A DNA stretch of 64,000 nt from Methanohalobium evestigatum Z-7303. GTDB taxonomy: Archaea; Halobacteriota; Methanosarcinia; Methanosarcinales; Methanosarcinaceae. A model generated the notes under the pieces. That model did no database searches, was not told the DNA's origin, and saw nothing but the letters and a program-made list of their open reading frames with translations. The first letter of the stretch is position 1, and each line of letters starts with the position of its first letter. The stretch spans positions 1,381,423-1,445,422 of the forward strand of contig NC_014253.1 of NCBI RefSeq assembly GCF_000196655.1. Reading direction: 5' to 3'. Position numbers and translations under genes: made by a program. Below are positions 1 through 64,000 of the stretch, piece by piece.

Positions 1-940
1 TACCATACCATTCTGCTTTATACTCTAATTTCTGAACAAAACTACTCCATGAAGCATCGGTTATATGCTGTGCCAGATTATGATTTCTCAGCAGTCCTTT
101 TACATTCAAACATTCCAGTGCTACAGCTTGGTTCTCGCTTATCAGTTTATTACTTAACTTATGCTGGAAATCTTCTCTCTGATTAGCAATTTTCTCATGA
201 TATTTTGCTATCTGATGTTTTAGTTTCCTGTAATTGTTAGAACCCTTCTTTTTTCTGCTGAGCCTTTTCTGTAATACCTTCAATCTTTCAATTGAATTTT
301 TCAGGTACCTTGGATTATCGATTTTTTCACCGTCGGATGTTACAGCGAAATCCTTGATTCCTACATCGACTCCTACTGTATTATTTTGGTCGAATGTCTG
401 TTTTTGTGGTAATTGTTTGTCGTCATCGACTAAAATACTGATATAATATTTTCCTGTCGGTGTTCTTGTTATAGTTGCAGTCCTTTGTTTACCATCAAAC
501 CTTCTATGAAGCCTTGTTTTTATCCAGCCGATTTTAGGTATGTATACTTTATTATTACCAAAATCGACTTTATAATACTGAGGAACAGAAAACGATTGTA
601 CTGGGTTTTTCTTGGATTTAAACTTTGGAAAACCTGATTTTTCTCTGAAAAATTTGGTAAAAGCATTTTCCAGGTTAAGAGTAGCTCCCTGTAATGATTG
701 AGAGTTAATTTCATTCAACCATTCATGATCTTCTTTTAATACCCTTATCTGTTTGTTCAATTCAAATCTTGATATTGCTTTACCATCCTGCTCATAAGAT
801 TTGATTTTGTTCTCCAATGCCCAGTTGTATATGAACCTACAAGCTCCTATATGTTTTGCGATTAACTCCTGTTGGATTTGGTTTGGATACATACGATACT
901 TGTAGGCTTTTAACATATTACAGTAATTAGAATTTAACAT
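1..940 (-). CDS. tnpB: TnpB (OrfB) RNA-guided nuclease family protein, partial
   Basis: An open frame runs from ATG at 940 (or 916) to the window edge without a stop, giving about 313 residues. It resembles IS200/IS605-family TnpB: an N-terminal helix-turn-helix region (YRMYPNQIQQELI), then the first RuvC catalytic aspartate in VGVDVGIKDFAV and the RuvC glutamate in VALECLNVKGL. The zinc ribbon and last aspartate lie beyond position 1. TnpB proteins are compact RuvC nucleases guided by an omegaRNA made from the element's 3' end, which is outside this window. No frameshift is seen in the visible part. Confidence 0.85.
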   Translation of the reverse strand, partial: MLNSNYCNMLKAYKYRMYPNQIQQELIAKHIGACRFIYNWALENKIKSYEQDGKAISRFELNKQIRVLKEDHEWLNEINSQSLQGATLNLENAFTKFFREKSGFPKFKSKKNPVQSFSVPQYYKVDFGNNKVYIPKIGWIKTRLHRRFDGKQRTATITRTPTGKYYISILVDDDKQLPQKQTFDQNNTVGVDVGIKDFAVTSDGEKIDNPRYLKNSIERLKVLQKRLSRKKKGSNNYRKLKHQIAKYHEKIANQREDFQHKLSNKLISENQAVALECLNVKGLLRNHNLAQHITDASWSSFVQKLEYKAEWYG

Positions 941-977
941 TATTTATATGTTAAGTTATATATTGGACGGTATTCAG

Positions 978-1000
978 CCCTGATGCTGAAGACATCAGGG
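978..1000. repeat. IS left-end hairpin, copy 1
   Basis: CCCTGATG and CATCAGGG form a perfect 8-bp stem around a 7-nt loop. The same hairpin is at 7287-7309, and a derived form lies at 44888-44960. It sits just upstream of tnpB near the element end, where Y1 transposases of this family bind subterminal hairpins. Confidence 0.7.
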
Positions 1001-1070
1001 TTTTCTACCTTCCATTATTATAAAATGCAAACATTAATTAAGACTCTTTCTTTATCTGGGATTGGTTAAG

Positions 1071-2570
1071 ATGAGTGAACCAATCGAATGGGCTGAAAAA
1101 TACAGACCATCTACACTTTCTGATGTAGTAGGCAACAAAAAAGCTTTAGAATCACTGAAAAAATGGGCTGAAGAATGGTTGGATAATGTACCAGAAAAAA
1201 GGGCTGTTATACTGCACGGCAGAGCTGGTATTGGTAAAACCTCAACAGCCTATGCTCTTGCAAATGATTTTGGATGGGAGGTAATTGAACTCAACGCAAG
1301 TGATCAGAGGACTGCTGAGGTTATCAACAAAATCGCAGGTTCTGCATCAAAAACAGGCTCACTGTTTGGTTCAGGCGGGAAAAGATTGATAGTACTTGAT
1401 GAAGCTGATAACCTGCACGGTACCAATGACCGTGGCGGAGCCCGTGCAATCTCCGAAACAATTAAAAAAACCGACCAACCAGTAGTTTTGATTGCAAACG
1501 ATGTCTATGGTGTAGCATCATCTATTCGAAATCAATGCCTTGAGATTAAATTTAACAATGTACAGACAAGGTCTATAGCCGCCTCCCTTAAAAAAATCTG
1601 TAAAAAAGAAGATATAAACTGTGACGATGAATCAATCGAAAAGTTGGCACAGGATTCAGATGGTGACGTACGCAGTGCTATAAACGACCTCCAGGCAGCA
1701 GTATCCGGTAACGAACTCCATATTGAGGATATAGCCACCTCACAGAGGGATACAGAAGAATCCATTTTCAAAGTTTTAACCAAAATTTTTAAAGGTCATG
1801 ATATTAACGATGCCCTTAATGCTACTTACGGTATTGATGAAAGCCCTGAAGACATGGTTCACTGGATTGATGAAAATCTGCCTGCTCAGTTTAAACATGA
1901 AATTGATGACATAAAATCTGGTTATGGTTATCTTTCAAAAGCAGACATATATCTTGGAAGGGTGAGAAACAGACAAAATTACCGATTGTGGCGTTATGCT
2001 AATATACTCATGATTGGCGGAATGGTGGTTTCCAGATCCCAGAACTATAAGGGATTTATCAAATTCAGTCCTCCATCATACTGGAGGAAACTAGGACAAA
2101 TGCGTGCAAAACGTGACCTTAGAGACAACATAGCATCCAAAATCGCTCAACATAATTATAAATCCATTCGCCATGTACGGTCTAACCTGACACCTGTATA
2201 TACCAAGTTGTTAAAAGATGATGATTATGCAGTTGATATAACTGCTGACCTGAACCTATCACTGGATGAGTTAGTCTATTTGACAGGGAGTAAAAAGACC
2301 ACAAAAAGGCTTAAAAATATACACCAAAAAGCAGAATCAATGGTCGAAAATTTTTCAGCACCCGATTCGTTTTCTACCTACAGTTCCAGTACCAAAAAAA
2401 CATCCAGCAAAAAAAAGAATTCCAAACTGGATGAATCCAAATTCAATAAAAACGAAAATACACAGACTACCAGCAAAACCGAAGATGAACCGAGCCAACC
2501 TGTTGACCAGTCCGAATACAACGAAAAAAAATCACAGGATAAATCACAAAAATCTCTTTTTGATTTTTAA
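1071..2570 (+). CDS. rfcL: Replication factor C large subunit
   Basis: This is the clamp-loader large subunit, which opens the PCNA ring and loads it at primer-template junctions during DNA replication. The N-terminus WAEKYRP is the family signature. The Walker A motif GRAGIGKT lies near residues 50-57 and Walker B (LIVLDEAD) near 106-113, followed by the RFC lid and collar domains. The last ~90 residues are a Lys/Ser/Glu-rich low-complexity tail ending in QKSLFDF, which resembles the PCNA-interacting (PIP) box known at the C-terminus of archaeal RfcL. ATG at 1071 is preferred over TTG at 1062 because it begins right before the conserved EPIEWAEKYRP. At 499 residues the length is normal. The small subunit is not in the window. 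Confidence 0.95.
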   Translation: MSEPIEWAEKYRPSTLSDVVGNKKALESLKKWAEEWLDNVPEKRAVILHGRAGIGKTSTAYALANDFGWEVIELNASDQRTAEVINKIAGSASKTGSLFGSGGKRLIVLDEADNLHGTNDRGGARAISETIKKTDQPVVLIANDVYGVASSIRNQCLEIKFNNVQTRSIAASLKKICKKEDINCDDESIEKLAQDSDGDVRSAINDLQAAVSGNELHIEDIATSQRDTEESIFKVLTKIFKGHDINDALNATYGIDESPEDMVHWIDENLPAQFKHEIDDIKSGYGYLSKADIYLGRVRNRQNYRLWRYANILMIGGMVVSRSQNYKGFIKFSPPSYWRKLGQMRAKRDLRDNIASKIAQHNYKSIRHVRSNLTPVYTKLLKDDDYAVDITADLNLSLDELVYLTGSKKTTKRLKNIHQKAESMVENFSAPDSFSTYSSSTKKTSSKKKNSKLDESKFNKNENTQTTSKTEDEPSQPVDQSEYNEKKSQDKSQKSLFDF

Positions 2571-2871
2571 TTAAGGGTAGAGGAGCGGGTTGGGGAGTGG
2601 GGGTTAATAAAAAAAGTTTATTTTATACCCGCTCTCTATAAAGTAAATAGGTTTATTTATTATAAAAAACTTTGCATATAATTATCATTATAATGATGAT
2701 TTAAAATAATCCAACAAAAAGGCTTCAAAAATCTTTATAAAATATCGCTATATGCCTACATTAGTAAAAACTAAATCCATGCTCAATTGTCATAGAAACG
2801 TATTTTAGTTTAATTATACATGATAATTATATTAATCAAAAGAATATATTAACCTAAAAGGTAGTACAATC
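2571..2871. other. Intergenic region rfcL-top6B with G-rich tract and palindrome
   Basis: No gene is seen in this 301-bp AT-rich gap. Just after the rfcL stop is a G-rich tract (2575-2603) with runs of 3, 3, 4 and 5 G. A perfect 14-bp palindrome, ATCATTATAATGAT, lies at 2684-2697. A TATA-like TTTATAAAA near 2735 could belong to the top6BA promoter. Confidence 0.5.
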
Positions 2872-4740
2872 ATGTCATCCCCGATAGCAGAAGAACTTGC
2901 AAAAAATCAGCAAACTATAAGCGTTGCGGAATTTTTTGAAAAAAACAGACAGATTCTTGGATTTGATTCAGCTCCCAGAAGTCTAATTACAACTGTAAAA
3001 GAAGCTGTTGATAACGCACTGGATGCTGCAGAAGAATCAGGTATACTTCCCGATATTTTACTACAGATTGAGCGAACTGGTAAAGATACGCTTGCTGTGA
3101 TAATCGAGGATAACGGTCCCGGTATTGTTAGAGAGCAGATACCCAAAGTATTTGCAAAACTGCTGTATGGTTCAAGGTTTCATGCATTGAAACAGAGTCG
3201 AGGTCAGCAGGGTATTGGTATATCTGCAGCAGTATTATATTCCCAGCTTACAACGGGTCTCCAGACAAAGATTGTTTCAAAAATAGGTCCAGAATCACCA
3301 GCCCATTATTATGAAGTGATGATTAATACCAGTACTAATGACCCTGAAATTTTGAAGGATGAAATTGTTGATTGGGACAGACCTCATGGTACAAGGGTTG
3401 AAATGGAGATGGAAGCATCTTATGTCAAGGGTCGAAGGCAGTCAATACAGGAATATTTAAAAGCTACTGCAATTGTGAACCCCCACGCACGTTTAACATT
3501 GATTGAACCCGATGGCAATGAGATTGTTTTTGAGCGTGTGACAGATAAATTACCCAAAGCTCCGGATGAAATCCTCCCCCACCCCCACGGCATTGAAATG
3601 GGTACTTTGATGAAGATGTTAAGATACACTGAACGCCAAAAAGTTGGTGCTTTTCTGCGTTATTCGTTTTCAAAAATAGGTCTCAATACTGCGGACGAGA
3701 TTTGTAAGACTGCAGGGCTTGATTTTGAAAAAGAACCCCGTGAAATCACAAGACTTGAAGCTAAAAAACTGTTGGAGGCTTTTTCAAAGGTCAAAATCAT
3801 GTCACCCCCTACAAACTGCCTTTCTCCGATAGGTGAAAAATTAACATACAAAGGATTGAACAAAGAATTCAATGTAGATTTTATAGCAACTACAACCCGT
3901 TCACCATCGGTATATTCAGGAAATCCGTTTATAGTTGAAGTAGGTATAGCATACGGTGGTGACCTCCCAAAAGATGACAAAATCGATATAATGCGTTTTG
4001 CAAATCGTGTTCCTCTTCTCTATCAACAGGGTGGATGTGTAACTACTCATGCAGTAGAATCCATTAAATGGAAACAATACGGATTGAACCAGCCGGGAGG
4101 GGGAATCCCAACAGGTCCAGCGGTTATACTTGTTCATGTTGCATCTACTAATGTACCCTTTACTTCCGAATCCAAAGATGCCATTGCAGATATACCCGAA
4201 ATTAAAGATGAAATTGAACTTGGTATCAAGGATGTAGCAAGAAAATTAAACCGCTACATTAACCGTCAGGGTACACTCAAAAAACGGCGTGAAAAAGAAG
4301 TAATCATTACCAAGGTTCTGCCAAAGATGGCTTCAACTCTTGCAGAGACACTTGACAGGGAAGAACCAGATATCAACCCAGTAGTGGCAAAAATTATGGG
4401 CAATGTTCTGGTAAACAGACAGTTCAAAAGAAACGAAGACAACAGTGTGGAGGTTTCCATACGAATAGTTAATTACGCTAACAAATCCCATGAATTTGAT
4501 TTGCATGAGATGTTTCCCTACGAAATAAAGAATGCAAACCCTGATCCTAAGACTACTTCTCTTGGTGATGATTTTGATTATAAGTGGACGCTTAACATTT
4601 CATCCAATTCTTCCAAGGTTATAAACTATTCGATTGTGTCAATAACAGATGATGAATTATCACGTCTTCCATCTGTAACAATAGAAGGAATTGAAGACGA
4701 ACTTGTCACTGGTGCAAAAGCGATAAAGGAGATTGTTTAA
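2872..4740 (+). CDS. top6B: DNA topoisomerase VI subunit B
   Basis: This is the ATPase subunit of topoisomerase VI, the archaeal type IIB enzyme that relaxes and decatenates DNA. The GHKL ATP-binding fold is clear: N-box [14 protein letters not shown] near residues 43-56, the G1 motif EDNGPGI near 79-85, and QQGIGISA in the ATP lid. A helix-two-turn-helix and a transducer domain follow. At 622 residues it is of usual length. The 3' end abuts top6A (ATG at 4742, one base after the TAA stop), so the two are translated from one operon in the usual B-A order. Confidence 0.96.
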
Positions 4741-4741
4741 A

Positions 4742-5854
4742 ATGGCTAACAGTTCTGAATTACCTCATCAGAAAGAACATGATTCTGTGGCAAAAGATAG
4801 ACTGCTGGGTATTGCCAGAAAATTATATGACCAGTTTGCAGAAGGTATTATTCCTCATGTAACCCTACCCAGCCGTACAAAAGGTAATATTGAATACAAC
4901 AGTAACAGTGATGTATGGGTTTACGGTGGTCGTGAGAGCGAACGTAGTGCAAAGACAACAAAGGGTGCTTATCAACTGTTAAAAACATCAAAAACCATTG
5001 ATTTTGTTATGAACAATCATCTGGGACAAAATCGTGGTTCTACTTTAAGAGAATTGTATTATATTTCTGAAAACTGGGGAGTTGCTAAATTCCGTGAACA
5101 GCCAGAAAGCGATAAACTGGTGGAAGACCTTGAAATCATCACAAACCTGCAACGTGAATATTTCCACATGCGTCCAGAAGAGGATGGAGCAACATTATTC
5201 GGACCTCTAAAACTCAGGGAAGAAACAAAACGTGGAGCAAGGACAATTCATTGTCAGGAAGATATCGGAGAAAGCGGTTACCAGATTCCCTTTAATGTGG
5301 AAAATATCGAATTTCTGGAAAATGATGCCAATTTTATAATCGCAATAGAAACCGGTGGTATGTACGCAAGACTTATTGAAAACGGCTTTGATGAAAAATA
5401 CAATGCTGTACTTGTTCACCTTAAAGGTCAACCTGCCCGTTCTACAAGAAGGATTATCAAACGCATGAACGAGGAACTCGGACTGCCTGTTCTGGTGTTT
5501 ACCGATGGTGACCCATGGTCTTATCGCATTTATGCATCTATTGCCTATGGTGCAATAAAAAGCGCTCATCTATCTGAATTTATGGCGACACCAAACGCCA
5601 AGTTTCTGGGACTGCAGCCTACAGACATTGTAGAATACGAATTATCCACTGATAAGCTTACAGAAAGAGATGTAGAGGCTCTCAGAAGTGAGCTTTCAGA
5701 CCCAAGATTTGAAACTGACTACTGGAAAGAACAAATAGAGCTCCAGCTTGATATCAAGAAAAAGGCAGAACAACAGGCTTTTGCTGGAAAAGGTCTGGAT
5801 TTTGTGACCGAAACCTATCTGCCGGATAGGTTGAAAGATCTGGGAATTATTTAA
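4742..5854 (+). CDS. top6A: DNA topoisomerase VI subunit A (Spo11-like)
   Basis: This is the DNA-cleaving subunit of topoisomerase VI, a homologue of eukaryotic Spo11. The catalytic tyrosine is in the [12 protein letters not shown] motif of the 5Y-CAP domain. The Toprim domain shows its metal-binding glutamate in IAIETGGM and the DGDPW aspartates. ATG at 4742 directly follows the top6B stop and gives 370 residues; TTG at 4733 inside top6B is less likely. An IS605-type element begins about 70 bp downstream. Confidence 0.96.
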
Positions 5855-5931
5855 ATTAAAATACATAGTACTACAAGCTCTATAAGTTATAGCATAAAAC
5901 TATTATTTCCTGAATTTATACTATGTGAACT

Positions 5932-5953
5932 ACCGCTGAGCTAAAGACTCAGC
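5932..5953. repeat. IS right-end hairpin, copy 2
   Basis: CCGCTGAG and CTCAGCGG form a perfect 8-bp stem around the loop CTAAAGA, downstream of the tnpB stop. Copy 3 has CCACTTGG/CCAAGTGG with the identical loop. Paired changes in the stem between copies indicate selection for structure. It would lie in the 3' region that forms the omegaRNA and the transposase-recognised right end. Confidence 0.8.
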
Positions 5954-5973
5954 GGCTTCAGAAGGAGTTTGCT

Positions 5974-7224
5974 TTACCGACATGTGTTGCCGAAAAACCT
6001 TATCCTTCTTGGATGGTTCACACATCCACTATCGGTTATCTCTATGAGAGAATCACCGACTACTTTTCTTAATATGTTCAATGCTCCATTGACATCGGCA
6101 TTGAGTAATTTACCAGTAGAAAACTGGAACAATCCTCTTTTTACTCTTTTACCCATGTATTTTCGGTGTTTTCCAATGGGTTCTAATGCAAGAGCATCGG
6201 TTTTACTGGTATATGCCTCATCAACTTCTATATACTTGATACCGTAGTACTCACATTTAGACCGAAGTTTCTGTTTGAATTTGCCAAAGGGTATAGTTTG
6301 AAAAGTCTGGTTATTCTTTTTACCCATATTGGAGTTCTGTTTAATGTCTTTCAGTTCTCCGATTATGATGTTGCCGATGTTATTATCTATACAGTGTTTA
6401 ACGATATAGTTAACACTCTGATTCATGAAATCGTTGAGTTTGTTCTTCCTTTTTTCGAACAACCAGTTCAGTTTCTGACCTGATTTTATACCCTGTTTAT
6501 CATATACAGACTGCAACCCACTTTTGACTTTGTTCCACCAACGGTTATATGATTTCAAACCCCTGCCTTCTATGATGAAAGCAGTCCCATTGGTATCTAC
6601 ACAGGTTGCGAAATTGTTCACTCCTAAATCAATAGATAGATGTTTATTGTAGTCTAAATCGACTTTTTCACCATTACCATTATCTCTGTAAACATACTCT
6701 ATCTCAAACCATTGTCCGTTATACTTCGGGATTATCCTTACTTCTTTTATGTGTTTACCGGTTATGTTTTCAGGTAACTTGAAGTACAGGTATCTAACAC
6801 CATAGTTTTTGTAAAATTCTCTACCCATAGATAACCTGATTTTATTATCTTCGATTTTAAACATATCTTTTGGAAAGATACATACAAATTTAGAGTCTTT
6901 AGGTAAGTATTCAGGCATCTTTACAGGTCGGTTGTAGTTGCCTCTTTTTTTCTCACCCAGAATCCTGAAAAACGATTTCATGTTTCTATCTACTACTTTC
7001 ATGGTTTGCTGTGCAACCTGTGAAGGCAGCATCTTGTAATTCTCATTTTCTTTTACCAGATGATAAGCGGATTCATGATTGAGATATTTTGAATTGTCAA
7101 AATAGTATTGTCTTGTAGTGTACAGAGTAAAATTGTACAGGTTTTTAGACAATTTAGTAATCCTTTTCAGGACTTCATACTTCTGTTTATCCGCTTTGAT
7201 ATGGTTTTTCTGGGTGAGATGCAT
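5974..7224 (-). CDS. tnpB: TnpB (OrfB) family protein lacking a canonical zinc ribbon
   Basis: This is a 416-residue TnpB, RuvC-like and intact. The catalytic triad is visible as Asp in LSIDLGVNNFA, Glu in IIIGELKDIK and Asp in LLNADVNGAL. The segment that normally carries the CxxC...CxxC zinc ribbon reads VDEAYTSKTDALAL and has no cysteine pairs. It is nearly identical to the copy at 43157-44401, differing by scattered substitutions and a two-residue Gly-Asn insertion near residue 190. TnpBs of this group are RNA-guided nucleases that help the element persist. That activity is inferred from the family. Confidence 0.92.
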   Translation of the reverse strand: MHLTQKNHIKADKQKYEVLKRITKLSKNLYNFTLYTTRQYYFDNSKYLNHESAYHLVKENENYKMLPSQVAQQTMKVVDRNMKSFFRILGEKKRGNYNRPVKMPEYLPKDSKFVCIFPKDMFKIEDNKIRLSMGREFYKNYGVRYLYFKLPENITGKHIKEVRIIPKYNGQWFEIEYVYRDNGNGEKVDLDYNKHLSIDLGVNNFATCVDTNGTAFIIEGRGLKSYNRWWNKVKSGLQSVYDKQGIKSGQKLNWLFEKRKNKLNDFMNQSVNYIVKHCIDNNIGNIIIGELKDIKQNSNMGKKNNQTFQTIPFGKFKQKLRSKCEYYGIKYIEVDEAYTSKTDALALEPIGKHRKYMGKRVKRGLFQFSTGKLLNADVNGALNILRKVVGDSLIEITDSGCVNHPRRIRFFGNTCR

Positions 7225-7286
7225 TTTATTATATATTTTATAATTATTTTATTTAAATGTTACGTTATGTATTAGACGGTATTCAT

Positions 7287-7309
7287 CCCTGATGCTGAAG
7301 ACATCAGGG
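7287..7309. repeat. IS left-end hairpin, copy 2
   Basis: The stem CCCTGATG/CATCAGGG with a 7-nt loop is identical to copy 1 (978-1000). It is followed on the plus strand by TTTTCTACCTT and the terminus TTATTATAAAA. Confidence 0.75.
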
Positions 7310-7334
7310 TTTTCTACCTTCCGTTATTATAAAA

Positions 7335-7403
7335 CATGTCACCCTTGAATTTGAATGTGAAAAATGCATTGAAAACGCTGAATACTTGTGTCCCGCTAAA
7401 TGA
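7335..7403 (+). pseudogene. Possible 3' remnant of a Cys-rich protein next to IS copy 2
   Basis: Immediately after the element end, a frame reads VTLEFECEKCIENAEYLCPAK and then a TGA stop. The spaced cysteines look like part of a zinc-ribbon or Fe-S protein. No matching 5' half is evident on the other side of the element. At about 22 codons this could be chance; it is listed because it begins exactly at the IS boundary. Confidence 0.25.
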
Positions 7404-7430
7404 TTTAATCAGACAACTTTTAAACCAAAT

Positions 7431-7440
7431 TTTATATAAA
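7431..7440 (+). promoter_or_regulatory. Candidate TATA box for gyrBA
   Basis: TTTATATAAA lies in the only gap upstream of gyrB after the IS element. A start about 25 bp downstream would leave a leader of roughly 150 nt. It is placed by motif only. Confidence 0.35.
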
Positions 7441-7567
7441 CATTTATTAGTAATGAACGCATATATAGTTAAGTCTTGAAAGGCTAAAAAACAAAACCAG
7501 CCAAAATCAATATAAAATTTTTAATTCAATCTGGTTTATAAATGGTTTGATCAGATTTTTAACGTGA

Positions 7568-9520
<1,953 letters not shown>

Positions 9521-9545
9521 TTAATAAGATATGAGGTTATAATCA

Positions 9546-12038
9546 ATGGCAGAAAACGATAATTATAACGATGACAACTCAGGAGAAATTGATGTTCAGG
9601 AAACTGATACCGGTGAAGACATCAGTCCCGTGTTAATCGAAGAGGAGATGAAAAAATCATACATCGATTATGCGATGAGTGTTATAGTAGGCAGGGCACT
9701 TCCTGATGCTCGTGACGGGTTAAAACCGGTTCACAGGCGTATCCTGTATTCCATGAAAGAAGCCGGAATTACCTATGACAAGCCGTACAAAAAGTCCGCA
9801 CGTGTTGTTGGTGATGTGCTTGGTAAGTTCCACCCTCATGGTGATATGGCTGTCTACGACTCGCTTGTAAGAATGGTACAAGAATTCTCCATGCGCTACC
9901 CTTTGGTAGATGGTCAGGGTAATTTCGGTTCTATAGATGGTGATTCAGCAGCAGCAATGCGTTATACAGAAGTTCGCATGGAGAAAATTTCTGAAGAAAT
10001 GCTTGTTGATATTGATAAGGAAACTGTACCGTTCCAGCCCAACTATGACGGAGCATTGACAGAACCCACTGTTCTTCCAGCCAAACTTCCAAACCTTATT
10101 GTCAATGGTTCTACAGGTATAGCAGTCGGAATGGCGACCAATATACCGCCTCATAATTTGAAAGAGGTAGCAGACGGATTATTGATGATGATTGACAATC
10201 CCGATGTATCAATACCAGAACTCAGAACTGCGATAAAAGGACCCGATTTCCCGACAGCAGGAACAATTCTTGGTACAGAAGGTATCAAATCCGCCTATGA
10301 AACCGGACGTGGTCGTATCAAAATACGCTCGGTTGCAGATATCGAGGAAATGAAAAACGACAAACATAGAATTGTTGTATCTGAATTACCCTACCAGGTT
10401 AACAAAGCAAACCTTATTGAAAGCATCGCATCCCTTGTAAGGGACAAAAAGATACAGGGTATTTCAGATCTTAGAGACGAATCCGACAGAGAAGGTATCC
10501 GAATTGTCATAGAACTGGCACGCAATACCAATCCGAATGTTATCCTCAATCAGTTATACAAACACACCCAGCTTCAGGTAACCTATGGTATCATCAATCT
10601 TGCACTGGTCGATGGTGTTCCCAAAGTACTGAACCTGTATGAGCTTCTGCAGATTTATCTTAATCACAGGATGGATGTTATCCAGAAACGCAGTCAATAT
10701 CAGTTAAGAAAAGCAGAAGAAAGAGCCCATATCCTTGACGGATTAAAAATATGTCTTGGCAACCTTGATGAAGTTATATCATTCATTCGAAATTCAAAAA
10801 CAACCCCTGAAGCAAAAGAAGGGTTGATAGAAAAATTCCAGCTTGATGAAGCACAGGCAAAAGCAATCCTTGATATGCGGTTGCAAAATTTAACCGCTAT
10901 AGAGCAGGATAAAATCGAAAGTGAATATAACGAGCTGGTTGAAAAAATTGCTGACCTGAAAGAAATAATAGCAAGCGATTCCAGAAAATACAATATAATA
11001 AAAGATGAACTAACCGAACTGAAAGAAAACTATGCAGATGAAAGGCGTACTGATATACAATCATCAGATGAGGAACTCAGTGAAGAAGACCTCATACCAG
11101 AAGAAGATGTATTGATAACAATTACCAATAGTGGCTACATTAAACGTCTGCCTGTTACCACCTACTCCAAACAGCACCGTGGTGGTCGTGGAGTTGCGGG
11201 TATAAATGTCAAGGATGACGATTTTGTAGAAGATGTATTTGTAGCATCAACCCGTGATTATCTCCTTCTTTTCACAAATAAAGGTAGAGTTAACTGTAAA
11301 AAGGTTTATGAAATTCCACAGGGAAGCAAACAATCACGCGGTAAAGCGCTTGTCAATCTGTTTGAACTGGAAAATGATGAAGCAGTATCATCCATGATAA
11401 CAGTAAAAGAGTTTTCAGATGACTGGAATCTATTGATGGCTACAAAATACGGAACTGTGAAAAAGACACCTTTATCAAGTTTCAAGACCCGTAAAAAATC
11501 CGGACTTATAGCTATCAATTTAAATGAGAATGATGAACTGGTAAACGTTATTTTAACCGATGGTCAAAATGACATAATTCTTGTTTCCAGTACAGGTAAA
11601 GCTATCCGTTTTGCAGAAACCAATGTACGACCCATGGGCAGAGCTGCACAGGGTGTACGGGGTATAAGGCTAAATCCAGATGATAGGATTATAAGTATGG
11701 ATACTATATCTGATGATGAGAATGCAAAGCTTCTTACAATCACTCAAAACGGATATGGAAAACGTACCAAATTTGAAGAGTACCGGAGAATGAACAGAGG
11801 CGGACGTGGTGTTACCACCATACAAATGACACCCAGAAATGGTCCTGTGGTAAATGTCAAAACTGTTAGAGATGACGATGATATTGTTGTTACAAGCTAT
11901 CAGGGTCTTGTCATACGTATACCTGTTAAAGATATCCGGGTACAGGGCAGGAATACACAGGGTGTTAAGATTATGAACATGAGAGAAAACGATAAAGTTA
12001 TCGGGGTCGCAAGAATTAAAAAAGATGATGATAACTAA
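9546..12038 (+). CDS. gyrA: DNA gyrase subunit A
   Basis: This is the DNA-breaking subunit of gyrase. The catalytic tyrosine lies in [11 protein letters not shown] near residue 140. The winged-helix region [17 protein letters not shown] and the GyrA-box-like HRGGRGV near residue 545 are present, followed by six-bladed beta-pinwheel repeats (repeated I.ITxxG.xKR/xR-type units). The gyrA box is needed for wrapping and supercoiling, so this is gyrase rather than Topo IV. Its 830 residues match the family. The N-terminal ~25 residues are acidic (Asp/Glu/Asn-rich), in keeping with a halophile. It is co-transcribed with gyrB. Confidence 0.97.
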
Positions 12039-12097
12039 ATAAACACCTTCAATAATTACTACAAATTACCATAATTCGATAACAAGGGTTGATTTTG

Positions 12098-12994
12098 ATG
12101 GAAATAGAAAATTTAAGACATGGTACTGAATTGATAAAACGCGGGTTTGCCAAAATGCAAAAAGGTGGCGTGATAATGGATGTCACAACACCTGAACAGG
12201 CAGAAATTGCTGAAAGGGCAGGTGCAGTCGCTATAATGGCTCTTGAATCTGTACCTGCAGATATAAGAGAAGCTGGCGGTGTTGCCAGAATGGCAGACCC
12301 CGCGATTGTATCCCAGATTGTTGATTCAGTAACGATTCCGGTTATGGCTAAATCCCGGATTGGACATACGGTTGAAGCCGAAATTCTTGAATCAATCGGT
12401 GTTGATATGATTGATGAGTCAGAAGTTCTGACTCCAGCAGATACCAGATATCATATAGACAAAACCCAGTTTACAGTACCTTTTGTCTGTGGAGCCCGTA
12501 ATCTCGGTGAAGCCCTGAGACGAATCAATGAAGGAGCTGCCATGATTCGCACAAAAGGTGAAGCCGGGACAGGAGATGTAAGCCAGGCAGTACATCACAT
12601 GAAACAAATAATGGGTGAAATCCGAGAGTATTCTGGTAAATCTAAAGAAGAATTAATGATGGTTGCCAGAGATATTGAAGCACCTTATGAGCTTGTTGAG
12701 GAAACTGTAAACCTTGGAAGGCTTCCGGTTGTTAATTTTGCAGCAGGAGGCATAGCTACACCTGCCGATGCAGCACTTATGATGAAACTTGGTGCAGATG
12801 GTATCTTTGTAGGTTCTGGAATATTTAAGGCAGAAAACCCTGAAAAAATGGCAGGTGCAATTGTAGAAGCTGTAAACAATTATGACAACCCCACTAAACT
12901 CTATGAGATATCCAAGGGAATCGGGTCTGGTATGAGAGGTATCAGTACCGACACTATAGAAGAAGGGCAAATCCTTCAGTCCCGTGGATACTAA
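12098..12994 (+). CDS. pdxS: Pyridoxal 5'-phosphate synthase lyase subunit PdxS
   Basis: PdxS condenses ribose 5-phosphate, glyceraldehyde 3-phosphate and ammonia to pyridoxal 5'-phosphate, using ammonia delivered by PdxT. The protein shows the (beta/alpha)8-barrel signature: [16 protein letters not shown] near the N-terminus, [10 protein letters not shown] around residue 80, and [19 protein letters not shown] followed by [11 protein letters not shown] for the phosphate site. ATG at 12098 is chosen over TTG at 12089 because the family begins just before [13 protein letters not shown]. This gives 298 residues, the usual size. pdxT follows after 39 bp. Confidence 0.96.
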
Positions 12995-13033
12995 ATATTT
13001 TATCCTTAATTTTTAGTTTAAGATGGTTTCAAT

Positions 13034-13627
13034 ATGCGTGTAGGTGTAGTTGCATTACAGGGTGATGTTTCCGAACATGTCGATGCTTTAAAAAAAGCTA
13101 TTTCTGAACGCGGTGAAAAAGGAGAAGTTGTTACCATAAAGCATAGTGGTATTACCCCTACTTGTGATGCACTTATTTTACCGGGTGGTGAAAGTACAAC
13201 ACTCGGTCATCTCCTTGTTTATGAAGGGATAGCAGATGAAATTAAAAAAGCCGCATCAGATGGTGTTCCTATTATGGGTACCTGTGCCGGATTGATACTC
13301 ATGGCAAAGAGTGGAGAAGGACAAGTACAAAAGACCCGTCAATATTTACTATCTATTATGGACACGACTGTTAATAGAAATGCATTCGGAAGGCAGAGAG
13401 AGTCATTTGAAACAAAACTTGATGTGTCAGTTTTTGATTCACCATACATTGCCATTTTTATTCGTGCTCCTGCAATTGTAAAATGTGGAGAAAGTGTGAA
13501 AACACTGGCAAAAATTGATGATTATGTTGTCGCCGCTGAACAGGGTAATCTGATGGCTCTTGCATTCCACCCTGAACTAACGGACGATTTAAGGTTTCAT
13601 CACCATTTTCTGGATAAAATTTCTTAA
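13034..13627 (+). CDS. pdxT: Pyridoxal 5'-phosphate synthase glutaminase subunit PdxT
   Basis: PdxT is the class I glutamine amidotransferase that supplies ammonia to PdxS. Diagnostic motifs are VGVVALQGDVSEH at the start, LPGGESTTLG, the nucleophile cysteine in GTCAGLILMA near residue 80, and the His/Glu pair in FHPELTDD. Its 197 residues match the family. It lies 39 bp after pdxS on the same strand and is almost certainly co-transcribed. Confidence 0.96.
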   Translation: MRVGVVALQGDVSEHVDALKKAISERGEKGEVVTIKHSGITPTCDALILPGGESTTLGHLLVYEGIADEIKKAASDGVPIMGTCAGLILMAKSGEGQVQKTRQYLLSIMDTTVNRNAFGRQRESFETKLDVSVFDSPYIAIFIRAPAIVKCGESVKTLAKIDDYVVAAEQGNLMALAFHPELTDDLRFHHHFLDKIS

Positions 13628-13731
13628 AATTTACAATTAAATTCTGAAAATTCTTGACTATATTATTGAATTTTCCATATTAAATCCTTTTATATATGAC
13701 CATTACCCTAATTATATTGGGTGATTCTAAT

Positions 13732-14136
13732 ATGGTTAAACTTGATGAGAAGATGAAAGAGGATTTTTCAAAAATCAAAATTTTCCCGTTTGCTACTGCA
13801 TCTAAAGATGGTGTTCCAAATGTTGTTCCGATTGGATTCTGTAAATTAATGGATGATGAAACTATCTGGGTAGCAGATAATTATTTTGATAAAACACTTT
13901 CTAATTTACAGGAAAATCCGAAAGCATCCATTTTTGTATGGAATACAGAAACAAGCGGATGTTACCAGATAAAAGGAGATGTAGAAATAAAATCCAGTGG
14001 CGAAGATTACAACAGAATGTACAATATGGTTAAAGAAATGGGCGACAAATATCCTGCCAAACATCTTGTAGAAATGAAAATTACCAACGTATATGAATGT
14101 AAATCTGGTCCTGAAGCAGGGAAAAAATTACTGTAA
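13732..14136 (+). CDS. Pyridoxamine 5'-phosphate oxidase-family FMN-binding protein
   Basis: This 134-residue protein has the split-barrel flavin-binding fold: PFATASKDGVPNVVPIGF, TIWVADNYFDKTLSNL and NPKASIFVW are typical of the FMN-binding PNPOx-like family in archaea. The exact substrate is not predictable. Proximity to pdxST is suggestive of B6 metabolism, but members of this family often act on other substrates. ATG at 13732 follows a GGTGATT ribosome site and is preferred over the upstream 13696 start. A stem-loop separates it from the converging eS6 gene. Confidence 0.8.
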   Translation: MVKLDEKMKEDFSKIKIFPFATASKDGVPNVVPIGFCKLMDDETIWVADNYFDKTLSNLQENPKASIFVWNTETSGCYQIKGDVEIKSSGEDYNRMYNMVKEMGDKYPAKHLVEMKITNVYECKSGPEAGKKLL

Positions 14137-14142
14137 TTATAA

Positions 14143-14170
14143 AAGAGTGATTAAAATCTAAACCACTCTT
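14143..14170. terminator. Bidirectional stem-loop between converging genes
   Basis: AAGAGTG and CACTCTT pair around a 14-nt loop in the 54-bp gap between the flavin protein and eS6. It is followed by an A/T run on both strands, so it could end transcription from either side. Confidence 0.5.
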
Positions 14171-14190
14171 AAAAACATTATTTCATATTT

Positions 14191-14592
14191 TTATTCTTCA
14201 GCAGCAGCTTCTTCTCCACCGCCGAGAATAGCATCAATTGATTTGTCACCGTATTCTACAACTTTTGTGTTTATCTGCACAGTGTCACTGGATATTTCCT
14301 TTCCACGAACAAATTTTCTTTTACGTTCACCTTTGGATTTAGGCTCATCACCTACTCCTCCAGACATCAGTATCCTGTGTCTTTTCGCACCAGGAAGGTC
14401 TCCCCTCATGGTAAAACCATCTTTATCATTCCCGCCGGTGATTTTTAATTTATAACCCGGAAGCCCTACCAGATTACCATCAAGTGTTTCACCTATTGAT
14501 TTTCCAATAATATTATTTACCTCATCACCGGTAACATCAAATTGGTACGATTTTGTTTTCGGGTCTGAAACTACAACTTTAAAATTTGCCAT
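14191..14592 (-). CDS. rps6e: Small ribosomal subunit protein eS6
   Basis: This is the archaeal/eukaryotic S6e ribosomal protein. The sequence matches the family from the start (MANFKVVVSDPKTKSYQ) with GKSIGETLDGNLVGLPGYKLKITGG and the basic GDLPGAKRHRILMSGG block. Its 133 residues match the short archaeal form, and the C-terminus is acidic (GGGEEAAAEE). It is the last gene of the eL8-eS28-eL24-ndk-infB-eS6 operon. Confidence 0.95.
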   Translation of the reverse strand: MANFKVVVSDPKTKSYQFDVTGDEVNNIIGKSIGETLDGNLVGLPGYKLKITGGNDKDGFTMRGDLPGAKRHRILMSGGVGDEPKSKGERKRKFVRGKEISSDTVQINTKVVEYGDKSIDAILGGGEEAAAEE

Positions 14593-14643
14593 TTTTATAT
14601 ACCTCCTTTTTAATTTTATTTTTAACCAGTTTTAAAACTTAAA

Positions 14644-16416
14644 TTATTTTGCCCAGAATGGGTTATTTTTACGTTTGATTTCCAGAAAACTTTCAAGGGT
14701 TTCTATTTCATGATCTTTCAATGAATCATACAATTCATGTTCAAGTATTTTTGCATGTTTTTCTGGTACATCAATGTATAGCATTTCATTTTCTTTTATT
14801 TGCCTACCTACCACCGGTCCTTCTATCGCAACAGCTACTTCCATACCGACTTTTGCTTCGCCTACATTTTCTCCTTCAGATTGTATACCTTTGATTTTTC
14901 CTACAACCGTGCCGTCTTTTTTGGCTACATTAACATTGGTCTTTATAATTCCACCATTTACTTTGACACCTACAACGGCAGGTTTGCTCTGTCTAAACAC
15001 GTAATCGGGTAAAATTGTAAATCTTCCGGGTTTGACTATCATTTCTGATATGGTGTTCTGGCTCAGAGCTTTCTTTTCTTCAACCCATTCTTTATAGTCA
15101 TCAATCAATTTGTAGATAACATCATTAACAAACAGTTTAATATCTGAAAATTGAGCTTTTTCCTTTGCATCGGGTAAAACCTTGACATTGAAACCAATAA
15201 TCACTGAATAATACTGGTCTTCAATAGCCGAAACTTCGATAATATCACGCTGTGATATATCACCAACTTCAGCTTTTCTAATTGGTATTTCCTCTTCAGC
15301 AAGTTCATTTGCAAGCGCTTCCAGTGAGCCAATGGTATCAGCTTTTATAGTTAGACCTGTATTTTCGGTTGATATTTTAATGTCTTCAAGTTCTTTTTTA
15401 ACCTCATCAACCACCCTGTCAACATCCCCAGTAGCAGCTCTTATAGGAGAACCAGCAAGGACATTTTCAAGGTCTGGTGCTGAAACTTTAACACCTGTTG
15501 CCGCTGTAACCTCATTAACCTGTCTGAATTTATCTTCGGTTCGTATCTCAGATAGATAGTTCGGTTTCAAAAGAGCTCTGACTTTGGTCTTTATCGGTTC
15601 TCCTGAACTTCCTATAACAATGGTATCTCCTTTTCTTAATTTACCATCGTACAGGATGAGGTCTATGGTAGCACCAAGTCCTTTTTCTTCTTTAACTTCA
15701 AGAACAGTGCCTACACCGGGACCATCAGCATCATAACTAAGGTCTGATTCGAGGAATTTTTGTGCAAGACCCATAAGAACCATTAAAAGATCTGGTATCC
15801 CTTCACCCGTTGATGCGCTTATAGGCACAACACCAATATTCCTCTGGAAATCTGTTACCCTGTCATAACGGTTGGAATTGAAACCAGCCTCATAAAGTTC
15901 CCCGACGATTTCATACACTTTCTGATCGAGTATATCCTTTACACGCTGGCTCTGATTTTGGTATGTTGCTGAAAACGGTGCATCTTGTGTAGGGTTCCAG
16001 CCGTGTATTCTATCCATCTTGTTTGCAACCACTACAAAAGGAGTTTTAAACCTTTTTAAAATTTCAAGGCTCTCTTTTGTCTGAGGCATAAAGCCTTCAT
16101 TGATATCAACGATAACAATAACAAGGTCAGCAAGTGCTCCTCCACGGCTTCTTAGTGATGTAAACGCATGATGCCCGGGGGTATCAATGAACAGCAATCC
16201 GGGTACAATGAATTTGTTGGCAAGGTTTGAATCCCCGCATTTTTTTGATATTAAATCGATGGGCACTTCTGTCGCACCGATATGCTGGGTAATCGCACCT
16301 GCTTCTCCAGAAGTTATAGTAGTACCACGTATTTTATCAAGTAATGTAGTTTTACCGTGGTCCACATGACCCATAACACTTACAATAGGAGTTCTTAAAT
16401 TGGATTTTTCGTTCAT
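14644..16416 (-). CDS. infB: Translation initiation factor aIF5B
   Basis: This GTPase promotes subunit joining and initiator tRNA placement. The G1 motif GHVDHGKTTLLDKI is near residues 16-29, G3 is DTPGHHAFT, and G4 is VVANKMDRIHG. Domain II-IV sequence continues to the C-terminal tRNA-binding domain. At 590 residues it has the archaeal length without the eukaryotic N-terminal extension. It lies between ndk and eS6 as in other archaea. No intein is seen. Confidence 0.96.
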   Translation of the reverse strand: MNEKSNLRTPIVSVMGHVDHGKTTLLDKIRGTTITSGEAGAITQHIGATEVPIDLISKKCGDSNLANKFIVPGLLFIDTPGHHAFTSLRSRGGALADLVIVIVDINEGFMPQTKESLEILKRFKTPFVVVANKMDRIHGWNPTQDAPFSATYQNQSQRVKDILDQKVYEIVGELYEAGFNSNRYDRVTDFQRNIGVVPISASTGEGIPDLLMVLMGLAQKFLESDLSYDADGPGVGTVLEVKEEKGLGATIDLILYDGKLRKGDTIVIGSSGEPIKTKVRALLKPNYLSEIRTEDKFRQVNEVTAATGVKVSAPDLENVLAGSPIRAATGDVDRVVDEVKKELEDIKISTENTGLTIKADTIGSLEALANELAEEEIPIRKAEVGDISQRDIIEVSAIEDQYYSVIIGFNVKVLPDAKEKAQFSDIKLFVNDVIYKLIDDYKEWVEEKKALSQNTISEMIVKPGRFTILPDYVFRQSKPAVVGVKVNGGIIKTNVNVAKKDGTVVGKIKGIQSEGENVGEAKVGMEVAVAIEGPVVGRQIKENEMLYIDVPEKHAKILEHELYDSLKDHEIETLESFLEIKRKNNPFWAK

Positions 16417-16532
16417 AATTAACCCCTTCCTGGTATAGCGCCCGGCTAAAATTCCAAGATTAAAGTATAGTATTTACCTATACAAATATAAATCTAAAGA
16501 AAGAAAGGTAGGGTGATGAAGTGTTGTCGTTT

Positions 16533-16982
16533 TTATTCGTAAAGACACACTTCATCTATTCTGGAGTAGGTGGTAGTTTCTGATTCACTGAAATGGAGTG
16601 CTATTTCCTTTTCTGCAGTCTCTTTTGAATCAGAAGCGTGTACTACATTTCTCCCTGTTTCAATCGCGAAGTCTCCACGTATAGTTCCCGGCTGAGCTTC
16701 TATGGGTTTTGTAGCACCATTCATTGAACGCATTATTGTAATTGCATTCTCTCCTTCAACAATCATGGATACGGACGGACTTGAAGTGATGTATTCTACC
16801 AGTGGTTCAAAAAATGGCTTATCTGAGTGCTCTTTATAGTGTTCCCTTGCAGTCTCTTCATCTATCTGGTGCATCTTCATTGCGGTGATTTTTAAACCGC
16901 GTTTTTCAATTCTTGACACGATTTCACCGATAAGACCGCGCTGGACACCATCTGGTTTAACCATTACGTATGTCTGTTCCAT
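16533..16982 (-). CDS. ndk: Nucleoside diphosphate kinase
   Basis: Ndk transfers the gamma phosphate from ATP to nucleoside diphosphates through a phosphohistidine. The active-site histidine is in NVVHASDS near residue 115, preceded by the nucleotide-binding PGTIRGDFA. The N-terminus [19 protein letters not shown] is typical. Its 149 residues match the family. It sits between eL24 and infB in the conserved archaeal operon. Confidence 0.97.
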
Positions 16983-17005
16983 TTAAACACCTACATACCA
17001 CTTCA

Positions 17006-17191
17006 TTATTTTTTGAGATAAATACGACCCTGTTCTGTCCAGATTGTACGCCTTGGAAGCCTTCCAAGATTGTAGTTACTCTGACATTTAGATGAACAGA
17101 AATAATAGGATGTTCCGTCCTTTCTTACATAGAGTTTTCCAGTGCCGGGTTCAAGCATTTCTCCACAGAATGAACATTTTCTTTGTTCCAT
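17006..17191 (-). CDS. rpl24e: Large ribosomal subunit protein eL24
   Basis: This 61-residue zinc-finger ribosomal protein carries CSFC near the N-terminus and CSSKC near residue 32, the four cysteines of the eL24 zinc site. It follows eS28 by 6 bp and precedes ndk. Confidence 0.95.
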
Positions 17192-17197
17192 TTACAA

Positions 17198-17413
17198 TCA
17201 CCTTGTTGTTAGTTTCTTTGCTTCTCTTGATGTTTCCATCAATACGATTATATCTCCAACCCGGACAGGTCCCATGCAATTACGGGTAATTACTCTTCCT
17301 TTGTCGCGTCCTTCCAGAATGCGACATTGAATTTGGCTGGCTTCTCCATGCATACCGGTGTTACCAATCACATCAATAACTTCGGCTGCATAGCCAGAAT
17401 CTTCTTCTGCCAT
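17198..17413 (-). CDS. rps28e: Small ribosomal subunit protein eS28
   Basis: This 71-residue protein has the S28e signature [20 protein letters not shown] and the [15 protein letters not shown] segment ending in ETSREAKKL. It lies between eL8 and eL24 in the expected order. Confidence 0.95.
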
Positions 17414-17441
17414 TTATGATTCCCCTTGTAGCTTTTTTAAA

Positions 17442-17795
17442 TTATTTTAATGATTCAACTTTTTCAGCAATATCTTTTATGATTTCGTTTCCTTTGCCAG
17501 AATCAGTAATAGCAACGGAAGAACAGCCAACTTCAAGTCCACATGCTGAACCAAGTTCTTTTTGCTGGGATACGAATATGTATGGAATGCTTTTCTCTTC
17601 GCACAGTGGTGGTAGGTGAGCAATTATTTCTTCAGGGTCTATATCTTCAGCAATCACTGCAAGTTTAGATGTACCTCTCTCCACTGCTTTCGTGGACTCA
17701 TTTGTTCCTTTTTTGATTTTTCCGGTGTCTCTTGCTAACTCTACCGCTTCAAGTGCTTTATTTTGTAATTCTTCTGGTACGTCAAACTTTTTCAT
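17442..17795 (-). CDS. rpl7ae: Large ribosomal subunit protein eL8 (L7Ae)
   Basis: L7Ae binds kink-turn RNA in the ribosome, in RNase P and in box C/D and H/ACA RNPs. The 117-residue sequence shows the typical [16 protein letters not shown]-binding helix, [19 protein letters not shown] and the [16 protein letters not shown] loop. It is the promoter-proximal gene of the operon and is preceded by an AT-rich gap of about 150 bp. Confidence 0.96.
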
Positions 17796-17948
17796 GTTTT
17801 TATCTCCTTCAAAATTATGATATTAAATCATAATTTTTCATTATTCATCGTTTGCTTTTGACTGTATTGACTGTATATTGACTGTAATATTTACAGCTTA
17901 AGTGCTGGCTATGAATTGTGACTTTTAGTTAAATATTTTACGCTATAA

Positions 17949-18818
17949 TCATGGCTGGGTTTGATTGGTGTTATTCATACTGGAATGTGGTTGTGGTTCA
18001 CTTATAACACTCATTAAATTACCTTCAACCACTACTTTTGTAACGTCGCCTTCTGTAGTAGTATTAAATTCCACTCCACGTTCTGTACTATTTGCTTCAA
18101 GCTGGGATATATTATCTATAGTACTGTTAGAAGGATTCAGATAAACTATGTTGCGCTGGTAATTATTATTTCCGAGTTTACTGATTCCCAGATAATACTG
18201 GTCAGCAAAATCATTAGGTATATCCTGTACTACTTGTATTTCTGCATCAGGATTGCTATAACTTATAATCCTGTCAAATTTATCAGTGTTTTCAGAATCC
18301 TTTGAGAGTACATCAATAACATCCTTAACCTTTTCTTCACTACCAAGTATTGTCGGGTTTCCTATCACATTATATATCCCATTACTACGACCCAAAAGTT
18401 GATAGCCGTTGTATGATTTGGATGTGTACTGGAAAGCGACAATTTCTGGTGTGAATGTATGTAACTGGAACTGGGAACCATTGTAATTTGCAGAGTAGGT
18501 CTTTGTGATGTTTGCATTATACATACCCTGCGGAGCAGTCCTATTTAGATTAATTAAGTTTTCAATGGGTGTGCCTTTTATTTTTGATATATCAAAGTAC
18601 TGTGCTGATACTACCCCCTCAGGTGTCATTTTCAGTGCATCATCTATAGAATTAAATTTATGGTCAACGTGTTTTCCAGATACCGATTCAAACCCCGGTG
18701 CGTTGGTCTGATCCTCTGGATTATTTTCTTCCGGTTGGCTGGAGCCACTGAAAAGGTAAGGAATAACCGACCCAACCATGATGAACGCCAGAAATATAGC
18801 TATAAGTTTTTGTTTCAT
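17949..18818 (-). CDS. Secreted or membrane-anchored protein of unknown function
   Basis: I do not recognise a family. The 289-residue protein has an N-terminal signal-like segment (LIAIFLAFIMVGSVIPYLF, residues 4-22) followed by an acidic Pro/Asn/Gln-rich linker. The rest is rich in Asn, Thr and Ser with many N-glycosylation-type sequons (NxS/T), as common in archaeal surface proteins, and it ends in an Asn/Gln-rich tail. No lipobox cysteine is seen, so it may stay anchored by the N-terminal helix. It stands alone between the ribosomal operon and two tRNA genes. Confidence 0.7.
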   Translation of the reverse strand: MKQKLIAIFLAFIMVGSVIPYLFSGSSQPEENNPEDQTNAPGFESVSGKHVDHKFNSIDDALKMTPEGVVSAQYFDISKIKGTPIENLINLNRTAPQGMYNANITKTYSANYNGSQFQLHTFTPEIVAFQYTSKSYNGYQLLGRSNGIYNVIGNPTILGSEEKVKDVIDVLSKDSENTDKFDRIISYSNPDAEIQVVQDIPNDFADQYYLGISKLGNNNYQRNIVYLNPSNSTIDNISQLEANSTERGVEFNTTTEGDVTKVVVEGNLMSVISEPQPHSSMNNTNQTQP

Positions 18819-18911
18819 CAGAAATCTCCTGTATTTTTACTTGTTATATAATTGTTTGATTTAGTAATCCTACATCCCCATATATAAGAGTTATTTATCA
18901 AAAAAACCAAA

Positions 18912-18986
18912 TGGGCCCAACCGGATTCGAACCGGTGGTCACGCGGTTATGAGCCGAGCGCTTTAACCAGACTAAGCTATGGGCCC
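18912..18986 (-). tRNA. tRNA-Met (CAT)
   Basis: The gene folds as a 75-nt cloverleaf: acceptor stem GGGCCCA/TGGGCCC with discriminator A, D-arm GCTTAGTCTGGTTAAAGC, anticodon loop CTCATAA and T-arm CCGGTTCGAATCCGG. The anticodon is CAT. Similarity to archaeal elongator Met tRNAs favours Met; Ile2 (modified C34) cannot be excluded. The anticodon stem CTCGG/CCGCG has one T-C mismatch at its second pair. CCA is not encoded. Confidence 0.9.
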
Positions 18987-19004
18987 TGTAAAATAGAGTA
19001 ATGA

Positions 19005-19077
19005 CGCCGCCAACAGGACTCGAACCTGTGACAACTCGGTTAACAGCCGAGCACTCTACCAGCTAAGTTATGGCGGC
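19005..19077 (-). tRNA. tRNA-Asn (GTT)
   Basis: A 73-nt cloverleaf: acceptor GCCGCCA/TGGCGGC with discriminator G, anticodon stem CTCGG/CCGAG enclosing loop CTGTTAA (anticodon GTT), and T-arm ACAGGTTCGAGTCCTGT. CCA is not encoded. It lies 18 bp from the Met tRNA, so the two are probably one transcript. Confidence 0.94.
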
Positions 19078-19186
19078 TCTTTGTGTTTTCAGTATGCTTA
19101 TCGTGCTGCGAACATTCCTAATGTATTACTCTAACTTAAATCTTTTGCTCTTTCAGTTTTTTCTAATGTGTTTAAAAAATGTATTA

Positions 19187-20200
19187 TTAGAGAAAACCGG
19201 TAACCACTGGAATGTTTTCTCCACAATACATGCATTCGTTGTTATTGCTTATATTATACTGTTCTACACCCATGCCCCGTTTGATCAACATCTTTCCACA
19301 ATTTGGACAGAATGTATTAACCTGTCTATGCATAACGTTTCCAAGATATACGTACTTTATACCTTCTTCAATCGCTGTATTATATGCCTTTTCAAGAGTT
19401 TCAATTGGTGTGGGCTGATAATCCTTCATTTTATAAAGAGGCTGGAATCGCGAAAAATGAACCGGAGTATCAACACCCACATTATCAACAACCCATTTTG
19501 AAAACTGCTGGATTTCTTCGCGTGTATCATTAAGTTCTGGTATAACCAGATAGGTTACCTCTACATGTATTCCAAGTTCTTTAGCAAGTTTTGTAGATTC
19601 CAGAACAGGCTGGAGTTTTGCACTTGCAATGTCTTTATAAAATTCTTCGTTAAAAGCCTTTATATCCACACTGTAGGCATCAAGATATGGTGATATCATT
19701 TTCAATGCTTCAGGTGTAATATAGCCGTTTGTTACATAGACAGTGGATAATCCATTTTCTTTGGCAAGTTTTGCAGAATCATAGGTGTATTCAAACCAGA
19801 TAGCTGGTTCATTGTAGGTCCATGATATGCTGTCTGCGTTATAACTTAATGCACGGTCAATTGCCTGTTCAGGTGTTATTTCGATAGTCTGGGATGTATC
19901 AAGTTCACACTGGGATATTACCCAGTTTTGACAGTGTTTACATCTGAAATTGCACCCTATTGTACCAAGCGAGTAAGATAACGATCCCGGATAAAAATGA
20001 TACAGTGGCTTTTTTTCAATCGAATCAATAGCTTCACTGGATACAACATTGTAATTCAGAGCATAAAGTGTCCCGTTTTGGTTTTCCCTTACCTGGCAAA
20101 ATCCTTTTTTACCGGGTGCTATTGTGCACCGGTGGCTGCAAATTTTACATTGTACTTTGTTATCGTCAAGTTTGTCATAGAGCATGACTTCTTTATTCAA
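19187..20200 (-). CDS. amrS: AmmeMemoRadiSam-type radical SAM protein
   Basis: This 337-residue radical SAM protein carries the cluster motif CNFRCKHC near residue 83, preceded by an N-terminal Cys-rich part (CKICSHRC near residue 18) and followed by QNWVISQ and the SWTYNEPAIWFEY segment. This layout matches the pyruvate formate-lyase activase-like AmmeMemoRadiSam radical SAM family that is widespread in methanogens and whose substrate is not established. Extra Cys near the C-terminus (CPNCGKM, CMYCGE) suggest a terminal zinc ribbon. The partner Memo and AMMECR1 genes are not in the window. Confidence 0.85.
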   Translation of the reverse strand: MNKEVMLYDKLDDNKVQCKICSHRCTIAPGKKGFCQVRENQNGTLYALNYNVVSSEAIDSIEKKPLYHFYPGSLSYSLGTIGCNFRCKHCQNWVISQCELDTSQTIEITPEQAIDRALSYNADSISWTYNEPAIWFEYTYDSAKLAKENGLSTVYVTNGYITPEALKMISPYLDAYSVDIKAFNEEFYKDIASAKLQPVLESTKLAKELGIHVEVTYLVIPELNDTREEIQQFSKWVVDNVGVDTPVHFSRFQPLYKMKDYQPTPIETLEKAYNTAIEEGIKYVYLGNVMHRQVNTFCPNCGKMLIKRGMGVEQYNISNNNECMYCGENIPVVTGFL

Positions 20201-20267
20201 TTCTAATCCCCCTATTGTTAATGATTAGTTTTAATCCTACTAAAAAGTTGAGTCTGAACAAACTTTA

Positions 20268-21140
20268 TTATCGTGTATTTAAAAGAGGGGTAAGTCTTGC
20301 TATAAATGAATCATTTGTTACTGTCAGGTCTATTTTATTGTTCGTTGAGTTTACTGTAAAGTTGACAGTATTCCTGTTAGTATTTTTTAATTTATAATTA
20401 ATATTATATGTTAGCCCTTCTGATTTTGCAGTAGTATTAAAATACTGTTTCCATGCACCCGGATAAGCGGAACTAACAACTACAGAAACCTGTGTTAAAT
20501 TATTATCTTGGTATAATGTATGTGAAAAACTTGATTTTGATATTAACTGTACTTCTTCTATATTATTGCTGCTAATGGTGTTTGTACCCCCTTTAATACA
20601 TACAGCGTTTATATCCAAACTTACGTTAGCTTTATTCTGAAGGGTGATTTGAGGAGACAGTTTTATAACCGACCTGTTATCCTGTGCAACAATCAATGCT
20701 CCATTTTCGTATCCAAAAACCTTGTCTACGTAATAGTTGTTGTTGGAGCGGTAACTGATAGAACCTAAATAATTACTGCTGTTGTATATTTCTCCAGAAC
20801 TATTACTGGCTTTAACAGTCAGATAATAATTATAATCGTTTACTGCAAGCGTACCACTGGATTTTCCAGGTGCTACAATTGGTATCTCACCACCACCCAT
20901 TTTCACAGGAACACTTATACTTGTGTTCTGGCTGTCAACAACAGATAGAAGATCAATACTTGATTTCAAATCCGACATGTCATTGAGTACACCCGTCATA
21001 TGAGAATATTCTGCATCTGTTTTCCATTCGGGTATATAACTGACATTTATAATAGTAGCTACTGTAACAATAAGTCCAAGTATCAGTACCGCTGAAACAA
21101 CTGTGGAAATTGCAGTGTCAGAATTTGTTAAGGATTTCAT
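20268..21140 (-). CDS. Type IV pilin-like protein (archaeal DUF7289-like)
   Basis: The 290-residue protein starts with a short charged segment and a hydrophobic helix (AISTVVSAVLILGLIVTVATII, written here in parts as residues 10-31), typical of archaeal type IV pilin-like proteins, followed by PEWKTDAEYSHM as in haloarchaeal relatives. The rest is Asn/Ser-rich, beta-type and has many NxS/T sites. It lies 12 bp after the other pilin-like gene and is the last gene of the pilus operon. The exact family name is from memory. Confidence 0.7.
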   Translation of the reverse strand: MKSLTNSDTAISTVVSAVLILGLIVTVATIINVSYIPEWKTDAEYSHMTGVLNDMSDLKSSIDLLSVVDSQNTSISVPVKMGGGEIPIVAPGKSSGTLAVNDYNYYLTVKASNSSGEIYNSSNYLGSISYRSNNNYYVDKVFGYENGALIVAQDNRSVIKLSPQITLQNKANVSLDINAVCIKGGTNTISSNNIEEVQLISKSSFSHTLYQDNNLTQVSVVVSSAYPGAWKQYFNTTAKSEGLTYNINYKLKNTNRNTVNFTVNSTNNKIDLTVTNDSFIARLTPLLNTR

Positions 21141-21152
21141 GTCGGATTTGCC

Positions 21153-22073
21153 TCACTCTTCTTTGAAATAGAAAACTTTAGAACTGTTATCATCAAAAAT
21201 TAATTTTATAATTATATAATTATCAACATCGGGAACCGTATCATCATACACAAAAGTAGTATCTTTAATATCTGATTCTTTTATTTTTACCTTTACAACG
21301 TGTGTGTTACCGCTATGTTTAACTTTCTCTGGCGAGCTATCTCCATTAATTTTTTTATTGCCTTTTCCTGTTATACTGATATCACTATAATTTCCTTGAC
21401 CCTCCACCTTAATACCGTTATCTTGGATTTTTAATTCTGTATTTTCCTTTGTAACATTAAATTCAAAAATTAAATCAATAGGAGAATTCCCTTCTCCTTC
21501 TCCTGTTTTATTTACCTCTACAGTTCCATCAACATATTCAACATAGTAGGCATCTTCCTTGCTATCTTCAGGCGGTTCAATTGGTTCTCCCGCAAAGCCT
21601 TCTGAAATATCTTCACCAAGCAATACACCGTTTTCAATCACGATATTTGATTTTGTATGAACGATTGTGGATTCCACATAATCATTTTGCTTAATATCCT
21701 CATTCCATTTACTTGAAGTTTTGATAGATATTACATCTCCCAACCGCCATGTGTTTTTATTGTAGATTGAACCAATACCATCAGAGGCGATTTCCTTCCT
21801 TGTACTGTTGTTAAGGCTTATGATAATCTTCATATCTTTTGTATCGACAACTTCGCCACCGCTGTGCCTGAGATTTATAACATCTGATTCAACATTCACC
21901 CAGCCGTCCACATCAACATGGGGTTTTTCGGTAATATCAAGATATGAAAATGCAAAGACGGACAGTACAGAAAAAGCAAGAACAACAATCGCTGTCATCA
22001 ATATTTCACCTACAACTTCGGTAACTGCATCCGAGTTTTCAAATAAAGGCTTTAGATTTTTTTGCATTTTCAT
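21153..22073 (-). CDS. Type IV pilin-like protein with Pilin_N-type helix
   Basis: Residues ~15-40 form the pilin N-terminal signature AVTEVVGEILMTAIVVLAFS, which is processed by a prepilin peptidase in archaea. The body is acidic with an ENTELKIQDNG region and a C-terminal beta-rich part ending IKLIFDDNSSKVFYFKEE. It is 306 residues long and follows the membrane platform gene by 12 bp. It is likely a structural or minor pilin subunit on the cell surface. Confidence 0.75.
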   Translation of the reverse strand: MKMQKNLKPLFENSDAVTEVVGEILMTAIVVLAFSVLSVFAFSYLDITEKPHVDVDGWVNVESDVINLRHSGGEVVDTKDMKIIISLNNSTRKEIASDGIGSIYNKNTWRLGDVISIKTSSKWNEDIKQNDYVESTIVHTKSNIVIENGVLLGEDISEGFAGEPIEPPEDSKEDAYYVEYVDGTVEVNKTGEGEGNSPIDLIFEFNVTKENTELKIQDNGIKVEGQGNYSDISITGKGNKKINGDSSPEKVKHSGNTHVVKVKIKESDIKDTTFVYDDTVPDVDNYIIIKLIFDDNSSKVFYFKEE

Positions 22074-22085
22074 ATCATTCTCCGA

Positions 22086-24044
22086 TTAAATTAATAGTGC
22101 AAATAATGCATAAGAGGAAACAATCATTATAATTGAGTGCTTTAGACCTGAATTGATACTTGCGTTTCCCATCTGACCTGCTACAAGCCCTGAACAAAAT
22201 CCCTGAATCATGGAAGCATGGAAGAAAAGCATCTCATATTCTTCAATATTTATACTATTAACCATCGTCATTCCTGCAACTGAATCACCCATTGTCGATG
22301 GCATGGAAGAAAGAAAATGCACAGTAAGGATATACACAATAAAAAGATACACAAAAAACGCCATATAGATAATAAAGACATAAACATACATTTCAGTAGA
22401 GCGCTGATTTTTCATCTGTTTCTGGACTTCAGCATCGTTTGCCGCAATGTTTAAAACACTTGTAACATCATTTGTGGATTCGCTTGCCTTTATAATAGTA
22501 GTCACTATTCTCCGGGTCAAATCCGTACGAACACGGTATTCAAATTTTTTCAATGCCTGTGTAAGGTTTGTTCCCCAGTTAATATCTTCCTTCATTTTAC
22601 CTATTTCTGTGTGTATAATACCCACTTTGGATTGAGCGGTCATTGATATAGCATCCATCAACATAATTCCCGCTTCATTAATACTTGCCAGTTTTTTGAA
22701 AAATTCAGGAATCTGTTCCTCTATCTGACTGATTCTTTTAGCCCTTAATTCATGGAACACGATAAAAGGTACAATCATAATCAGTACAGAATAAAAGATA
22801 TAATCATCAATATATGTAGCAAAGTCAATATTAAAAGTGGATAATTCAACCAGTTTTATATTAAAATCGAACTGATACCTACCAATTATGTTATTTAAAA
22901 AATAAAAAAGAGCAACAGGGATACTTAACACAAAAGCATATGAAGGTCTACCACGCATGAGATGTATCGGGTGTTTCAGACTATCTTTTATTTTTGTAAT
23001 CCGCTTTTGAAATTCGATTTTTTTTATAAGTTCTTCATCCAATTTGGAGAATTTAACATGTAAATCATCAAAAACATTAAGACTTTTTTCTGTAACATAA
23101 GTTTCGGGTAATTTTTGCTGGTCTGATGTTATAGTATCAAGCAGTATAAGAAATACCATTGTACCGAAAGGAACTGCAATATATATTAACAAATACATGA
23201 TGAGAATTGAAGTAGGGTTAAGGAGTCCAAGAACCACAAGTATTGTCATCAGAAAGAGGGGTGCTACGACAAAAACAGATACATAGGATTCAGCCAGTAT
23301 ACCAAGTGTTTCCAAAAATGTCTGCTGTTCGGTTTTTGCTACTGAACGGTATTGTTCGGTTTTATTTTTCAAATAAGCAGTTATATCCCCTCCACTAGAC
23401 AAAATCGAAATTAACCCATCTATAAGCTCTCTAAAATTCTGTGAGGGGGTTCTTAATTTTGCATTCTGAAGAGCGGTTATTATATCATGTCCGAAAAATT
23501 CCATATCTCTTACAATGTACCCAAATTCCTCAGCAGCTGTACCATATATATGTTTATGGTTACTAAGAGACTTGAAAATATCAAAAAGTGATAAACCACC
23601 TCCCCGGGTCATTGCATAAAGGTAAGTAGTTACATGGATTAATGACTGGTCTATGGATGTTTTACGAATATTTGCTTTTAATGATGGTATGGAAAGATAA
23701 ACAAAATAGGTTGTATAAAAGCCAATTAAAAAAATTAGAATGCCCTGTACACAAGCCATTAATTCTAAAGCATACGCTTCAATCCAATTTGGTAACAAAT
23801 CTTTAAATACAAATAACGCTCCTGTATCTGAAAAAACTACAAGACTTGCATAAAATCCTATAGAACCGATTACCAAACCAGTTATGAGCGAATAAAAATA
23901 TGCAAGTGATACATACTGCACAACTGGAACAGGTATAACAGCTTTGCGCAACTGGTGCTTAATGTCAATATACTTATTGTTATTGACTTTTTTATCAACC
24001 AGATTACCAAATATTCTGTAGGCTGTTACCTCTACAATATTCAT
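22086..24044 (-). CDS. Type II/IV secretion system F-family membrane protein (TadC/ArlJ-like)
   Basis: This is the polytopic platform protein of an archaeal type IV pilus or archaellum-like machine. Two T2SSF-type modules are seen: an N-terminal half with segments near residues 50-130 and 245-300, and a second beginning near 370 with long helices at the C-terminus (VYVFIIYMAFFVYLFIVYIL). At 652 residues it matches duplicated archaeal forms. The start codon overlaps the stop of the ATPase gene by 4 bp, so the two are translationally coupled. Confidence 0.88.
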   Translation of the reverse strand: MNIVEVTAYRIFGNLVDKKVNNNKYIDIKHQLRKAVIPVPVVQYVSLAYFYSLITGLVIGSIGFYASLVVFSDTGALFVFKDLLPNWIEAYALELMACVQGILIFLIGFYTTYFVYLSIPSLKANIRKTSIDQSLIHVTTYLYAMTRGGGLSLFDIFKSLSNHKHIYGTAAEEFGYIVRDMEFFGHDIITALQNAKLRTPSQNFRELIDGLISILSSGGDITAYLKNKTEQYRSVAKTEQQTFLETLGILAESYVSVFVVAPLFLMTILVVLGLLNPTSILIMYLLIYIAVPFGTMVFLILLDTITSDQQKLPETYVTEKSLNVFDDLHVKFSKLDEELIKKIEFQKRITKIKDSLKHPIHLMRGRPSYAFVLSIPVALFYFLNNIIGRYQFDFNIKLVELSTFNIDFATYIDDYIFYSVLIMIVPFIVFHELRAKRISQIEEQIPEFFKKLASINEAGIMLMDAISMTAQSKVGIIHTEIGKMKEDINWGTNLTQALKKFEYRVRTDLTRRIVTTIIKASESTNDVTSVLNIAANDAEVQKQMKNQRSTEMYVYVFIIYMAFFVYLFIVYILTVHFLSSMPSTMGDSVAGMTMVNSINIEEYEMLFFHASMIQGFCSGLVAGQMGNASINSGLKHSIIMIVSSYALFALLI

Positions 24045-25663
24045 TTTATATCACTATCTATGTTTTTGGATATTACCCATTCCAGATTATTATTTTCAAT
24101 GCTCTCCATGACAACATCTGGATTTGTTGAATAGGCATGAACAACAAGAGACACGCTGATATAATCTCTCATGTTGTTAACACGCATGTAATCAAGTATC
24201 TTTTTCCTGTTTTCGATTTCATTATACAGGTCGTCTTTACTCCATCCTCTAACCTGCATGATATGGTTAAGAGCCTGAGAATTCATTGTACTGTAGAAAT
24301 TATCGTTTACAGGGTCCCATCGGTACAGTTCATTAATCCGGATTTCTCCTGTCTTGGGGTCAATACCGGTGAATTCAACTATACTCTGGGTTCTTCTTAC
24401 TCTGTTTTCATTAACATAGGTCTGTTTCTGGATTGAAAGGATATCAATTGACCTCAGCATAACACGTGGTACGTTTATTGGGTCATTTTCCAGCCGGTTC
24501 ACCACTGTCTGTGCATCACCAGCATGCATGGTAGAATAGGTGGTATGACCTGTTGACATCGCCTGAAACAGTGTAAGTGCTTCCTTACCCCGAACTTCGC
24601 CCACAAGAATATATTCTGGTCTTTGTCTCATGGCAGCCTTTAAAAGGTCATACATCGATATTTCAGAAGTACCATCTTCAGTAAATGATTTCCTTGTAAC
24701 CCCTGCAATCCAGTTATCATGATGTAGCGTTAACTCACGGGTATCTTCTATAGATATTATTTTGGTAAGCGGTGGTATGAATAATGATACTGCATTAAGC
24801 ATCGAAGTTTTACCAGAAGCAGTACCTCCTGCAAATATGGCATTTTTTCCATTTTCAATTACCATCCAGAAATACGCCATAATTTCCAGGCTGGAGGTGT
24901 TAAACCTTATAAGGTCTATAGGAGTAAGTGGATTACTTCTAAATCTTCGTATACTGAATGAACTTCCTCGTGTTGTAACTTCTTTACCAAGAGTCGCCTG
25001 AAGTCTGGAACCATCACTCATTGTGGCATCGACAAGCGGTTCCCCGATAGATATCTGCTTCCCGCTTTTCTGACAGAGTTTGATAACAAGAGAATTTAAC
25101 TGCTCTTCACTAAAGGATATATTTGTCATTATGTTGTGATATTTTATATGATAAAGATAAACAGGTACGTCAATACCATCGCATGATATATCTTCTATGT
25201 AAGGGTCAAGCATTAGGGGATGAATACTTTCATATCCGAGAAAATTTCTCCTTAAAAAGTAGGTTATTTTGTATATAGATGTTATATCTATTGTTTTATG
25301 GTAACGATAAAGAAGGGAAAGTGCTTTGTCTATAAGGATGTTTTCTTTATCCTTATCTAAATCAGTATTTTCAAGTACAAGAATATCCTGCAAATCATCA
25401 TATACTTTCTCCAGCAGGTATTTCTCATATTCATAAAGCGATGGTTCTACAACATTGTAGTATTTCATCCAGCGGTCTTTAATAATACTGACAAACACAT
25501 AGGGCTGGTCTATCCAGTATCTTTCAATTTCAGTATAATCCTCAGAAACTTCATAATCGACCAGATGACCATGTATTTCAGGGTCGTAATCTGGTAAAAC
25601 AAATTGTTTCTTTTGCCCGGATTTTAATTTAGAGACCAGAGTTTGTATAGGGTTCTCCATCAC
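24041..25663 (-). CDS. Type II/IV secretion system ATPase (GspE/PilT/ArlI family)
   Basis: This 540-residue hexameric ATPase powers pilus assembly. The Walker A motif is GGTASGKTSM near residue 280, Walker B is ILVGEVRGKEA, and STMHAGDAQT is the His box. The N-terminal half has HPLMLDPYIEDISCDG, typical of the family. It is the first gene of the operon ATPase, platform protein, two pilins. The absence of arl accessory genes (arlCDEFGH) argues for a pilus-like system rather than an archaellum. Confidence 0.92.
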   Translation of the reverse strand: MMENPIQTLVSKLKSGQKKQFVLPDYDPEIHGHLVDYEVSEDYTEIERYWIDQPYVFVSIIKDRWMKYYNVVEPSLYEYEKYLLEKVYDDLQDILVLENTDLDKDKENILIDKALSLLYRYHKTIDITSIYKITYFLRRNFLGYESIHPLMLDPYIEDISCDGIDVPVYLYHIKYHNIMTNISFSEEQLNSLVIKLCQKSGKQISIGEPLVDATMSDGSRLQATLGKEVTTRGSSFSIRRFRSNPLTPIDLIRFNTSSLEIMAYFWMVIENGKNAIFAGGTASGKTSMLNAVSLFIPPLTKIISIEDTRELTLHHDNWIAGVTRKSFTEDGTSEISMYDLLKAAMRQRPEYILVGEVRGKEALTLFQAMSTGHTTYSTMHAGDAQTVVNRLENDPINVPRVMLRSIDILSIQKQTYVNENRVRRTQSIVEFTGIDPKTGEIRINELYRWDPVNDNFYSTMNSQALNHIMQVRGWSKDDLYNEIENRKKILDYMRVNNMRDYISVSLVVHAYSTNPDVVMESIENNNLEWVISKNIDSDIK

Positions 25664-25752
25664 TGCTACCTTCAGGATATAATTATATTTAGGACTGTAT
25701 TAAATATACCTATTTACTTAAATAAAATATTTATGGATTAAAAGAAAAAGGA

Positions 25753-26649
25753 TTAATCTGAAAGATTTAAATCATAATAGTATTTGCACCGTTTTTCAAC
25801 ATCGTTCCAGACAGGTAGATTTGTCTGGCAACCAGCTTTTTCTACTATAAATGATGCCACTGTTGAACCTATTTTTCCACATTCATTAAGCGGATATCTC
25901 TGGATATATCCAAGTAAAAATCCTGCACGATACCCATCACCGGCACCTGTTGGGTCTACTGCATTAACAGGGATCGCAGGAATCCAGTAATCAATATCAT
26001 CTGTATAGATTCTACTACCTTCCTCATCGTAGGTCACTACAACAACATCAAGCATATCTTTAAGTTTATCAAAAGGCTGGTTTATCATGTCACATACCCT
26101 TTTGATTTCATGTTTGTTTGCAAACATAATATTGGTATTGTAAAGGATTGTCTCAAGAAGTTCAGAGGTATAGGTTACCAAATCCTGACCAGGATCAAAG
26201 GATACAAATCCAGCCTTTTGAGCCACTTTAGAATTGAATACTGGTTCAGATGTAGCAAGATGAACAAAATCAAGTGATGGGGGATCTGTTTTTTTTAAAC
26301 GTGCTGATGGTCCCCAATGAAAATAAGTACACTGGTTATGATTCTTATCAGTAAATACAAATGCTTTTGTACTTTTTTCATCTTCCATTCTGTAAAGGTG
26401 GGATAAATCCACACCTGTTGATGTCAGGTAATCTTCATATCCACTGCTTTTAAAGTCATTACCAACTCCAGATATTAACTGACATTTTCCACCAAGTGTT
26501 GCAATTGTAGCTGCAATATTTGCAGCACCTCCCCCATAGGATATTTCATAATCAAGTATAGGAAAGGACTCATTTGGTCCTGCTATTTTTTCTACATTAA
26601 ATAGGTGATCAAGAGCTGTATGACCCACGATTGATATTGTATTATCCAT
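25753..26649 (-). CDS. PfkB/ribokinase-family carbohydrate or nucleoside kinase
   Basis: This is a 298-residue PfkB-family sugar kinase. It shows SYGGGAANIAATIATLGG near residue 36 and the C-terminal signature AVDPTGAGDGYRAGFLLGY, where the GAGD aspartate is the catalytic base. The phosphoryl acceptor cannot be told from the sequence; archaeal relatives include ribokinase-like and nucleoside kinases. It is separated from the pilus operon by a 90-bp gap and follows the DUF555 gene by about 20 bp. Confidence 0.9.
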   Translation of the reverse strand: MDNTISIVGHTALDHLFNVEKIAGPNESFPILDYEISYGGGAANIAATIATLGGKCQLISGVGNDFKSSGYEDYLTSTGVDLSHLYRMEDEKSTKAFVFTDKNHNQCTYFHWGPSARLKKTDPPSLDFVHLATSEPVFNSKVAQKAGFVSFDPGQDLVTYTSELLETILYNTNIMFANKHEIKRVCDMINQPFDKLKDMLDVVVVTYDEEGSRIYTDDIDYWIPAIPVNAVDPTGAGDGYRAGFLLGYIQRYPLNECGKIGSTVASFIVEKAGCQTNLPVWNDVEKRCKYYYDLNLSD

Positions 26650-26669
26650 CAGGTCAAATCCCCTTGAAT

Positions 26670-27011
26670 TTATTCAAATTCTTCTACCTCGATAACCTTC
26701 AAAGGAACATCACGCAATGTACGACCAATTACAGACTTGGCAATTCTTGATGCATGCTCTTCACTTTCAGCATCAAACACTTTCATATCAAGAATGAGAC
26801 CAACGATTGCAGTGTCAGCAGCTAAAAAAACGCTGCTGAAAGATTCTTCACATGCAGGGCACGACGTAGTGCCTACATCAACCTCTACAAAATCCAGTTT
26901 TGGATTTAATCGTTTCCCTGCTTCAGATATTGCTACACCGATTGCATCATCGGCTGTTTTTACATCTCTCACCAACCAAGCGGCTTCAAGTGTTACATGA
27001 TAATTTGGCAT
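26670..27011 (-). CDS. DUF555 (UPF0212) family protein
   Basis: This 113-residue protein begins [19 protein letters not shown] and carries a CPAC motif near residue 51, both typical of UPF0212 (DUF555), found in methanogens and other euryarchaea. Its function is unknown. The cysteine pair might bind metal. It is transcribed with the downstream PfkB kinase gene. Confidence 0.88.
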
Positions 27012-27140
27012 TCTTCTTCTCCTCTCCCTACATCTCGTTTGTGTATTATAGTCCTGTTGATTTTATAGTTCAAATTTCCTATTAACTGGTCGGTTTATTA
27101 AATTTTTGATAACTATTATAATTACCGGCTTTTTAGTGAT

Positions 27141-27422
27141 TTAGATGGTAAACAGTTTTTCATCATCGACTATGAACACACCAAGTTTTGCACCAGCATC
27201 AAGCCATGCATGTCCATAGCTAAAACACGCCAGTGCATTAACAGGGTCATTCATTTTGAGAAAATGCATACCGTCCTCATAGTATGCTTTTGCCATCGTA
27301 TAAAAATCACTGGCAGCTGTATACATATGTGAGTTTTCAATCGGGATGAATTCTGCTTTTTCGAGTGCTTTTTCGAGTAGTCTTTGATATCTATCTACTT
27401 TTTCATTCAAATCAGCTGCCAA
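27141..27422 (-). CDS. DUF357 family helical protein
   Basis: A 93-residue, all-helical protein with the DUF357 pattern: an N-terminal helix RYQRLLEKALEKA followed by SDFYTMAKAYYEDGMHFLK and ALACFSYGHAWLDAGAKLG. The function is unknown. It lies 19 bp after the HerA-like ATPase gene on the same strand, so the two are probably co-transcribed. Confidence 0.88.
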   Translation of the reverse strand: MAADLNEKVDRYQRLLEKALEKAEFIPIENSHMYTAASDFYTMAKAYYEDGMHFLKMNDPVNALACFSYGHAWLDAGAKLGVFIVDDEKLFTI

Positions 27423-27441
27423 ACATAACCTCCATCATAAA

Positions 27442-29097
27442 TCATTTGTTTGCACCAAAGATTTTCTTGAACAATCCTCCTTTATCCTCTGAATTTTGTT
27501 CTGATGCTTCAGATTGTTTCGGTGCGGATGTGCTACCGGTATCTGCTGATGGTTGCGAAGGTTCAGGAGGGGTTTTCTTCGGAGGAGGACTTTGTTTTTG
27601 TTTGGTTTCCTTTGACTTTTGTTTCTTTTGTTTTCCTTTTAAAACATTAACAGATTTACCACCATGCTGTGATTTTCGAACCCTTATATCCACAAGTACA
27701 GGTTTTTCTATGTCAGTGCTGACAAGCATGGAAACACCCTGTGGGAGTCGTATCAATTCATCCTCAACATAGGAATTAACACCTTCAAGACCTTTACTTA
27801 TGGATTTGAGGTCATTGGGATTTGTCACTTTCATGATAATCTGTGTTCCACACTGGGATAATACGTTTTTATCCACACGTGCAGGTCTCTGAGATATAAC
27901 CATCATACCAAGACCGAATTTACGCCCTTCAGAAGCTATATTTCTGAGTACTTCAGAACTTGGAGATTTGCTAAATCCTTTTTCAGGGGCAAAGTTGTGT
28001 GCTTCTTCTATAACCAGCATACCGGGTGGTACATTGTCCATTTTTCTTGCTTCAAACAAGGAACTGCATACTTCAGCAACAATCATGCGCTGAAGGTCTG
28101 GAGATACACCTTTTAAATCAATAACTGATGCTTTCCCCTTTTGAAGAAGGTCTTCGATTGGTGTAGGGGTGGTTGAAAGGATTTCAGAATCACGTACACT
28201 TTCAAGCAGATTTATAACGTTCCACTTTGCCTTGCTTTTATCATTGCCAACTTCAAAAATAATATCATCAATGGTATAAGTATCCATCTCTGACCTGAGT
28301 TTCTGTACGGCTTCATAAAGGATACCGACATGTGTACTGGTATAACTCTCTGGAAAGATAGATGTCAATTCTTTTACTGTAAGGTTGTTCCCGTTCAACC
28401 TGAACGCTTCATCAGCCACCGGATTTATTGCTTTGTTTGCTGGTGTATAGATAGTTATATCGGAACCGTACCCTTTTGGAGAAATATTATATTTGTCGAG
28501 GTCTCCTTGTTTTTCAGACCCTGGGTCTTTGAGTGATGCATATTCACTATGTGGGTCTATTATAAGTAGCGGAACATTGTTATCCAGTAGTTCTTCCAGA
28601 ACTACACCTGCAGTATAGGACTTACCACTACCGGTTTTTGCAAGTATACTGCAGTGCCGCTGGACAAGACTGTTGACACTTAAATTTACAGGGATGTCAG
28701 TCCCTTCCAGCAACCCGATATTCATATCCTTTTTTCCGGATAGTCCAAGGACACTGTTTATTAAATCATCATCAGCCTTGTATATCGGGTCACCCGGACT
28801 GAAAGGTATTGTAGGTGCGCGGAGCAGTCCGGAACTGTCCCTGTTGCCTATAACAGTTGCTTCAGCTACGATATTATCTCCGCTTTTGTCTTTCCTTAAA
28901 CCGTTTTTCGCCTCTTTGAGTGTATATTTTTCGCTGTATCGTTTTATCAATATTACCTGTGCAAGAATCCAGCCATCGGATTCATGCCAAGCTTTTACAT
29001 ACTCTCCTCTGTGAACAGGAGTACTTTCTGATACCAGGAACTTGAATTCAAGTGTCCCGGTTTCTCCAAATATAACACCTACTGAACCACGTGACAT
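27442..29097 (-). CDS. HerA-like ATPase (DUF87/HAS-barrel) with low-complexity tail
   Basis: This 551-residue protein has an N-terminal HAS-barrel, Walker A LAKTGSGKSYT near residue 152, Walker B MLVIEEAHNFAP near residue 355, and the SQRPARVDKNVLSQC segment typical of HerA/FtsK-type hexameric ATPases. HerA proteins with NurA nuclease act in DNA end resection; no NurA gene is next to this one, so this may be a HerA paralogue with another partner. The last ~80 residues form a Lys/Gln/Pro-rich tail (QKQSPPPKKTPPEPSQP) unlike the core and probably disordered. Confidence 0.9.
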   Translation of the reverse strand: MSRGSVGVIFGETGTLEFKFLVSESTPVHRGEYVKAWHESDGWILAQVILIKRYSEKYTLKEAKNGLRKDKSGDNIVAEATVIGNRDSSGLLRAPTIPFSPGDPIYKADDDLINSVLGLSGKKDMNIGLLEGTDIPVNLSVNSLVQRHCSILAKTGSGKSYTAGVVLEELLDNNVPLLIIDPHSEYASLKDPGSEKQGDLDKYNISPKGYGSDITIYTPANKAINPVADEAFRLNGNNLTVKELTSIFPESYTSTHVGILYEAVQKLRSEMDTYTIDDIIFEVGNDKSKAKWNVINLLESVRDSEILSTTPTPIEDLLQKGKASVIDLKGVSPDLQRMIVAEVCSSLFEARKMDNVPPGMLVIEEAHNFAPEKGFSKSPSSEVLRNIASEGRKFGLGMMVISQRPARVDKNVLSQCGTQIIMKVTNPNDLKSISKGLEGVNSYVEDELIRLPQGVSMLVSTDIEKPVLVDIRVRKSQHGGKSVNVLKGKQKKQKSKETKQKQSPPPKKTPPEPSQPSADTGSTSAPKQSEASEQNSEDKGGLFKKIFGANK

Positions 29098-29164
29098 GTT
29101 TGCTCTCTTTAGAATAATATTTTTGTAGGTTTATATTAATTAAGTGTTATATAGTTTTTCAGGT

Positions 29165-29956
29165 TCAATCCAGAATTTGTTCAGGACCATCTGCCAGTTT
29201 AACCAGTGCTTCTGCCTCTATAAAATGCAATGGACCAGGGATTGCAAGTATATGTAGCGGTGAACCAAATTCAAAATCAATTAATGAACTGATATAATCC
29301 GCTTTTATTACAGGATTATAAGACCCTGCTCTTGCTACACCTACAGCAATTTTATCATTTATAAAATTCTCTCTGCGTTTTTTATCTATCCCCTGTAATA
29401 TTTCAAGTCCTTTATTAATAGACATGTAGCCCTTATCCATATCTATATCCAGATAAACAAGTGTATGTAAACCCTGCTCAAAATTTGATTTTATCGTGTC
29501 ATAGGGTACTTCAGAAACAATTGTTTTACCTCTGCCTGTGGTATAAGGGAAAGGAATTGTTGTGGATTTACTGAAACGATAATTCTGTAGTCCTGTAAGT
29601 CCACATACAGCAGAGGCAATTGAAGCTCCATGTATTACAGATGTTTTGATACCTTTATCAATTGCACGGATTCTCAGGTCTACATGGGTTGTGGCGACCA
29701 TAGAATCGCCACCGGTAAGAAATACTATATTCTTCTCTTTTGCCTCATCAATCCAGTCTGGATGTTGTTCCACATCTTCCCTTTTGAGAACATGTATTTT
29801 TTTCCCGTAGAATTGTTCCATTTTTTTTATATCCGTTCCAAAAAGGTGTGATGTATAAAACTCAAGATACACTTTATCTGCGTTTTTAATGGTTTCCAAC
29901 CCTTTTACAGATATATCTTTTTCATCATAGAGTCCAAGTCCTATAAAATTAAGCAT
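29165..29956 (-). CDS. dphB: Diphthine synthase
   Basis: DphB methylates the modified histidine of elongation factor 2 with S-adenosylmethionine on the way to diphthamide. The sequence begins MLNFIGLGLYDEKDISVKGL and shows FLTGGDSMVATTH, VIHGASIASAVCGLTGLQNY and the PGPLHFIEAEAL segment, all typical of the family. It is 263 residues, the expected length. It is transcribed away from the thermosome gene on the opposite strand. Confidence 0.95.
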   Translation of the reverse strand: MLNFIGLGLYDEKDISVKGLETIKNADKVYLEFYTSHLFGTDIKKMEQFYGKKIHVLKREDVEQHPDWIDEAKEKNIVFLTGGDSMVATTHVDLRIRAIDKGIKTSVIHGASIASAVCGLTGLQNYRFSKSTTIPFPYTTGRGKTIVSEVPYDTIKSNFEQGLHTLVYLDIDMDKGYMSINKGLEILQGIDKKRRENFINDKIAVGVARAGSYNPVIKADYISSLIDFEFGSPLHILAIPGPLHFIEAEALVKLADGPEQILD

Positions 29957-30056
29957 GTATAGTTGTTTTGATAATTTATAAATTAAAGTTTTTTGTGTTT
30001 ACCTCTTGGTTGTATCATATTATTTCACAATATTTTTATAGAACCCATAACAGTAG

Positions 30057-30065
30057 TTTTTATAC
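30057..30065 (+). promoter_or_regulatory. Candidate TATA box for thermosome gene
   Basis: TTTTTATAC lies about 60 bp before the thermosome ATG, the spacing expected for a short leader. A strong ribosome site AGGAGG sits at 30111-30116. This is a motif-only assignment. Confidence 0.35.
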
Positions 30066-30125
30066 ATAGATTTATATTGTAGATTATATAATCGTTATTA
30101 AATTTATCACAGGAGGATTAAATCA

Positions 30126-31772
30126 ATGGCAGGACAACAATATGGTCAACCGATGTACTTGGACCCCAACAAACAAAGAACATCGGGTAGAGACGCTTTA
30201 TCAATGAATATTAATGCTGCAAAGGCTGTTGCCAATGTAGTACGGTCAACACTTGGTCCTAAAGGAATGGACAAAATGCTTGTAAACGATGTAGGAGATA
30301 TAATTCTTACAAATGATGGTGCTACCATACTTGATGAAATGGATATTGAACATCCTACTGCAAAACTAATTGTAGAAGTTGCAAGCACACAGGATGATAT
30401 TGCAGGTGATGGAACTACAAGTGCTGTTGTAATGACCGGTGAACTAATGGATAAAGCAGAAGAACTGGTTCACAAAGGTGTCCATCCAACAATTATTGCA
30501 AAAGGATACAGGATGGCAGCAAATAAAGCACAGGAAATCCTTGAAAACTTTGCAATAGACGTGGATAAAGGGGATAGAAAAATACTGGAAAAAATCGCCA
30601 AGACCTCTATAACAGGAAAAGCATCTGAATCCTATGGTGACTACCTTCCAAAAATCTGTGTTGATGCTGTCACAGCAATCGAAGACAATGGTGAAGTAAA
30701 TATTGAAGATAAAATACTAATCAATCAGGAAGTTGGTGGAAAAGCCAGTGATACAGAGCTTATCAGGGGTATTGCACTGAATAAGGGCAAACTACATCCA
30801 AGTATGCCAAAAACGATACAGGATGCAAAAATTACTCTTGTGGATGCACCTATTGAAGTCGAGAAGACTCAAATTGATTCAAAAGTAGAAATTAATTCAC
30901 CTGATGAAATGTCAGCATATACTGAAAGAGAAGAAGCTCAGCTCAAGAAGATGGCAGAATCTGTCATAGCAAGTGGAGCAAATGTATTGTTCTGTTCCAA
31001 GGGTCTTGACGACAGAGCAGTACACTACCTTCAGAATAAAGGAATCTATGCTGCACGCCGAGTAGGTAATTCAGAGATGAAAAGTCTATCTCAGGCGACA
31101 GGTGCCCGTATTGTGCAGGACGTAAATGAACTGGAAGCTACTGATTTGGGTACTGCAGGTATGCTGGAACAAGTAGGCGAATTCGATGATGCAAAGACCT
31201 ACATCAAAGATTGTCCGTACAAAACAGTGACAATTACTATTCACGGCGGTACAGAACACGTTACTGATAATATTGAACGTGCCATTGATGATGCATTCAA
31301 GGTTGTAAAATCAGTTGTAGAAGATGGAAAAATAGTACCCGGTGGAGGTTCTTCCGAAATCGAGGTTGCTCTTGGATTACGTGATTATGCTGTATCTATA
31401 GGAGGACGTCAGCAACTTGCAATTTCTGCCTTTGCAGATGCTGTAGAAGCAATCCCCAAATCCCTTGCAACCAATGCAGGTTATGATTCAATAGATTCCC
31501 TTCTGGAACTTCGCACAAAACACAGCAGTATTAAAAACGCCGGATTTAACCTGAATACAGGTGAAGTCATTGACATGTATGAAAACAATATTGTAGACCC
31601 GCTCAGAGTTAAAACACAGGCCATCAAGTCTGCATCAGAAGCATCAGTAATGGTTCTTCGCATAGATGATGTACTGCGGTCACAGAAAGAATCCTCTCCA
31701 GAAGTTAAACCTGAACACAATGTAAACACATACGAAGGGATGACACCTCCCCAGATGCCCGGTCGCAGGTGA
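30126..31772 (+). CDS. thsA: Thermosome subunit (group II chaperonin)
   Basis: This ATP-driven chaperonin forms the double-ring thermosome. Diagnostic features are [11 protein letters not shown] near residue 49, [17 protein letters not shown] near residue 93, and [19 protein letters not shown] in the C-terminal equatorial domain. The C-terminus ends [10 protein letters not shown] and lacks a long Gly-Met tail. The length (548) is normal. Paralogues are common in Methanosarcinaceae, so the subunit letter is not certain. Confidence 0.96.
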
Positions 31773-31783
31773 TTTTTAAGAAC

Positions 31784-31808
31784 TGGTTTGTAACAGTGTT
31801 ACAAACCA
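31784..31808 (+). terminator. Terminator stem-loop after thermosome gene
   Basis: An 11-bp perfect stem TGGTTTGTAAC/GTTACAAACCA with a 3-nt loop is followed by ATAAAATTTTTT. It overlaps the 3' end of the converging DUF2119 gene. Confidence 0.7.
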
Positions 31809-32380
31809 TAAAATTTTTTATAATTTTCAATTGCTTTTTCTGCTTGTTCTGGATATTTTTGTTTTAAAAATAGTATAAAATCATCCCTTGAATTGCATTC
31901 TTTTACTATATCAGCCATTTTAGCGGCAAATTGTTTTGATTTTTCATCGGATTTTTTAATTTCAAATGATAGGCACAGTGCCTTTTTGGAAAAATAGTTA
32001 CGCCTGATATAGGGAGCCACTGAACCGAGTAAAACATTGTTATCAAGTTTGCTGTATGCAGGTACACCTGTCTTTTTAAGTCGGTTTTTATCTGTTAGAT
32101 ATACAATGTTTTCACCGGAGTAGGAATGCAGTTCTACATAGATGCTTGGTTGATATTTTATAACAGTGTCGATTATTATTTTGCCCTTGTTTTTATAGTA
32201 GCTTTCATCAAGGGTTGATACATATTCACCACTGTTTACTACAGGAATGGTTATCAGTGTACCATGTATGGGTGTTTTGAGATTGTATAAAATGTCTGAT
32301 GTATCTTTCCATTCATCACCGTGCAATCCTGCAACAAAAAGACGTACTGGATCTCCACTGCCATAGACATTTACAGACAT
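31799..32380 (-). CDS. DUF2119 family protein
   Basis: The 193-residue sequence matches the DUF2119 family of methanogens: LFVAGLHGDEWKDTSDIL near the N-terminus, YVELHSYSGENIVYLTDKNR mid-protein and LCLSFEIKK. The HGDEW and ELHSY elements resemble the metal-binding pattern of zinc carboxypeptidase-like (M14/AstE) folds, so a hydrolase is possible; this is inference. ATG at 32380 is preferred over the TTG at 32389, which would overlap the upstream gene's TGA. Confidence 0.8.
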   Translation of the reverse strand: MSVNVYGSGDPVRLFVAGLHGDEWKDTSDILYNLKTPIHGTLITIPVVNSGEYVSTLDESYYKNKGKIIIDTVIKYQPSIYVELHSYSGENIVYLTDKNRLKKTGVPAYSKLDNNVLLGSVAPYIRRNYFSKKALCLSFEIKKSDEKSKQFAAKMADIVKECNSRDDFILFLKQKYPEQAEKAIENYKKFYGL

Positions 32381-32385
32381 TATAA

Positions 32386-33048
32386 TCAATAACCAGAATT
32401 TTGAGCAATTATATAGATTTCCTGTTTTTCAGGTTCCAGAACATCAATTATTGTTAAACCCATGTCCTTTAATTTTTCAAGTATAATGTTTCTTGTATTG
32501 ATGTCTTTTGTTTTTGTCACCTGTAGTAATTTTCCGTTCTGTTTTAACAGTGGCAGTACCCTTTCAAGTATTTGAACAGAATCCATTGGTTCAAGAGTTA
32601 AATCACTAAGAATAACATCAACTTTTCTACTGGACAATTTATCCATAGTAACAGTGAATATATCATCGATTACAAAAGATACATTGCCATATTCTGATGA
32701 TATTTTTTCCAGTTCTGATTCAAAGTAACGGCTGAATTCTATTCCTCTTACATATGCTGCAATCTCTGATGCGTAGAGAAGAAATCCACCTGCACTTGAA
32801 CCAATATCCAGTACATAATCATTTTTATTGATTAGTCCTGTTTTTTCCTGTATATACTGGAGTTTAAAATAACCCTGAGGTCTATCAAATCCTTCTTCAA
32901 CTTGCACTTTATTTTCTGGTTTTACATCCTTGGACGCTTTTTTAACAATCCTGCCATCGATTTTCACCTTGCCACTGGCAATTGCAGTTTTGGAGCGTCC
33001 TCTGGATGTAAAATAGCCATTTTCAACAAGATATACGTCCAGTCTCAT
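32386..33048 (-). CDS. S4-domain methyltransferase (TlyA/RrmJ-like)
   Basis: Residues 1-60 form an S4 RNA-binding domain (MRLDVYLVENGYFTSRGRSKTA...GRIVKKASK). Residues ~75-210 form a Rossmann methyltransferase with the SAM-binding VLDIGSSAGGFLLYA and acidic loop DVILSDLTLEP. This TlyA/FtsJ-like architecture is expected to methylate rRNA. The stop lies 5 bp from the DUF2119 start, so the two are coupled. The rRNA site is unknown. Confidence 0.85.
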   Translation of the reverse strand: MRLDVYLVENGYFTSRGRSKTAIASGKVKIDGRIVKKASKDVKPENKVQVEEGFDRPQGYFKLQYIQEKTGLINKNDYVLDIGSSAGGFLLYASEIAAYVRGIEFSRYFESELEKISSEYGNVSFVIDDIFTVTMDKLSSRKVDVILSDLTLEPMDSVQILERVLPLLKQNGKLLQVTKTKDINTRNIILEKLKDMGLTIIDVLEPEKQEIYIIAQNSGY

Positions 33049-33054
33049 GTTGCT

Positions 33055-34170
33055 TTAGTTCAAACTCGAGGTTGATGGTTCACTCTTTTTAAAATAATTG
33101 CACTTTATTCCTGTGGAATCGAAACAGAGATTACAGGATACACACTGGGATTCTTCGCTAATACCCTCTTTGATTTTTGCTACAAAGTCAGGTTCACAGA
33201 TGAACGGGCGGCTCATTGATATCATGTCCGCATTATCCGCACTTATTATTTTTTCCATAATATATTTAGACCTTACTCCTCCAACAAGGATTACCGGTAT
33301 ATCTACAGCGTTTTTAATCAATTTTGCATTTTTCTTGAAATAGGCTTCTTTTTCCACAGAATCGATATTTTGCTGTGACATCAGATGTGTTTCAAATATT
33401 CCGCCACTTACTTCTATAGCGTTGACACCGTTTTGTTGCAGTATTTTTGCAATCTGGATGGTATCGTTTATGTCAAGACCTGGTTTGTCAGAATCAGAAC
33501 CAAATCCATCGGTGCTGTTAAGTTTTACAGTTATTGGATAATCCATATCTAAGGTCATACCACGGATACGTTTGATGATTTCGGTAATAATCCTTGTCCT
33601 GTTTTCAACAGAACCTCCCCACTTATCGGTTCTTTGATTGGTATAGGGAGATATGAAGTTACTCAACAAAAACCCGTGTGCACAGTGCAATTGAACTCCG
33701 TCAAAACCTGCGGCTTTTGCACGCCTTGCAGCATTGGCAAAATCTTCTATAGTTTGAAGAATTTGTGATTCACTCATCTCAACTGGTGTTATACCGGTCG
33801 CTTCATCGGTCACTGCAGATGGTGCAAGAGCAGGGTAGTCTTTAGAGACCAGTGACTGTCGACCACCATGTACTATCTGGAGCATTATTTTGCTATTGTA
33901 CCTGTGAACCTTTGATACTACTTGACTGTAGGGTTCAATAAAATCGTCAGTATAAATCCCCTGTTGATTATTTGCACTTTTACCTCTGGGGTTTACATAT
34001 GAATAACCAGTAATTATAAGTCCGACTTCATTTCTGGCAAGTTCTTCGTACATCTCTGCAAGCTTATAAGTCGGTTTTCCGTTGTTTTCTGCAAGCCATT
34101 CATGAGTTGCAGAACGGACAAAACGGTTCGGAATTTCAAGTTGTGATATATTAATAGGTTCAAACAACAT
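33055..34170 (-). CDS. NADH:flavin oxidoreductase / old yellow enzyme family
   Basis: This 371-residue TIM-barrel flavoenzyme begins LFEPINISQLEIPNRFVRSATHEW and shows the FMN and substrate-site pattern VQLHCAHGFLLSNFISPYTN and DKWGGSVENR. The C-terminus has CVSCNLCFDSTGIKC, four cysteines that may bind a [4Fe-4S] cluster as in 2,4-dienoyl-CoA reductase-type members. The substrate is not predictable. It is 6 bp from the S4 methyltransferase gene. Confidence 0.9.
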   Translation of the reverse strand: MLFEPINISQLEIPNRFVRSATHEWLAENNGKPTYKLAEMYEELARNEVGLIITGYSYVNPRGKSANNQQGIYTDDFIEPYSQVVSKVHRYNSKIMLQIVHGGRQSLVSKDYPALAPSAVTDEATGITPVEMSESQILQTIEDFANAARRAKAAGFDGVQLHCAHGFLLSNFISPYTNQRTDKWGGSVENRTRIITEIIKRIRGMTLDMDYPITVKLNSTDGFGSDSDKPGLDINDTIQIAKILQQNGVNAIEVSGGIFETHLMSQQNIDSVEKEAYFKKNAKLIKNAVDIPVILVGGVRSKYIMEKIISADNADMISMSRPFICEPDFVAKIKEGISEESQCVSCNLCFDSTGIKCNYFKKSEPSTSSLN

Positions 34171-34325
34171 GGTTGAATCTGATTATCTGTAAATTTATAT
34201 TTCTTTTTATACAACTCAACAAGGGTACTGGTGGATAAATCGAATTAATTATATAAGAAATAAAAACATAACCTATTACAGTTGTTACAACTGTCAATAC
34301 ATTAATAATAAAGGGGGAGAATATT

Positions 34326-36095
34326 TTGGAGAAAGAAGCCTATGCTGCATCACTAGCTGCTATATCCAATATAAACAATATCACAAACGATAGAATTGAA
34401 GCGCTGACAAAAAGTCATGGAATGACCAACATTGCAGCCATGAGCGCAGCAAACGCTATAACTACTGAAGTACTTCGCGGAGTAAACATCATGCTGACTG
34501 ATGAAAATACCGGTCAGCTGCAGGTAAATGATGTTTTAAAAAAGGGAATTGAAGCAGCAAAAGAAGCGGGTGCTGACAGTGCAAATGCTGCGTTATTTGC
34601 CGCAACTATATGCTATTTTGCCGGTTCAAACGCTCAGGCAGGTGTACCAGCAGGTAACAGAAAACTTGGTGGACTGGCACGTATGATTGCAGGTGTGGAT
34701 AGATCTGGTGTAGCAGCAATACCCACACCGAAGTCCAATAATAAAGTTTCTGGCTTTGCTGCTGTACAGGCGCTATACGAAGAATTAATAGAAGGCAATC
34801 TGACCAAAGTAGATGGAAGAAAACTTCCACTTGGAGTTGCGGGCGGACCACTCTATGGTCACAGCCATCTCGGTGAAGATATAAGTTATCCGGAAATATC
34901 GTCCAGAGGAGCTGAAATCAGCACAAAAGCGATGATGGATGCTCAAGCAGGCGCCGGAATGGCTCCAAACGGTATCATATCAGCCATAATAGGTGTAGCT
35001 GCCACACTTGAAATAGTACATCCTGATGCCGGCCTAGGAGAAGAATATGGAGAGGCTTTTAAAGTAAAAAGTGCAAATCTTGCCGGAAAACACGCATCCA
35101 AAGTTGCCGGCTTACCTGAAAAACTTCATATTAGGGGTACTGGTGAAGAATATGACACTGCACAACTTGTGGGTGACCTTGGAGTTATACTGAAAGATAT
35201 CGGTGCTCCATCTGTAATAGGAATGATGTCTTTTGAAGAAATGCTCTCAGCTTTTGAAGAGGGAGTATCCGGTTTCTCAGGTGGGCCTATAATGCCGCCA
35301 CTGGGACACATAACAGCTGATTTAGTCATTTCATTACGATCTCTCATATCAAACAATGGTGATAAATCCAAATCAGCTGATATACTTAGAGACATTAAAA
35401 AAACACAGTGGTTAGAGCCAGAACTGGCAGCAACAGGTGCCAATACTATCGCAAGAAAGGTAGAACAGGTTCGCCGCGGTCCAATTACAGAAATAATAAT
35501 CACTGCAACCGAAGGGATGCGTGCTAACCTTATACACAATATCGCTCACAGGGCTTATGAAGAATTAAAATCTGGCAAATCACTAAAAGAAGTAGTCAGC
35601 GAAATCGATGAAGAAAGGAAAGAATTTGTGGAAAAAAGCTGTGCCCAGATGCTTGGTTCTATGACAGGGCATGAACTTGAAATAAAAATCACAAAACTTA
35701 CCGGTGGATGTCGGCGAGATATTCCGTTTGTAAAAGAATACTACGGATTTGACACTGATGCTGACGTGGAACTTGTAGTAGATGGTAAAAAAATAAACCT
35801 GTCAGGAATAGCACAAAATGTTATACCTGATGCCATATTTAACCAAAAACAAGATTTATTGGATGTTTTACCATTTGCTACTATACCTATATCTGAATTA
35901 CAGCTATCTGGTCACACTATCCTTTATATTACAATACCGTCTGCAGTAGCTGCTGCAATGAACCTTATGGATCCAAAAGAAGCAGCCAAACAGTCAGAAG
36001 CTGCAGCCTCATGTACGGCTGCTATACCGGGAGCAAAACCCAAAGCAAAAGAAGTTGCAGAACTTGCTGTAAGAATTGTTAAAGATATGGAATAA
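34326..36095 (+). CDS. Conserved protein of unknown function (589 aa), LarC-associated
   Basis: I do not recognise a named family. The protein is soluble-looking, rich in Ala, Gly, Ile and Glu, with no signal peptide. It has several motifs that look conserved: AGADSANAALFAATI, GVPAGNRKLGGLARMIAGVDRSG, GGPLYGHSHLGED, AGAGMAPNGIISAI, GGPIMPPLGHITADL and ITKLTGGCRRDIPF. A ribosome site GGGGGAG at 34313-34319 is 6 nt before TTG at 34326, which fixes the start. The next gene is a LarC C-terminal-like protein 35 bp on, so a role near nickel or nickel-pincer chemistry is possible but only inferred from the neighbour. Confidence 0.8.
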   Translation: MEKEAYAASLAAISNINNITNDRIEALTKSHGMTNIAAMSAANAITTEVLRGVNIMLTDENTGQLQVNDVLKKGIEAAKEAGADSANAALFAATICYFAGSNAQAGVPAGNRKLGGLARMIAGVDRSGVAAIPTPKSNNKVSGFAAVQALYEELIEGNLTKVDGRKLPLGVAGGPLYGHSHLGEDISYPEISSRGAEISTKAMMDAQAGAGMAPNGIISAIIGVAATLEIVHPDAGLGEEYGEAFKVKSANLAGKHASKVAGLPEKLHIRGTGEEYDTAQLVGDLGVILKDIGAPSVIGMMSFEEMLSAFEEGVSGFSGGPIMPPLGHITADLVISLRSLISNNGDKSKSADILRDIKKTQWLEPELAATGANTIARKVEQVRRGPITEIIITATEGMRANLIHNIAHRAYEELKSGKSLKEVVSEIDEERKEFVEKSCAQMLGSMTGHELEIKITKLTGGCRRDIPFVKEYYGFDTDADVELVVDGKKINLSGIAQNVIPDAIFNQKQDLLDVLPFATIPISELQLSGHTILYITIPSAVAAAMNLMDPKEAAKQSEAAASCTAAIPGAKPKAKEVAELAVRIVKDME

Positions 36096-36110
36096 ATTAT
36101 CCATATCTTT
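36081..36110 (+). terminator. Intercistronic stem-loop overlapping the stop codon
   Basis: AAAGATATGGA and TCCATATCTTT form an 11-bp perfect stem spanning the stop of the 589-residue ORF, followed by CTTTTT. Directly after it come AAGGAGG and the next start, so it may be a partial terminator or an RNA-processing/stability element setting the ratio of the two proteins. Confidence 0.55.
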
Positions 36111-36130
36111 CTTTTTAAGGAGGACAAAAG

Positions 36131-36628
36131 TTGCTTCTAATGACTAATGTAGACAGTGTTTCATGTGACCAGATTCCATATATAATCGATGAATTATACA
36201 AAAAATCTGCTAAAAATGTTCATGTAGTACCTTCATTTACCAAAAAGGGTCGCCAAGAATATATTTTCTTCATTGATGTTTCAAAAGATAATATGGAAAA
36301 TGTAGCAGAATTTATGGCACTTGAGACTGGAATCCTTGGAATAAGGAAAATTGAAACTGAACATTATGTTTTTGATTTTGATATACAAAAAGTAAACTTA
36401 TCGTTTGATGATAATGACGGTGAACTTCTCTGGAAAGGATGCTTAGATGCAAAAATTGTTAAAAATAAACAGGGAATACCGCTTTCAGCAAGAGCGGAAT
36501 TTGAACAACTTAAATCTGCCACTGAGGACATTAAACAATATGGGCTTAATATAAGCATATATGAACTTAAAGAAATGGTAGAACAAAAAGCTCTTCAGGA
36601 AATTAAAAACTTCAACAAAACTGAGTGA
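36131..36628 (+). CDS. LarC C-terminal domain-like protein (DUF111/nickel-insertion family)
   Basis: The 165-residue protein resembles the C-terminal part of LarC, the nickel-insertion protein of the nickel-pincer cofactor pathway: DQIPYIIDELYKKSAKNVHVVPSFTKKGRQ parallels LarC segments with a metal-binding Lys-Lys-x-Arg (here split for length), followed by ETGILGIRKIETEH. The N-terminal LarC half is missing, so it is a stand-alone domain. AAGGAGG at 36117-36123 is 7 nt before TTG at 36131, supporting that start over ATG at 36140. Function in this methanogen is uncertain. Confidence 0.65.
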   Translation: MLLMTNVDSVSCDQIPYIIDELYKKSAKNVHVVPSFTKKGRQEYIFFIDVSKDNMENVAEFMALETGILGIRKIETEHYVFDFDIQKVNLSFDDNDGELLWKGCLDAKIVKNKQGIPLSARAEFEQLKSATEDIKQYGLNISIYELKEMVEQKALQEIKNFNKTE

Positions 36629-36657
36629 ACAAAGAAAAAAGAAAAAAATAGAGTGGA

Positions 36658-36762
36658 TTAAATCTTTCTTTTCTTCATTGCTATTCTCAGGAAATAAAAC
36701 AGTCCTCCGTAAAGAACTGCAAACCCGAATATAGCCACTATTATGCTTTCTGTTGACAGCAA
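36658..36762 (-). CDS. Small membrane protein, MetS-like partner of NSS transporter
   Basis: This 34-residue ORF reads LSTESIIVAIFGFAVLYGGL then FYFLRIAMKKRKI. It is a single hydrophobic helix with a basic C-terminus. Its TTG start directly follows the TAA of the symporter gene (TAATTG). Such tiny proteins next to neurotransmitter:sodium symporter genes match the MetS type that assists MetP transporters in bacteria. It is too short for usual gene calls. It follows a truncated transporter, so it may now be useless. Confidence 0.65.
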   Translation of the reverse strand: MLSTESIIVAIFGFAVLYGGLFYFLRIAMKKRKI

Positions 36763-37890
36763 TTATACCACATCCTTTCTAACCGATGTCAATATAGCCG
36801 CAAGAACCATACCAACCACCATTACAACTACACCAAGTACTGCAGCCATCAGGTCTCCTCCATAGGGAGCCTGCAAATTTGATATTGTTTCCTGTATTAT
36901 CAATATAGTCAGAACTACTGGAACAAGGAATTTGATGCTGAAATTCCACCATTTACCAGCTTTTATATCAGAGTAATTGTTTGCCCATTCTCTGAATTTG
37001 TCCGCACCAAATATCCAGCCGATTGCCACTGCTTCAAGCACACCAACAACCAGCAGTCCGTAAACATTGATGAAATGGTCTATAATATCCAGCCAGTAAA
37101 GACCACCTCGAGTGGCATAAATCAGACTCCCTGCAAATGCTATACCGATAGTAATGTTTACCGCCTTTTTTCTGCTGAGTTCAAATTTGTCCATTAACGA
37201 TGAAGAGAACGCTTCAACAAGAGATATCAGTGAAGACAGACCTGCAATCGATATACATATGAAGAATACTACCGCTGTCAAAACATTAAGTCCCGGTAAC
37301 AGACTCAGGGCTTCAGGGAATACAATAAATGCAAGTCCTATACTGTCCGCAACTACTTCTTCAATACCTACTCCTTTAGCATGAGCCATGTATCCAAGAG
37401 TTCCAAATACTGCAAAACCGACAAGGAAACTGAAAGCCGCATTTGCCAGTGTAACAATGAATGTATTGTTGACTATGTCACTCTTTTTTGGTAAATAACT
37501 TGAATAGGCCACCATTATAGCCATACCGAGACTGAGTGTATAGAATATCTGCCCAAAGGCAGCAAGCCAGACATCAAGGTTTAGAATCGCTCCAAAATCA
37601 GGTTTGAGATACCAATCTATACCATTAAGTGCTCCGGGAAGTGTTAGTGCTCTGACTATCAGAACAATGATAAGTAGCCAGATGATTGGTATGAAAAATT
37701 TGTTTGCTCTCTCGATTCCTTTCTGAACACCTTTGATTTCGATCAGCCACGTTATAAACCAGACAGCCAGAAGGCTTATAAGTATTTCAATAGGGAATCC
37801 ACCCAATTCCCACGGTGAGCCGGTTCTTTGTAACACAGAACCTATGAAATATGTTCCAGTATCTGCAGCATTCGTCCATGCTAATCTGAC
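36763..37890 (-). pseudogene. 5'-truncated sodium:neurotransmitter symporter (NSS) gene
   Basis: From about 37890 the sequence matches NSS transporters: WTNAADTGTYFIGSV, GSPWELGGFPIEIL, GIERANKFFIPIIW, TLPGALNGIDWYLKPDF and AFGQIFYTLSLGMAIMVAYSSYLPKKSD, then several further membrane helices to the stop. Full-length members have about 130-150 more residues at the N-terminus (TM1-3, including sodium/substrate residues). Upstream codons to 37938 derive from the TnpB element end, giving MRLSREFHEF as a chimeric start. No missing 5' portion was found on the other side of the IS. The gene is therefore inactive or greatly altered. Confidence 0.8.
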
Positions 37891-37891
37891 T

Positions 37892-37955
37892 GCTCTCACG
37901 AGTAGTGTAAACTCGTGGAATTCTCTTGAGAGCCTCAACCTTTGACGAGGTTGAG
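37892..37955. repeat. 3' hairpins of copy 4 TnpB element
   Basis: Three stems are seen: CACGAGT/ACTCGTG (37897-37917), outer GCTCTC/GAGAGC (37892-37933), and CTCAACC/GGTTGAG (37934-37955). The last one is formed by the final seven codons and the stop of tnpB. They would lie in the region that forms the omegaRNA scaffold and the right end. Confidence 0.65.
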
Positions 37956-39284
37956 CATTTGCTGATTCATGGACGGTACTTGCGAACTGATATCGAGACC
38001 AGTCGTAGAGGTACCATCTCCACAGCCGTTCATTCCCGCGAGCCCCACGGTATGCATTGATGGATCATAATACGATGATTTTGTCAGTACGTTGACTGAA
38101 GCGTTGAGGTCCCTGTCCATTTCCAGACCACAATTACTGCAGTAGAACGTTCTGTTCTCTAATCTCAGTTTCTCTTTTTTCTTTGTTCCACAATGAGAAC
38201 AGACCTGAGAAGTGTTGTCTGGATTGACCTTGTCTACTATTTTTCCTTTCTCAGCAGCTTTATAGGTTACGTGCTGAACCAGTTTGTTCCAGCCTACATC
38301 TGATATGGATTTTGCTAATCTATTATTTTTTATAAGATTCTTTATTTTCAGTTCTTCAAACACTATCAGGTCGTATTTATTTACCAAGAGTTTGCTAAGA
38401 CAATGCGAGAAATGGTTTCTTGCAGCGGCGACTTTCCTGTGAATCCTGTTCACTTTTTGCTTCTGCTTGTTATAGTTGTTAGATCTGAATTTCATTCTCG
38501 ACAATTTTCGCTGTTCTTTAGCAAGCCTATTCTCAGCTTTCCTGAGGAATTTCGGTGGTTCGACAAAATCATCATCTGATGTAGTTATAAAAGATTTCAG
38601 TCCAAGGTCGATGCCTACAGCGTTTTCTGGAGTAGATGGAACCGGATTATCCGGTAGCTCTACGGTCAGATAGGCAAACCATTGTTTGCCTTCCTTTTTC
38701 AGAGTGCAGGTCTTCAGTTCGCCATTTGGCAGATTATCGATGTCAATCTTGATGAGATTTGATTTACTGGTTATCTTGGATAGATGCAACCAGTTTCCAT
38801 CCAGACGCCATCCGTTCCCATGCTGTTTATATCTGAAACTACTGAAATCTTCTTTACTCTTGAATTTGGGGTGGGCTTTCGGAAGAATTCCATCATATTT
38901 GATAAATCCTGATGAATTATTTCCACATGGAACATTTTTTCTCTTGACGAACATTCCTTTTTTAGGTTTTGTATTCTTCAGCCTACCTTTTTCCAAATCA
39001 TCGAAGAACTTGTCATAAGCAAAACACAATCGCTGGAATACATCCAGTCTTACTGATGAATGTATAGGATAATCCAAATTTTTCAGGAGTTTTTCTAGTT
39101 CTGATCTTTTTACAGAAAGACCGAATCTTTCGTATAAATCGACTTGGAGTGACAGAAGATGGTTCCAGATTAATCTGCAGCACTCCAGTGTTTCATTCAG
39201 TTTTTTCTCTTGTTCAGGAGTGGGATGAATTCTGAACCTCAAATTCCTGCAGTTTTGATCATCCTTACGTACCATCGACTCCAC
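37935..39284 (-). CDS. tnpB: TnpB (OrfB) family protein with zinc ribbon
   Basis: This intact 449-residue TnpB has an N-terminal FRIHPTPEQEKKLNETL, the first RuvC Asp in VGIDLGLKSFITT, the Glu in LIVFEELKIKNL, a four-Cys zinc ribbon (CSHC near residue 367 and CSNC about 20 residues later) and the last Asp in MDRDLNASVN. It differs from the other TnpBs in the window. ATG at 39275 or 39284 may be used. RNA-guided nuclease activity is inferred from the family. Confidence 0.92.
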   Translation of the reverse strand: MESMVRKDDQNCRNLRFRIHPTPEQEKKLNETLECCRLIWNHLLSLQVDLYERFGLSVKRSELEKLLKNLDYPIHSSVRLDVFQRLCFAYDKFFDDLEKGRLKNTKPKKGMFVKRKNVPCGNNSSGFIKYDGILPKAHPKFKSKEDFSSFRYKQHGNGWRLDGNWLHLSKITSKSNLIKIDIDNLPNGELKTCTLKKEGKQWFAYLTVELPDNPVPSTPENAVGIDLGLKSFITTSDDDFVEPPKFLRKAENRLAKEQRKLSRMKFRSNNYNKQKQKVNRIHRKVAAARNHFSHCLSKLLVNKYDLIVFEELKIKNLIKNNRLAKSISDVGWNKLVQHVTYKAAEKGKIVDKVNPDNTSQVCSHCGTKKKEKLRLENRTFYCSNCGLEMDRDLNASVNVLTKSSYYDPSMHTVGLAGMNGCGDGTSTTGLDISSQVPSMNQQMLNLVKG

Positions 39285-39395
39285 CCATTCACCTGATGCT
39301 GATTATACGTTTTGAAGCCATATAAATTTTATCTAATGTTAGCGAATTTACCAAATATTATAGTATTAATCAGATATAGGCGGGGTGATTCGTCA

Positions 39396-39555
39396 CTCTT
39401 AAAACGGAGTTCAAAGATATCTTTAAAACAACTTAAATCAAAGACTCTTTAAACTATAGTTTAAAGATATTGGTAAATTTTCAATTTACCAAGTTTAAGT
39501 TTAACTCTAAATTTCTAATTTAGAGTGTTCTAATTTTAAGAGCATAAGTGAACTC
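39396..39555. other. Cluster of perfect hairpins in noncoding DNA
   Basis: Within the gene-free 39285-39664 stretch are three adjacent perfect stems: a 22-nt palindrome (TCTTTAAACTA and its complement, 39446-39467), TTGGTAAATT/AATTTACCAA (39470-39492) and ACTCTAAATT/AATTTAGAGT (39504-39526). An outer pair CTCTTAAAA (39396-39404) and TTTTAAGAG (39534-39542) encloses them. It could be a structured RNA or a small non-autonomous element. I see no ORF and no recognised family. Confidence 0.55.
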
Positions 39556-39664
39556 ATGGGCTTTCTATATCCCTGCACCCGTTCATCATAAATTACAGAA
39601 ATTATTTAATATTTCTTGATAAGTATATTACAGGAAATATTTTGTTAGTGCAGCAAAAAAGTAT

Positions 39665-40165
39665 TTAATAGGTTTCAAGTTCCTCTTTATCCCTGCATAC
39701 ACAAAAATCGCAGAGTGCAAATTCAATTCCTGATTGTTTGTTTTTGACAGGACAGTAATATACTCCGCTTTCTTTAGTTATTTTGAAACCCCCCGGAAAT
39801 ATCATACCTTCCGGATGTATCGGTTTTTTGGCAATGAAAACAAGGTATAAGGAGACAATTTTTATTAACCGATTGAAAATTTTCTGTTCTGGACTATAAT
39901 TTTCATTCAGACGGTTAATCTTTTCTACCAAATCCTTAAAAACATTTTCATCTATATGTTCGACACTGTCCACCGAATTTTTATTTTTGATTTCTATCAA
40001 AGTATTGAAAATATATTCAAACAGGTTTTGAGTATAATCTTTTTGATATTTTTCTGGTAAATTGCGGTTATTATACTCAATATAAGCTTTGGCTTTCATT
40101 AAATCATGTATGGATATTTTTAAAGCATTTTTTTTAAGGCACTGGAAAAGTTGGGATGTGTCCAT
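39665..40165 (-). CDS. DUF2115 family protein
   Basis: This 166-residue methanogen protein matches DUF2115: a helical N-terminal part, HPEGMIFPGGFKITKESGVYYCPVK (abridged here) and a C-terminal CDFCVC. The spaced cysteines YYCP...LCDFC may bind a metal or cluster. Function unknown. It lies 5 bp after ccmC on the same strand, so it is probably co-transcribed with the ccm genes. Confidence 0.82.
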   Translation of the reverse strand: MDTSQLFQCLKKNALKISIHDLMKAKAYIEYNNRNLPEKYQKDYTQNLFEYIFNTLIEIKNKNSVDSVEHIDENVFKDLVEKINRLNENYSPEQKIFNRLIKIVSLYLVFIAKKPIHPEGMIFPGGFKITKESGVYYCPVKNKQSGIEFALCDFCVCRDKEELETY

Positions 40166-40170
40166 ACTGT

Positions 40171-40884
40171 TTATTCCATTGATTGTTTTAAATCATTGAC
40201 CTGTTCTTTTAACTCTTCATTCTGGATTTTATATACAAAAAGTGTTGCAAAAAGCATGAAAAAAGCTATGAAATTGACAAGAAGAGTTAATATCAATGAT
40301 GGTCCTTCAAGACCACCACCTGAACCTCCATAGATACTTTCCCCAAACATGAGAGGATGTACTGAACGCCACAACCGGACAGACAGAAAACTCAAAGGAA
40401 CAGCTGCAAACCCAACGATACCAAATATCGATGATAGACGGGCACGGGTTTCAGGTTCATCTATACTCTGGCGTACCATGAAATATGCAAGATAAACAAG
40501 CAGTAATACAAGAGATGTAGTAAGTCGGGGTTCCCATATCCAGTACCATCCCCATACCGCTTTTGCCCAGATAGAACCAGTAGCAATTACCAGAAAAGCA
40601 AAACCAATACCCACTTCAGCAGAAGAGCGGGCTAAAATATCCCATTTTTTATTAGAACTCCTGAGATACATTATCCCTGCAACAAATACAATAAAAAAAG
40701 CAAGATAGGAAGTAAATGCAATCGGAAGATGGATATAGAATATTTTAAAACTTTCACCAAGAACCTCGCTGGAACCACCAGTCATTTGCGGGAGATAAAA
40801 AAATATCATGCCTGTAGCAACAATAATGGCGATGGTGGTTAGTACCGCCAGTAAATTTACTTTCTTTGATTCTGATGATAACAT
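40171..40884 (-). CDS. ccmC: Cytochrome c biogenesis protein CcmC
   Basis: CcmC is the haem-handling membrane protein of system I cytochrome c maturation. The protein (237 residues) has about six membrane helices. The Trp-rich haem-binding motif is seen as WGWYWIWEPRLTTSLV near residue 110, with conserved histidines in YIHLPIAF (near 50) and VHPLMF (near 175). It follows ccmB with an 80-bp gap. In Methanosarcinaceae the ccm genes serve multihaem cytochrome c. Confidence 0.92.
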   Translation of the reverse strand: MLSSESKKVNLLAVLTTIAIIVATGMIFFYLPQMTGGSSEVLGESFKIFYIHLPIAFTSYLAFFIVFVAGIMYLRSSNKKWDILARSSAEVGIGFAFLVIATGSIWAKAVWGWYWIWEPRLTTSLVLLLVYLAYFMVRQSIDEPETRARLSSIFGIVGFAAVPLSFLSVRLWRSVHPLMFGESIYGGSGGGLEGPSLILTLLVNFIAFFMLFATLFVYKIQNEELKEQVNDLKQSME

Positions 40885-40966
40885 ATCTCATCTACCCAAA
40901 AAACGATCTATTAAACCTTTTTTAATGAATAAGGCTCGTATTTAATATATAAAACGATTGGCTACA

Positions 40967-41641
40967 TCAATCCTGTATTGCATATTCAAATACAAGCTGT
41001 GCGATTACAAAAAATATTATATCATAAACAATTAGCAAACGTATTTCCTGAAAGACATCAGTTATATTCCCTCCAGAAAACAGTTTACCGGTAGCCAGTA
41101 CAGCAGGTAATAAAACAGGTATGATTAACGGAAGAAGCAAAACAGGCAGCAGGATTTCTCTTGTGCGTATATTCACTGTTAGTGCAGATAAAAGAGTTCC
41201 AACTGATATATACCCTATCGTTCCAAGAACAAGAATTATAAAAAAACCATAAATTCCCTGGATATTGAAATTGAAAAAAACAACAAACAACGGAATTATA
41301 ATCAATTCGATGATAATCATCAAAATTGTACTGGACAGCATTTTACCGATATAGATTGAATTCCAGTTAAAAGAACAGAGTTTTAACCCATCGAGGCAAC
41401 CGTTTTCAAGTTCTGCTGCAAATGACCTTGATAATCCGAGAGTTCCTGCAAATGTGAATGATATCCATAAAACGCCCGGTGCCAGTTGACCGATTATCTG
41501 TGACCTATTGAGCAAATTCCCGAATGATATGCTGAATATTACAATAACAATTAATGAAAAAACAAGCATTGAATTCAGCATCTGTTTGGTGCGAAATTCA
41601 GATTTTAAATCTTTCAGTGCAATTCTTAAACTCTGAATCAT
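40967..41641 (-). CDS. ccmB: Haem exporter membrane protein CcmB
   Basis: The 224-residue protein has six predicted membrane helices and the family N-terminus ALKDLKSEFRTKQMLNSM followed by LAPGVLWISFTFAGTLGLSRSF and ENGCLDGLKLC. It is the permease part of the CcmAB ABC transporter, which acts with CcmC in releasing haem from CcmE. It lies between ccmA and ccmC. Confidence 0.9.
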   Translation of the reverse strand: MIQSLRIALKDLKSEFRTKQMLNSMLVFSLIVIVIFSISFGNLLNRSQIIGQLAPGVLWISFTFAGTLGLSRSFAAELENGCLDGLKLCSFNWNSIYIGKMLSSTILMIIIELIIIPLFVVFFNFNIQGIYGFFIILVLGTIGYISVGTLLSALTVNIRTREILLPVLLLPLIIPVLLPAVLATGKLFSGGNITDVFQEIRLLIVYDIIFFVIAQLVFEYAIQD

Positions 41642-41670
41642 TTATATCAGGTCGATTTCAATTGGTTGGT

Positions 41671-42411
41671 TTAACTGTTTATCAGGTTTTTGTATGTCTG
41701 TTTAAAACTGCCAACATCGGATATGTCTTTTTTTAAATCATCAAATACAATTTTCCCTTTGTCCAGAATTATGGCTCTGTCACACAATTTAAAACTCTGC
41801 TCAATATTATGCGAAACAATTAATTTGGTGGTTTTTTTGCTATCAAGTTCTTTTAAAATGTTTTCAAATACGTTGACAGCGTTCTGGTCAAGTCCTGTAT
41901 AAGGTTCATCCAGAAAAAGGACTTGCGGTTCGTGTATCAATGTTCTTGCGATGGATAGACGCTGTTTCATACCTCTTGATAATTCACTTACCCTGTCAGT
42001 TGCTCTGTATGTTATACCTGTTTTTTCCAGAAGGTATTCTATCCTCTTATCCAGAATATCATTGTCTATACCATACATCTGTCCGTAAAAACGCAGGTTC
42101 TCTTCTGCAGTAAGGTCATTGTACAGAAAAGTTTCATGTGAGAGTATACCTATAGATTTCCTGATGTTTGATGAATCGGTAGATACATCAAATTTGTTGA
42201 TTGCTACACTTCCCTCTGTTGGAGTCCACAATGTTGATAATATCTTAAAAAGTGTTGTTTTGCCGGCTCCATTGGGTCCGTATATGGCTACTGTTGAACC
42301 TTTTTTTACTGAAAAACATATATTTTTTAATACCTGATGGTTGCCAATGGATTTGGAAAGATTTTTAACAGATATAACATCATCCATCGAGCCAACATTA
42401 TCCGCAAACAT
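41671..42411 (-). CDS. ccmA: ABC transporter ATP-binding protein CcmA
   Basis: This 246-residue ABC ATPase has Walker A YGPNGAGKTTLFK near residue 45, the signature ELSRGMKQRLSIA near 143 and Walker B VLFLDEPYTGLD near 165. With CcmB and CcmC downstream it is the CcmA component. An internal ATG at 42387 (MDDVISVKNLSK) may be the real start. ccmE and ccmF are not in the window. Confidence 0.9.
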   Translation of the reverse strand: MFADNVGSMDDVISVKNLSKSIGNHQVLKNICFSVKKGSTVAIYGPNGAGKTTLFKILSTLWTPTEGSVAINKFDVSTDSSNIRKSIGILSHETFLYNDLTAEENLRFYGQMYGIDNDILDKRIEYLLEKTGITYRATDRVSELSRGMKQRLSIARTLIHEPQVLFLDEPYTGLDQNAVNVFENILKELDSKKTTKLIVSHNIEQSFKLCDRAIILDKGKIVFDDLKKDISDVGSFKQTYKNLINS

Positions 42412-42434
42412 AGATTAAATTTTTGATTAATAAT

Positions 42435-43107
42435 TTAAAACAGACCAAAATCGGCAAATTTTGGTCCACCTACATCAGCATCGTTGTTGTAACCCCTGCT
42501 TTCCCAGTATCCTCTATATGAATGGTTAACAACTTCTATTCTTTTTATCCATTTAGCCCATTTATATCTGTATTTCCCTTCTGCAACTACCTGAAGTGGG
42601 AATCCTCGATGTGGTGGGAGAGTTACATCATTGATTTTATAAGCAAGGATTATGTCGTTTTCCAGCAAATAATCCATTTTGAGTAGGTTGAAAAACCATC
42701 TACGCCATAAAAGATAACAGTATTTGCATTTTTATTAGCTCCTACTTTATTAAACAATGTTTCAATTGGTACACCTGTCCATTTGGCAGTGAACCTCCAC
42801 CCATCTACAGAAAACAGTTGAACTACTTTTGACTTGCTGGGATAAGAAGTGATTTGTTTATAGGTGAAATTTGCAGGTTCTTCTACTTCCCCCTCAATTT
42901 GCAGCCGGTAAGATTCTTTATCGATTTTCTGTGTACCTTTAATAGCAAAATTACCCTGTTCAGAAAGGCACTGTTCAGTTAAGACAATTTTTCATATAAT
43001 TACAAATCTAAATCATTGTGCTTAGAAATACCAATGACCTAATATAAATTAATATGTTTTATTAACTGAACAGTACCTTCAGAAATAGGAGTTAGATTTT
43101 TACCCTA
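42435..43107 (-). pseudogene. Sulfite oxidase-like molybdopterin oxidoreductase pseudogene
   Basis: The frame encodes GKNLTPISE, then after the MITE QGNFAIKGTQKIDKESYRL, then WRFTAKWTGVPIETLF and TVIFYGVDGFSTYSK, and after a one-base frameshift near 42680 MDYLLENDIILAYKIN...LPPHRGFPLQ to the stop. This is the sulfite oxidase/YedY molybdopterin domain. Three lesions are seen: the 5' end is replaced by IS copy 3, a 111-bp MITE lies inside, and there is a frameshift. In addition the Mo-ligating Cys that precedes V-x-G-W appears as Ser. Removing the MITE and one 8-bp repeat restores the reading frame. Confidence 0.88.
42967..43077. mobile_element. 111-bp MITE with IS6-like inverted repeats
   Basis: The ends are 16-bp inverted repeats, GGCACTGTTCAGTTAA at 42967-42982 and TTAACTGAACAGTACC at 43062-43077, with one mismatch. 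An 8-bp direct repeat TTCAGAAA flanks it (42959-42966 and 43078-43085). GGCACTGTT-type ends and 8-bp target duplications are features of the IS6 family. There is no ORF inside, so it is non-autonomous and needs a transposase elsewhere. Confidence 0.88.
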
Positions 43108-43114
43108 GTGAACT

Positions 43115-43136
43115 ACCACTTGGCTAAAGACCAAGT
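43115..43136. repeat. IS right-end hairpin, copy 3
   Basis: CCACTTGG and CCAAGTGG form an 8-bp stem around the loop CTAAAGA. Relative to copy 2 (5932-5953), both strands of the stem changed at several pairs while pairing was kept. Confidence 0.78.
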
Positions 43137-43156
43137 GGCTTCAGAAGGAGTTTGCT

Positions 43157-44401
43157 TTACCGACATGTGTTGCCGAAAAACCTTATCCTTCCTGGATGGT
43201 TCACACACCCACTATCGGTTATCCCTGTAAGGGAATCACCGACTACTTTTCTTAATATGTTCAATGCTCCATTAACATCGGCATTGAGCAATTTACCAGT
43301 AGAAGACTGGAACAATCCCCTCTTGACTCTTTTACCCATGTATTTTTGGTGTTTTTCAATGGGTTCTAATGCAAGAGCATCGGTTTTACTGGTATATGCC
43401 TCATCAACTTCTATACACTTGATACCGTAGTACTCACATTTAGACCGAAGTTTCTGTTTGAATTTGCCAAAGGGTATAGTTTGAAAAGTCTGGTTATTTT
43501 TTTTACCCATATTGGAGTTTTGTTTGATATTTTTCAATTCTCCGATTATGATGTTGCCGATGTTATTATCTATGCAGTGTTTTATGATATAGTTAACACT
43601 CTGATTCATAAAATCGTTAATCTTGTTTTTCCTTTTCTCGAACAACCAGTTCAGTTTCTGACCTGATTTAATACCCTGTTTATCATATATAGACTGCAAC
43701 CCACTTTTGACTTTGTTCCACCAACGGTTATAAGATTTCAAACCCCTGCCTTCTATGATGAAGGCAGTCCCATTGGTATCTACACTGGTTGCAAAATTGT
43801 TCACTCCCAAATCAATAGATAGATGTTTATTGTAGTCTAAATCGACTTTTTCACCATTATCTCTGTAAACATACTCTATCTCAAACCACTGTCCGTTGTA
43901 CTTCGGGATTATCCTTACTTCTTTTATGTGTTTACCGGTTATGTTTTCAGGTAACTTGAAGTACAGGTATCTCACACCATAATTCTTGTAAAATTCTCTA
44001 CCCATAGACAATCTGATGAATCCATCGTTGATTTTGAACATATCTTTTGGGAAGATACATACAAATTTAGAGTCTTTGGGTAGGTATTCAGGTATCTTTA
44101 CTGGTCGGTTGTAGTTACCTCTTTTTCTCTCGCCCAGAACCCTGAAAAACGATTTCATATTCCTGTCTACTACTTTCATGGTCTGCTGTGCAACCTGTGA
44201 AGGCAGCATCTTGTAATTCTCATTATCTTTTACCAGATGATAAGCGGATTCATGATTGAGGTATTTTGAATTGTCAAAATAGTATTGTCTTGTAGTGTAC
44301 AGAGTAAAATTGTAAAGGTTTTTAGACAATTTAGTAATCCTTTTCAGGACTTCATACTTCTGTTTATCCGCTTTAACATGGTTTTTCTGGGTGAGATACA
44401 T
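43157..44401 (-). CDS. tnpB: TnpB (OrfB) family protein, copy 3
   Basis: This 414-residue protein is a near twin of the one at 5974-7224, with the same RuvC residues (Asp in LSIDLGVNNFA, Glu in IIIGELKNIK, Asp in LLNADVNGAL) and the same lack of zinc-ribbon cysteines. It lacks the Gly-Asn pair found near residue 190 of copy 2. The frame is intact. It is divergent from tnpA in the same element. Confidence 0.92.
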   Translation of the reverse strand: MYLTQKNHVKADKQKYEVLKRITKLSKNLYNFTLYTTRQYYFDNSKYLNHESAYHLVKDNENYKMLPSQVAQQTMKVVDRNMKSFFRVLGERKRGNYNRPVKIPEYLPKDSKFVCIFPKDMFKINDGFIRLSMGREFYKNYGVRYLYFKLPENITGKHIKEVRIIPKYNGQWFEIEYVYRDNGEKVDLDYNKHLSIDLGVNNFATSVDTNGTAFIIEGRGLKSYNRWWNKVKSGLQSIYDKQGIKSGQKLNWLFEKRKNKINDFMNQSVNYIIKHCIDNNIGNIIIGELKNIKQNSNMGKKNNQTFQTIPFGKFKQKLRSKCEYYGIKCIEVDEAYTSKTDALALEPIEKHQKYMGKRVKRGLFQSSTGKLLNADVNGALNILRKVVGDSLTGITDSGCVNHPGRIRFFGNTCR

Positions 44402-44452
44402 TATATTATATATTTTATAATCAAAATTATTTAAATGTTATTGTTGGTTATT

Positions 44453-44864
44453 ATGGCTATGGATTATGATAGAAGCAATCACAGCAAGTATTTGTTAATG
44501 TATCATATCATATCATATCATATTTGTCTGTAAATATCGCAGAAATGCATTAATGGGATTTGAAGATAGTTTAAAAGATATTTTAATTACAATTGCATCA
44601 AAATCAGATTTTGATATTGTAGAAATGGAATGCGACAAAGACCATATACATATTTTAGTGAAATCCAAACCAAAAATTAGTATATTATCATTTATTAGAA
44701 AATTGAAGCAAGAATCAATATACCTTATTTGGAAAAACCACAAAAAATATCTAAAAATATATTATTGGAATGAAAATACTCTATGGAGTGATGGATACTT
44801 CTGTTGCACAATAGGAAACATAAGCAAAAAAACAATTACAGAATATATACGCAGTCAAGGTTGA
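44453..44864 (+). pseudogene. tnpA: IS200-type Y1 transposase TnpA, frameshifted
   Basis: The first frame (ATG at 44453 or 44459) reads MDYDRSNHSKYLLMYHII and then stops at 44527-44529 after four ATCAT repeats at 44502-44521. The second frame, shifted by one base, continues KYRRNALMGFEDSL to the stop at 44864. It includes the HUH motif DKDHIHILVKS and the C-terminal tyrosine in TEYIRSQG. Two repeat units, or five, would restore one continuous 130-residue transposase. TnpA normally cuts single-stranded DNA at the element ends. Confidence 0.88.
44502..44521. repeat. ATCAT pentanucleotide repeat (4 units) inside tnpA
   Basis: Four perfect tandem ATCAT copies lie in the codons for the start of the TnpA core. 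Copy number decides the reading frame: 2 or 5 units are in frame, 4 are not. Confidence 0.92.
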
Positions 44865-44887
44865 CATCCGGATTAGACGGTATTCAT

Positions 44888-44960
44888 CCCCGTGTTTCAT
44901 TTCAAAGAAATGAAACTCGCATTAAATCTACGATTTGATGCGATGCTGAAGACATCGGGG
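44888..44960. repeat. Enlarged left-end hairpin, copy 3
   Basis: The outer stem CCCCG/CGGGG corresponds to CCCTG/CAGGG of copies 1 and 2, with a compensated T-A to C-G change. About 50 extra bases sit after CCCCG and contain two additional hairpins: GTTTCATTTC/GAAATGAAAC (loop AAA) and CGCATTAAATC/GATTTGATGCG with a mismatch. Confidence 0.7.
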
Positions 44961-45003
44961 TTTTCTACCTTCTGTTATTATAAAAAGTTAAAATGGTGAT
45001 ATA

Positions 45004-45420
45004 TCAGACATTTACCACTTCCAGCTTTTCTATATCTGCTATATCCTCCCCTTCTGCGTCTGATAGTGATGCACCAATCAATTTATAATTTGGAACACCG
45101 GTATTTCCGGTCTCATCAGAAACAAGTGCATTAGACCATGGACTATTTGGCATATATGCATAGCCCCTGTGTGGATTCTCAGAATCGGATTCTACAGCTT
45201 TTACAACTACACTACCGTATTTGTTTTTCAAATATACTGTATTTCCACTTTTTATACCCATTTTTTCCATATCATTACTGTCTAATTTAATGATAGCTGA
45301 CAAATCCTTATATTCATCACCAAAAAGCGAACTTTCAAGAGCTTCACTCTGGAATATATCTCTGTAGGTGATGATTTTAATGTCGTATTCAGGGGTTTCC
45401 AAAAATTTCCCAAAATCCAT
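45004..45420 (-). CDS. fwdD: Formylmethanofuran dehydrogenase subunit D
   Basis: The 138-residue protein has the molybdopterin dinucleotide-binding fold of FwdD/FmdD: DLSAIIKLDSNDMEKMGIKSGNTV, GYAYMPNSPWSNAL and the C-terminal VPNYKLIGASL. It binds the cofactor together with subunit B in the enzyme that interconverts CO2 and formylmethanofuran. Its start overlaps the fwdB stop by one base. IS copy 3 ends only about 20 bp downstream. Whether the metal is W or Mo cannot be told. Confidence 0.92.
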   Translation of the reverse strand: MDFGKFLETPEYDIKIITYRDIFQSEALESSLFGDEYKDLSAIIKLDSNDMEKMGIKSGNTVYLKNKYGSVVVKAVESDSENPHRGYAYMPNSPWSNALVSDETGNTGVPNYKLIGASLSDAEGEDIADIEKLEVVNV

Positions 45421-46673
45421 CAGAGTTCCTCCATAACCCTTCTAAGTATCTCTTCATCAGAGATTTTGGAGGTTTCAATCATTGGTTCAAAATTCACTCT
45501 TACACCGTCCATACGTATCGCACTTCCACCACATTCCACACCACTTAATGCGGATGGTATATTGATTCTGGATTTTCTGGATGTCAGGGTTTCACACGGG
45601 TCGATTGTAATTATCGGTATTTCGTTAAGGTTTCTGGCTATTGAGCCAGGTAAACTGCACATTGGGTCAGAACCTATTATAAGGGCAGAATCAACACTTT
45701 TATTCTTTAAAAGCTCCACAACAGAATACTTATACCCATGTTTAACTTCTGAATCTTCGAATTTGACCCGGTTTATATACCCGGTTTCATTAAACAGGTT
45801 CTGGTTGAACCCCCTCATGTTATAATGCCCTATCATCGGGTTAAAATAAAAATTGGACACTTCGTTTAATTTATCCATCAACCGTTTTATAGGTTCAAGA
45901 TTATCCAGAGAATAAACAAGGCCAAGACCTGCAAAAATAACCCCATATTTTGCTTTTTTAAGTATATTGGCAAGTTCAAGTATTCGTTTTTTATTCATTT
46001 CAAAGGATACTTTCGGAACTTTACCCGAAAGAGCATCTATAAGCGCATCAATTAATTCTTCATCTTTTTGCGGAGGTATTAGATAGGAATTATTACCGCA
46101 TATTTCTGCAGTAGATGATTCCCTGACATCTATTGCTATCGCGGTTCGGTCTTCATCATAACCTTTTTGACGGTTTTTGCCACGCGGGAAATATGTATAT
46201 TTGGACAGATGGCGCGGATGTGAGTTTGCTGGGTCTGCACCCCAATAAACGATGACATCAGCGTTGTTTCGGACATCGTCAAGTGTACAGGTATAGTTAA
46301 TTTCACCGTTTAAAATTGCCTCTACAACAGGTCCCTGACAGAAGGATGAAGTGTCATCAAGGTTAGCGTTTAATTGTTTTGCAAGTTCAATTGCTTTTTT
46401 CTGTGCTCCTTCTGTGGAATTTCCAAGCCCAAAAATCAATGGATTTTCAGATTTTTTAAGTATATTTGCAGTTTCACTTATAGTAGTATCAACATCAGTC
46501 TCTTTTCCGTCCAGTGTACACGGCATCGGCTCATTACATGTTTGGATTCGTGAAACTCCTTTCCTGCACGCGGTATACACACCGGTTATACTATTGTTTT
46601 CTGTTTCTATTTCGATATCATCACAAAGAATTGAACATGCAGTACAAACATTGTATTTATCTTCATCTTCCAA
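45420..46673 (-). CDS. fwdB: Formylmethanofuran dehydrogenase subunit B
   Basis: This is the catalytic molybdopterin subunit, 417 residues. The N-terminal [4Fe-4S] site is CTACSILC near residue 10, with a further Cys in TACRKG. The active-site region is SFCQGPVVEAIL near residue 118, where the Cys (Sec in some methanogens) binds W or Mo. NADVIVYWGADPANSHPRH is the cofactor-binding segment. It lies between fwdG and fwdD. No UGA is needed, so the Cys form is encoded. Confidence 0.94.
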   Translation of the reverse strand: MEDEDKYNVCTACSILCDDIEIETENNSITGVYTACRKGVSRIQTCNEPMPCTLDGKETDVDTTISETANILKKSENPLIFGLGNSTEGAQKKAIELAKQLNANLDDTSSFCQGPVVEAILNGEINYTCTLDDVRNNADVIVYWGADPANSHPRHLSKYTYFPRGKNRQKGYDEDRTAIAIDVRESSTAEICGNNSYLIPPQKDEELIDALIDALSGKVPKVSFEMNKKRILELANILKKAKYGVIFAGLGLVYSLDNLEPIKRLMDKLNEVSNFYFNPMIGHYNMRGFNQNLFNETGYINRVKFEDSEVKHGYKYSVVELLKNKSVDSALIIGSDPMCSLPGSIARNLNEIPIITIDPCETLTSRKSRINIPSALSGVECGGSAIRMDGVRVNFEPMIETSKISDEEILRRVMEEL

Positions 46674-46696
46674 ACTAATTCCTCGTTATAGATGAC

Positions 46697-47155
46697 TTAT
46701 ACAAATTCTATTGCTTTTGTGGGGCATGTTTCTATACATGCATTGCATAGTATTTTGTTTTCACCAAAACGCCTGCAATTGTGGATATTGCCTTTTTGAA
46801 CTACACCATTTACAACTTTTAGTATAACTCTGTCGTTTTTAGGAGCCAGCCCAATACCGGTACCTTCTGGGTCTTCAGCAACATTAACTGGACAGGCTAC
46901 AACACAATTTCCACACCCTGTACATTTTTCCTCATGGATTATCATTCCTGTTTCTGAGGCATTTTCTATTGGTGCTACAAGTTCTGATAACTTTTCATAA
47001 TTTTGTTTATATTTATCCTCCAGTATTTCTGGACAATCATCAAGTCTGAGTTCACCGGAAAGCAGTGCAGTGGCAAATGCCATGCAGGTTGATTTTCCAC
47101 ATTTTTTGCAGTTGGTTTTGGGTAGTAATTGATATATTTCCATTGCGTTTGCCAT
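46697..47155 (-). CDS. fwdG: Iron-sulfur protein FwdG-like (polyferredoxin subunit)
   Basis: The protein has an N-terminal four-Cys (Fe-S) domain (CKKCGKSTC and a later Cys in DDCPE), then two [4Fe-4S] motifs: CTGCGNCVVACP near residue 82 and CNACIETCP near the C-terminus. This architecture matches the FwdG-type protein found next to fwdB and fwdD in Methanosarcina. It would carry electrons to the catalytic subunit. ATG at 47155 is preferred over GTG at 47164. Confidence 0.82.
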   Translation of the reverse strand: MANAMEIYQLLPKTNCKKCGKSTCMAFATALLSGELRLDDCPEILEDKYKQNYEKLSELVAPIENASETGMIIHEEKCTGCGNCVVACPVNVAEDPEGTGIGLAPKNDRVILKVVNGVVQKGNIHNCRRFGENKILCNACIETCPTKAIEFV

Positions 47156-47178
47156 AAGACCCACTTCAAATTGGTTAA

Positions 47179-47475
47179 TTATTCAGATCCGTCATAAAAA
47201 AATAGCGCACAATGACACATCCCATCGTTATCAATTTCATCTTTATGATAAACACAGGGACAGATTACTTTTTTATCCTGTTCTTCATCACCGGTAATAA
47301 TCCTACATGGACAGTAACGTCTACCATGTTTAATTTTGTTTTTGGCAAGTCCTTCAAGAACAAGATCCAGCATTTCATCATCTGGATTTAATTTATACCC
47401 TACTCTGCTAGCATATCTGTAAGTCCATCTGTACATCTGTTTTTTAACCTTTTTTATTTTTTCATCTTCGTCCAT
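47179..47475 (-). CDS. Ferredoxin-thioredoxin reductase catalytic subunit-like protein
   Basis: This 98-residue protein has the FTR beta signature: CPC with RIITG near residue 54, a second CPC near 73 and CHC near 86, which hold a [4Fe-4S] cluster next to a redox-active disulfide. It would pass electrons from ferredoxin to thioredoxin-like proteins. It is 24 bp upstream of fwdG on the same strand and may be in that operon. No FTR alpha (variable) subunit is seen. Confidence 0.9.
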   Translation of the reverse strand: MDEDEKIKKVKKQMYRWTYRYASRVGYKLNPDDEMLDLVLEGLAKNKIKHGRRYCPCRIITGDEEQDKKVICPCVYHKDEIDNDGMCHCALFFYDGSE

Positions 47476-47584
47476 GTTAGAATGTATCTCCGCTTTGTTG
47501 TAAACTTTATTGGTTTTACTGGTAAGATAAATTGTGGCAAACTTTAATAAATATGATGGCTGGAAAACAGATAGTAAAAATTAA

Positions 47585-47603
47585 ACAGGAGGTTATCTCC
47601 TGT
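47585..47603 (-). terminator. Terminator stem-loop after UspA gene
   Basis: ACAGGAG and CTCCTGT form a 7-bp stem with a 5-nt loop, about 17 bp past the uspA stop. On the minus strand a TTAATTTTT run follows. Confidence 0.6.
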
Positions 47604-47620
47604 ATCATGTTTTTTTTCAA

Positions 47621-48082
47621 TCAATCTCTAACAACAAGCACTTTGGAATTTGCATGTGCCACAACATTTTGTGCCACACTTCCAAGCAAGAATTTGTTAA
47701 CGCCTGTTTTACCAAGTGTTCCTATAACTATCAGGTCGGCTCCATTCTTATCTGCATAATCTATTATTTCATTAGCAGGATGACCCTCAATTATAGCTGT
47801 TTCTATATTTACCCCTTTTTCTTCGGCGTCTTTTTTCGCATCGTCTAATGCTTTTTTACCTTCTTCTTCCAAGTCTGATTTTATGGTTTGTATCCAGTCA
47901 CCACCCCTTTGAGGAATTCCTCCAAAACGGCTGCGTGTTGATACAACATACACAGCGTATACATCTGCACCTGTACAGGATGCAAGTTCTATTCCTGATT
48001 GGACAGCTTTTTTGGAATTTTCGGATCCATCTGTTGCAATTAAGATTTTCTTGTAGATATCACTACATGCAATTTCTGCCAT
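47621..48082 (-). CDS. Universal stress protein (UspA family)
   Basis: The 153-residue protein has the Usp fold: ILIATDGSENSKKAVQSGIEL at the start (abridged to this segment), a middle HPANEIIDYADKNGADLIVIG and the ATP-binding GTLGKTGVNKFLLGSVAQNV, a G-2x-G-9x-G(S/T)-type motif. GGGAGGT seven nt before ATG at 48082 sets the start; the upstream ATG at 48103 is less likely. It sits between the mtb operon and the fwd group, with its own terminator. Confidence 0.9.
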   Translation of the reverse strand: MAEIACSDIYKKILIATDGSENSKKAVQSGIELASCTGADVYAVYVVSTRSRFGGIPQRGGDWIQTIKSDLEEEGKKALDDAKKDAEEKGVNIETAIIEGHPANEIIDYADKNGADLIVIGTLGKTGVNKFLLGSVAQNVVAHANSKVLVVRD

Positions 48083-48124
48083 ATATAGACCTCCCTTAAT
48101 CATTTTGTAAATAAAAAGTTATAG

Positions 48125-48150
48125 AGAAACAGGTTTTGAATCCTGTTTCT
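48125..48150 (-). terminator. Terminator stem-loop after the mtb permease
   Basis: AGAAACAGG and CCTGTTTCT form a perfect 9-bp stem, followed on the minus strand by CTATAACTTTTTATTT. It marks the end of the mtbC-mtbB-permease unit. Confidence 0.7.
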
Positions 48151-48156
48151 ACATGT

Positions 48157-49575
48157 TCAGGCACTCATTGTTGATGCAGCCTCTGCTTCTTTATAGGATT
48201 TATGCTGTGTGTAGTACCAGATTGGTATATATGCCGCCAATACACCTATTCCTATATAGGTCGAAGTCCATCCAACTTCAAGGCTGTTAAGATAAATCAA
48301 ACCTATAAGGAAAAGCGGTATATTGAGTATACCAAATATCAGTGCTACATATTTCCAGCCTGCTGGTGCTTTAAACGGTCTCTCAAGTTGTGACAATTCC
48401 GGGTCGGTTTTAGCCTTAACATAAGAGAACAAACTTATTCCATTTGCTACAGAATATCCGATTGCAGATGCAGCCAGTACAGCCGCTGGATTTTGCAAAC
48501 CTATAAGCACCAAATTAAACAGTGCAGTAAGAATCATTGCATTGATAGGTGTACCTGCTGAATTAACTTTACCAAGTATTGGTGGCAGATTGCCTTCTTT
48601 TGCCATTGAGTGCATTGCTCTTGAAGATCCAAGGAATGCTGTTTGGGTTATCAGAACCATTGCAAATATCAGTACAAATATTGCAATATATGAACCCACC
48701 TGACCAAAGGCTGCTTGGGAAACCGGTAGCAGTGGTGAGAACGGGACTTCAAGAAGTCTTTCTATACCCAGTGTACCGGTGACTGCTGTCTGTACAAGTA
48801 CAAATATAATCAGACATACAAATCCACAGACAAATACTGCTTTTGGAAGATCTGAATTAGGTTTGTTGTATTCAGGACCATATACAGCAGCAGTCTCCCA
48901 GGCACAAGCACTCCACTCTGCCATTGCAAAGATACCTAATAATATCAATATATGGTGCAAATCCCATGTCCAATCAGTCGGCAGCCATGAGCCTGTTATA
49001 TTTGCAAGCTGAAAATCACCAGTCGCAAACGGCGCAGCCGATATAATTACAAGAGGTGCCAGGGAAAGGATAGCCAGTATCATTCCAACCAGTGCACCAC
49101 TTGAAAGACCGCGTGAATTAATTAACAGTAGTGCACCGTACATTACTATTCCTGCTATAATTGACAGTACATACTGTGAAATACCTATATCAGGTAACAT
49201 CTGATGCAGATATGTACCGATAAGAATTGCCATAATTGCCATAACAGGGTTCCATGCAAACCAGTATCCCCATGCACTGAAACCTCCTATCAATTTACCT
49301 CTGTCGAATTTTCCTCCTTTTCCTGCAAAAACATTCTGTGCAAATCCAGGTAATCCAGAAGCTTTTGGAAACATTACTGCAAGTTCTCCATAGGCAAAGT
49401 TCTGGAAGAAACCCTGGATAACTGATAGAGCCCATACCATTATTGCAAAAGCCCATAGATAACCAGCAAAATAACCGATTGATGGAAGTACAAGCAGTGG
49501 AACACCAAGCGCTATTGCAAGTCCCTGTTTCCAATCAATGGCTCTTACTAATTCATGTTCTTCGTTTTCTGCCAT
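48157..49575 (-). CDS. mtbP: APC-family permease, probable dimethylamine permease
   Basis: The 472-residue protein has about 12 membrane helices and the amino acid-polyamine-organocation (APC) pattern: GLAIALGVPLLVLPSIGYFAGY, PKASGLPGFAQNVF and SAIGYSVANGISLFSY. It is encoded 90 bp downstream of mtbB on the same strand, and Methanosarcina mtb loci have a homologous permease. So it is likely to import dimethylamine or its ion. Substrate is inferred from the context. A terminator stem-loop follows. Confidence 0.82.
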   Translation of the reverse strand: MAENEEHELVRAIDWKQGLAIALGVPLLVLPSIGYFAGYLWAFAIMVWALSVIQGFFQNFAYGELAVMFPKASGLPGFAQNVFAGKGGKFDRGKLIGGFSAWGYWFAWNPVMAIMAILIGTYLHQMLPDIGISQYVLSIIAGIVMYGALLLINSRGLSSGALVGMILAILSLAPLVIISAAPFATGDFQLANITGSWLPTDWTWDLHHILILLGIFAMAEWSACAWETAAVYGPEYNKPNSDLPKAVFVCGFVCLIIFVLVQTAVTGTLGIERLLEVPFSPLLPVSQAAFGQVGSYIAIFVLIFAMVLITQTAFLGSSRAMHSMAKEGNLPPILGKVNSAGTPINAMILTALFNLVLIGLQNPAAVLAASAIGYSVANGISLFSYVKAKTDPELSQLERPFKAPAGWKYVALIFGILNIPLFLIGLIYLNSLEVGWTSTYIGIGVLAAYIPIWYYTQHKSYKEAEAASTMSA

Positions 49576-49666
49576 AAACTAATCACACTCCTTGTAACAA
49601 ACCCTTTAAACATAATAGATACAAATAATAATTAAACAATAAAATAATCTACAAAAGAGTTGCAGA

Positions 49667-51070
49667 TTATTTTACCTGATTTCTGAATTTCTCACATGAG
49701 TTGATCTTGATGTCGAGCAGTTCTTCGATATTCATCTTGGCAGAGATGCCTTTTGGAGCACCTTCTACAGATGTTAAAACACCGATACCGAGTTCTTCCC
49801 TCAGGTCTCTCATCACATACTCATCACTGAGATCCATTGGCTCGACACCCAGTTTCTTGGAGACGTAGTCCTTGGCTTCATTAATCCTCATGTTCTTGGA
49901 GAGTTGCATTCTTGCAACAAGGTCTCCACCTGCACGCATACCGGTCATACCGGATGCGGATACGTGTGCTATCGGCATACCCACCGGGTCGCCGACTCCT
50001 ACCTATATACCGTCTACTCCGGCTACCTCGACCATGGCTTTACTGCACCTGGTAACCGCATCAACAGGTGGTGTCTCGAACATTGGAATGCCACCGACAC
50101 CCATTCCCATGTTTACATGACAGGGAATCGGAGATTTATCAACTGCAGATTTTACAAAAGTAACAGCTCTTGCAAGGTTCCATGAGGTGCTGTGGCTGGT
50201 GCTGGTGTTACATACAGGACCAAACAGGTTCGCTCCTGCTTTCCCAAGTAAAGGTGCCTGTTCATGAGGCCAGAGACCCGCAAGAGTTGTCCCGTCGTAC
50301 TCGAACTCTCCATGCATTCCAAGTATTGATTCTGAAGCCATACCTGCTTCAATATACATATTCGGGAATCTCTTCCTCAGAGCTTCGATTGCATTTAGAG
50401 TCGCATAGAAATCCCCATCTCCTGCTGCCGCAATTGTATCAAAGTTTACACCGTCTGCAGCAGACTTGTAGAGTTTATCTACTGTCCAGACCATGTCATT
50501 AGTAAGCTCATCAGCAGCACCTTCTATCTCTTTTTTGGCTTCCTGGAGCTTGAATTCCCTCATCAAATCGGATGGGTTCTTGAACGGACCGTCCGGCTGA
50601 TAATAAAGACCCATGTTTGGCATTGCACCATACATCAGTGGAACGGTCATGTTCTGCTGGCAGACTTCCATGGTCTGGCATTCCTGTGAAACCACTGGTT
50701 TTACAGGTTTGAAACTGTAGTCGATGTGACCAAGTTCCATGGTATCGGTACCGAAAGCACGCTCGTGAGTCATGACACCGGTCAATCTGCTTGCAGGTAT
50801 TCCGGTACCGCTGTTACCCTGGTCACCATCAATTCTGAGTGTACCGATATCATGGGTCACTGGTACTTCGTTACCGGCATCGACACTAACCATCTTTTGG
50901 GGAGACATCAAGATGTCTGCGATTTTTTCTTTGTCATCATCACTGAGTGCTGGTATACCACCGAGTTCAGCAGCATCATTTGTACCTGCTTCTATATCTT
51001 CCATTATCCTGTCTTTGGAATGGTATTCTGTGGTAGAATCTCCCATTCTTATTCTGTATCCATTTGCCAT
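49667..51070 (-). CDS. mtbB: Dimethylamine:corrinoid methyltransferase MtbB with in-frame UAG (pyrrolysine)
   Basis: MtbB transfers a methyl group from dimethylamine to the cobalt of MtbC. Translation shows [20 protein letters not shown] at the start, [20 protein letters not shown] mid-protein (20 residues quoted), and a TAG codon at 50003-50005 (residue 356) between EVAGVDGI and [13 protein letters not shown]. Reading through gives 467 residues ending KFRNQVK, the family length, so the UAG encodes pyrrolysine. Upstream GGGGGATT precedes the ATG. An annotation pipeline would split it into 355- and 105-residue pieces. The pyl genes are not in this window. Confidence 0.97.
50003..50005 (-). other. 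In-frame UAG pyrrolysine codon of mtbB
   Basis: On the minus strand the codons are GGT ATA TAG GTA GGA, and the same frame stays open for 111 further codons that match MtbB. This is the conserved active-site position of the methylamine methyltransferase family. Confidence 0.97.
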
Positions 51071-51092
51071 TGTTTACAATCCCCCTATCAGT

Positions 51093-51746
51093 TTATTTGG
51101 ATGCACCGAGTTTTTCTTTGGTCTTGTTTACTGCTATACTTGCGTTTTCTGCATAAATATCGGCACCTATCTTGTCAGCCCATGCCTGGGTTGCTGGTGC
51201 TCCACCTACCATAACAACGGTATCGTCTCTCATTCCAGCTTCTTTGAGAAGCTCGATGATGTCCTTCTGACCTGGTAGTGTTGTGGTCATGAGTGCAGAG
51301 ATTCCGACTACATTGGCATTAACTTCTTTTATCTTGTCAATAAAGTCCTGTGCAGGTACATCCCTTCCGATGTCATAGACTTCAAATCCGGATGCCTGCA
51401 GCATTGTGGACACAATGGATTTGCCGATGTCGTGTACATCTCCTTCTACTGTACCATTGACAACTACACCAAGTGGTTTACCCCTTTGTTCTGTCGGCAT
51501 GTCTTCTTCGAGTGTTTTGACTGCGTCTGTCATGGCTTCAGCAGCCATCATCACATGCGGTAAGAACAGTTTACCTCTCTCAAACTTCATACCGACTTCG
51601 TTCATCCCGGCTGCAAGACCGTTTTCGATGATGTCTGATGCCTCGAGGTCGCCTCTTGCTTTGTTTACAGCTTCTGTTACGCTATCCTTTTTACAGGATA
51701 TTATAGCATCAGCTATTTCTTTTAATAGTGCTTCTCTATCTGCCAT
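51093..51746 (-). CDS. mtbC: Dimethylamine corrinoid protein MtbC
   Basis: MtbC carries the cobalamin-like cofactor that accepts the methyl group from MtbB. The 217-residue protein has a helical N-terminal cap and a Rossmann domain with the base-off B12 motif GDVHDIGKSIVSTM near residue 103, then VVGISALMTTT and MVGGAPATQAWAD. It lies 22 bp before mtbB, with GGGGGAG before its ATG. The MtbA/MtbB pairing suggests the dimethylamine type; by sequence alone MtmC and MttC are close relatives. Confidence 0.93.
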   Translation of the reverse strand: MADREALLKEIADAIISCKKDSVTEAVNKARGDLEASDIIENGLAAGMNEVGMKFERGKLFLPHVMMAAEAMTDAVKTLEEDMPTEQRGKPLGVVVNGTVEGDVHDIGKSIVSTMLQASGFEVYDIGRDVPAQDFIDKIKEVNANVVGISALMTTTLPGQKDIIELLKEAGMRDDTVVMVGGAPATQAWADKIGADIYAENASIAVNKTKEKLGASK

Positions 51747-51917
51747 TAATACTCCCCCTATTTGTTAATTAGGGATTTAAACTAAGTCAGGGTTGTGTAA
51801 TAACAGTTCTTCTAAACCCTAATCAAGTACTGTTAACACACTCCACACAAACCTAACAATAGAAAACATTATTAAGTATTATATTTAAGGTTTGTTTCTT
51901 TTAGAAACCTCAGAATG

Positions 51918-51927
51918 TTTATATAAA
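51918..51927 (-). promoter_or_regulatory. Candidate TATA box for mtbCB-permease
   Basis: TTTATATAAA is symmetric and 172 bp upstream of the mtbC start. A start about 25 bp downstream would give a leader near 150 nt; long leaders are known for methanogen methyltransferase operons. Motif only. Confidence 0.35.
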
Positions 51928-52064
51928 TTAAATAAAGAAAGTTGCTTCCTTCAAATCTAAAATTGAATTAAAAACCAATTATATTATAGTTTTCAATAAA
52001 AAATTATTATCCCCTTAATAAATGTTTACTTTTTATTTATTTGAAGTTGATTTCAAGGGTATAG

Positions 52065-52074
52065 TATATAAAAG
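52065..52074 (+). promoter_or_regulatory. Candidate TATA box for hdrA2-polyferredoxin
   Basis: TATATAAAAG is a strong archaeal-type TATA sequence about 105 bp before the hdrA2 start. It would place transcription start near 52098. Confidence 0.5.
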
Positions 52075-52179
52075 AGAAAATGGATATAGGATGTATCAAA
52101 GCTAATTATTTAACATATTGTTCTAACCTGCTTTTTTAATTAAAAGAATTATACTAAATCAATAACGGAGTACAAGGGC

Positions 52180-54549
52180 ATGAAAATTGGAATATATATA
52201 TGCCACTGTGGTTTAAATATTGCACATGTTATCAATATGGATACCCTGCAGGACAAAATAAAAAAAGAGTTTAAAGATATTGAAATTGTCAGGGATATAC
52301 AGTTCATGTGTTCTGATACAGGACAGGAAGCAATCATTGAAGATATAAAAGAGCATAATATAGACAGAGTACTTATAGCAGCATGTTCTCCCAAATTACA
52401 TGAAAAAACATTCCAGCAGGTAATTGAAAATGCAGGAGTAAATCCATATTTGCTGGAAATTGTAAATATCAGAGAACAATGTTCATGGGTGCATAAACAA
52501 CATCCAGAAATGGCAACCCAAAAAGCCTTTGACCTGATTAAAATGGGGGTTGCCAAACTGAAAAACCTTGAACCACTTGAAGTTAAAAAAGTGTCTATAA
52601 ATAGAAATGTCCTTGTTATCGGTGGTGGAGTAGCCGGGATAGAAGCAGCGCTTAATTTAGCCGATGCAGGTTATCATGTATACATGGTTGAAAAAGAACC
52701 CAGCATAGGCGGAAAGATGGCGCTTTTGAATGAAGTCTTCCCTACAAATGATTGTTCCATCTGTGTACTTGCCCCGAAAATGACAGAAGTATCCAATCAC
52801 CCAAACATAGAACTTTATACAAATTCAGAAATAACCGAAATAACAGGTTCAGTAGGAAATTTCACTGTAAAAGGATTAAAAAAACCCAGATATGTTTCTG
52901 AAGATAAATGCAAAGGCTGCATAGAAGAGTGTTCCAGTGTCTGTCCTGTTGAAATATCCAATCCATTTGATTATGGTATAGGAAAGATAAAAGCCATAAG
53001 TATGCCGTTCCCTCAGGCTGTCCCCCAGTGTGCATATATCAATGATGAGTACTGTGTGGGTTGTGGATTGTGCAGACAGGTATGCCCTGCTGATGCTGTA
53101 GATTATGAACAAAAAGAAGAAGAATTTTCCTTTGATGCTGGTGCGGTTATTGTTGCTACAGGATACAATGTATTTGATGCATCACGTAAAGAAGAATACG
53201 GCTACAGCAAATATCCTGATGTGATTACTAATATGGAACTGGAGCGTATGATAAATGCATCAGGTCCAACTCACGGAAAAGTAGTAGTTCCTTCCACCAA
53301 AGAAATTCCTCAGAAAGTGGCTTTTATACATTGTGTCGGTTCAAGAGATGAAACAGTAGGAAACCCCTATTGTTCAAAAGTATGCTGTATGTCAGCTATA
53401 AAAAATGCTCAATTGCTAAAAGAAAGATATCCAGAAATGGACATCAGACTCCACTATATAGACATAAGAGCATCAGGTGAAATGTATGAAGAATATTATA
53501 CAAACGCTCAATCAATGGGCATCCAGTTTGTAAGGGGCAAAGTCGCCGAAATACAAGAGGATAACAGCGGAAAGCCGGTTCTAAGGTATGAAGATACACT
53601 TGAAAACAAAATTTTTGAAGAGACCTATGACCTTGTAGTCCTTTCAGTTGGACTCGAAGCGAATAAAGATGAAAAAATTTCCAGCATGCTGAATTTGAGC
53701 ACACGCTCGGACGGATTTTATACCGTGTCCCATCCAAAAATGCGTCCTGTTGAATCCAATATCGATGGTGTATATATTGCAGGTTGTGCATCAGGACCAA
53801 AAGAAATACAGATATCAATTGCTCAGGGCAGTGCTGTAGCATCTAAAGCCATGCAGCTTTTGAGCAGGGGTGAACTTGAAACAGACCCGATGAGTGCTTT
53901 TGTAGATACTGATAAATGTACAGGATGCGGTATCTGCCAGGATGTATGCAAATTCGGCAAAATTAAACTGTATAACCATAAAGCTGAAGTTGATGAACTC
54001 TCCTGTCATGGATGCGGTTCATGCAGTGCTGCATGTCCAGAAGATGCCATATATATGCGAAACCAGACAGATGCACAGATACATTCCCAGATAGAAGCAG
54101 CTCTTGAAGTAAAAGATGAATTTCCTCTGATTGTAAGTTTTCTGTGTAACTGGTGTAGCTACGCCTGTGCAGACCTTGCCGGGACATCACGCATCCAGTA
54201 TCCTACAAATGTAAGGATTATCAGAGTTATGTGTGCAGGACGTGTAGACCCAGAATTCGTACTTACCGCTTTTGAAAAAGGTGCTGATGGTGTCATGGTC
54301 TCAGGATGCCGTCTCGGTGAATGCCATTATGTATATGGGAACTACAATGCAAAACAGAGAATGGACGTCCTAAAAGATGTGCTGGAAGAGATTGATATAA
54401 ACCCGAACCGTCTTAATGTTGAATGGATATCCGCATCTGAATGCAACAGATTTGCCGAATCCATTGAAAATTTTGTTGAGGAACTGGAAAAAATAGGTCC
54501 AATAGGTTCTGAAATCCTGGAGGCACCAAATGCAGAACACACCGGATGA
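52180..54549 (+). CDS. hdrA2: Heterodisulfide reductase subunit A fused to MvhD (HdrA2)
   Basis: HdrA2 is the flavin subunit of a cytosolic heterodisulfide reductase. The 789 residues show an N-terminal Cys-containing part (CHCGLNIAH), the FAD Rossmann motif VIGGGVAGIEAALNLADAG near residue 147, and four ferredoxin-type clusters: CKGCIEECSSVCP, CVGCGLCRQVCP, CTGCGICQDVCK and CHGCGSCSAACP. The last ~140 residues (FLCNWCSYACADLAG, VMCAGRVDP, GCRLGECHY) are an MvhD-like domain. This fusion is known in Methanosarcina. HdrB/HdrC are not in the window. The polyferredoxin gene overlaps its 3' end. Confidence 0.94.
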   Translation: MKIGIYICHCGLNIAHVINMDTLQDKIKKEFKDIEIVRDIQFMCSDTGQEAIIEDIKEHNIDRVLIAACSPKLHEKTFQQVIENAGVNPYLLEIVNIREQCSWVHKQHPEMATQKAFDLIKMGVAKLKNLEPLEVKKVSINRNVLVIGGGVAGIEAALNLADAGYHVYMVEKEPSIGGKMALLNEVFPTNDCSICVLAPKMTEVSNHPNIELYTNSEITEITGSVGNFTVKGLKKPRYVSEDKCKGCIEECSSVCPVEISNPFDYGIGKIKAISMPFPQAVPQCAYINDEYCVGCGLCRQVCPADAVDYEQKEEEFSFDAGAVIVATGYNVFDASRKEEYGYSKYPDVITNMELERMINASGPTHGKVVVPSTKEIPQKVAFIHCVGSRDETVGNPYCSKVCCMSAIKNAQLLKERYPEMDIRLHYIDIRASGEMYEEYYTNAQSMGIQFVRGKVAEIQEDNSGKPVLRYEDTLENKIFEETYDLVVLSVGLEANKDEKISSMLNLSTRSDGFYTVSHPKMRPVESNIDGVYIAGCASGPKEIQISIAQGSAVASKAMQLLSRGELETDPMSAFVDTDKCTGCGICQDVCKFGKIKLYNHKAEVDELSCHGCGSCSAACPEDAIYMRNQTDAQIHSQIEAALEVKDEFPLIVSFLCNWCSYACADLAGTSRIQYPTNVRIIRVMCAGRVDPEFVLTAFEKGADGVMVSGCRLGECHYVYGNYNAKQRMDVLKDVLEEIDINPNRLNVEWISASECNRFAESIENFVEELEKIGPIGSEILEAPNAEHTG

Positions 54550-55873
54550 AAACGAAAACTCCGATAAAAACACCATCAAAGTAACAAAGGACATGGATGT
54601 TCAGGGTTCACATTTTATCTACAAACAGTTTACTGAAAAATCCAGAAAAGAACTGGATTATGATTACAAACGCTGTACCGGCTGTGGTCTGTGTGTGAAA
54701 ATATGCCCTACTCAAGCACTTGAACTTGGACCCATGCATGAAATTGCTACAGGGATGGATGCACCACCGGTTACATTGGATATAGAAAAATGCACATTCT
54801 GTGGTATGTGTGCAAAATTCTGTCCTGTGAACGCATTCAAGATGGAAATCAGTGGAGAAGTTCCATCTGAAGATTCCTATCCTGAATTTGATTCCTATGT
54901 TAAAATCAATAACAACTGCCTCCCGTGCCTTCTCTGTGAATCATCATGTCCTGAAGACGCAATTGAGGTAAAACTTAACATACCTAAAAAAGAGGATATC
55001 ACACCGTTTGATGAGAATGCTGAAGGTGAAATTGAAATAGACACAGAAAAATGCAATCTTTGCGGTTTATGTTCGCATTTCTGTGATGCCTTTATAATGC
55101 TTGAAAAAGAACCAAGCCCTACTGACCCATCTCCCTTTGAACAGTTAATGGTAGATGAAGATGAATGCGATTACTGTATGCTTTGCCAGGACATATGTCC
55201 AGAAGATGCCATAAAAGTTAAAGGTAAAAAACCCTGCGAACCACCAGCCATAGAGGGGGAAGTGCATATAGATGAGGATAAATGCACTCGATGCGGCTGG
55301 TGCAGAGAAGTCTGCCCCTATGATGCAGTGGAAATCAAAAAACCGTTTGAAGGAGAGATTACACTAAAAGAGAATAATATAAAACGCTGTGATCCTCACG
55401 GCTGCCAGGCATGTTTTAATGTATGTCCAGCACATTTATGGTATGTTCCAGAAGACAAAAACATCGCGATAAAAGAGGATTACTGTATTTATTGTGGAGC
55501 ATGTGAAAATGCATGTCCTGAAAACGTTATGAGTGTTAAGAGAACTCAAGTACATCATACCAAAATTCCTGACGCTCCATGGGCTTCCCAATGGGAGGAT
55601 GCTATTGAATCAATGATAACGTCAAAAAGAAAACATCCGGATACATCCCGCACAGTTGAAGTTGAAAAAGAACCCTCAAAAGAGCATGAAGAAGTAGAAT
55701 TTCCAGAAATCGATGAATCACTGTTAAAAGCTGCGAGAGAGCGTATAAACTCCACAAAACCGGCACTTAAAAATATAAACGTTAGACGAAAATGGGAAAA
55801 AGAATCATCTGAAGAAACCAGAAAAGAATTTAGAGAGAAGTTTAAAAACAAAAAAGAAGGTAATAGCAAATAA
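54530..55873 (+). CDS. Polyferredoxin with eight [4Fe-4S] motifs
   Basis: The 447-residue protein has eight cysteine clusters in order: CTGCGLCVKICP, CTFCGMCAKFCP, CLPCLLCESSCP, CNLCGLCSHFC, CDYCMLCQDICP, CTRCGWCREVCP, a variant CDPHGCQACFNVC, and CIYCGACENACP. Acidic linkers and a charged C-terminal tail (Lys/Glu-rich, ~90 residues) complete it. Its ATG lies 20 bp inside the hdrA2 3' end, so translation is coupled. It probably passes electrons between HdrA2 and ferredoxin or another partner. The same pairing occurs in Methanosarcina. Confidence 0.9.
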   Translation: MQNTPDENENSDKNTIKVTKDMDVQGSHFIYKQFTEKSRKELDYDYKRCTGCGLCVKICPTQALELGPMHEIATGMDAPPVTLDIEKCTFCGMCAKFCPVNAFKMEISGEVPSEDSYPEFDSYVKINNNCLPCLLCESSCPEDAIEVKLNIPKKEDITPFDENAEGEIEIDTEKCNLCGLCSHFCDAFIMLEKEPSPTDPSPFEQLMVDEDECDYCMLCQDICPEDAIKVKGKKPCEPPAIEGEVHIDEDKCTRCGWCREVCPYDAVEIKKPFEGEITLKENNIKRCDPHGCQACFNVCPAHLWYVPEDKNIAIKEDYCIYCGACENACPENVMSVKRTQVHHTKIPDAPWASQWEDAIESMITSKRKHPDTSRTVEVEKEPSKEHEEVEFPEIDESLLKAARERINSTKPALKNINVRRKWEKESSEETRKEFREKFKNKKEGNSK

Positions 55874-55931
55874 CCTTTTATTACAGGCTGTGTTTTATTT
55901 AGCAGGAAAAATCAACGGTGTGATATAGTTC

Positions 55932-57836
55932 ATGAGTGAAAAATTCGACTACAAAAAGCTCGGGTTAAAATGCGGTCTTGAAATTCATCAGCAACTGGAC
56001 ACAAAAGAAAAATTATTCTGCAGATGTCCAACAAAACTAAGGGATACTGAAGAGTCGAATTTGGAATTTTTCAGATACATAAGACCGGCTGCAAGTGAAA
56101 TGGGAGAAACCGACTTGGCAGCGCTTGAACAATCCAAACTTAATAGAAAATACATTTACAAAGCCTATGATTCCACATGTCTGGTTGAATATGATGAAGA
56201 GCCGCCAAACGAGATTGATAAAGAAGCTCTCAATACTTCACTTACAATCACAAAACTTCTGAATATGCAGCCTGTTGACCAGATGCATGTCATGCGAAAG
56301 ATTGTAGTCGATGGTTCCAACACCACAGGATTCCAGAGAACAGCTTTCCTTGCAAGTGGAGGATATCTGGAAACCTCAAAAGGATATGTTGGAATGGAAA
56401 GCCTGTGTCTTGAAGAAGAATCCGCCCGTATAATTGAACAAAATACTGATTCAACAATCTATTCCCTTGATCGTCTGGGTATTCCGCTTGTTGAAATCGG
56501 AACTGCTCCAGATATACGTACACCCCAGCAGGCAAGGGAAACTGCACAGCTTATAGGCATGCTTTTAAGGTCAACAGGAAAGGTTAAAAGGGGATTGGGA
56601 ACAATCCGTCAGGATGTTAATATATCCATAGCAAAAGGGGCACGTATCGAAATAAAAGGAGTTCAATCACTTGAACAAATAGAATCCATTGTTGAAAATG
56701 AAGTTGAACGACAGATTAATTTAATAAAAATAAGGGATGAACTCCTGCAAAAAGGAGCCCATATTAACGAAAATATGTATGATGTGTCAGAGGTTTTTGC
56801 AGATACTCAATCCAAGATAATAAAAAAGGCTCTTAAAAAAGGAAAAGTAATTGCAGGAGTTTTACCGGGATTTGCAGGTTATATAGGAAAAGAAATCCAG
56901 CCCGGCAGACGTCTTGGTACTGAGTTTTCAGACCGTGCAAAAACATCCGGTGTAGGCGGAATTTTCCATACAGATGAACTTCCAAATTACGGCATAACAG
57001 AAGATGAAATTGAATCTCTTTGTGAATACGTAAATGCAGGAGATAATGATGCTGTAGTTCTTGTCTCTGACAATGAGAAACGCTCCTTTAGTGCAATGGA
57101 GAGCGTTATCCAGCGTGCTAAAGAAGCTCTTGAAGGTGTGCCGGAAGAAACTCGTAAAGCATTACCTGATGGAAATACCTCATACATGAGACCTCTCCCA
57201 GGTGCTGCACGCATGTATCCTGAAACCGACGTTCCTCAAGTCGAAATATCCAGAGAATACTTTGAATCCATTGAAATGCCCGAACTGTTAAGTGATAAGA
57301 TTAACCGCTTTAAACAGGAATTTGGATTGAATCAGGAACTTGCAGAAAAAGTTGTCCAGTCAAAGGATTTGCTTCTGTTTGAGGATATAATACGGACGTT
57401 TAAGGATAGTTCAAATATAAATGCCACGATGGTAGCAAGAACTCTAACCGGTACAGTACCCGAACTTAGAAGAGAAGGTGTAGAGGTTGACAGCATAACA
57501 GATGAACATTTTTTCCAGTTGTTTGAACTTGTTGAAGGTGGAAAAACTGCAAAAGAGGGAATTGAAGAAATACTGAAAAAACTTGCAGATAATCCCGAAT
57601 TGAGTGCTGAAAATGCTGCATCCGAACTTGGATTAACAGGTGTTGATACATCAGAAATTGAAAAATTTGTAGATGAAGTTATTGATAACAGAGAGGAGTT
57701 TGTACAGGAAAAAGGTTTAGATGCTGTTGGACCGCTTATGGGTGTAGTTATGGGTGAATTCCGTGGCAAAGCTGATGGAAAACAGGTAAGCAGCATATTA
57801 AAACAAAAAATCGAGGAATACCTCAGCCAACAATAA
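55932..57836 (+). CDS. gatE: Glutamyl-tRNA(Gln) amidotransferase subunit E
   Basis: GatE with GatD forms the archaeal amidotransferase that converts Glu-tRNA(Gln) to Gln-tRNA(Gln). The 634 residues show the GatB/E core [20 protein letters not shown] at the start (20 residues quoted), [13 protein letters not shown], a GatE-type AspRS-like insert and the YqeY-like C-terminal domain. The length is the expected one. GatD is not in this window. Confidence 0.95.
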
Positions 57837-58000
57837 TTAATCGGTAAAAATATCAAAATTCCTTATAGGTTTTTTATTTTTCCTGTCCAGATGGCTTGTA
57901 ATTTTTAAAATTAATTAGTTTAAAACCCCATGTTTACTTCTGGTTCAGTGAATTTTGTCAAGTATTCAATCAAATATATATTGTATGAAATAATACGGGT

Positions 58001-58019
58001 CTGGAAAATATATTTCCAG
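58001..58019. promoter_or_regulatory. Palindrome upstream of carAB
   Basis: CTGGAAA and TTTCCAG pair around ATATA, 45 bp before the carA start, where a promoter or operator would be expected. There is no known regulator to assign. Confidence 0.3.
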
Positions 58020-58063
58020 CACAATACTTATAACCTATTCTTTACATTTAATGGCAGGTTCTA

Positions 58064-59164
58064 ATGATGGATGCAGTATTAGGATTAGAAGACGGTACAA
58101 TCGTAAAAGGCACTGGAATCGGCAGTGAAGGTGCAGTCAGTGGTGAACTTGTTTTTACAACTCTTTACACCGGATATGAAGAAGCGATGACAGACCCTTC
58201 ATATAAAGGTCAGATATTGATGTTCACCTATCCATTGATAGGCAACTATGGTGTAAGCGGTGAAAATTTCCAGTCAGATAATATACAAACCGATGGAATT
58301 GTTGTCAGAGAAGCATGTAGCAGTCCTTATCATTATAAATCTACAAGAAATTATAATCAACTGTTGCAGGATGAAGGAATACCGGGTATTGCAGGAGTAG
58401 ATACCCGAATGCTTACCATAAAAACAAGAGAAACAGGTGCAATGCGTGCAGCACTTATAAACGGAAGCGATGACAGTGATGAAGCAGTAAATCTTGCACG
58501 TAAACAACCCTATATATCAGATGTGGATTTGATATCAAAAGTTACCTGCCAGGAACCATATCATATAAAAAGTGAAAAATCGGTTTTTGGTAAGTCGAAA
58601 CATGCTGTTGTCATAGACCTTGGTCTGAAAAGAAATATCCTTTCAAGCCTTTTGTCTCGTGGTATCGATGTTACAGTTGTCCCTGCAAACACATCCACCT
58701 CAATGATTGAAGCCTATGAACCTGATTTTATTTTCCTTACCAACGGACCCGGTGACCCATTGCAAGCAAAAGGTGCAATATCAGCAGTTAATGAATTTGC
58801 TGGAAAACTTCCAATAATCGGAATCTGTTTTGGAAATCAGATAATATCTCTTGCTCTTGGTGCAGAAACCTATAAACTTAAATTCGGACACAGAGGAGCT
58901 AACCAGCCGGTAAAAGACCTTGAAACCGGTAAAGTGTATATCACATCACAAAATCATGGTTTTGCAGTAGATGGACAGTCTCTTGATACCACTGACCTTT
59001 CTGTCACACAGATTAATGCCAATGATAATACTGTTGAAGGAGTGGCTCATGAATATCTTGATATATACAGTGTCCAGTATCATCCAGAGGCAAATCCGGG
59101 TCCATGGGATACTGAAAAACTGTTTTTTGACAGGGTTGTTAAGACCATTGGAGGTGATCTATGA
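58064..59164 (+). CDS. carA: Carbamoyl-phosphate synthase small subunit
   Basis: CarA is the glutaminase subunit that feeds ammonia to CarB. The 366-residue protein has the N-terminal CPSase small domain (ALNGSDDSD-like region; [15 protein letters not shown]) and a GATase domain with the nucleophile Cys in [14 protein letters not shown] near residue 252 and His/Glu in [10 protein letters not shown]. Its stop overlaps the carB start (ATGA), so the genes are coupled. Confidence 0.96.
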
Positions 59165-62100
59165 TGCCGAAACAGGACGACATCAAAAAAGTTTTACTTA
59201 TAGGTTCAGGTCCAATCACCATAGGTCAAGCGGCTGAATTTGATTTCTCCGGAAGCCAGGCTTGTAGGGCTTTAAGAGAAGAAGGTATTGAAGTTGTGCT
59301 TGTAAACTCAAACCCCGCCACTATAATGACAGACCCAGAAATGGCGGATTCAGTCTACATTGAACCACTTGAACCCAGAGTTGTAGAAAAAATCATAGAA
59401 AGGGAACGTCCTGACGGCATCATAGCAGGTCTTGGAGGACAAACCGGGTTAAATGTTACAAGTGAATTATCCGATCTTGGTGCACTTGAAAAATACAATG
59501 TCAAACTTCTGGGAACTCCTCTTGATGCGATAACCAATACTGAAGACAGAGAACTTTTTAAAGAGAAAATGGGAGATATTGGTGAAAAAGTTCCACAGAG
59601 TAAAGCAATTTCTTCCCTAAAAGAAGCAGAAGAAATGATTGATGAGCTTGGACTGCCGCTGATTGTCAGACCTGCATATACTCTGGGTGGTGCAGGCGGT
59701 GGTATCGCCCACACCAAGGAACAGCTTTTTGAAATCGTAGAAAGGGGGCTTAGAAGGAGTCGAATCCATCAGGTACTGGTTGAAGAAAGCGTACTGGGAT
59801 GGAAGGAATTTGAATACGAGGTTATGCGCGATTCAAACGATACCTGTGTTATTATCTGTAACATGGAAAACTTTGACCCTATGGGTATTCATACAGGCGA
59901 ATCCATTGTGGTAACGCCGTCCCAGACACTTAGTGATGAAGAACATCAGATGCTTCGTTCTTCAGCGATAAATATTATCCGGTCTTTCGGAATTGAAGGT
60001 GGCTGTAACATCCAGTTTGCAGTTAAAGATGGAGACTACAGGGTAGTTGAAGTCAACCCCCGTGTATCACGTTCTTCTGCACTCGCATCCAAAGCAACTG
60101 GTTATCCCATTGCAAGAGTTACTGCAAAAATCGCTATTGGAATGACACTTGATGAAATACCAAACGATGTAACCAAAAAGACACCTGCTTCCTTTGAACC
60201 GACTATTGATTATGTTGTCACAAAGATACCAAGATGGCCTTTTGATAAATTTGTTACAGCAGATAAAACCCTTTCAACATCCATGAAGAGTACCGGTGAA
60301 GTAATGGCTATAGGTAGAACGATTGAAGAATCAATGTTGAAAGCGATTCGCTCCCTTGATATAGACATTCAGACTGGGGTTACATGGGACGAAAATGAAA
60401 TTATTACTCTTCTAAGAACCCCCACAAGCAACCGATTGTTTGTCATTTTCCAGGCTTTAAGGAACGGATTTACAGTAGAAGCCATCAATCAATTCACAGG
60501 TGTTAGCACTTTCTTCCTCTGGAAAATCAAAAACATTGTAGATATGGAAAAATCGCTACAGGAATATGCAGAATCAAGTGAAGTCCCTCTGAATTATCTA
60601 TGTGATTCAAAGCGTTTGGGAATTACTGATTCACGGATTGCAGAATTGACAGACAAAACAGAAGAAGAAATCGGAGATACCAGAAGAGATAATCAAATTA
60701 AGACCACCTATAAGATGGTGGATACCTGTGCTGCTGAATTTGCCGCTGTAACACCCTATTATTATTCATCCTATGAAACCATGTGTGAATCTGAACCCAC
60801 CGATAACAAAAAGATACTGATACTTGGTTCGGGTCCCATCCGTATTGGTCAGGGTATTGAATTTGATTACTGTACAGTACATGCGGTATCTGCTATCAGT
60901 GAAGAAAACATCGAATCACATATAATCAATAACAATCCTGAAACAGTGTCAACAGATTATGATACCTCAGATAAACTGTTCTTTGAACCTCTGACACTGG
61001 AAGATGTGATGAATGTTATAGAAAAAGAACAACCTGACGGTGTACTGGTTCAGTTTGGTGGTCAGACATCCGTTAACCTTTCCCTACCACTGCAACATGA
61101 ACTTGAACGCAGGAATGATTTAAAAACTAAAATTTTTGGAACCTCTCCTGATAAAATCGATACTGCAGAAGACAGAGACAAATTTTATGCCCTTATGAAA
61201 GAACTCGGTATCAATCAGCCAGATGGTAGATATGCCCTGTCACAGGGAGAAGCGATAAATTTTGCTACAGAAATCGGTTATCCTGTCCTTGTAAGACCTT
61301 CATATGTGCTCGGTGGAAGAGCGATGGAGATTGTATACGATGAAGAAGAATTAAAAAGGTATCTCAGGGAATCTGTCTGTGTTTCAAAGGATAATCCGAT
61401 TTTAATCGATGACTTCCTTGAAGGAGCGGTTGAAATCGATGTGGATGCTGTATGTGATGGTGAAAACGTTCTCATTGGTGCGATAATGGAGCATATTGAA
61501 GAAGCAGGGGTGCATTCAGGAGATTCTGCATGTGTTATACCACCACAGAGTCTTACTGAAGAAACAATGGAAATCGTCCGTGACTATACCCGCAAAATAG
61601 CACTGTCACTTGATGTCAAAGGACTGATTAACATACAGATGGCAAAAAGAGACGGTGAAGTCTATGTCCTTGAAGCAAATCCGCGTTCCAGTCGAACAAT
61701 ACCGTTTGTATCAAAAGCTGTAGGTATACCACTTGCAAAAATAGCGGCACAGGTCATAATGGGTCATAAACTGAAAGACCTCGGGTATGCACTGGACAGG
61801 GAACCAGATGTAAAACATGTTTCAGTTAAAGAAGTTGTCCTGCCGTTTGATAAACTGCCAGGTGTCGACCCTGTTCTTGGTCCTGAAATGAAGAGTACTG
61901 GTGAAGTTATGGGTGTGGACTACAATTTTGGACGTGCCTTCTTCAAAGCCCAGTTGAGTGCAGACAATCTATTACCCCAGACTGGAAAAGTATTCCTATC
62001 AATCCGAGATGAGGATAAAGAAAAGATTGTAAACGTTGCTCGTAAGATGCAGGACGCAGGTATCGAACTCATGGGTACTCACGGAACTGCCAGTTATCTG

Positions 62101-62391
62101 GCAGAACATGGAATAATTGTAGAATCCGTCAAGAAAGTGCATGATGGAAGTCCAAACGTGATTGACATGATGAGAAGAGATGAAGTATCTCTTATCATTA
62201 ACACACCTACAAGTAAACAATCCAGAAAAGACGGTTATCAAATACGCAGAGCAGCGGTTGATTTCAAAGTGCCCTATATAACAACCATCCAGGCAGCTAT
62301 TGCTGCAGCAGAAGCTATCGAAGCTATGAAGAACAATGACATTACTATAAAGTCGATTAATGAATACCATGAAGAGGTAACACAGGGTTGA
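59161..62391 (+). CDS. carB: Carbamoyl-phosphate synthase large subunit
   Basis: CarB makes carbamoyl phosphate from bicarbonate, ammonia and two ATP for arginine and pyrimidine synthesis. The 1076 residues contain the two ATP-grasp halves, starting [19 protein letters not shown] and [19 protein letters not shown] (near residue 555), each with its own grasp domain, and a C-terminal MGS-like allosteric domain ([19 protein letters not shown]). It is single-chain, unlike the split form found in some archaea. Confidence 0.97.
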
Positions 62392-62397
62392 TTTAAT

Positions 62398-63585
62398 ATG
62401 CCAGAGCCAAAAAAAGTAGTTTTAGCGTATTCAGGAGGACTTGATACATCAGTATGTATCCCTCTTTTAAAAGAAGAATACGGCTATGATGAAGTTATAA
62501 CAGTTGCAGTAAATGTTGGACAGCCCGAAGAAGAGATTAAAGAAGCAGATGAAAAGGCTGAAAAAATCAGTGACAAACATTACACAATCGATGCCAGAAA
62601 AGAGTTTGTCAATGACTATATCTTCCCGCTTATCAAAGCAAACGGTGATTATGAAGGATATGTAATGGGCACATCTGTTGCACGTCCATTGATTGCCAAA
62701 AAAGTGGTGGAAGTTGCTGAAAAAGAAAAAGCGAGTGCACTTTCTCATGGATGCACCGGCAAAGGCAATGACCAGCTCCGCTTTGAAGCGGTTTTCAGGC
62801 TAACCGACCTTGAAGTGATAGCTCCTATGCGGGATATGAACCTCACCCGCGAGTGGGAAATTGAATACGCAAAAAAACATGGGATACCAGTCTCTGTTAC
62901 CACAGGTGAACCGTGGAGCATAGATGAAAACATATGGAGCCGGAGTATAGAAGGAGGAGAACTTGAAGACCCTGCATGTGCTCCTCCACAGGAAATCTAC
63001 AGCTGGACAGTATCACCGGATGATGCTCCTGAAGCACAGGCGATGGTGATCGGATTCGATAATGGTGTCCCTGTGTCCCTTGACGGAAAAGAGATGGATG
63101 GAGTTGAACTCATACAGCAACTAAACAATATCGCTGGCTCACACGGTATAGGCAGGACTGACATGATAGAAGACCGGGTTCTTGGTTTAAAAGCCAGAGA
63201 AAATTATGAACACCCTGCAGCAACCGTACTTCTGACCGCTCATCAGGATCTGGAAAAACTGGTACTTACCCGTTCAGAAATCAGGTTCAAGGCTGATGTT
63301 GATGCCCAGTGGTCAGAACTTGCATATTACGGCCTTGTTGATGAGCCTTTATATACAGACCTTAATGAATTCATTAATAAGACACAGGAACGTGTTACAG
63401 GAAAAGTAACAGTAAAACTGCACAAAGGCAATGTCAGTGTACTGGCTCGAAGTTCACCATATGCATTGTATTCAGAAGAGTTTGTATCCTTTGACAGCAA
63501 AACCATAAATCAGAAGGATGCTGAAGGGTTTGCTAAATATTACGGATTCCAGTCCCGCCTGTACAAAAAATTTGTAGAGAAATAA
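62398..63585 (+). CDS. argG: Argininosuccinate synthase
   Basis: ArgG joins citrulline and aspartate using ATP. The sequence shows the N-terminal ATP-binding PP-loop [17 protein letters not shown], the [15 protein letters not shown] citrulline/aspartate site and [14 protein letters not shown]. Its 395 residues are normal. It follows carB by only 6 bp, so carA-carB-argG forms an arginine-oriented operon. Confidence 0.97.
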
Positions 63586-63662
63586 TTCAATCTACTTCTC
63601 CTTTCTTATTTTTGTATCATTACTATTTTTATAAGGTTAAATCATATTTTATCCCGAATCCA

Positions 63663-64000
63663 ATGGTTCAAAGAAAACTTTTTAAGGAATACTTGAGAAA
63701 AATTTTTCATCTGATATCTGTTCTTATTATTGTTATTTATGCATTTCTTGGTAAACAGATAGTTCTTATACTTCTGTTTGTATCTCTAATTTTTTTTCTT
63801 GTACTTGAATACATCCGTCTTGAAAGGTCCATAAAACTTCCAATGCTGCATGTTTTATATCGTACCAGCGAAAAAAATCAACTTGGAGGGCATGTATTTC
63901 TTACCATTGGTGCTATTATATCCATTGCGATGTTTAGTAAACAAATCGCTTTTGCCTGTATTCTTATGACAACTCTGGGTGATTTATTTGCGGCTATTGT
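63663..64000 (+). CDS. Diacylglycerol/polyprenol kinase-like membrane protein, partial
   Basis: An open frame begins at ATG 63663 and runs off the window. It encodes MVQRKLFKEYLRKIFHLISV, then several hydrophobic helices and GGHVFLTIGAIISIAMF with TTLGDLFAAI. A Lys-rich start, RKxFH-type motif and late GD are features of the dolichol kinase/CTP-dependent kinase family of archaea. Only 112 residues are seen, so the assignment is tentative. Confidence 0.6.
   Translation, partial: MVQRKLFKEYLRKIFHLISVLIIVIYAFLGKQIVLILLFVSLIFFLVLEYIRLERSIKLPMLHVLYRTSEKNQLGGHVFLTIGAIISIAMFSKQIAFACILMTTLGDLFAAI

Follow-up and report, generated by a model that had tools for sequence, protein, structure and literature searches.

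Introduction

The described proteins closest to the gene studied here are the catalytic molybdoenzymes of the SUOX (sulfite-oxidase) family, YedY/MsrP, SorA and SoxC (PF00174), in which molybdenum is ligated by a cysteine. The same fold is found in the PruR proteins, which lack the Mo-ligating cysteine and bind pterins without molybdenum. PruR proteins are about 170 amino acids long, carry tryptophan at the cysteine position in a truncated site, and are encoded beside dcpA (PMC13259868). Proteins of this fold can thus have a role without the cysteine. Two kinds of mobile elements are also relevant, the IS6-family MITEs and the IS200/IS605 elements with TnpB. Among the latter, ISDra2 has the target TTGAT and IS608 the target TTAC, and in the published TnpB model the guide is supplied by the sequence beside the right end and the flanking motif by the target site (PMC8612924).

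We analyzed a stretch of 64,000 nucleotides (the window) from the genome of Methanohalobium evestigatum Z-7303, which consists of contigs of 2,242,317 and 163,915 bp. With a probability of roughly 85%, as judged from sequence comparison, the window holds a recently inactivated gene for a predicted exported lipoprotein of the sulfite-oxidase fold, belonging to a paralogue lineage with serine in place of the Mo-ligating cysteine. The Ser protein resembles YedY/MsrP, SorA and SoxC in its domain match, its fold match and a CVEGW-like motif region that aligns with that of YedY, whereas it differs from them in the absence of the Mo-ligating cysteine, in its shorter length (214 amino acids) and in its lipoprotein-type signal. 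Like PruR, it is a predicted exported SUOX-fold protein without the Mo-ligating cysteine, and PruR proteins are among its structural matches. Unlike PruR, it has serine instead of tryptophan at this position and keeps most conserved residues of the family, in contrast to the truncated PruR site.

A sulfite-oxidase-like pseudogene with two insertions and a frameshift

The pseudogene is located on the minus strand between an FmdD-like gene and a cluster of CcmA-like, CcmB and cytochrome c assembly genes (Table 1). Its read-through protein matches PF00174 with 119.8 bits (curated cut-off 24, E 1.2e-34). An earlier note on this DNA had described an oxidoreductase pseudogene of this kind, disrupted by an IS end, a MITE and a frameshift. 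All three lesions are found where it had placed them. The reading frame shifts at a T-run of the plus strand (42677-42680), in agreement with the missing base that had been suspected in an A-run near 42680, and the peptide after the shift, MDYLLEN, agrees with that of the relatives. Removal of 42967-43077 together with one 8-bp repeat restores the frame as predicted and gives GKNLTPISEQGNF..., with 32 residues identical to the uninterrupted gene of G029, a genome of the same genus. Intact relatives, which the note had proposed to look for, are present in Methanosarcinaceae and include the homologue in Methanohalophilus halophilus (G031). A broken gene by itself is ordinary and represents routine genome decay.

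Table 1. Features at and around the pseudogene, with positions in the window.
Feature	Coordinates	Strand	Basis or remark
Downstream neighbour, ABC ATPase (CcmA-like)	41671..42411	-	about 24 bp past pseudogene stop; followed by CcmB and cytochrome c assembly genes
Pseudogene 3' part, post-slip frame (MDYLLEN...ADFGLF, stop)	42435..42677	-	PF00174 on read-through protein
A-run (T-run on plus strand), one base short	42677..42680	-	frame changes between ...FSTYSK and MDYLL; relatives read YSTSLELDYLL
Pseudogene middle part (QGNFAIKG...GFSTYSK)	42678..42958	-	
Ser codon TCT at Mo-ligating Cys position (SVDGW)	42809..42811	-	relatives read CVEGW
Target duplication, copy 1, TTCAGAAA	42959..42966	.	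single copy in G029
111-bp MITE, probably IS6-family-type, TIR GGYACTGTTCAGTTAA	42967..43077	.	
Target duplication, copy 2, TTCAGAAA	43078..43085	.	G029 has one copy
Last upstream gene piece before IS end (GKNLTPI..., with SE from duplication)	43086..43107	-	
IS200/IS605-type element (IS copy 3), right end 43108, 1.87 kb	43108..44979	-	ends set by comparing copies
tnpB, RNA-guided nuclease family	43157..44401	-	NF040570 guided_TnpB 179 bits; PF01385, PF07282
tnpA (Y1 transposase), frame broken by 10 extra bases, ATATC repeat near 44500-44526	44453..44864	+	PF01797 from profile position 25; alignment with copy L068
TTTTAT beside IS left end	44980..44985	-	same place as TTTTAT in G029 leader
Upstream neighbour, molybdopterin dinucleotide-binding protein (FmdD/FwdD-like)	45004..45420	-	PF01568

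Serine at the Mo-ligand position

The serine codon (TCT, 42811-42809 of the minus strand) aligns with the cysteine of YedY/MsrP in phmmer alignments, as does the serine of the M. halophilus gene. In the alignment of homologues, nearly all sequences read CVEGW, and both the window gene and the intact M. halophilus gene read SVDGW. Homologues were searched in 238 genomes of the class and their sequences taken from the best-matching loci. Among the 87 distinct homologue sequences scored at this site, 84 have cysteine, two have serine and one has tyrosine. A pattern for the Ser motif is matched only in the window genome and in M. halophilus among 393 genomes of the phylum; the latter has the one intact Ser gene found, and the same TCT codon is used in both. 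In a separate contig collection, neither the M. halophilus Ser protein nor the motif pattern gave a match, but M. halophilus itself would be expected to match, so that this result counts neither for nor against. The reading of serine at the position of the Mo-ligating cysteine is confirmed by YedY/MsrP and by the homologues alike, and the cysteine that characterizes the catalytic SUOX-family molybdoenzymes is replaced in both Ser genes. The earlier note had counted the serine as a further defect of the gene. It cannot be regarded as damage, given that the same serine is borne by an intact homologue from a different methanogen; a natural relative of this structure was what the note itself had named as speaking against its view, and M. 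halophilus provides it as far as the serine is concerned.

Selenocysteine, which was considered because of "TGA" flags in the hit table, was set aside, as the translations have ordinary Cys codons and the stops lie at the gene ends. A literature search of partial coverage found no report of a natural serine at this position. The tyrosine is found in a second copy in G021 (L053:6777-7529), an open frame without the family's usual lipobox N-terminus.

Probable common origin of the Ser genes

Seven residues are common to both Ser genes, each of which occurs in no more than 5% of the remaining rows of the alignment. When shared rare residues were counted in 1763 pairs with identities of 66% or less, the Ser pair had seven, the next-best pair four, and the mean was 0.19. 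In G023, a gene remnant corresponds to approximately the first 53 codons. It has 77% identity to the Ser gene of M. halophilus, with a score of 226, and the next-best score, 120, is obtained with the 5' end of the G029 gene. A quick tree that included the Cys column grouped the two Ser genes (SH-aLRT 95). In a careful tree with the Cys column removed, they were not grouped in the free search, and constraining them together gave a tree that was 1.8 log units better and not rejected (p-AU 0.59). The tree being indecisive on the Ser pair, common descent rests on the shared rare residues. On these comparisons it is well supported that the serine was very probably inherited from a Ser-type ancestor and would be ancestral to the paralogue.

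The two genes might instead have acquired serine independently, as second copies under weak constraint that each lost the cysteine. The tyrosine copy (L053) is such an independent loss of cysteine in a second copy, and the Ser genes stay apart in the careful tree when it is searched freely, but the pair shares more rare residues than any other of the comparable pairs, both genes use TCT, and the first and second matches of the G023 remnant are the two Ser genes. We consider independent origin unlikely and inheritance from a Ser-type ancestor the better reading.

Since the Cys-type copy is also kept in both Z-7303 and M. halophilus, the Ser gene represents an additional paralogue. For the pair of Ser genes, pN is 0.24 versus a pS of 0.87 (the latter saturated), which resembles Cys-type pairs. 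The differences between them are mostly synonymous, indicating that the Ser variant has been maintained, and this substitution pattern shows purifying selection on the Ser lineage before the insertions. Of the 48 positions that are most conserved, three are changed in the M. halophilus Ser gene, each of them also in the window gene, in which two more are changed. The M. halophilus Ser gene scores 134.2 bits against PF00174. The AlphaFold model of its protein has a mean pLDDT of 73.5, and the fold matches of this model are headed by SorA and YedY (1XDY/1XDQ), with PruR proteins (7KOM, 7KOS and 7KP2) ranked lower.

It is also worth recording that Cys-type copies are frameshifted or contain stops in several relatives (L054, L055, L057, L058, L059, L060 and L065), which suggests that genes of this family often decay.

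Mobile elements at the locus

The IS copies have sequence in common through 43108 (minus strand ...GTAGTTCAC) and diverge past this position, and the gene sequence restarts at 43107. This comparison of copies sets the junction at 43107/43108 and bears out the claim that the 5' end of the gene was lost at IS copy 3; the ATG, the lipobox and the missing codons are carried by G029. The left end, TTTTAT/AATAAC, is found in five further IS copies and the right end, GTTCAC, in all listed copies, with varying flanks. The element has a Y1 TnpA and a TnpB, with fixed ends 3' of a short target and no target duplication, as in the IS200/IS605 elements with a guided TnpB, which likewise insert 3' of a short T-rich site. 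It differs from ISDra2 (TTGAT) and IS608 (TTAC) in using a TTTAT-type site (PMC8612924), and the window copy further differs in its frameshifted tnpA and in the loss of 162 bp of the target.

In G029, the gene reads GTTTAT immediately ahead of the base at which the window gene restarts past the IS right end. The 162 bp between the two target-like sites of G029, comprising 30 bp of leader and 44 codons, are absent from the window, and with them the start codon, the signal peptide and the first 44 codons. The positions of TTTTAT and GTTTAT in G029 place both IS junctions at IS605-type target sites, with the intervening DNA gone. The element may have entered 3' of one TTTAT, as IS605 elements usually do, and a deletion to the other TTTAT would have taken place after or together with the insertion; this would be the simplest account. 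If the published TnpB model (PMC8612924) applies, an intact allele of the window gene would be a target of the TnpB of IS copy 3. Elsewhere in the window genome, an IS605-type right end lies directly after the stop of the intact Cys-type paralogue (L045:6259-6930; L135, G000 C1:12220-12256) and is absent there in G029. Together with about 90 near-identical upstream bases, this right end recurs at two further places.

The MITE is inserted 30 bp inward of the IS junction. Its terminal inverted repeats of 16 bp, GGYACTGTTCAGTTAA, are matched at 15 of 16 positions, and it is flanked by the 8-bp duplication TTCAGAAA, which is single in G029. The genome has eight additional copies of the 111-bp element, full or partial, several of them with target duplications. 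With up to two mismatches allowed, the TIR pattern occurs at 34 places in the genome, versus 3 for a reversed-pattern control. Identical 16-bp TIRs bound elements of 763-765 bp that encode a transposase, for which the best NCBIfam match is IS6 (94.5 bits, under the cut-off of 125) and the Pfam match DDE_Tnp_IS240 scores 27.4 bits (cut-off 27). The MITE may have been moved by this resident IS6-like transposase. Like IS6-family MITEs, it has an 8-bp duplication and no coding sequence, and its TIRs are those of a resident element that may belong to this family; no notable difference from such MITEs is seen.

Timing and order of gene loss

The flanks of the locus in G029 are colinear with those in the window and 97.4% and 98.4% identical to them. 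Between fmdD and ccmA of G029, both insertion sites are empty, the ATG and lipobox (SGC) are intact, the 8-bp sequence occurs once, and the codons through GKNLTPISEQGNFAIKGTQKIDKESYRLQIEG give a protein identical to the window read-through. With flanks of 97-98% identity, the empty sites and the intact start in G029 indicate that the IS and MITE insertions are recent, and the common ancestor of G029 and Z-7303 most likely had the gene start, the lipobox and empty sites. When the two diverged, the gene was probably still intact. This comparison dates the two insertions; the site of the A-run frameshift falls in a stretch missing from G029.

The G029 gene is itself broken. Its sequence runs up to the left end of a TnpB element different from that in the window and picks up again, about 85 codons further on, at the right end of that element, full copies of which occur elsewhere in both genomes. 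The G029 assembly is fragmented, and the two contig ends at the gene are 97% identical in their overlap with no exact join; the breakage is likely to be a single insertion with deletion. Since the window gene is uninterrupted at the break site of G029, the gene was lost separately in each strain.

The earlier note had supposed that the gene was abandoned first and then became a landing site, in which case function was lost through the Cys-to-Ser change and the frameshift, and mobile elements landed unopposed by selection. Beyond the changes shared with M. halophilus, the window gene differs at two further positions (Y98F and G140R, as numbered in the comparison of conserved positions) that are at least 97% conserved in Cys-type relatives, and the sister copy in G029 is also broken, both of which would fit such an order. 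However, the serine is common to the intact M. halophilus gene, the Ser lineage was under purifying selection, and the insertions are younger than the split from G029, where the sites are empty and the start intact. We therefore set this order aside as improbable, in favor of a gene that was recently inactivated within a maintained Ser lineage. It is just as improbable that the frameshift, a single-base change within a short one-base run, is a sequencing error and the insertions alone are real, and the verdict would be unchanged, as the gene is broken anyway at the IS junction and by the MITE.

Discussion

The Ser protein presumably had a function, either as a molybdenum enzyme with altered ligation or as a non-catalytic pterin binder. 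This function would have been dispensable, given that G029 too has a broken copy and G023 retains only a remnant. We tentatively propose, at somewhat less than even odds, that some halophilic methanogens keep a second SUOX-fold lipoprotein with a natural serine, which might be a Ser-ligated molybdenum enzyme or a non-catalytic pterin binder. Next to the M. halophilus Ser gene, we noticed an open frame joining a rubredoxin domain and a thiamine-pyrophosphate enzyme (L048:7750-9660).

What is modestly new here is the Ser-for-Cys paralogue, the pseudogene itself being ordinary. The locus also calls for caution, in that an active-site change in a pseudogene should not be read as damage before intact relatives have been checked. 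Cys-to-Ser mutants have reportedly been made in animal sulfite oxidase (chicken C185S and human C207S), and the inherited serine is a natural counterpart of these mutants. The Ser paralogue lets one ask whether the fold works, or serves another purpose, without the Mo-Cys bond.
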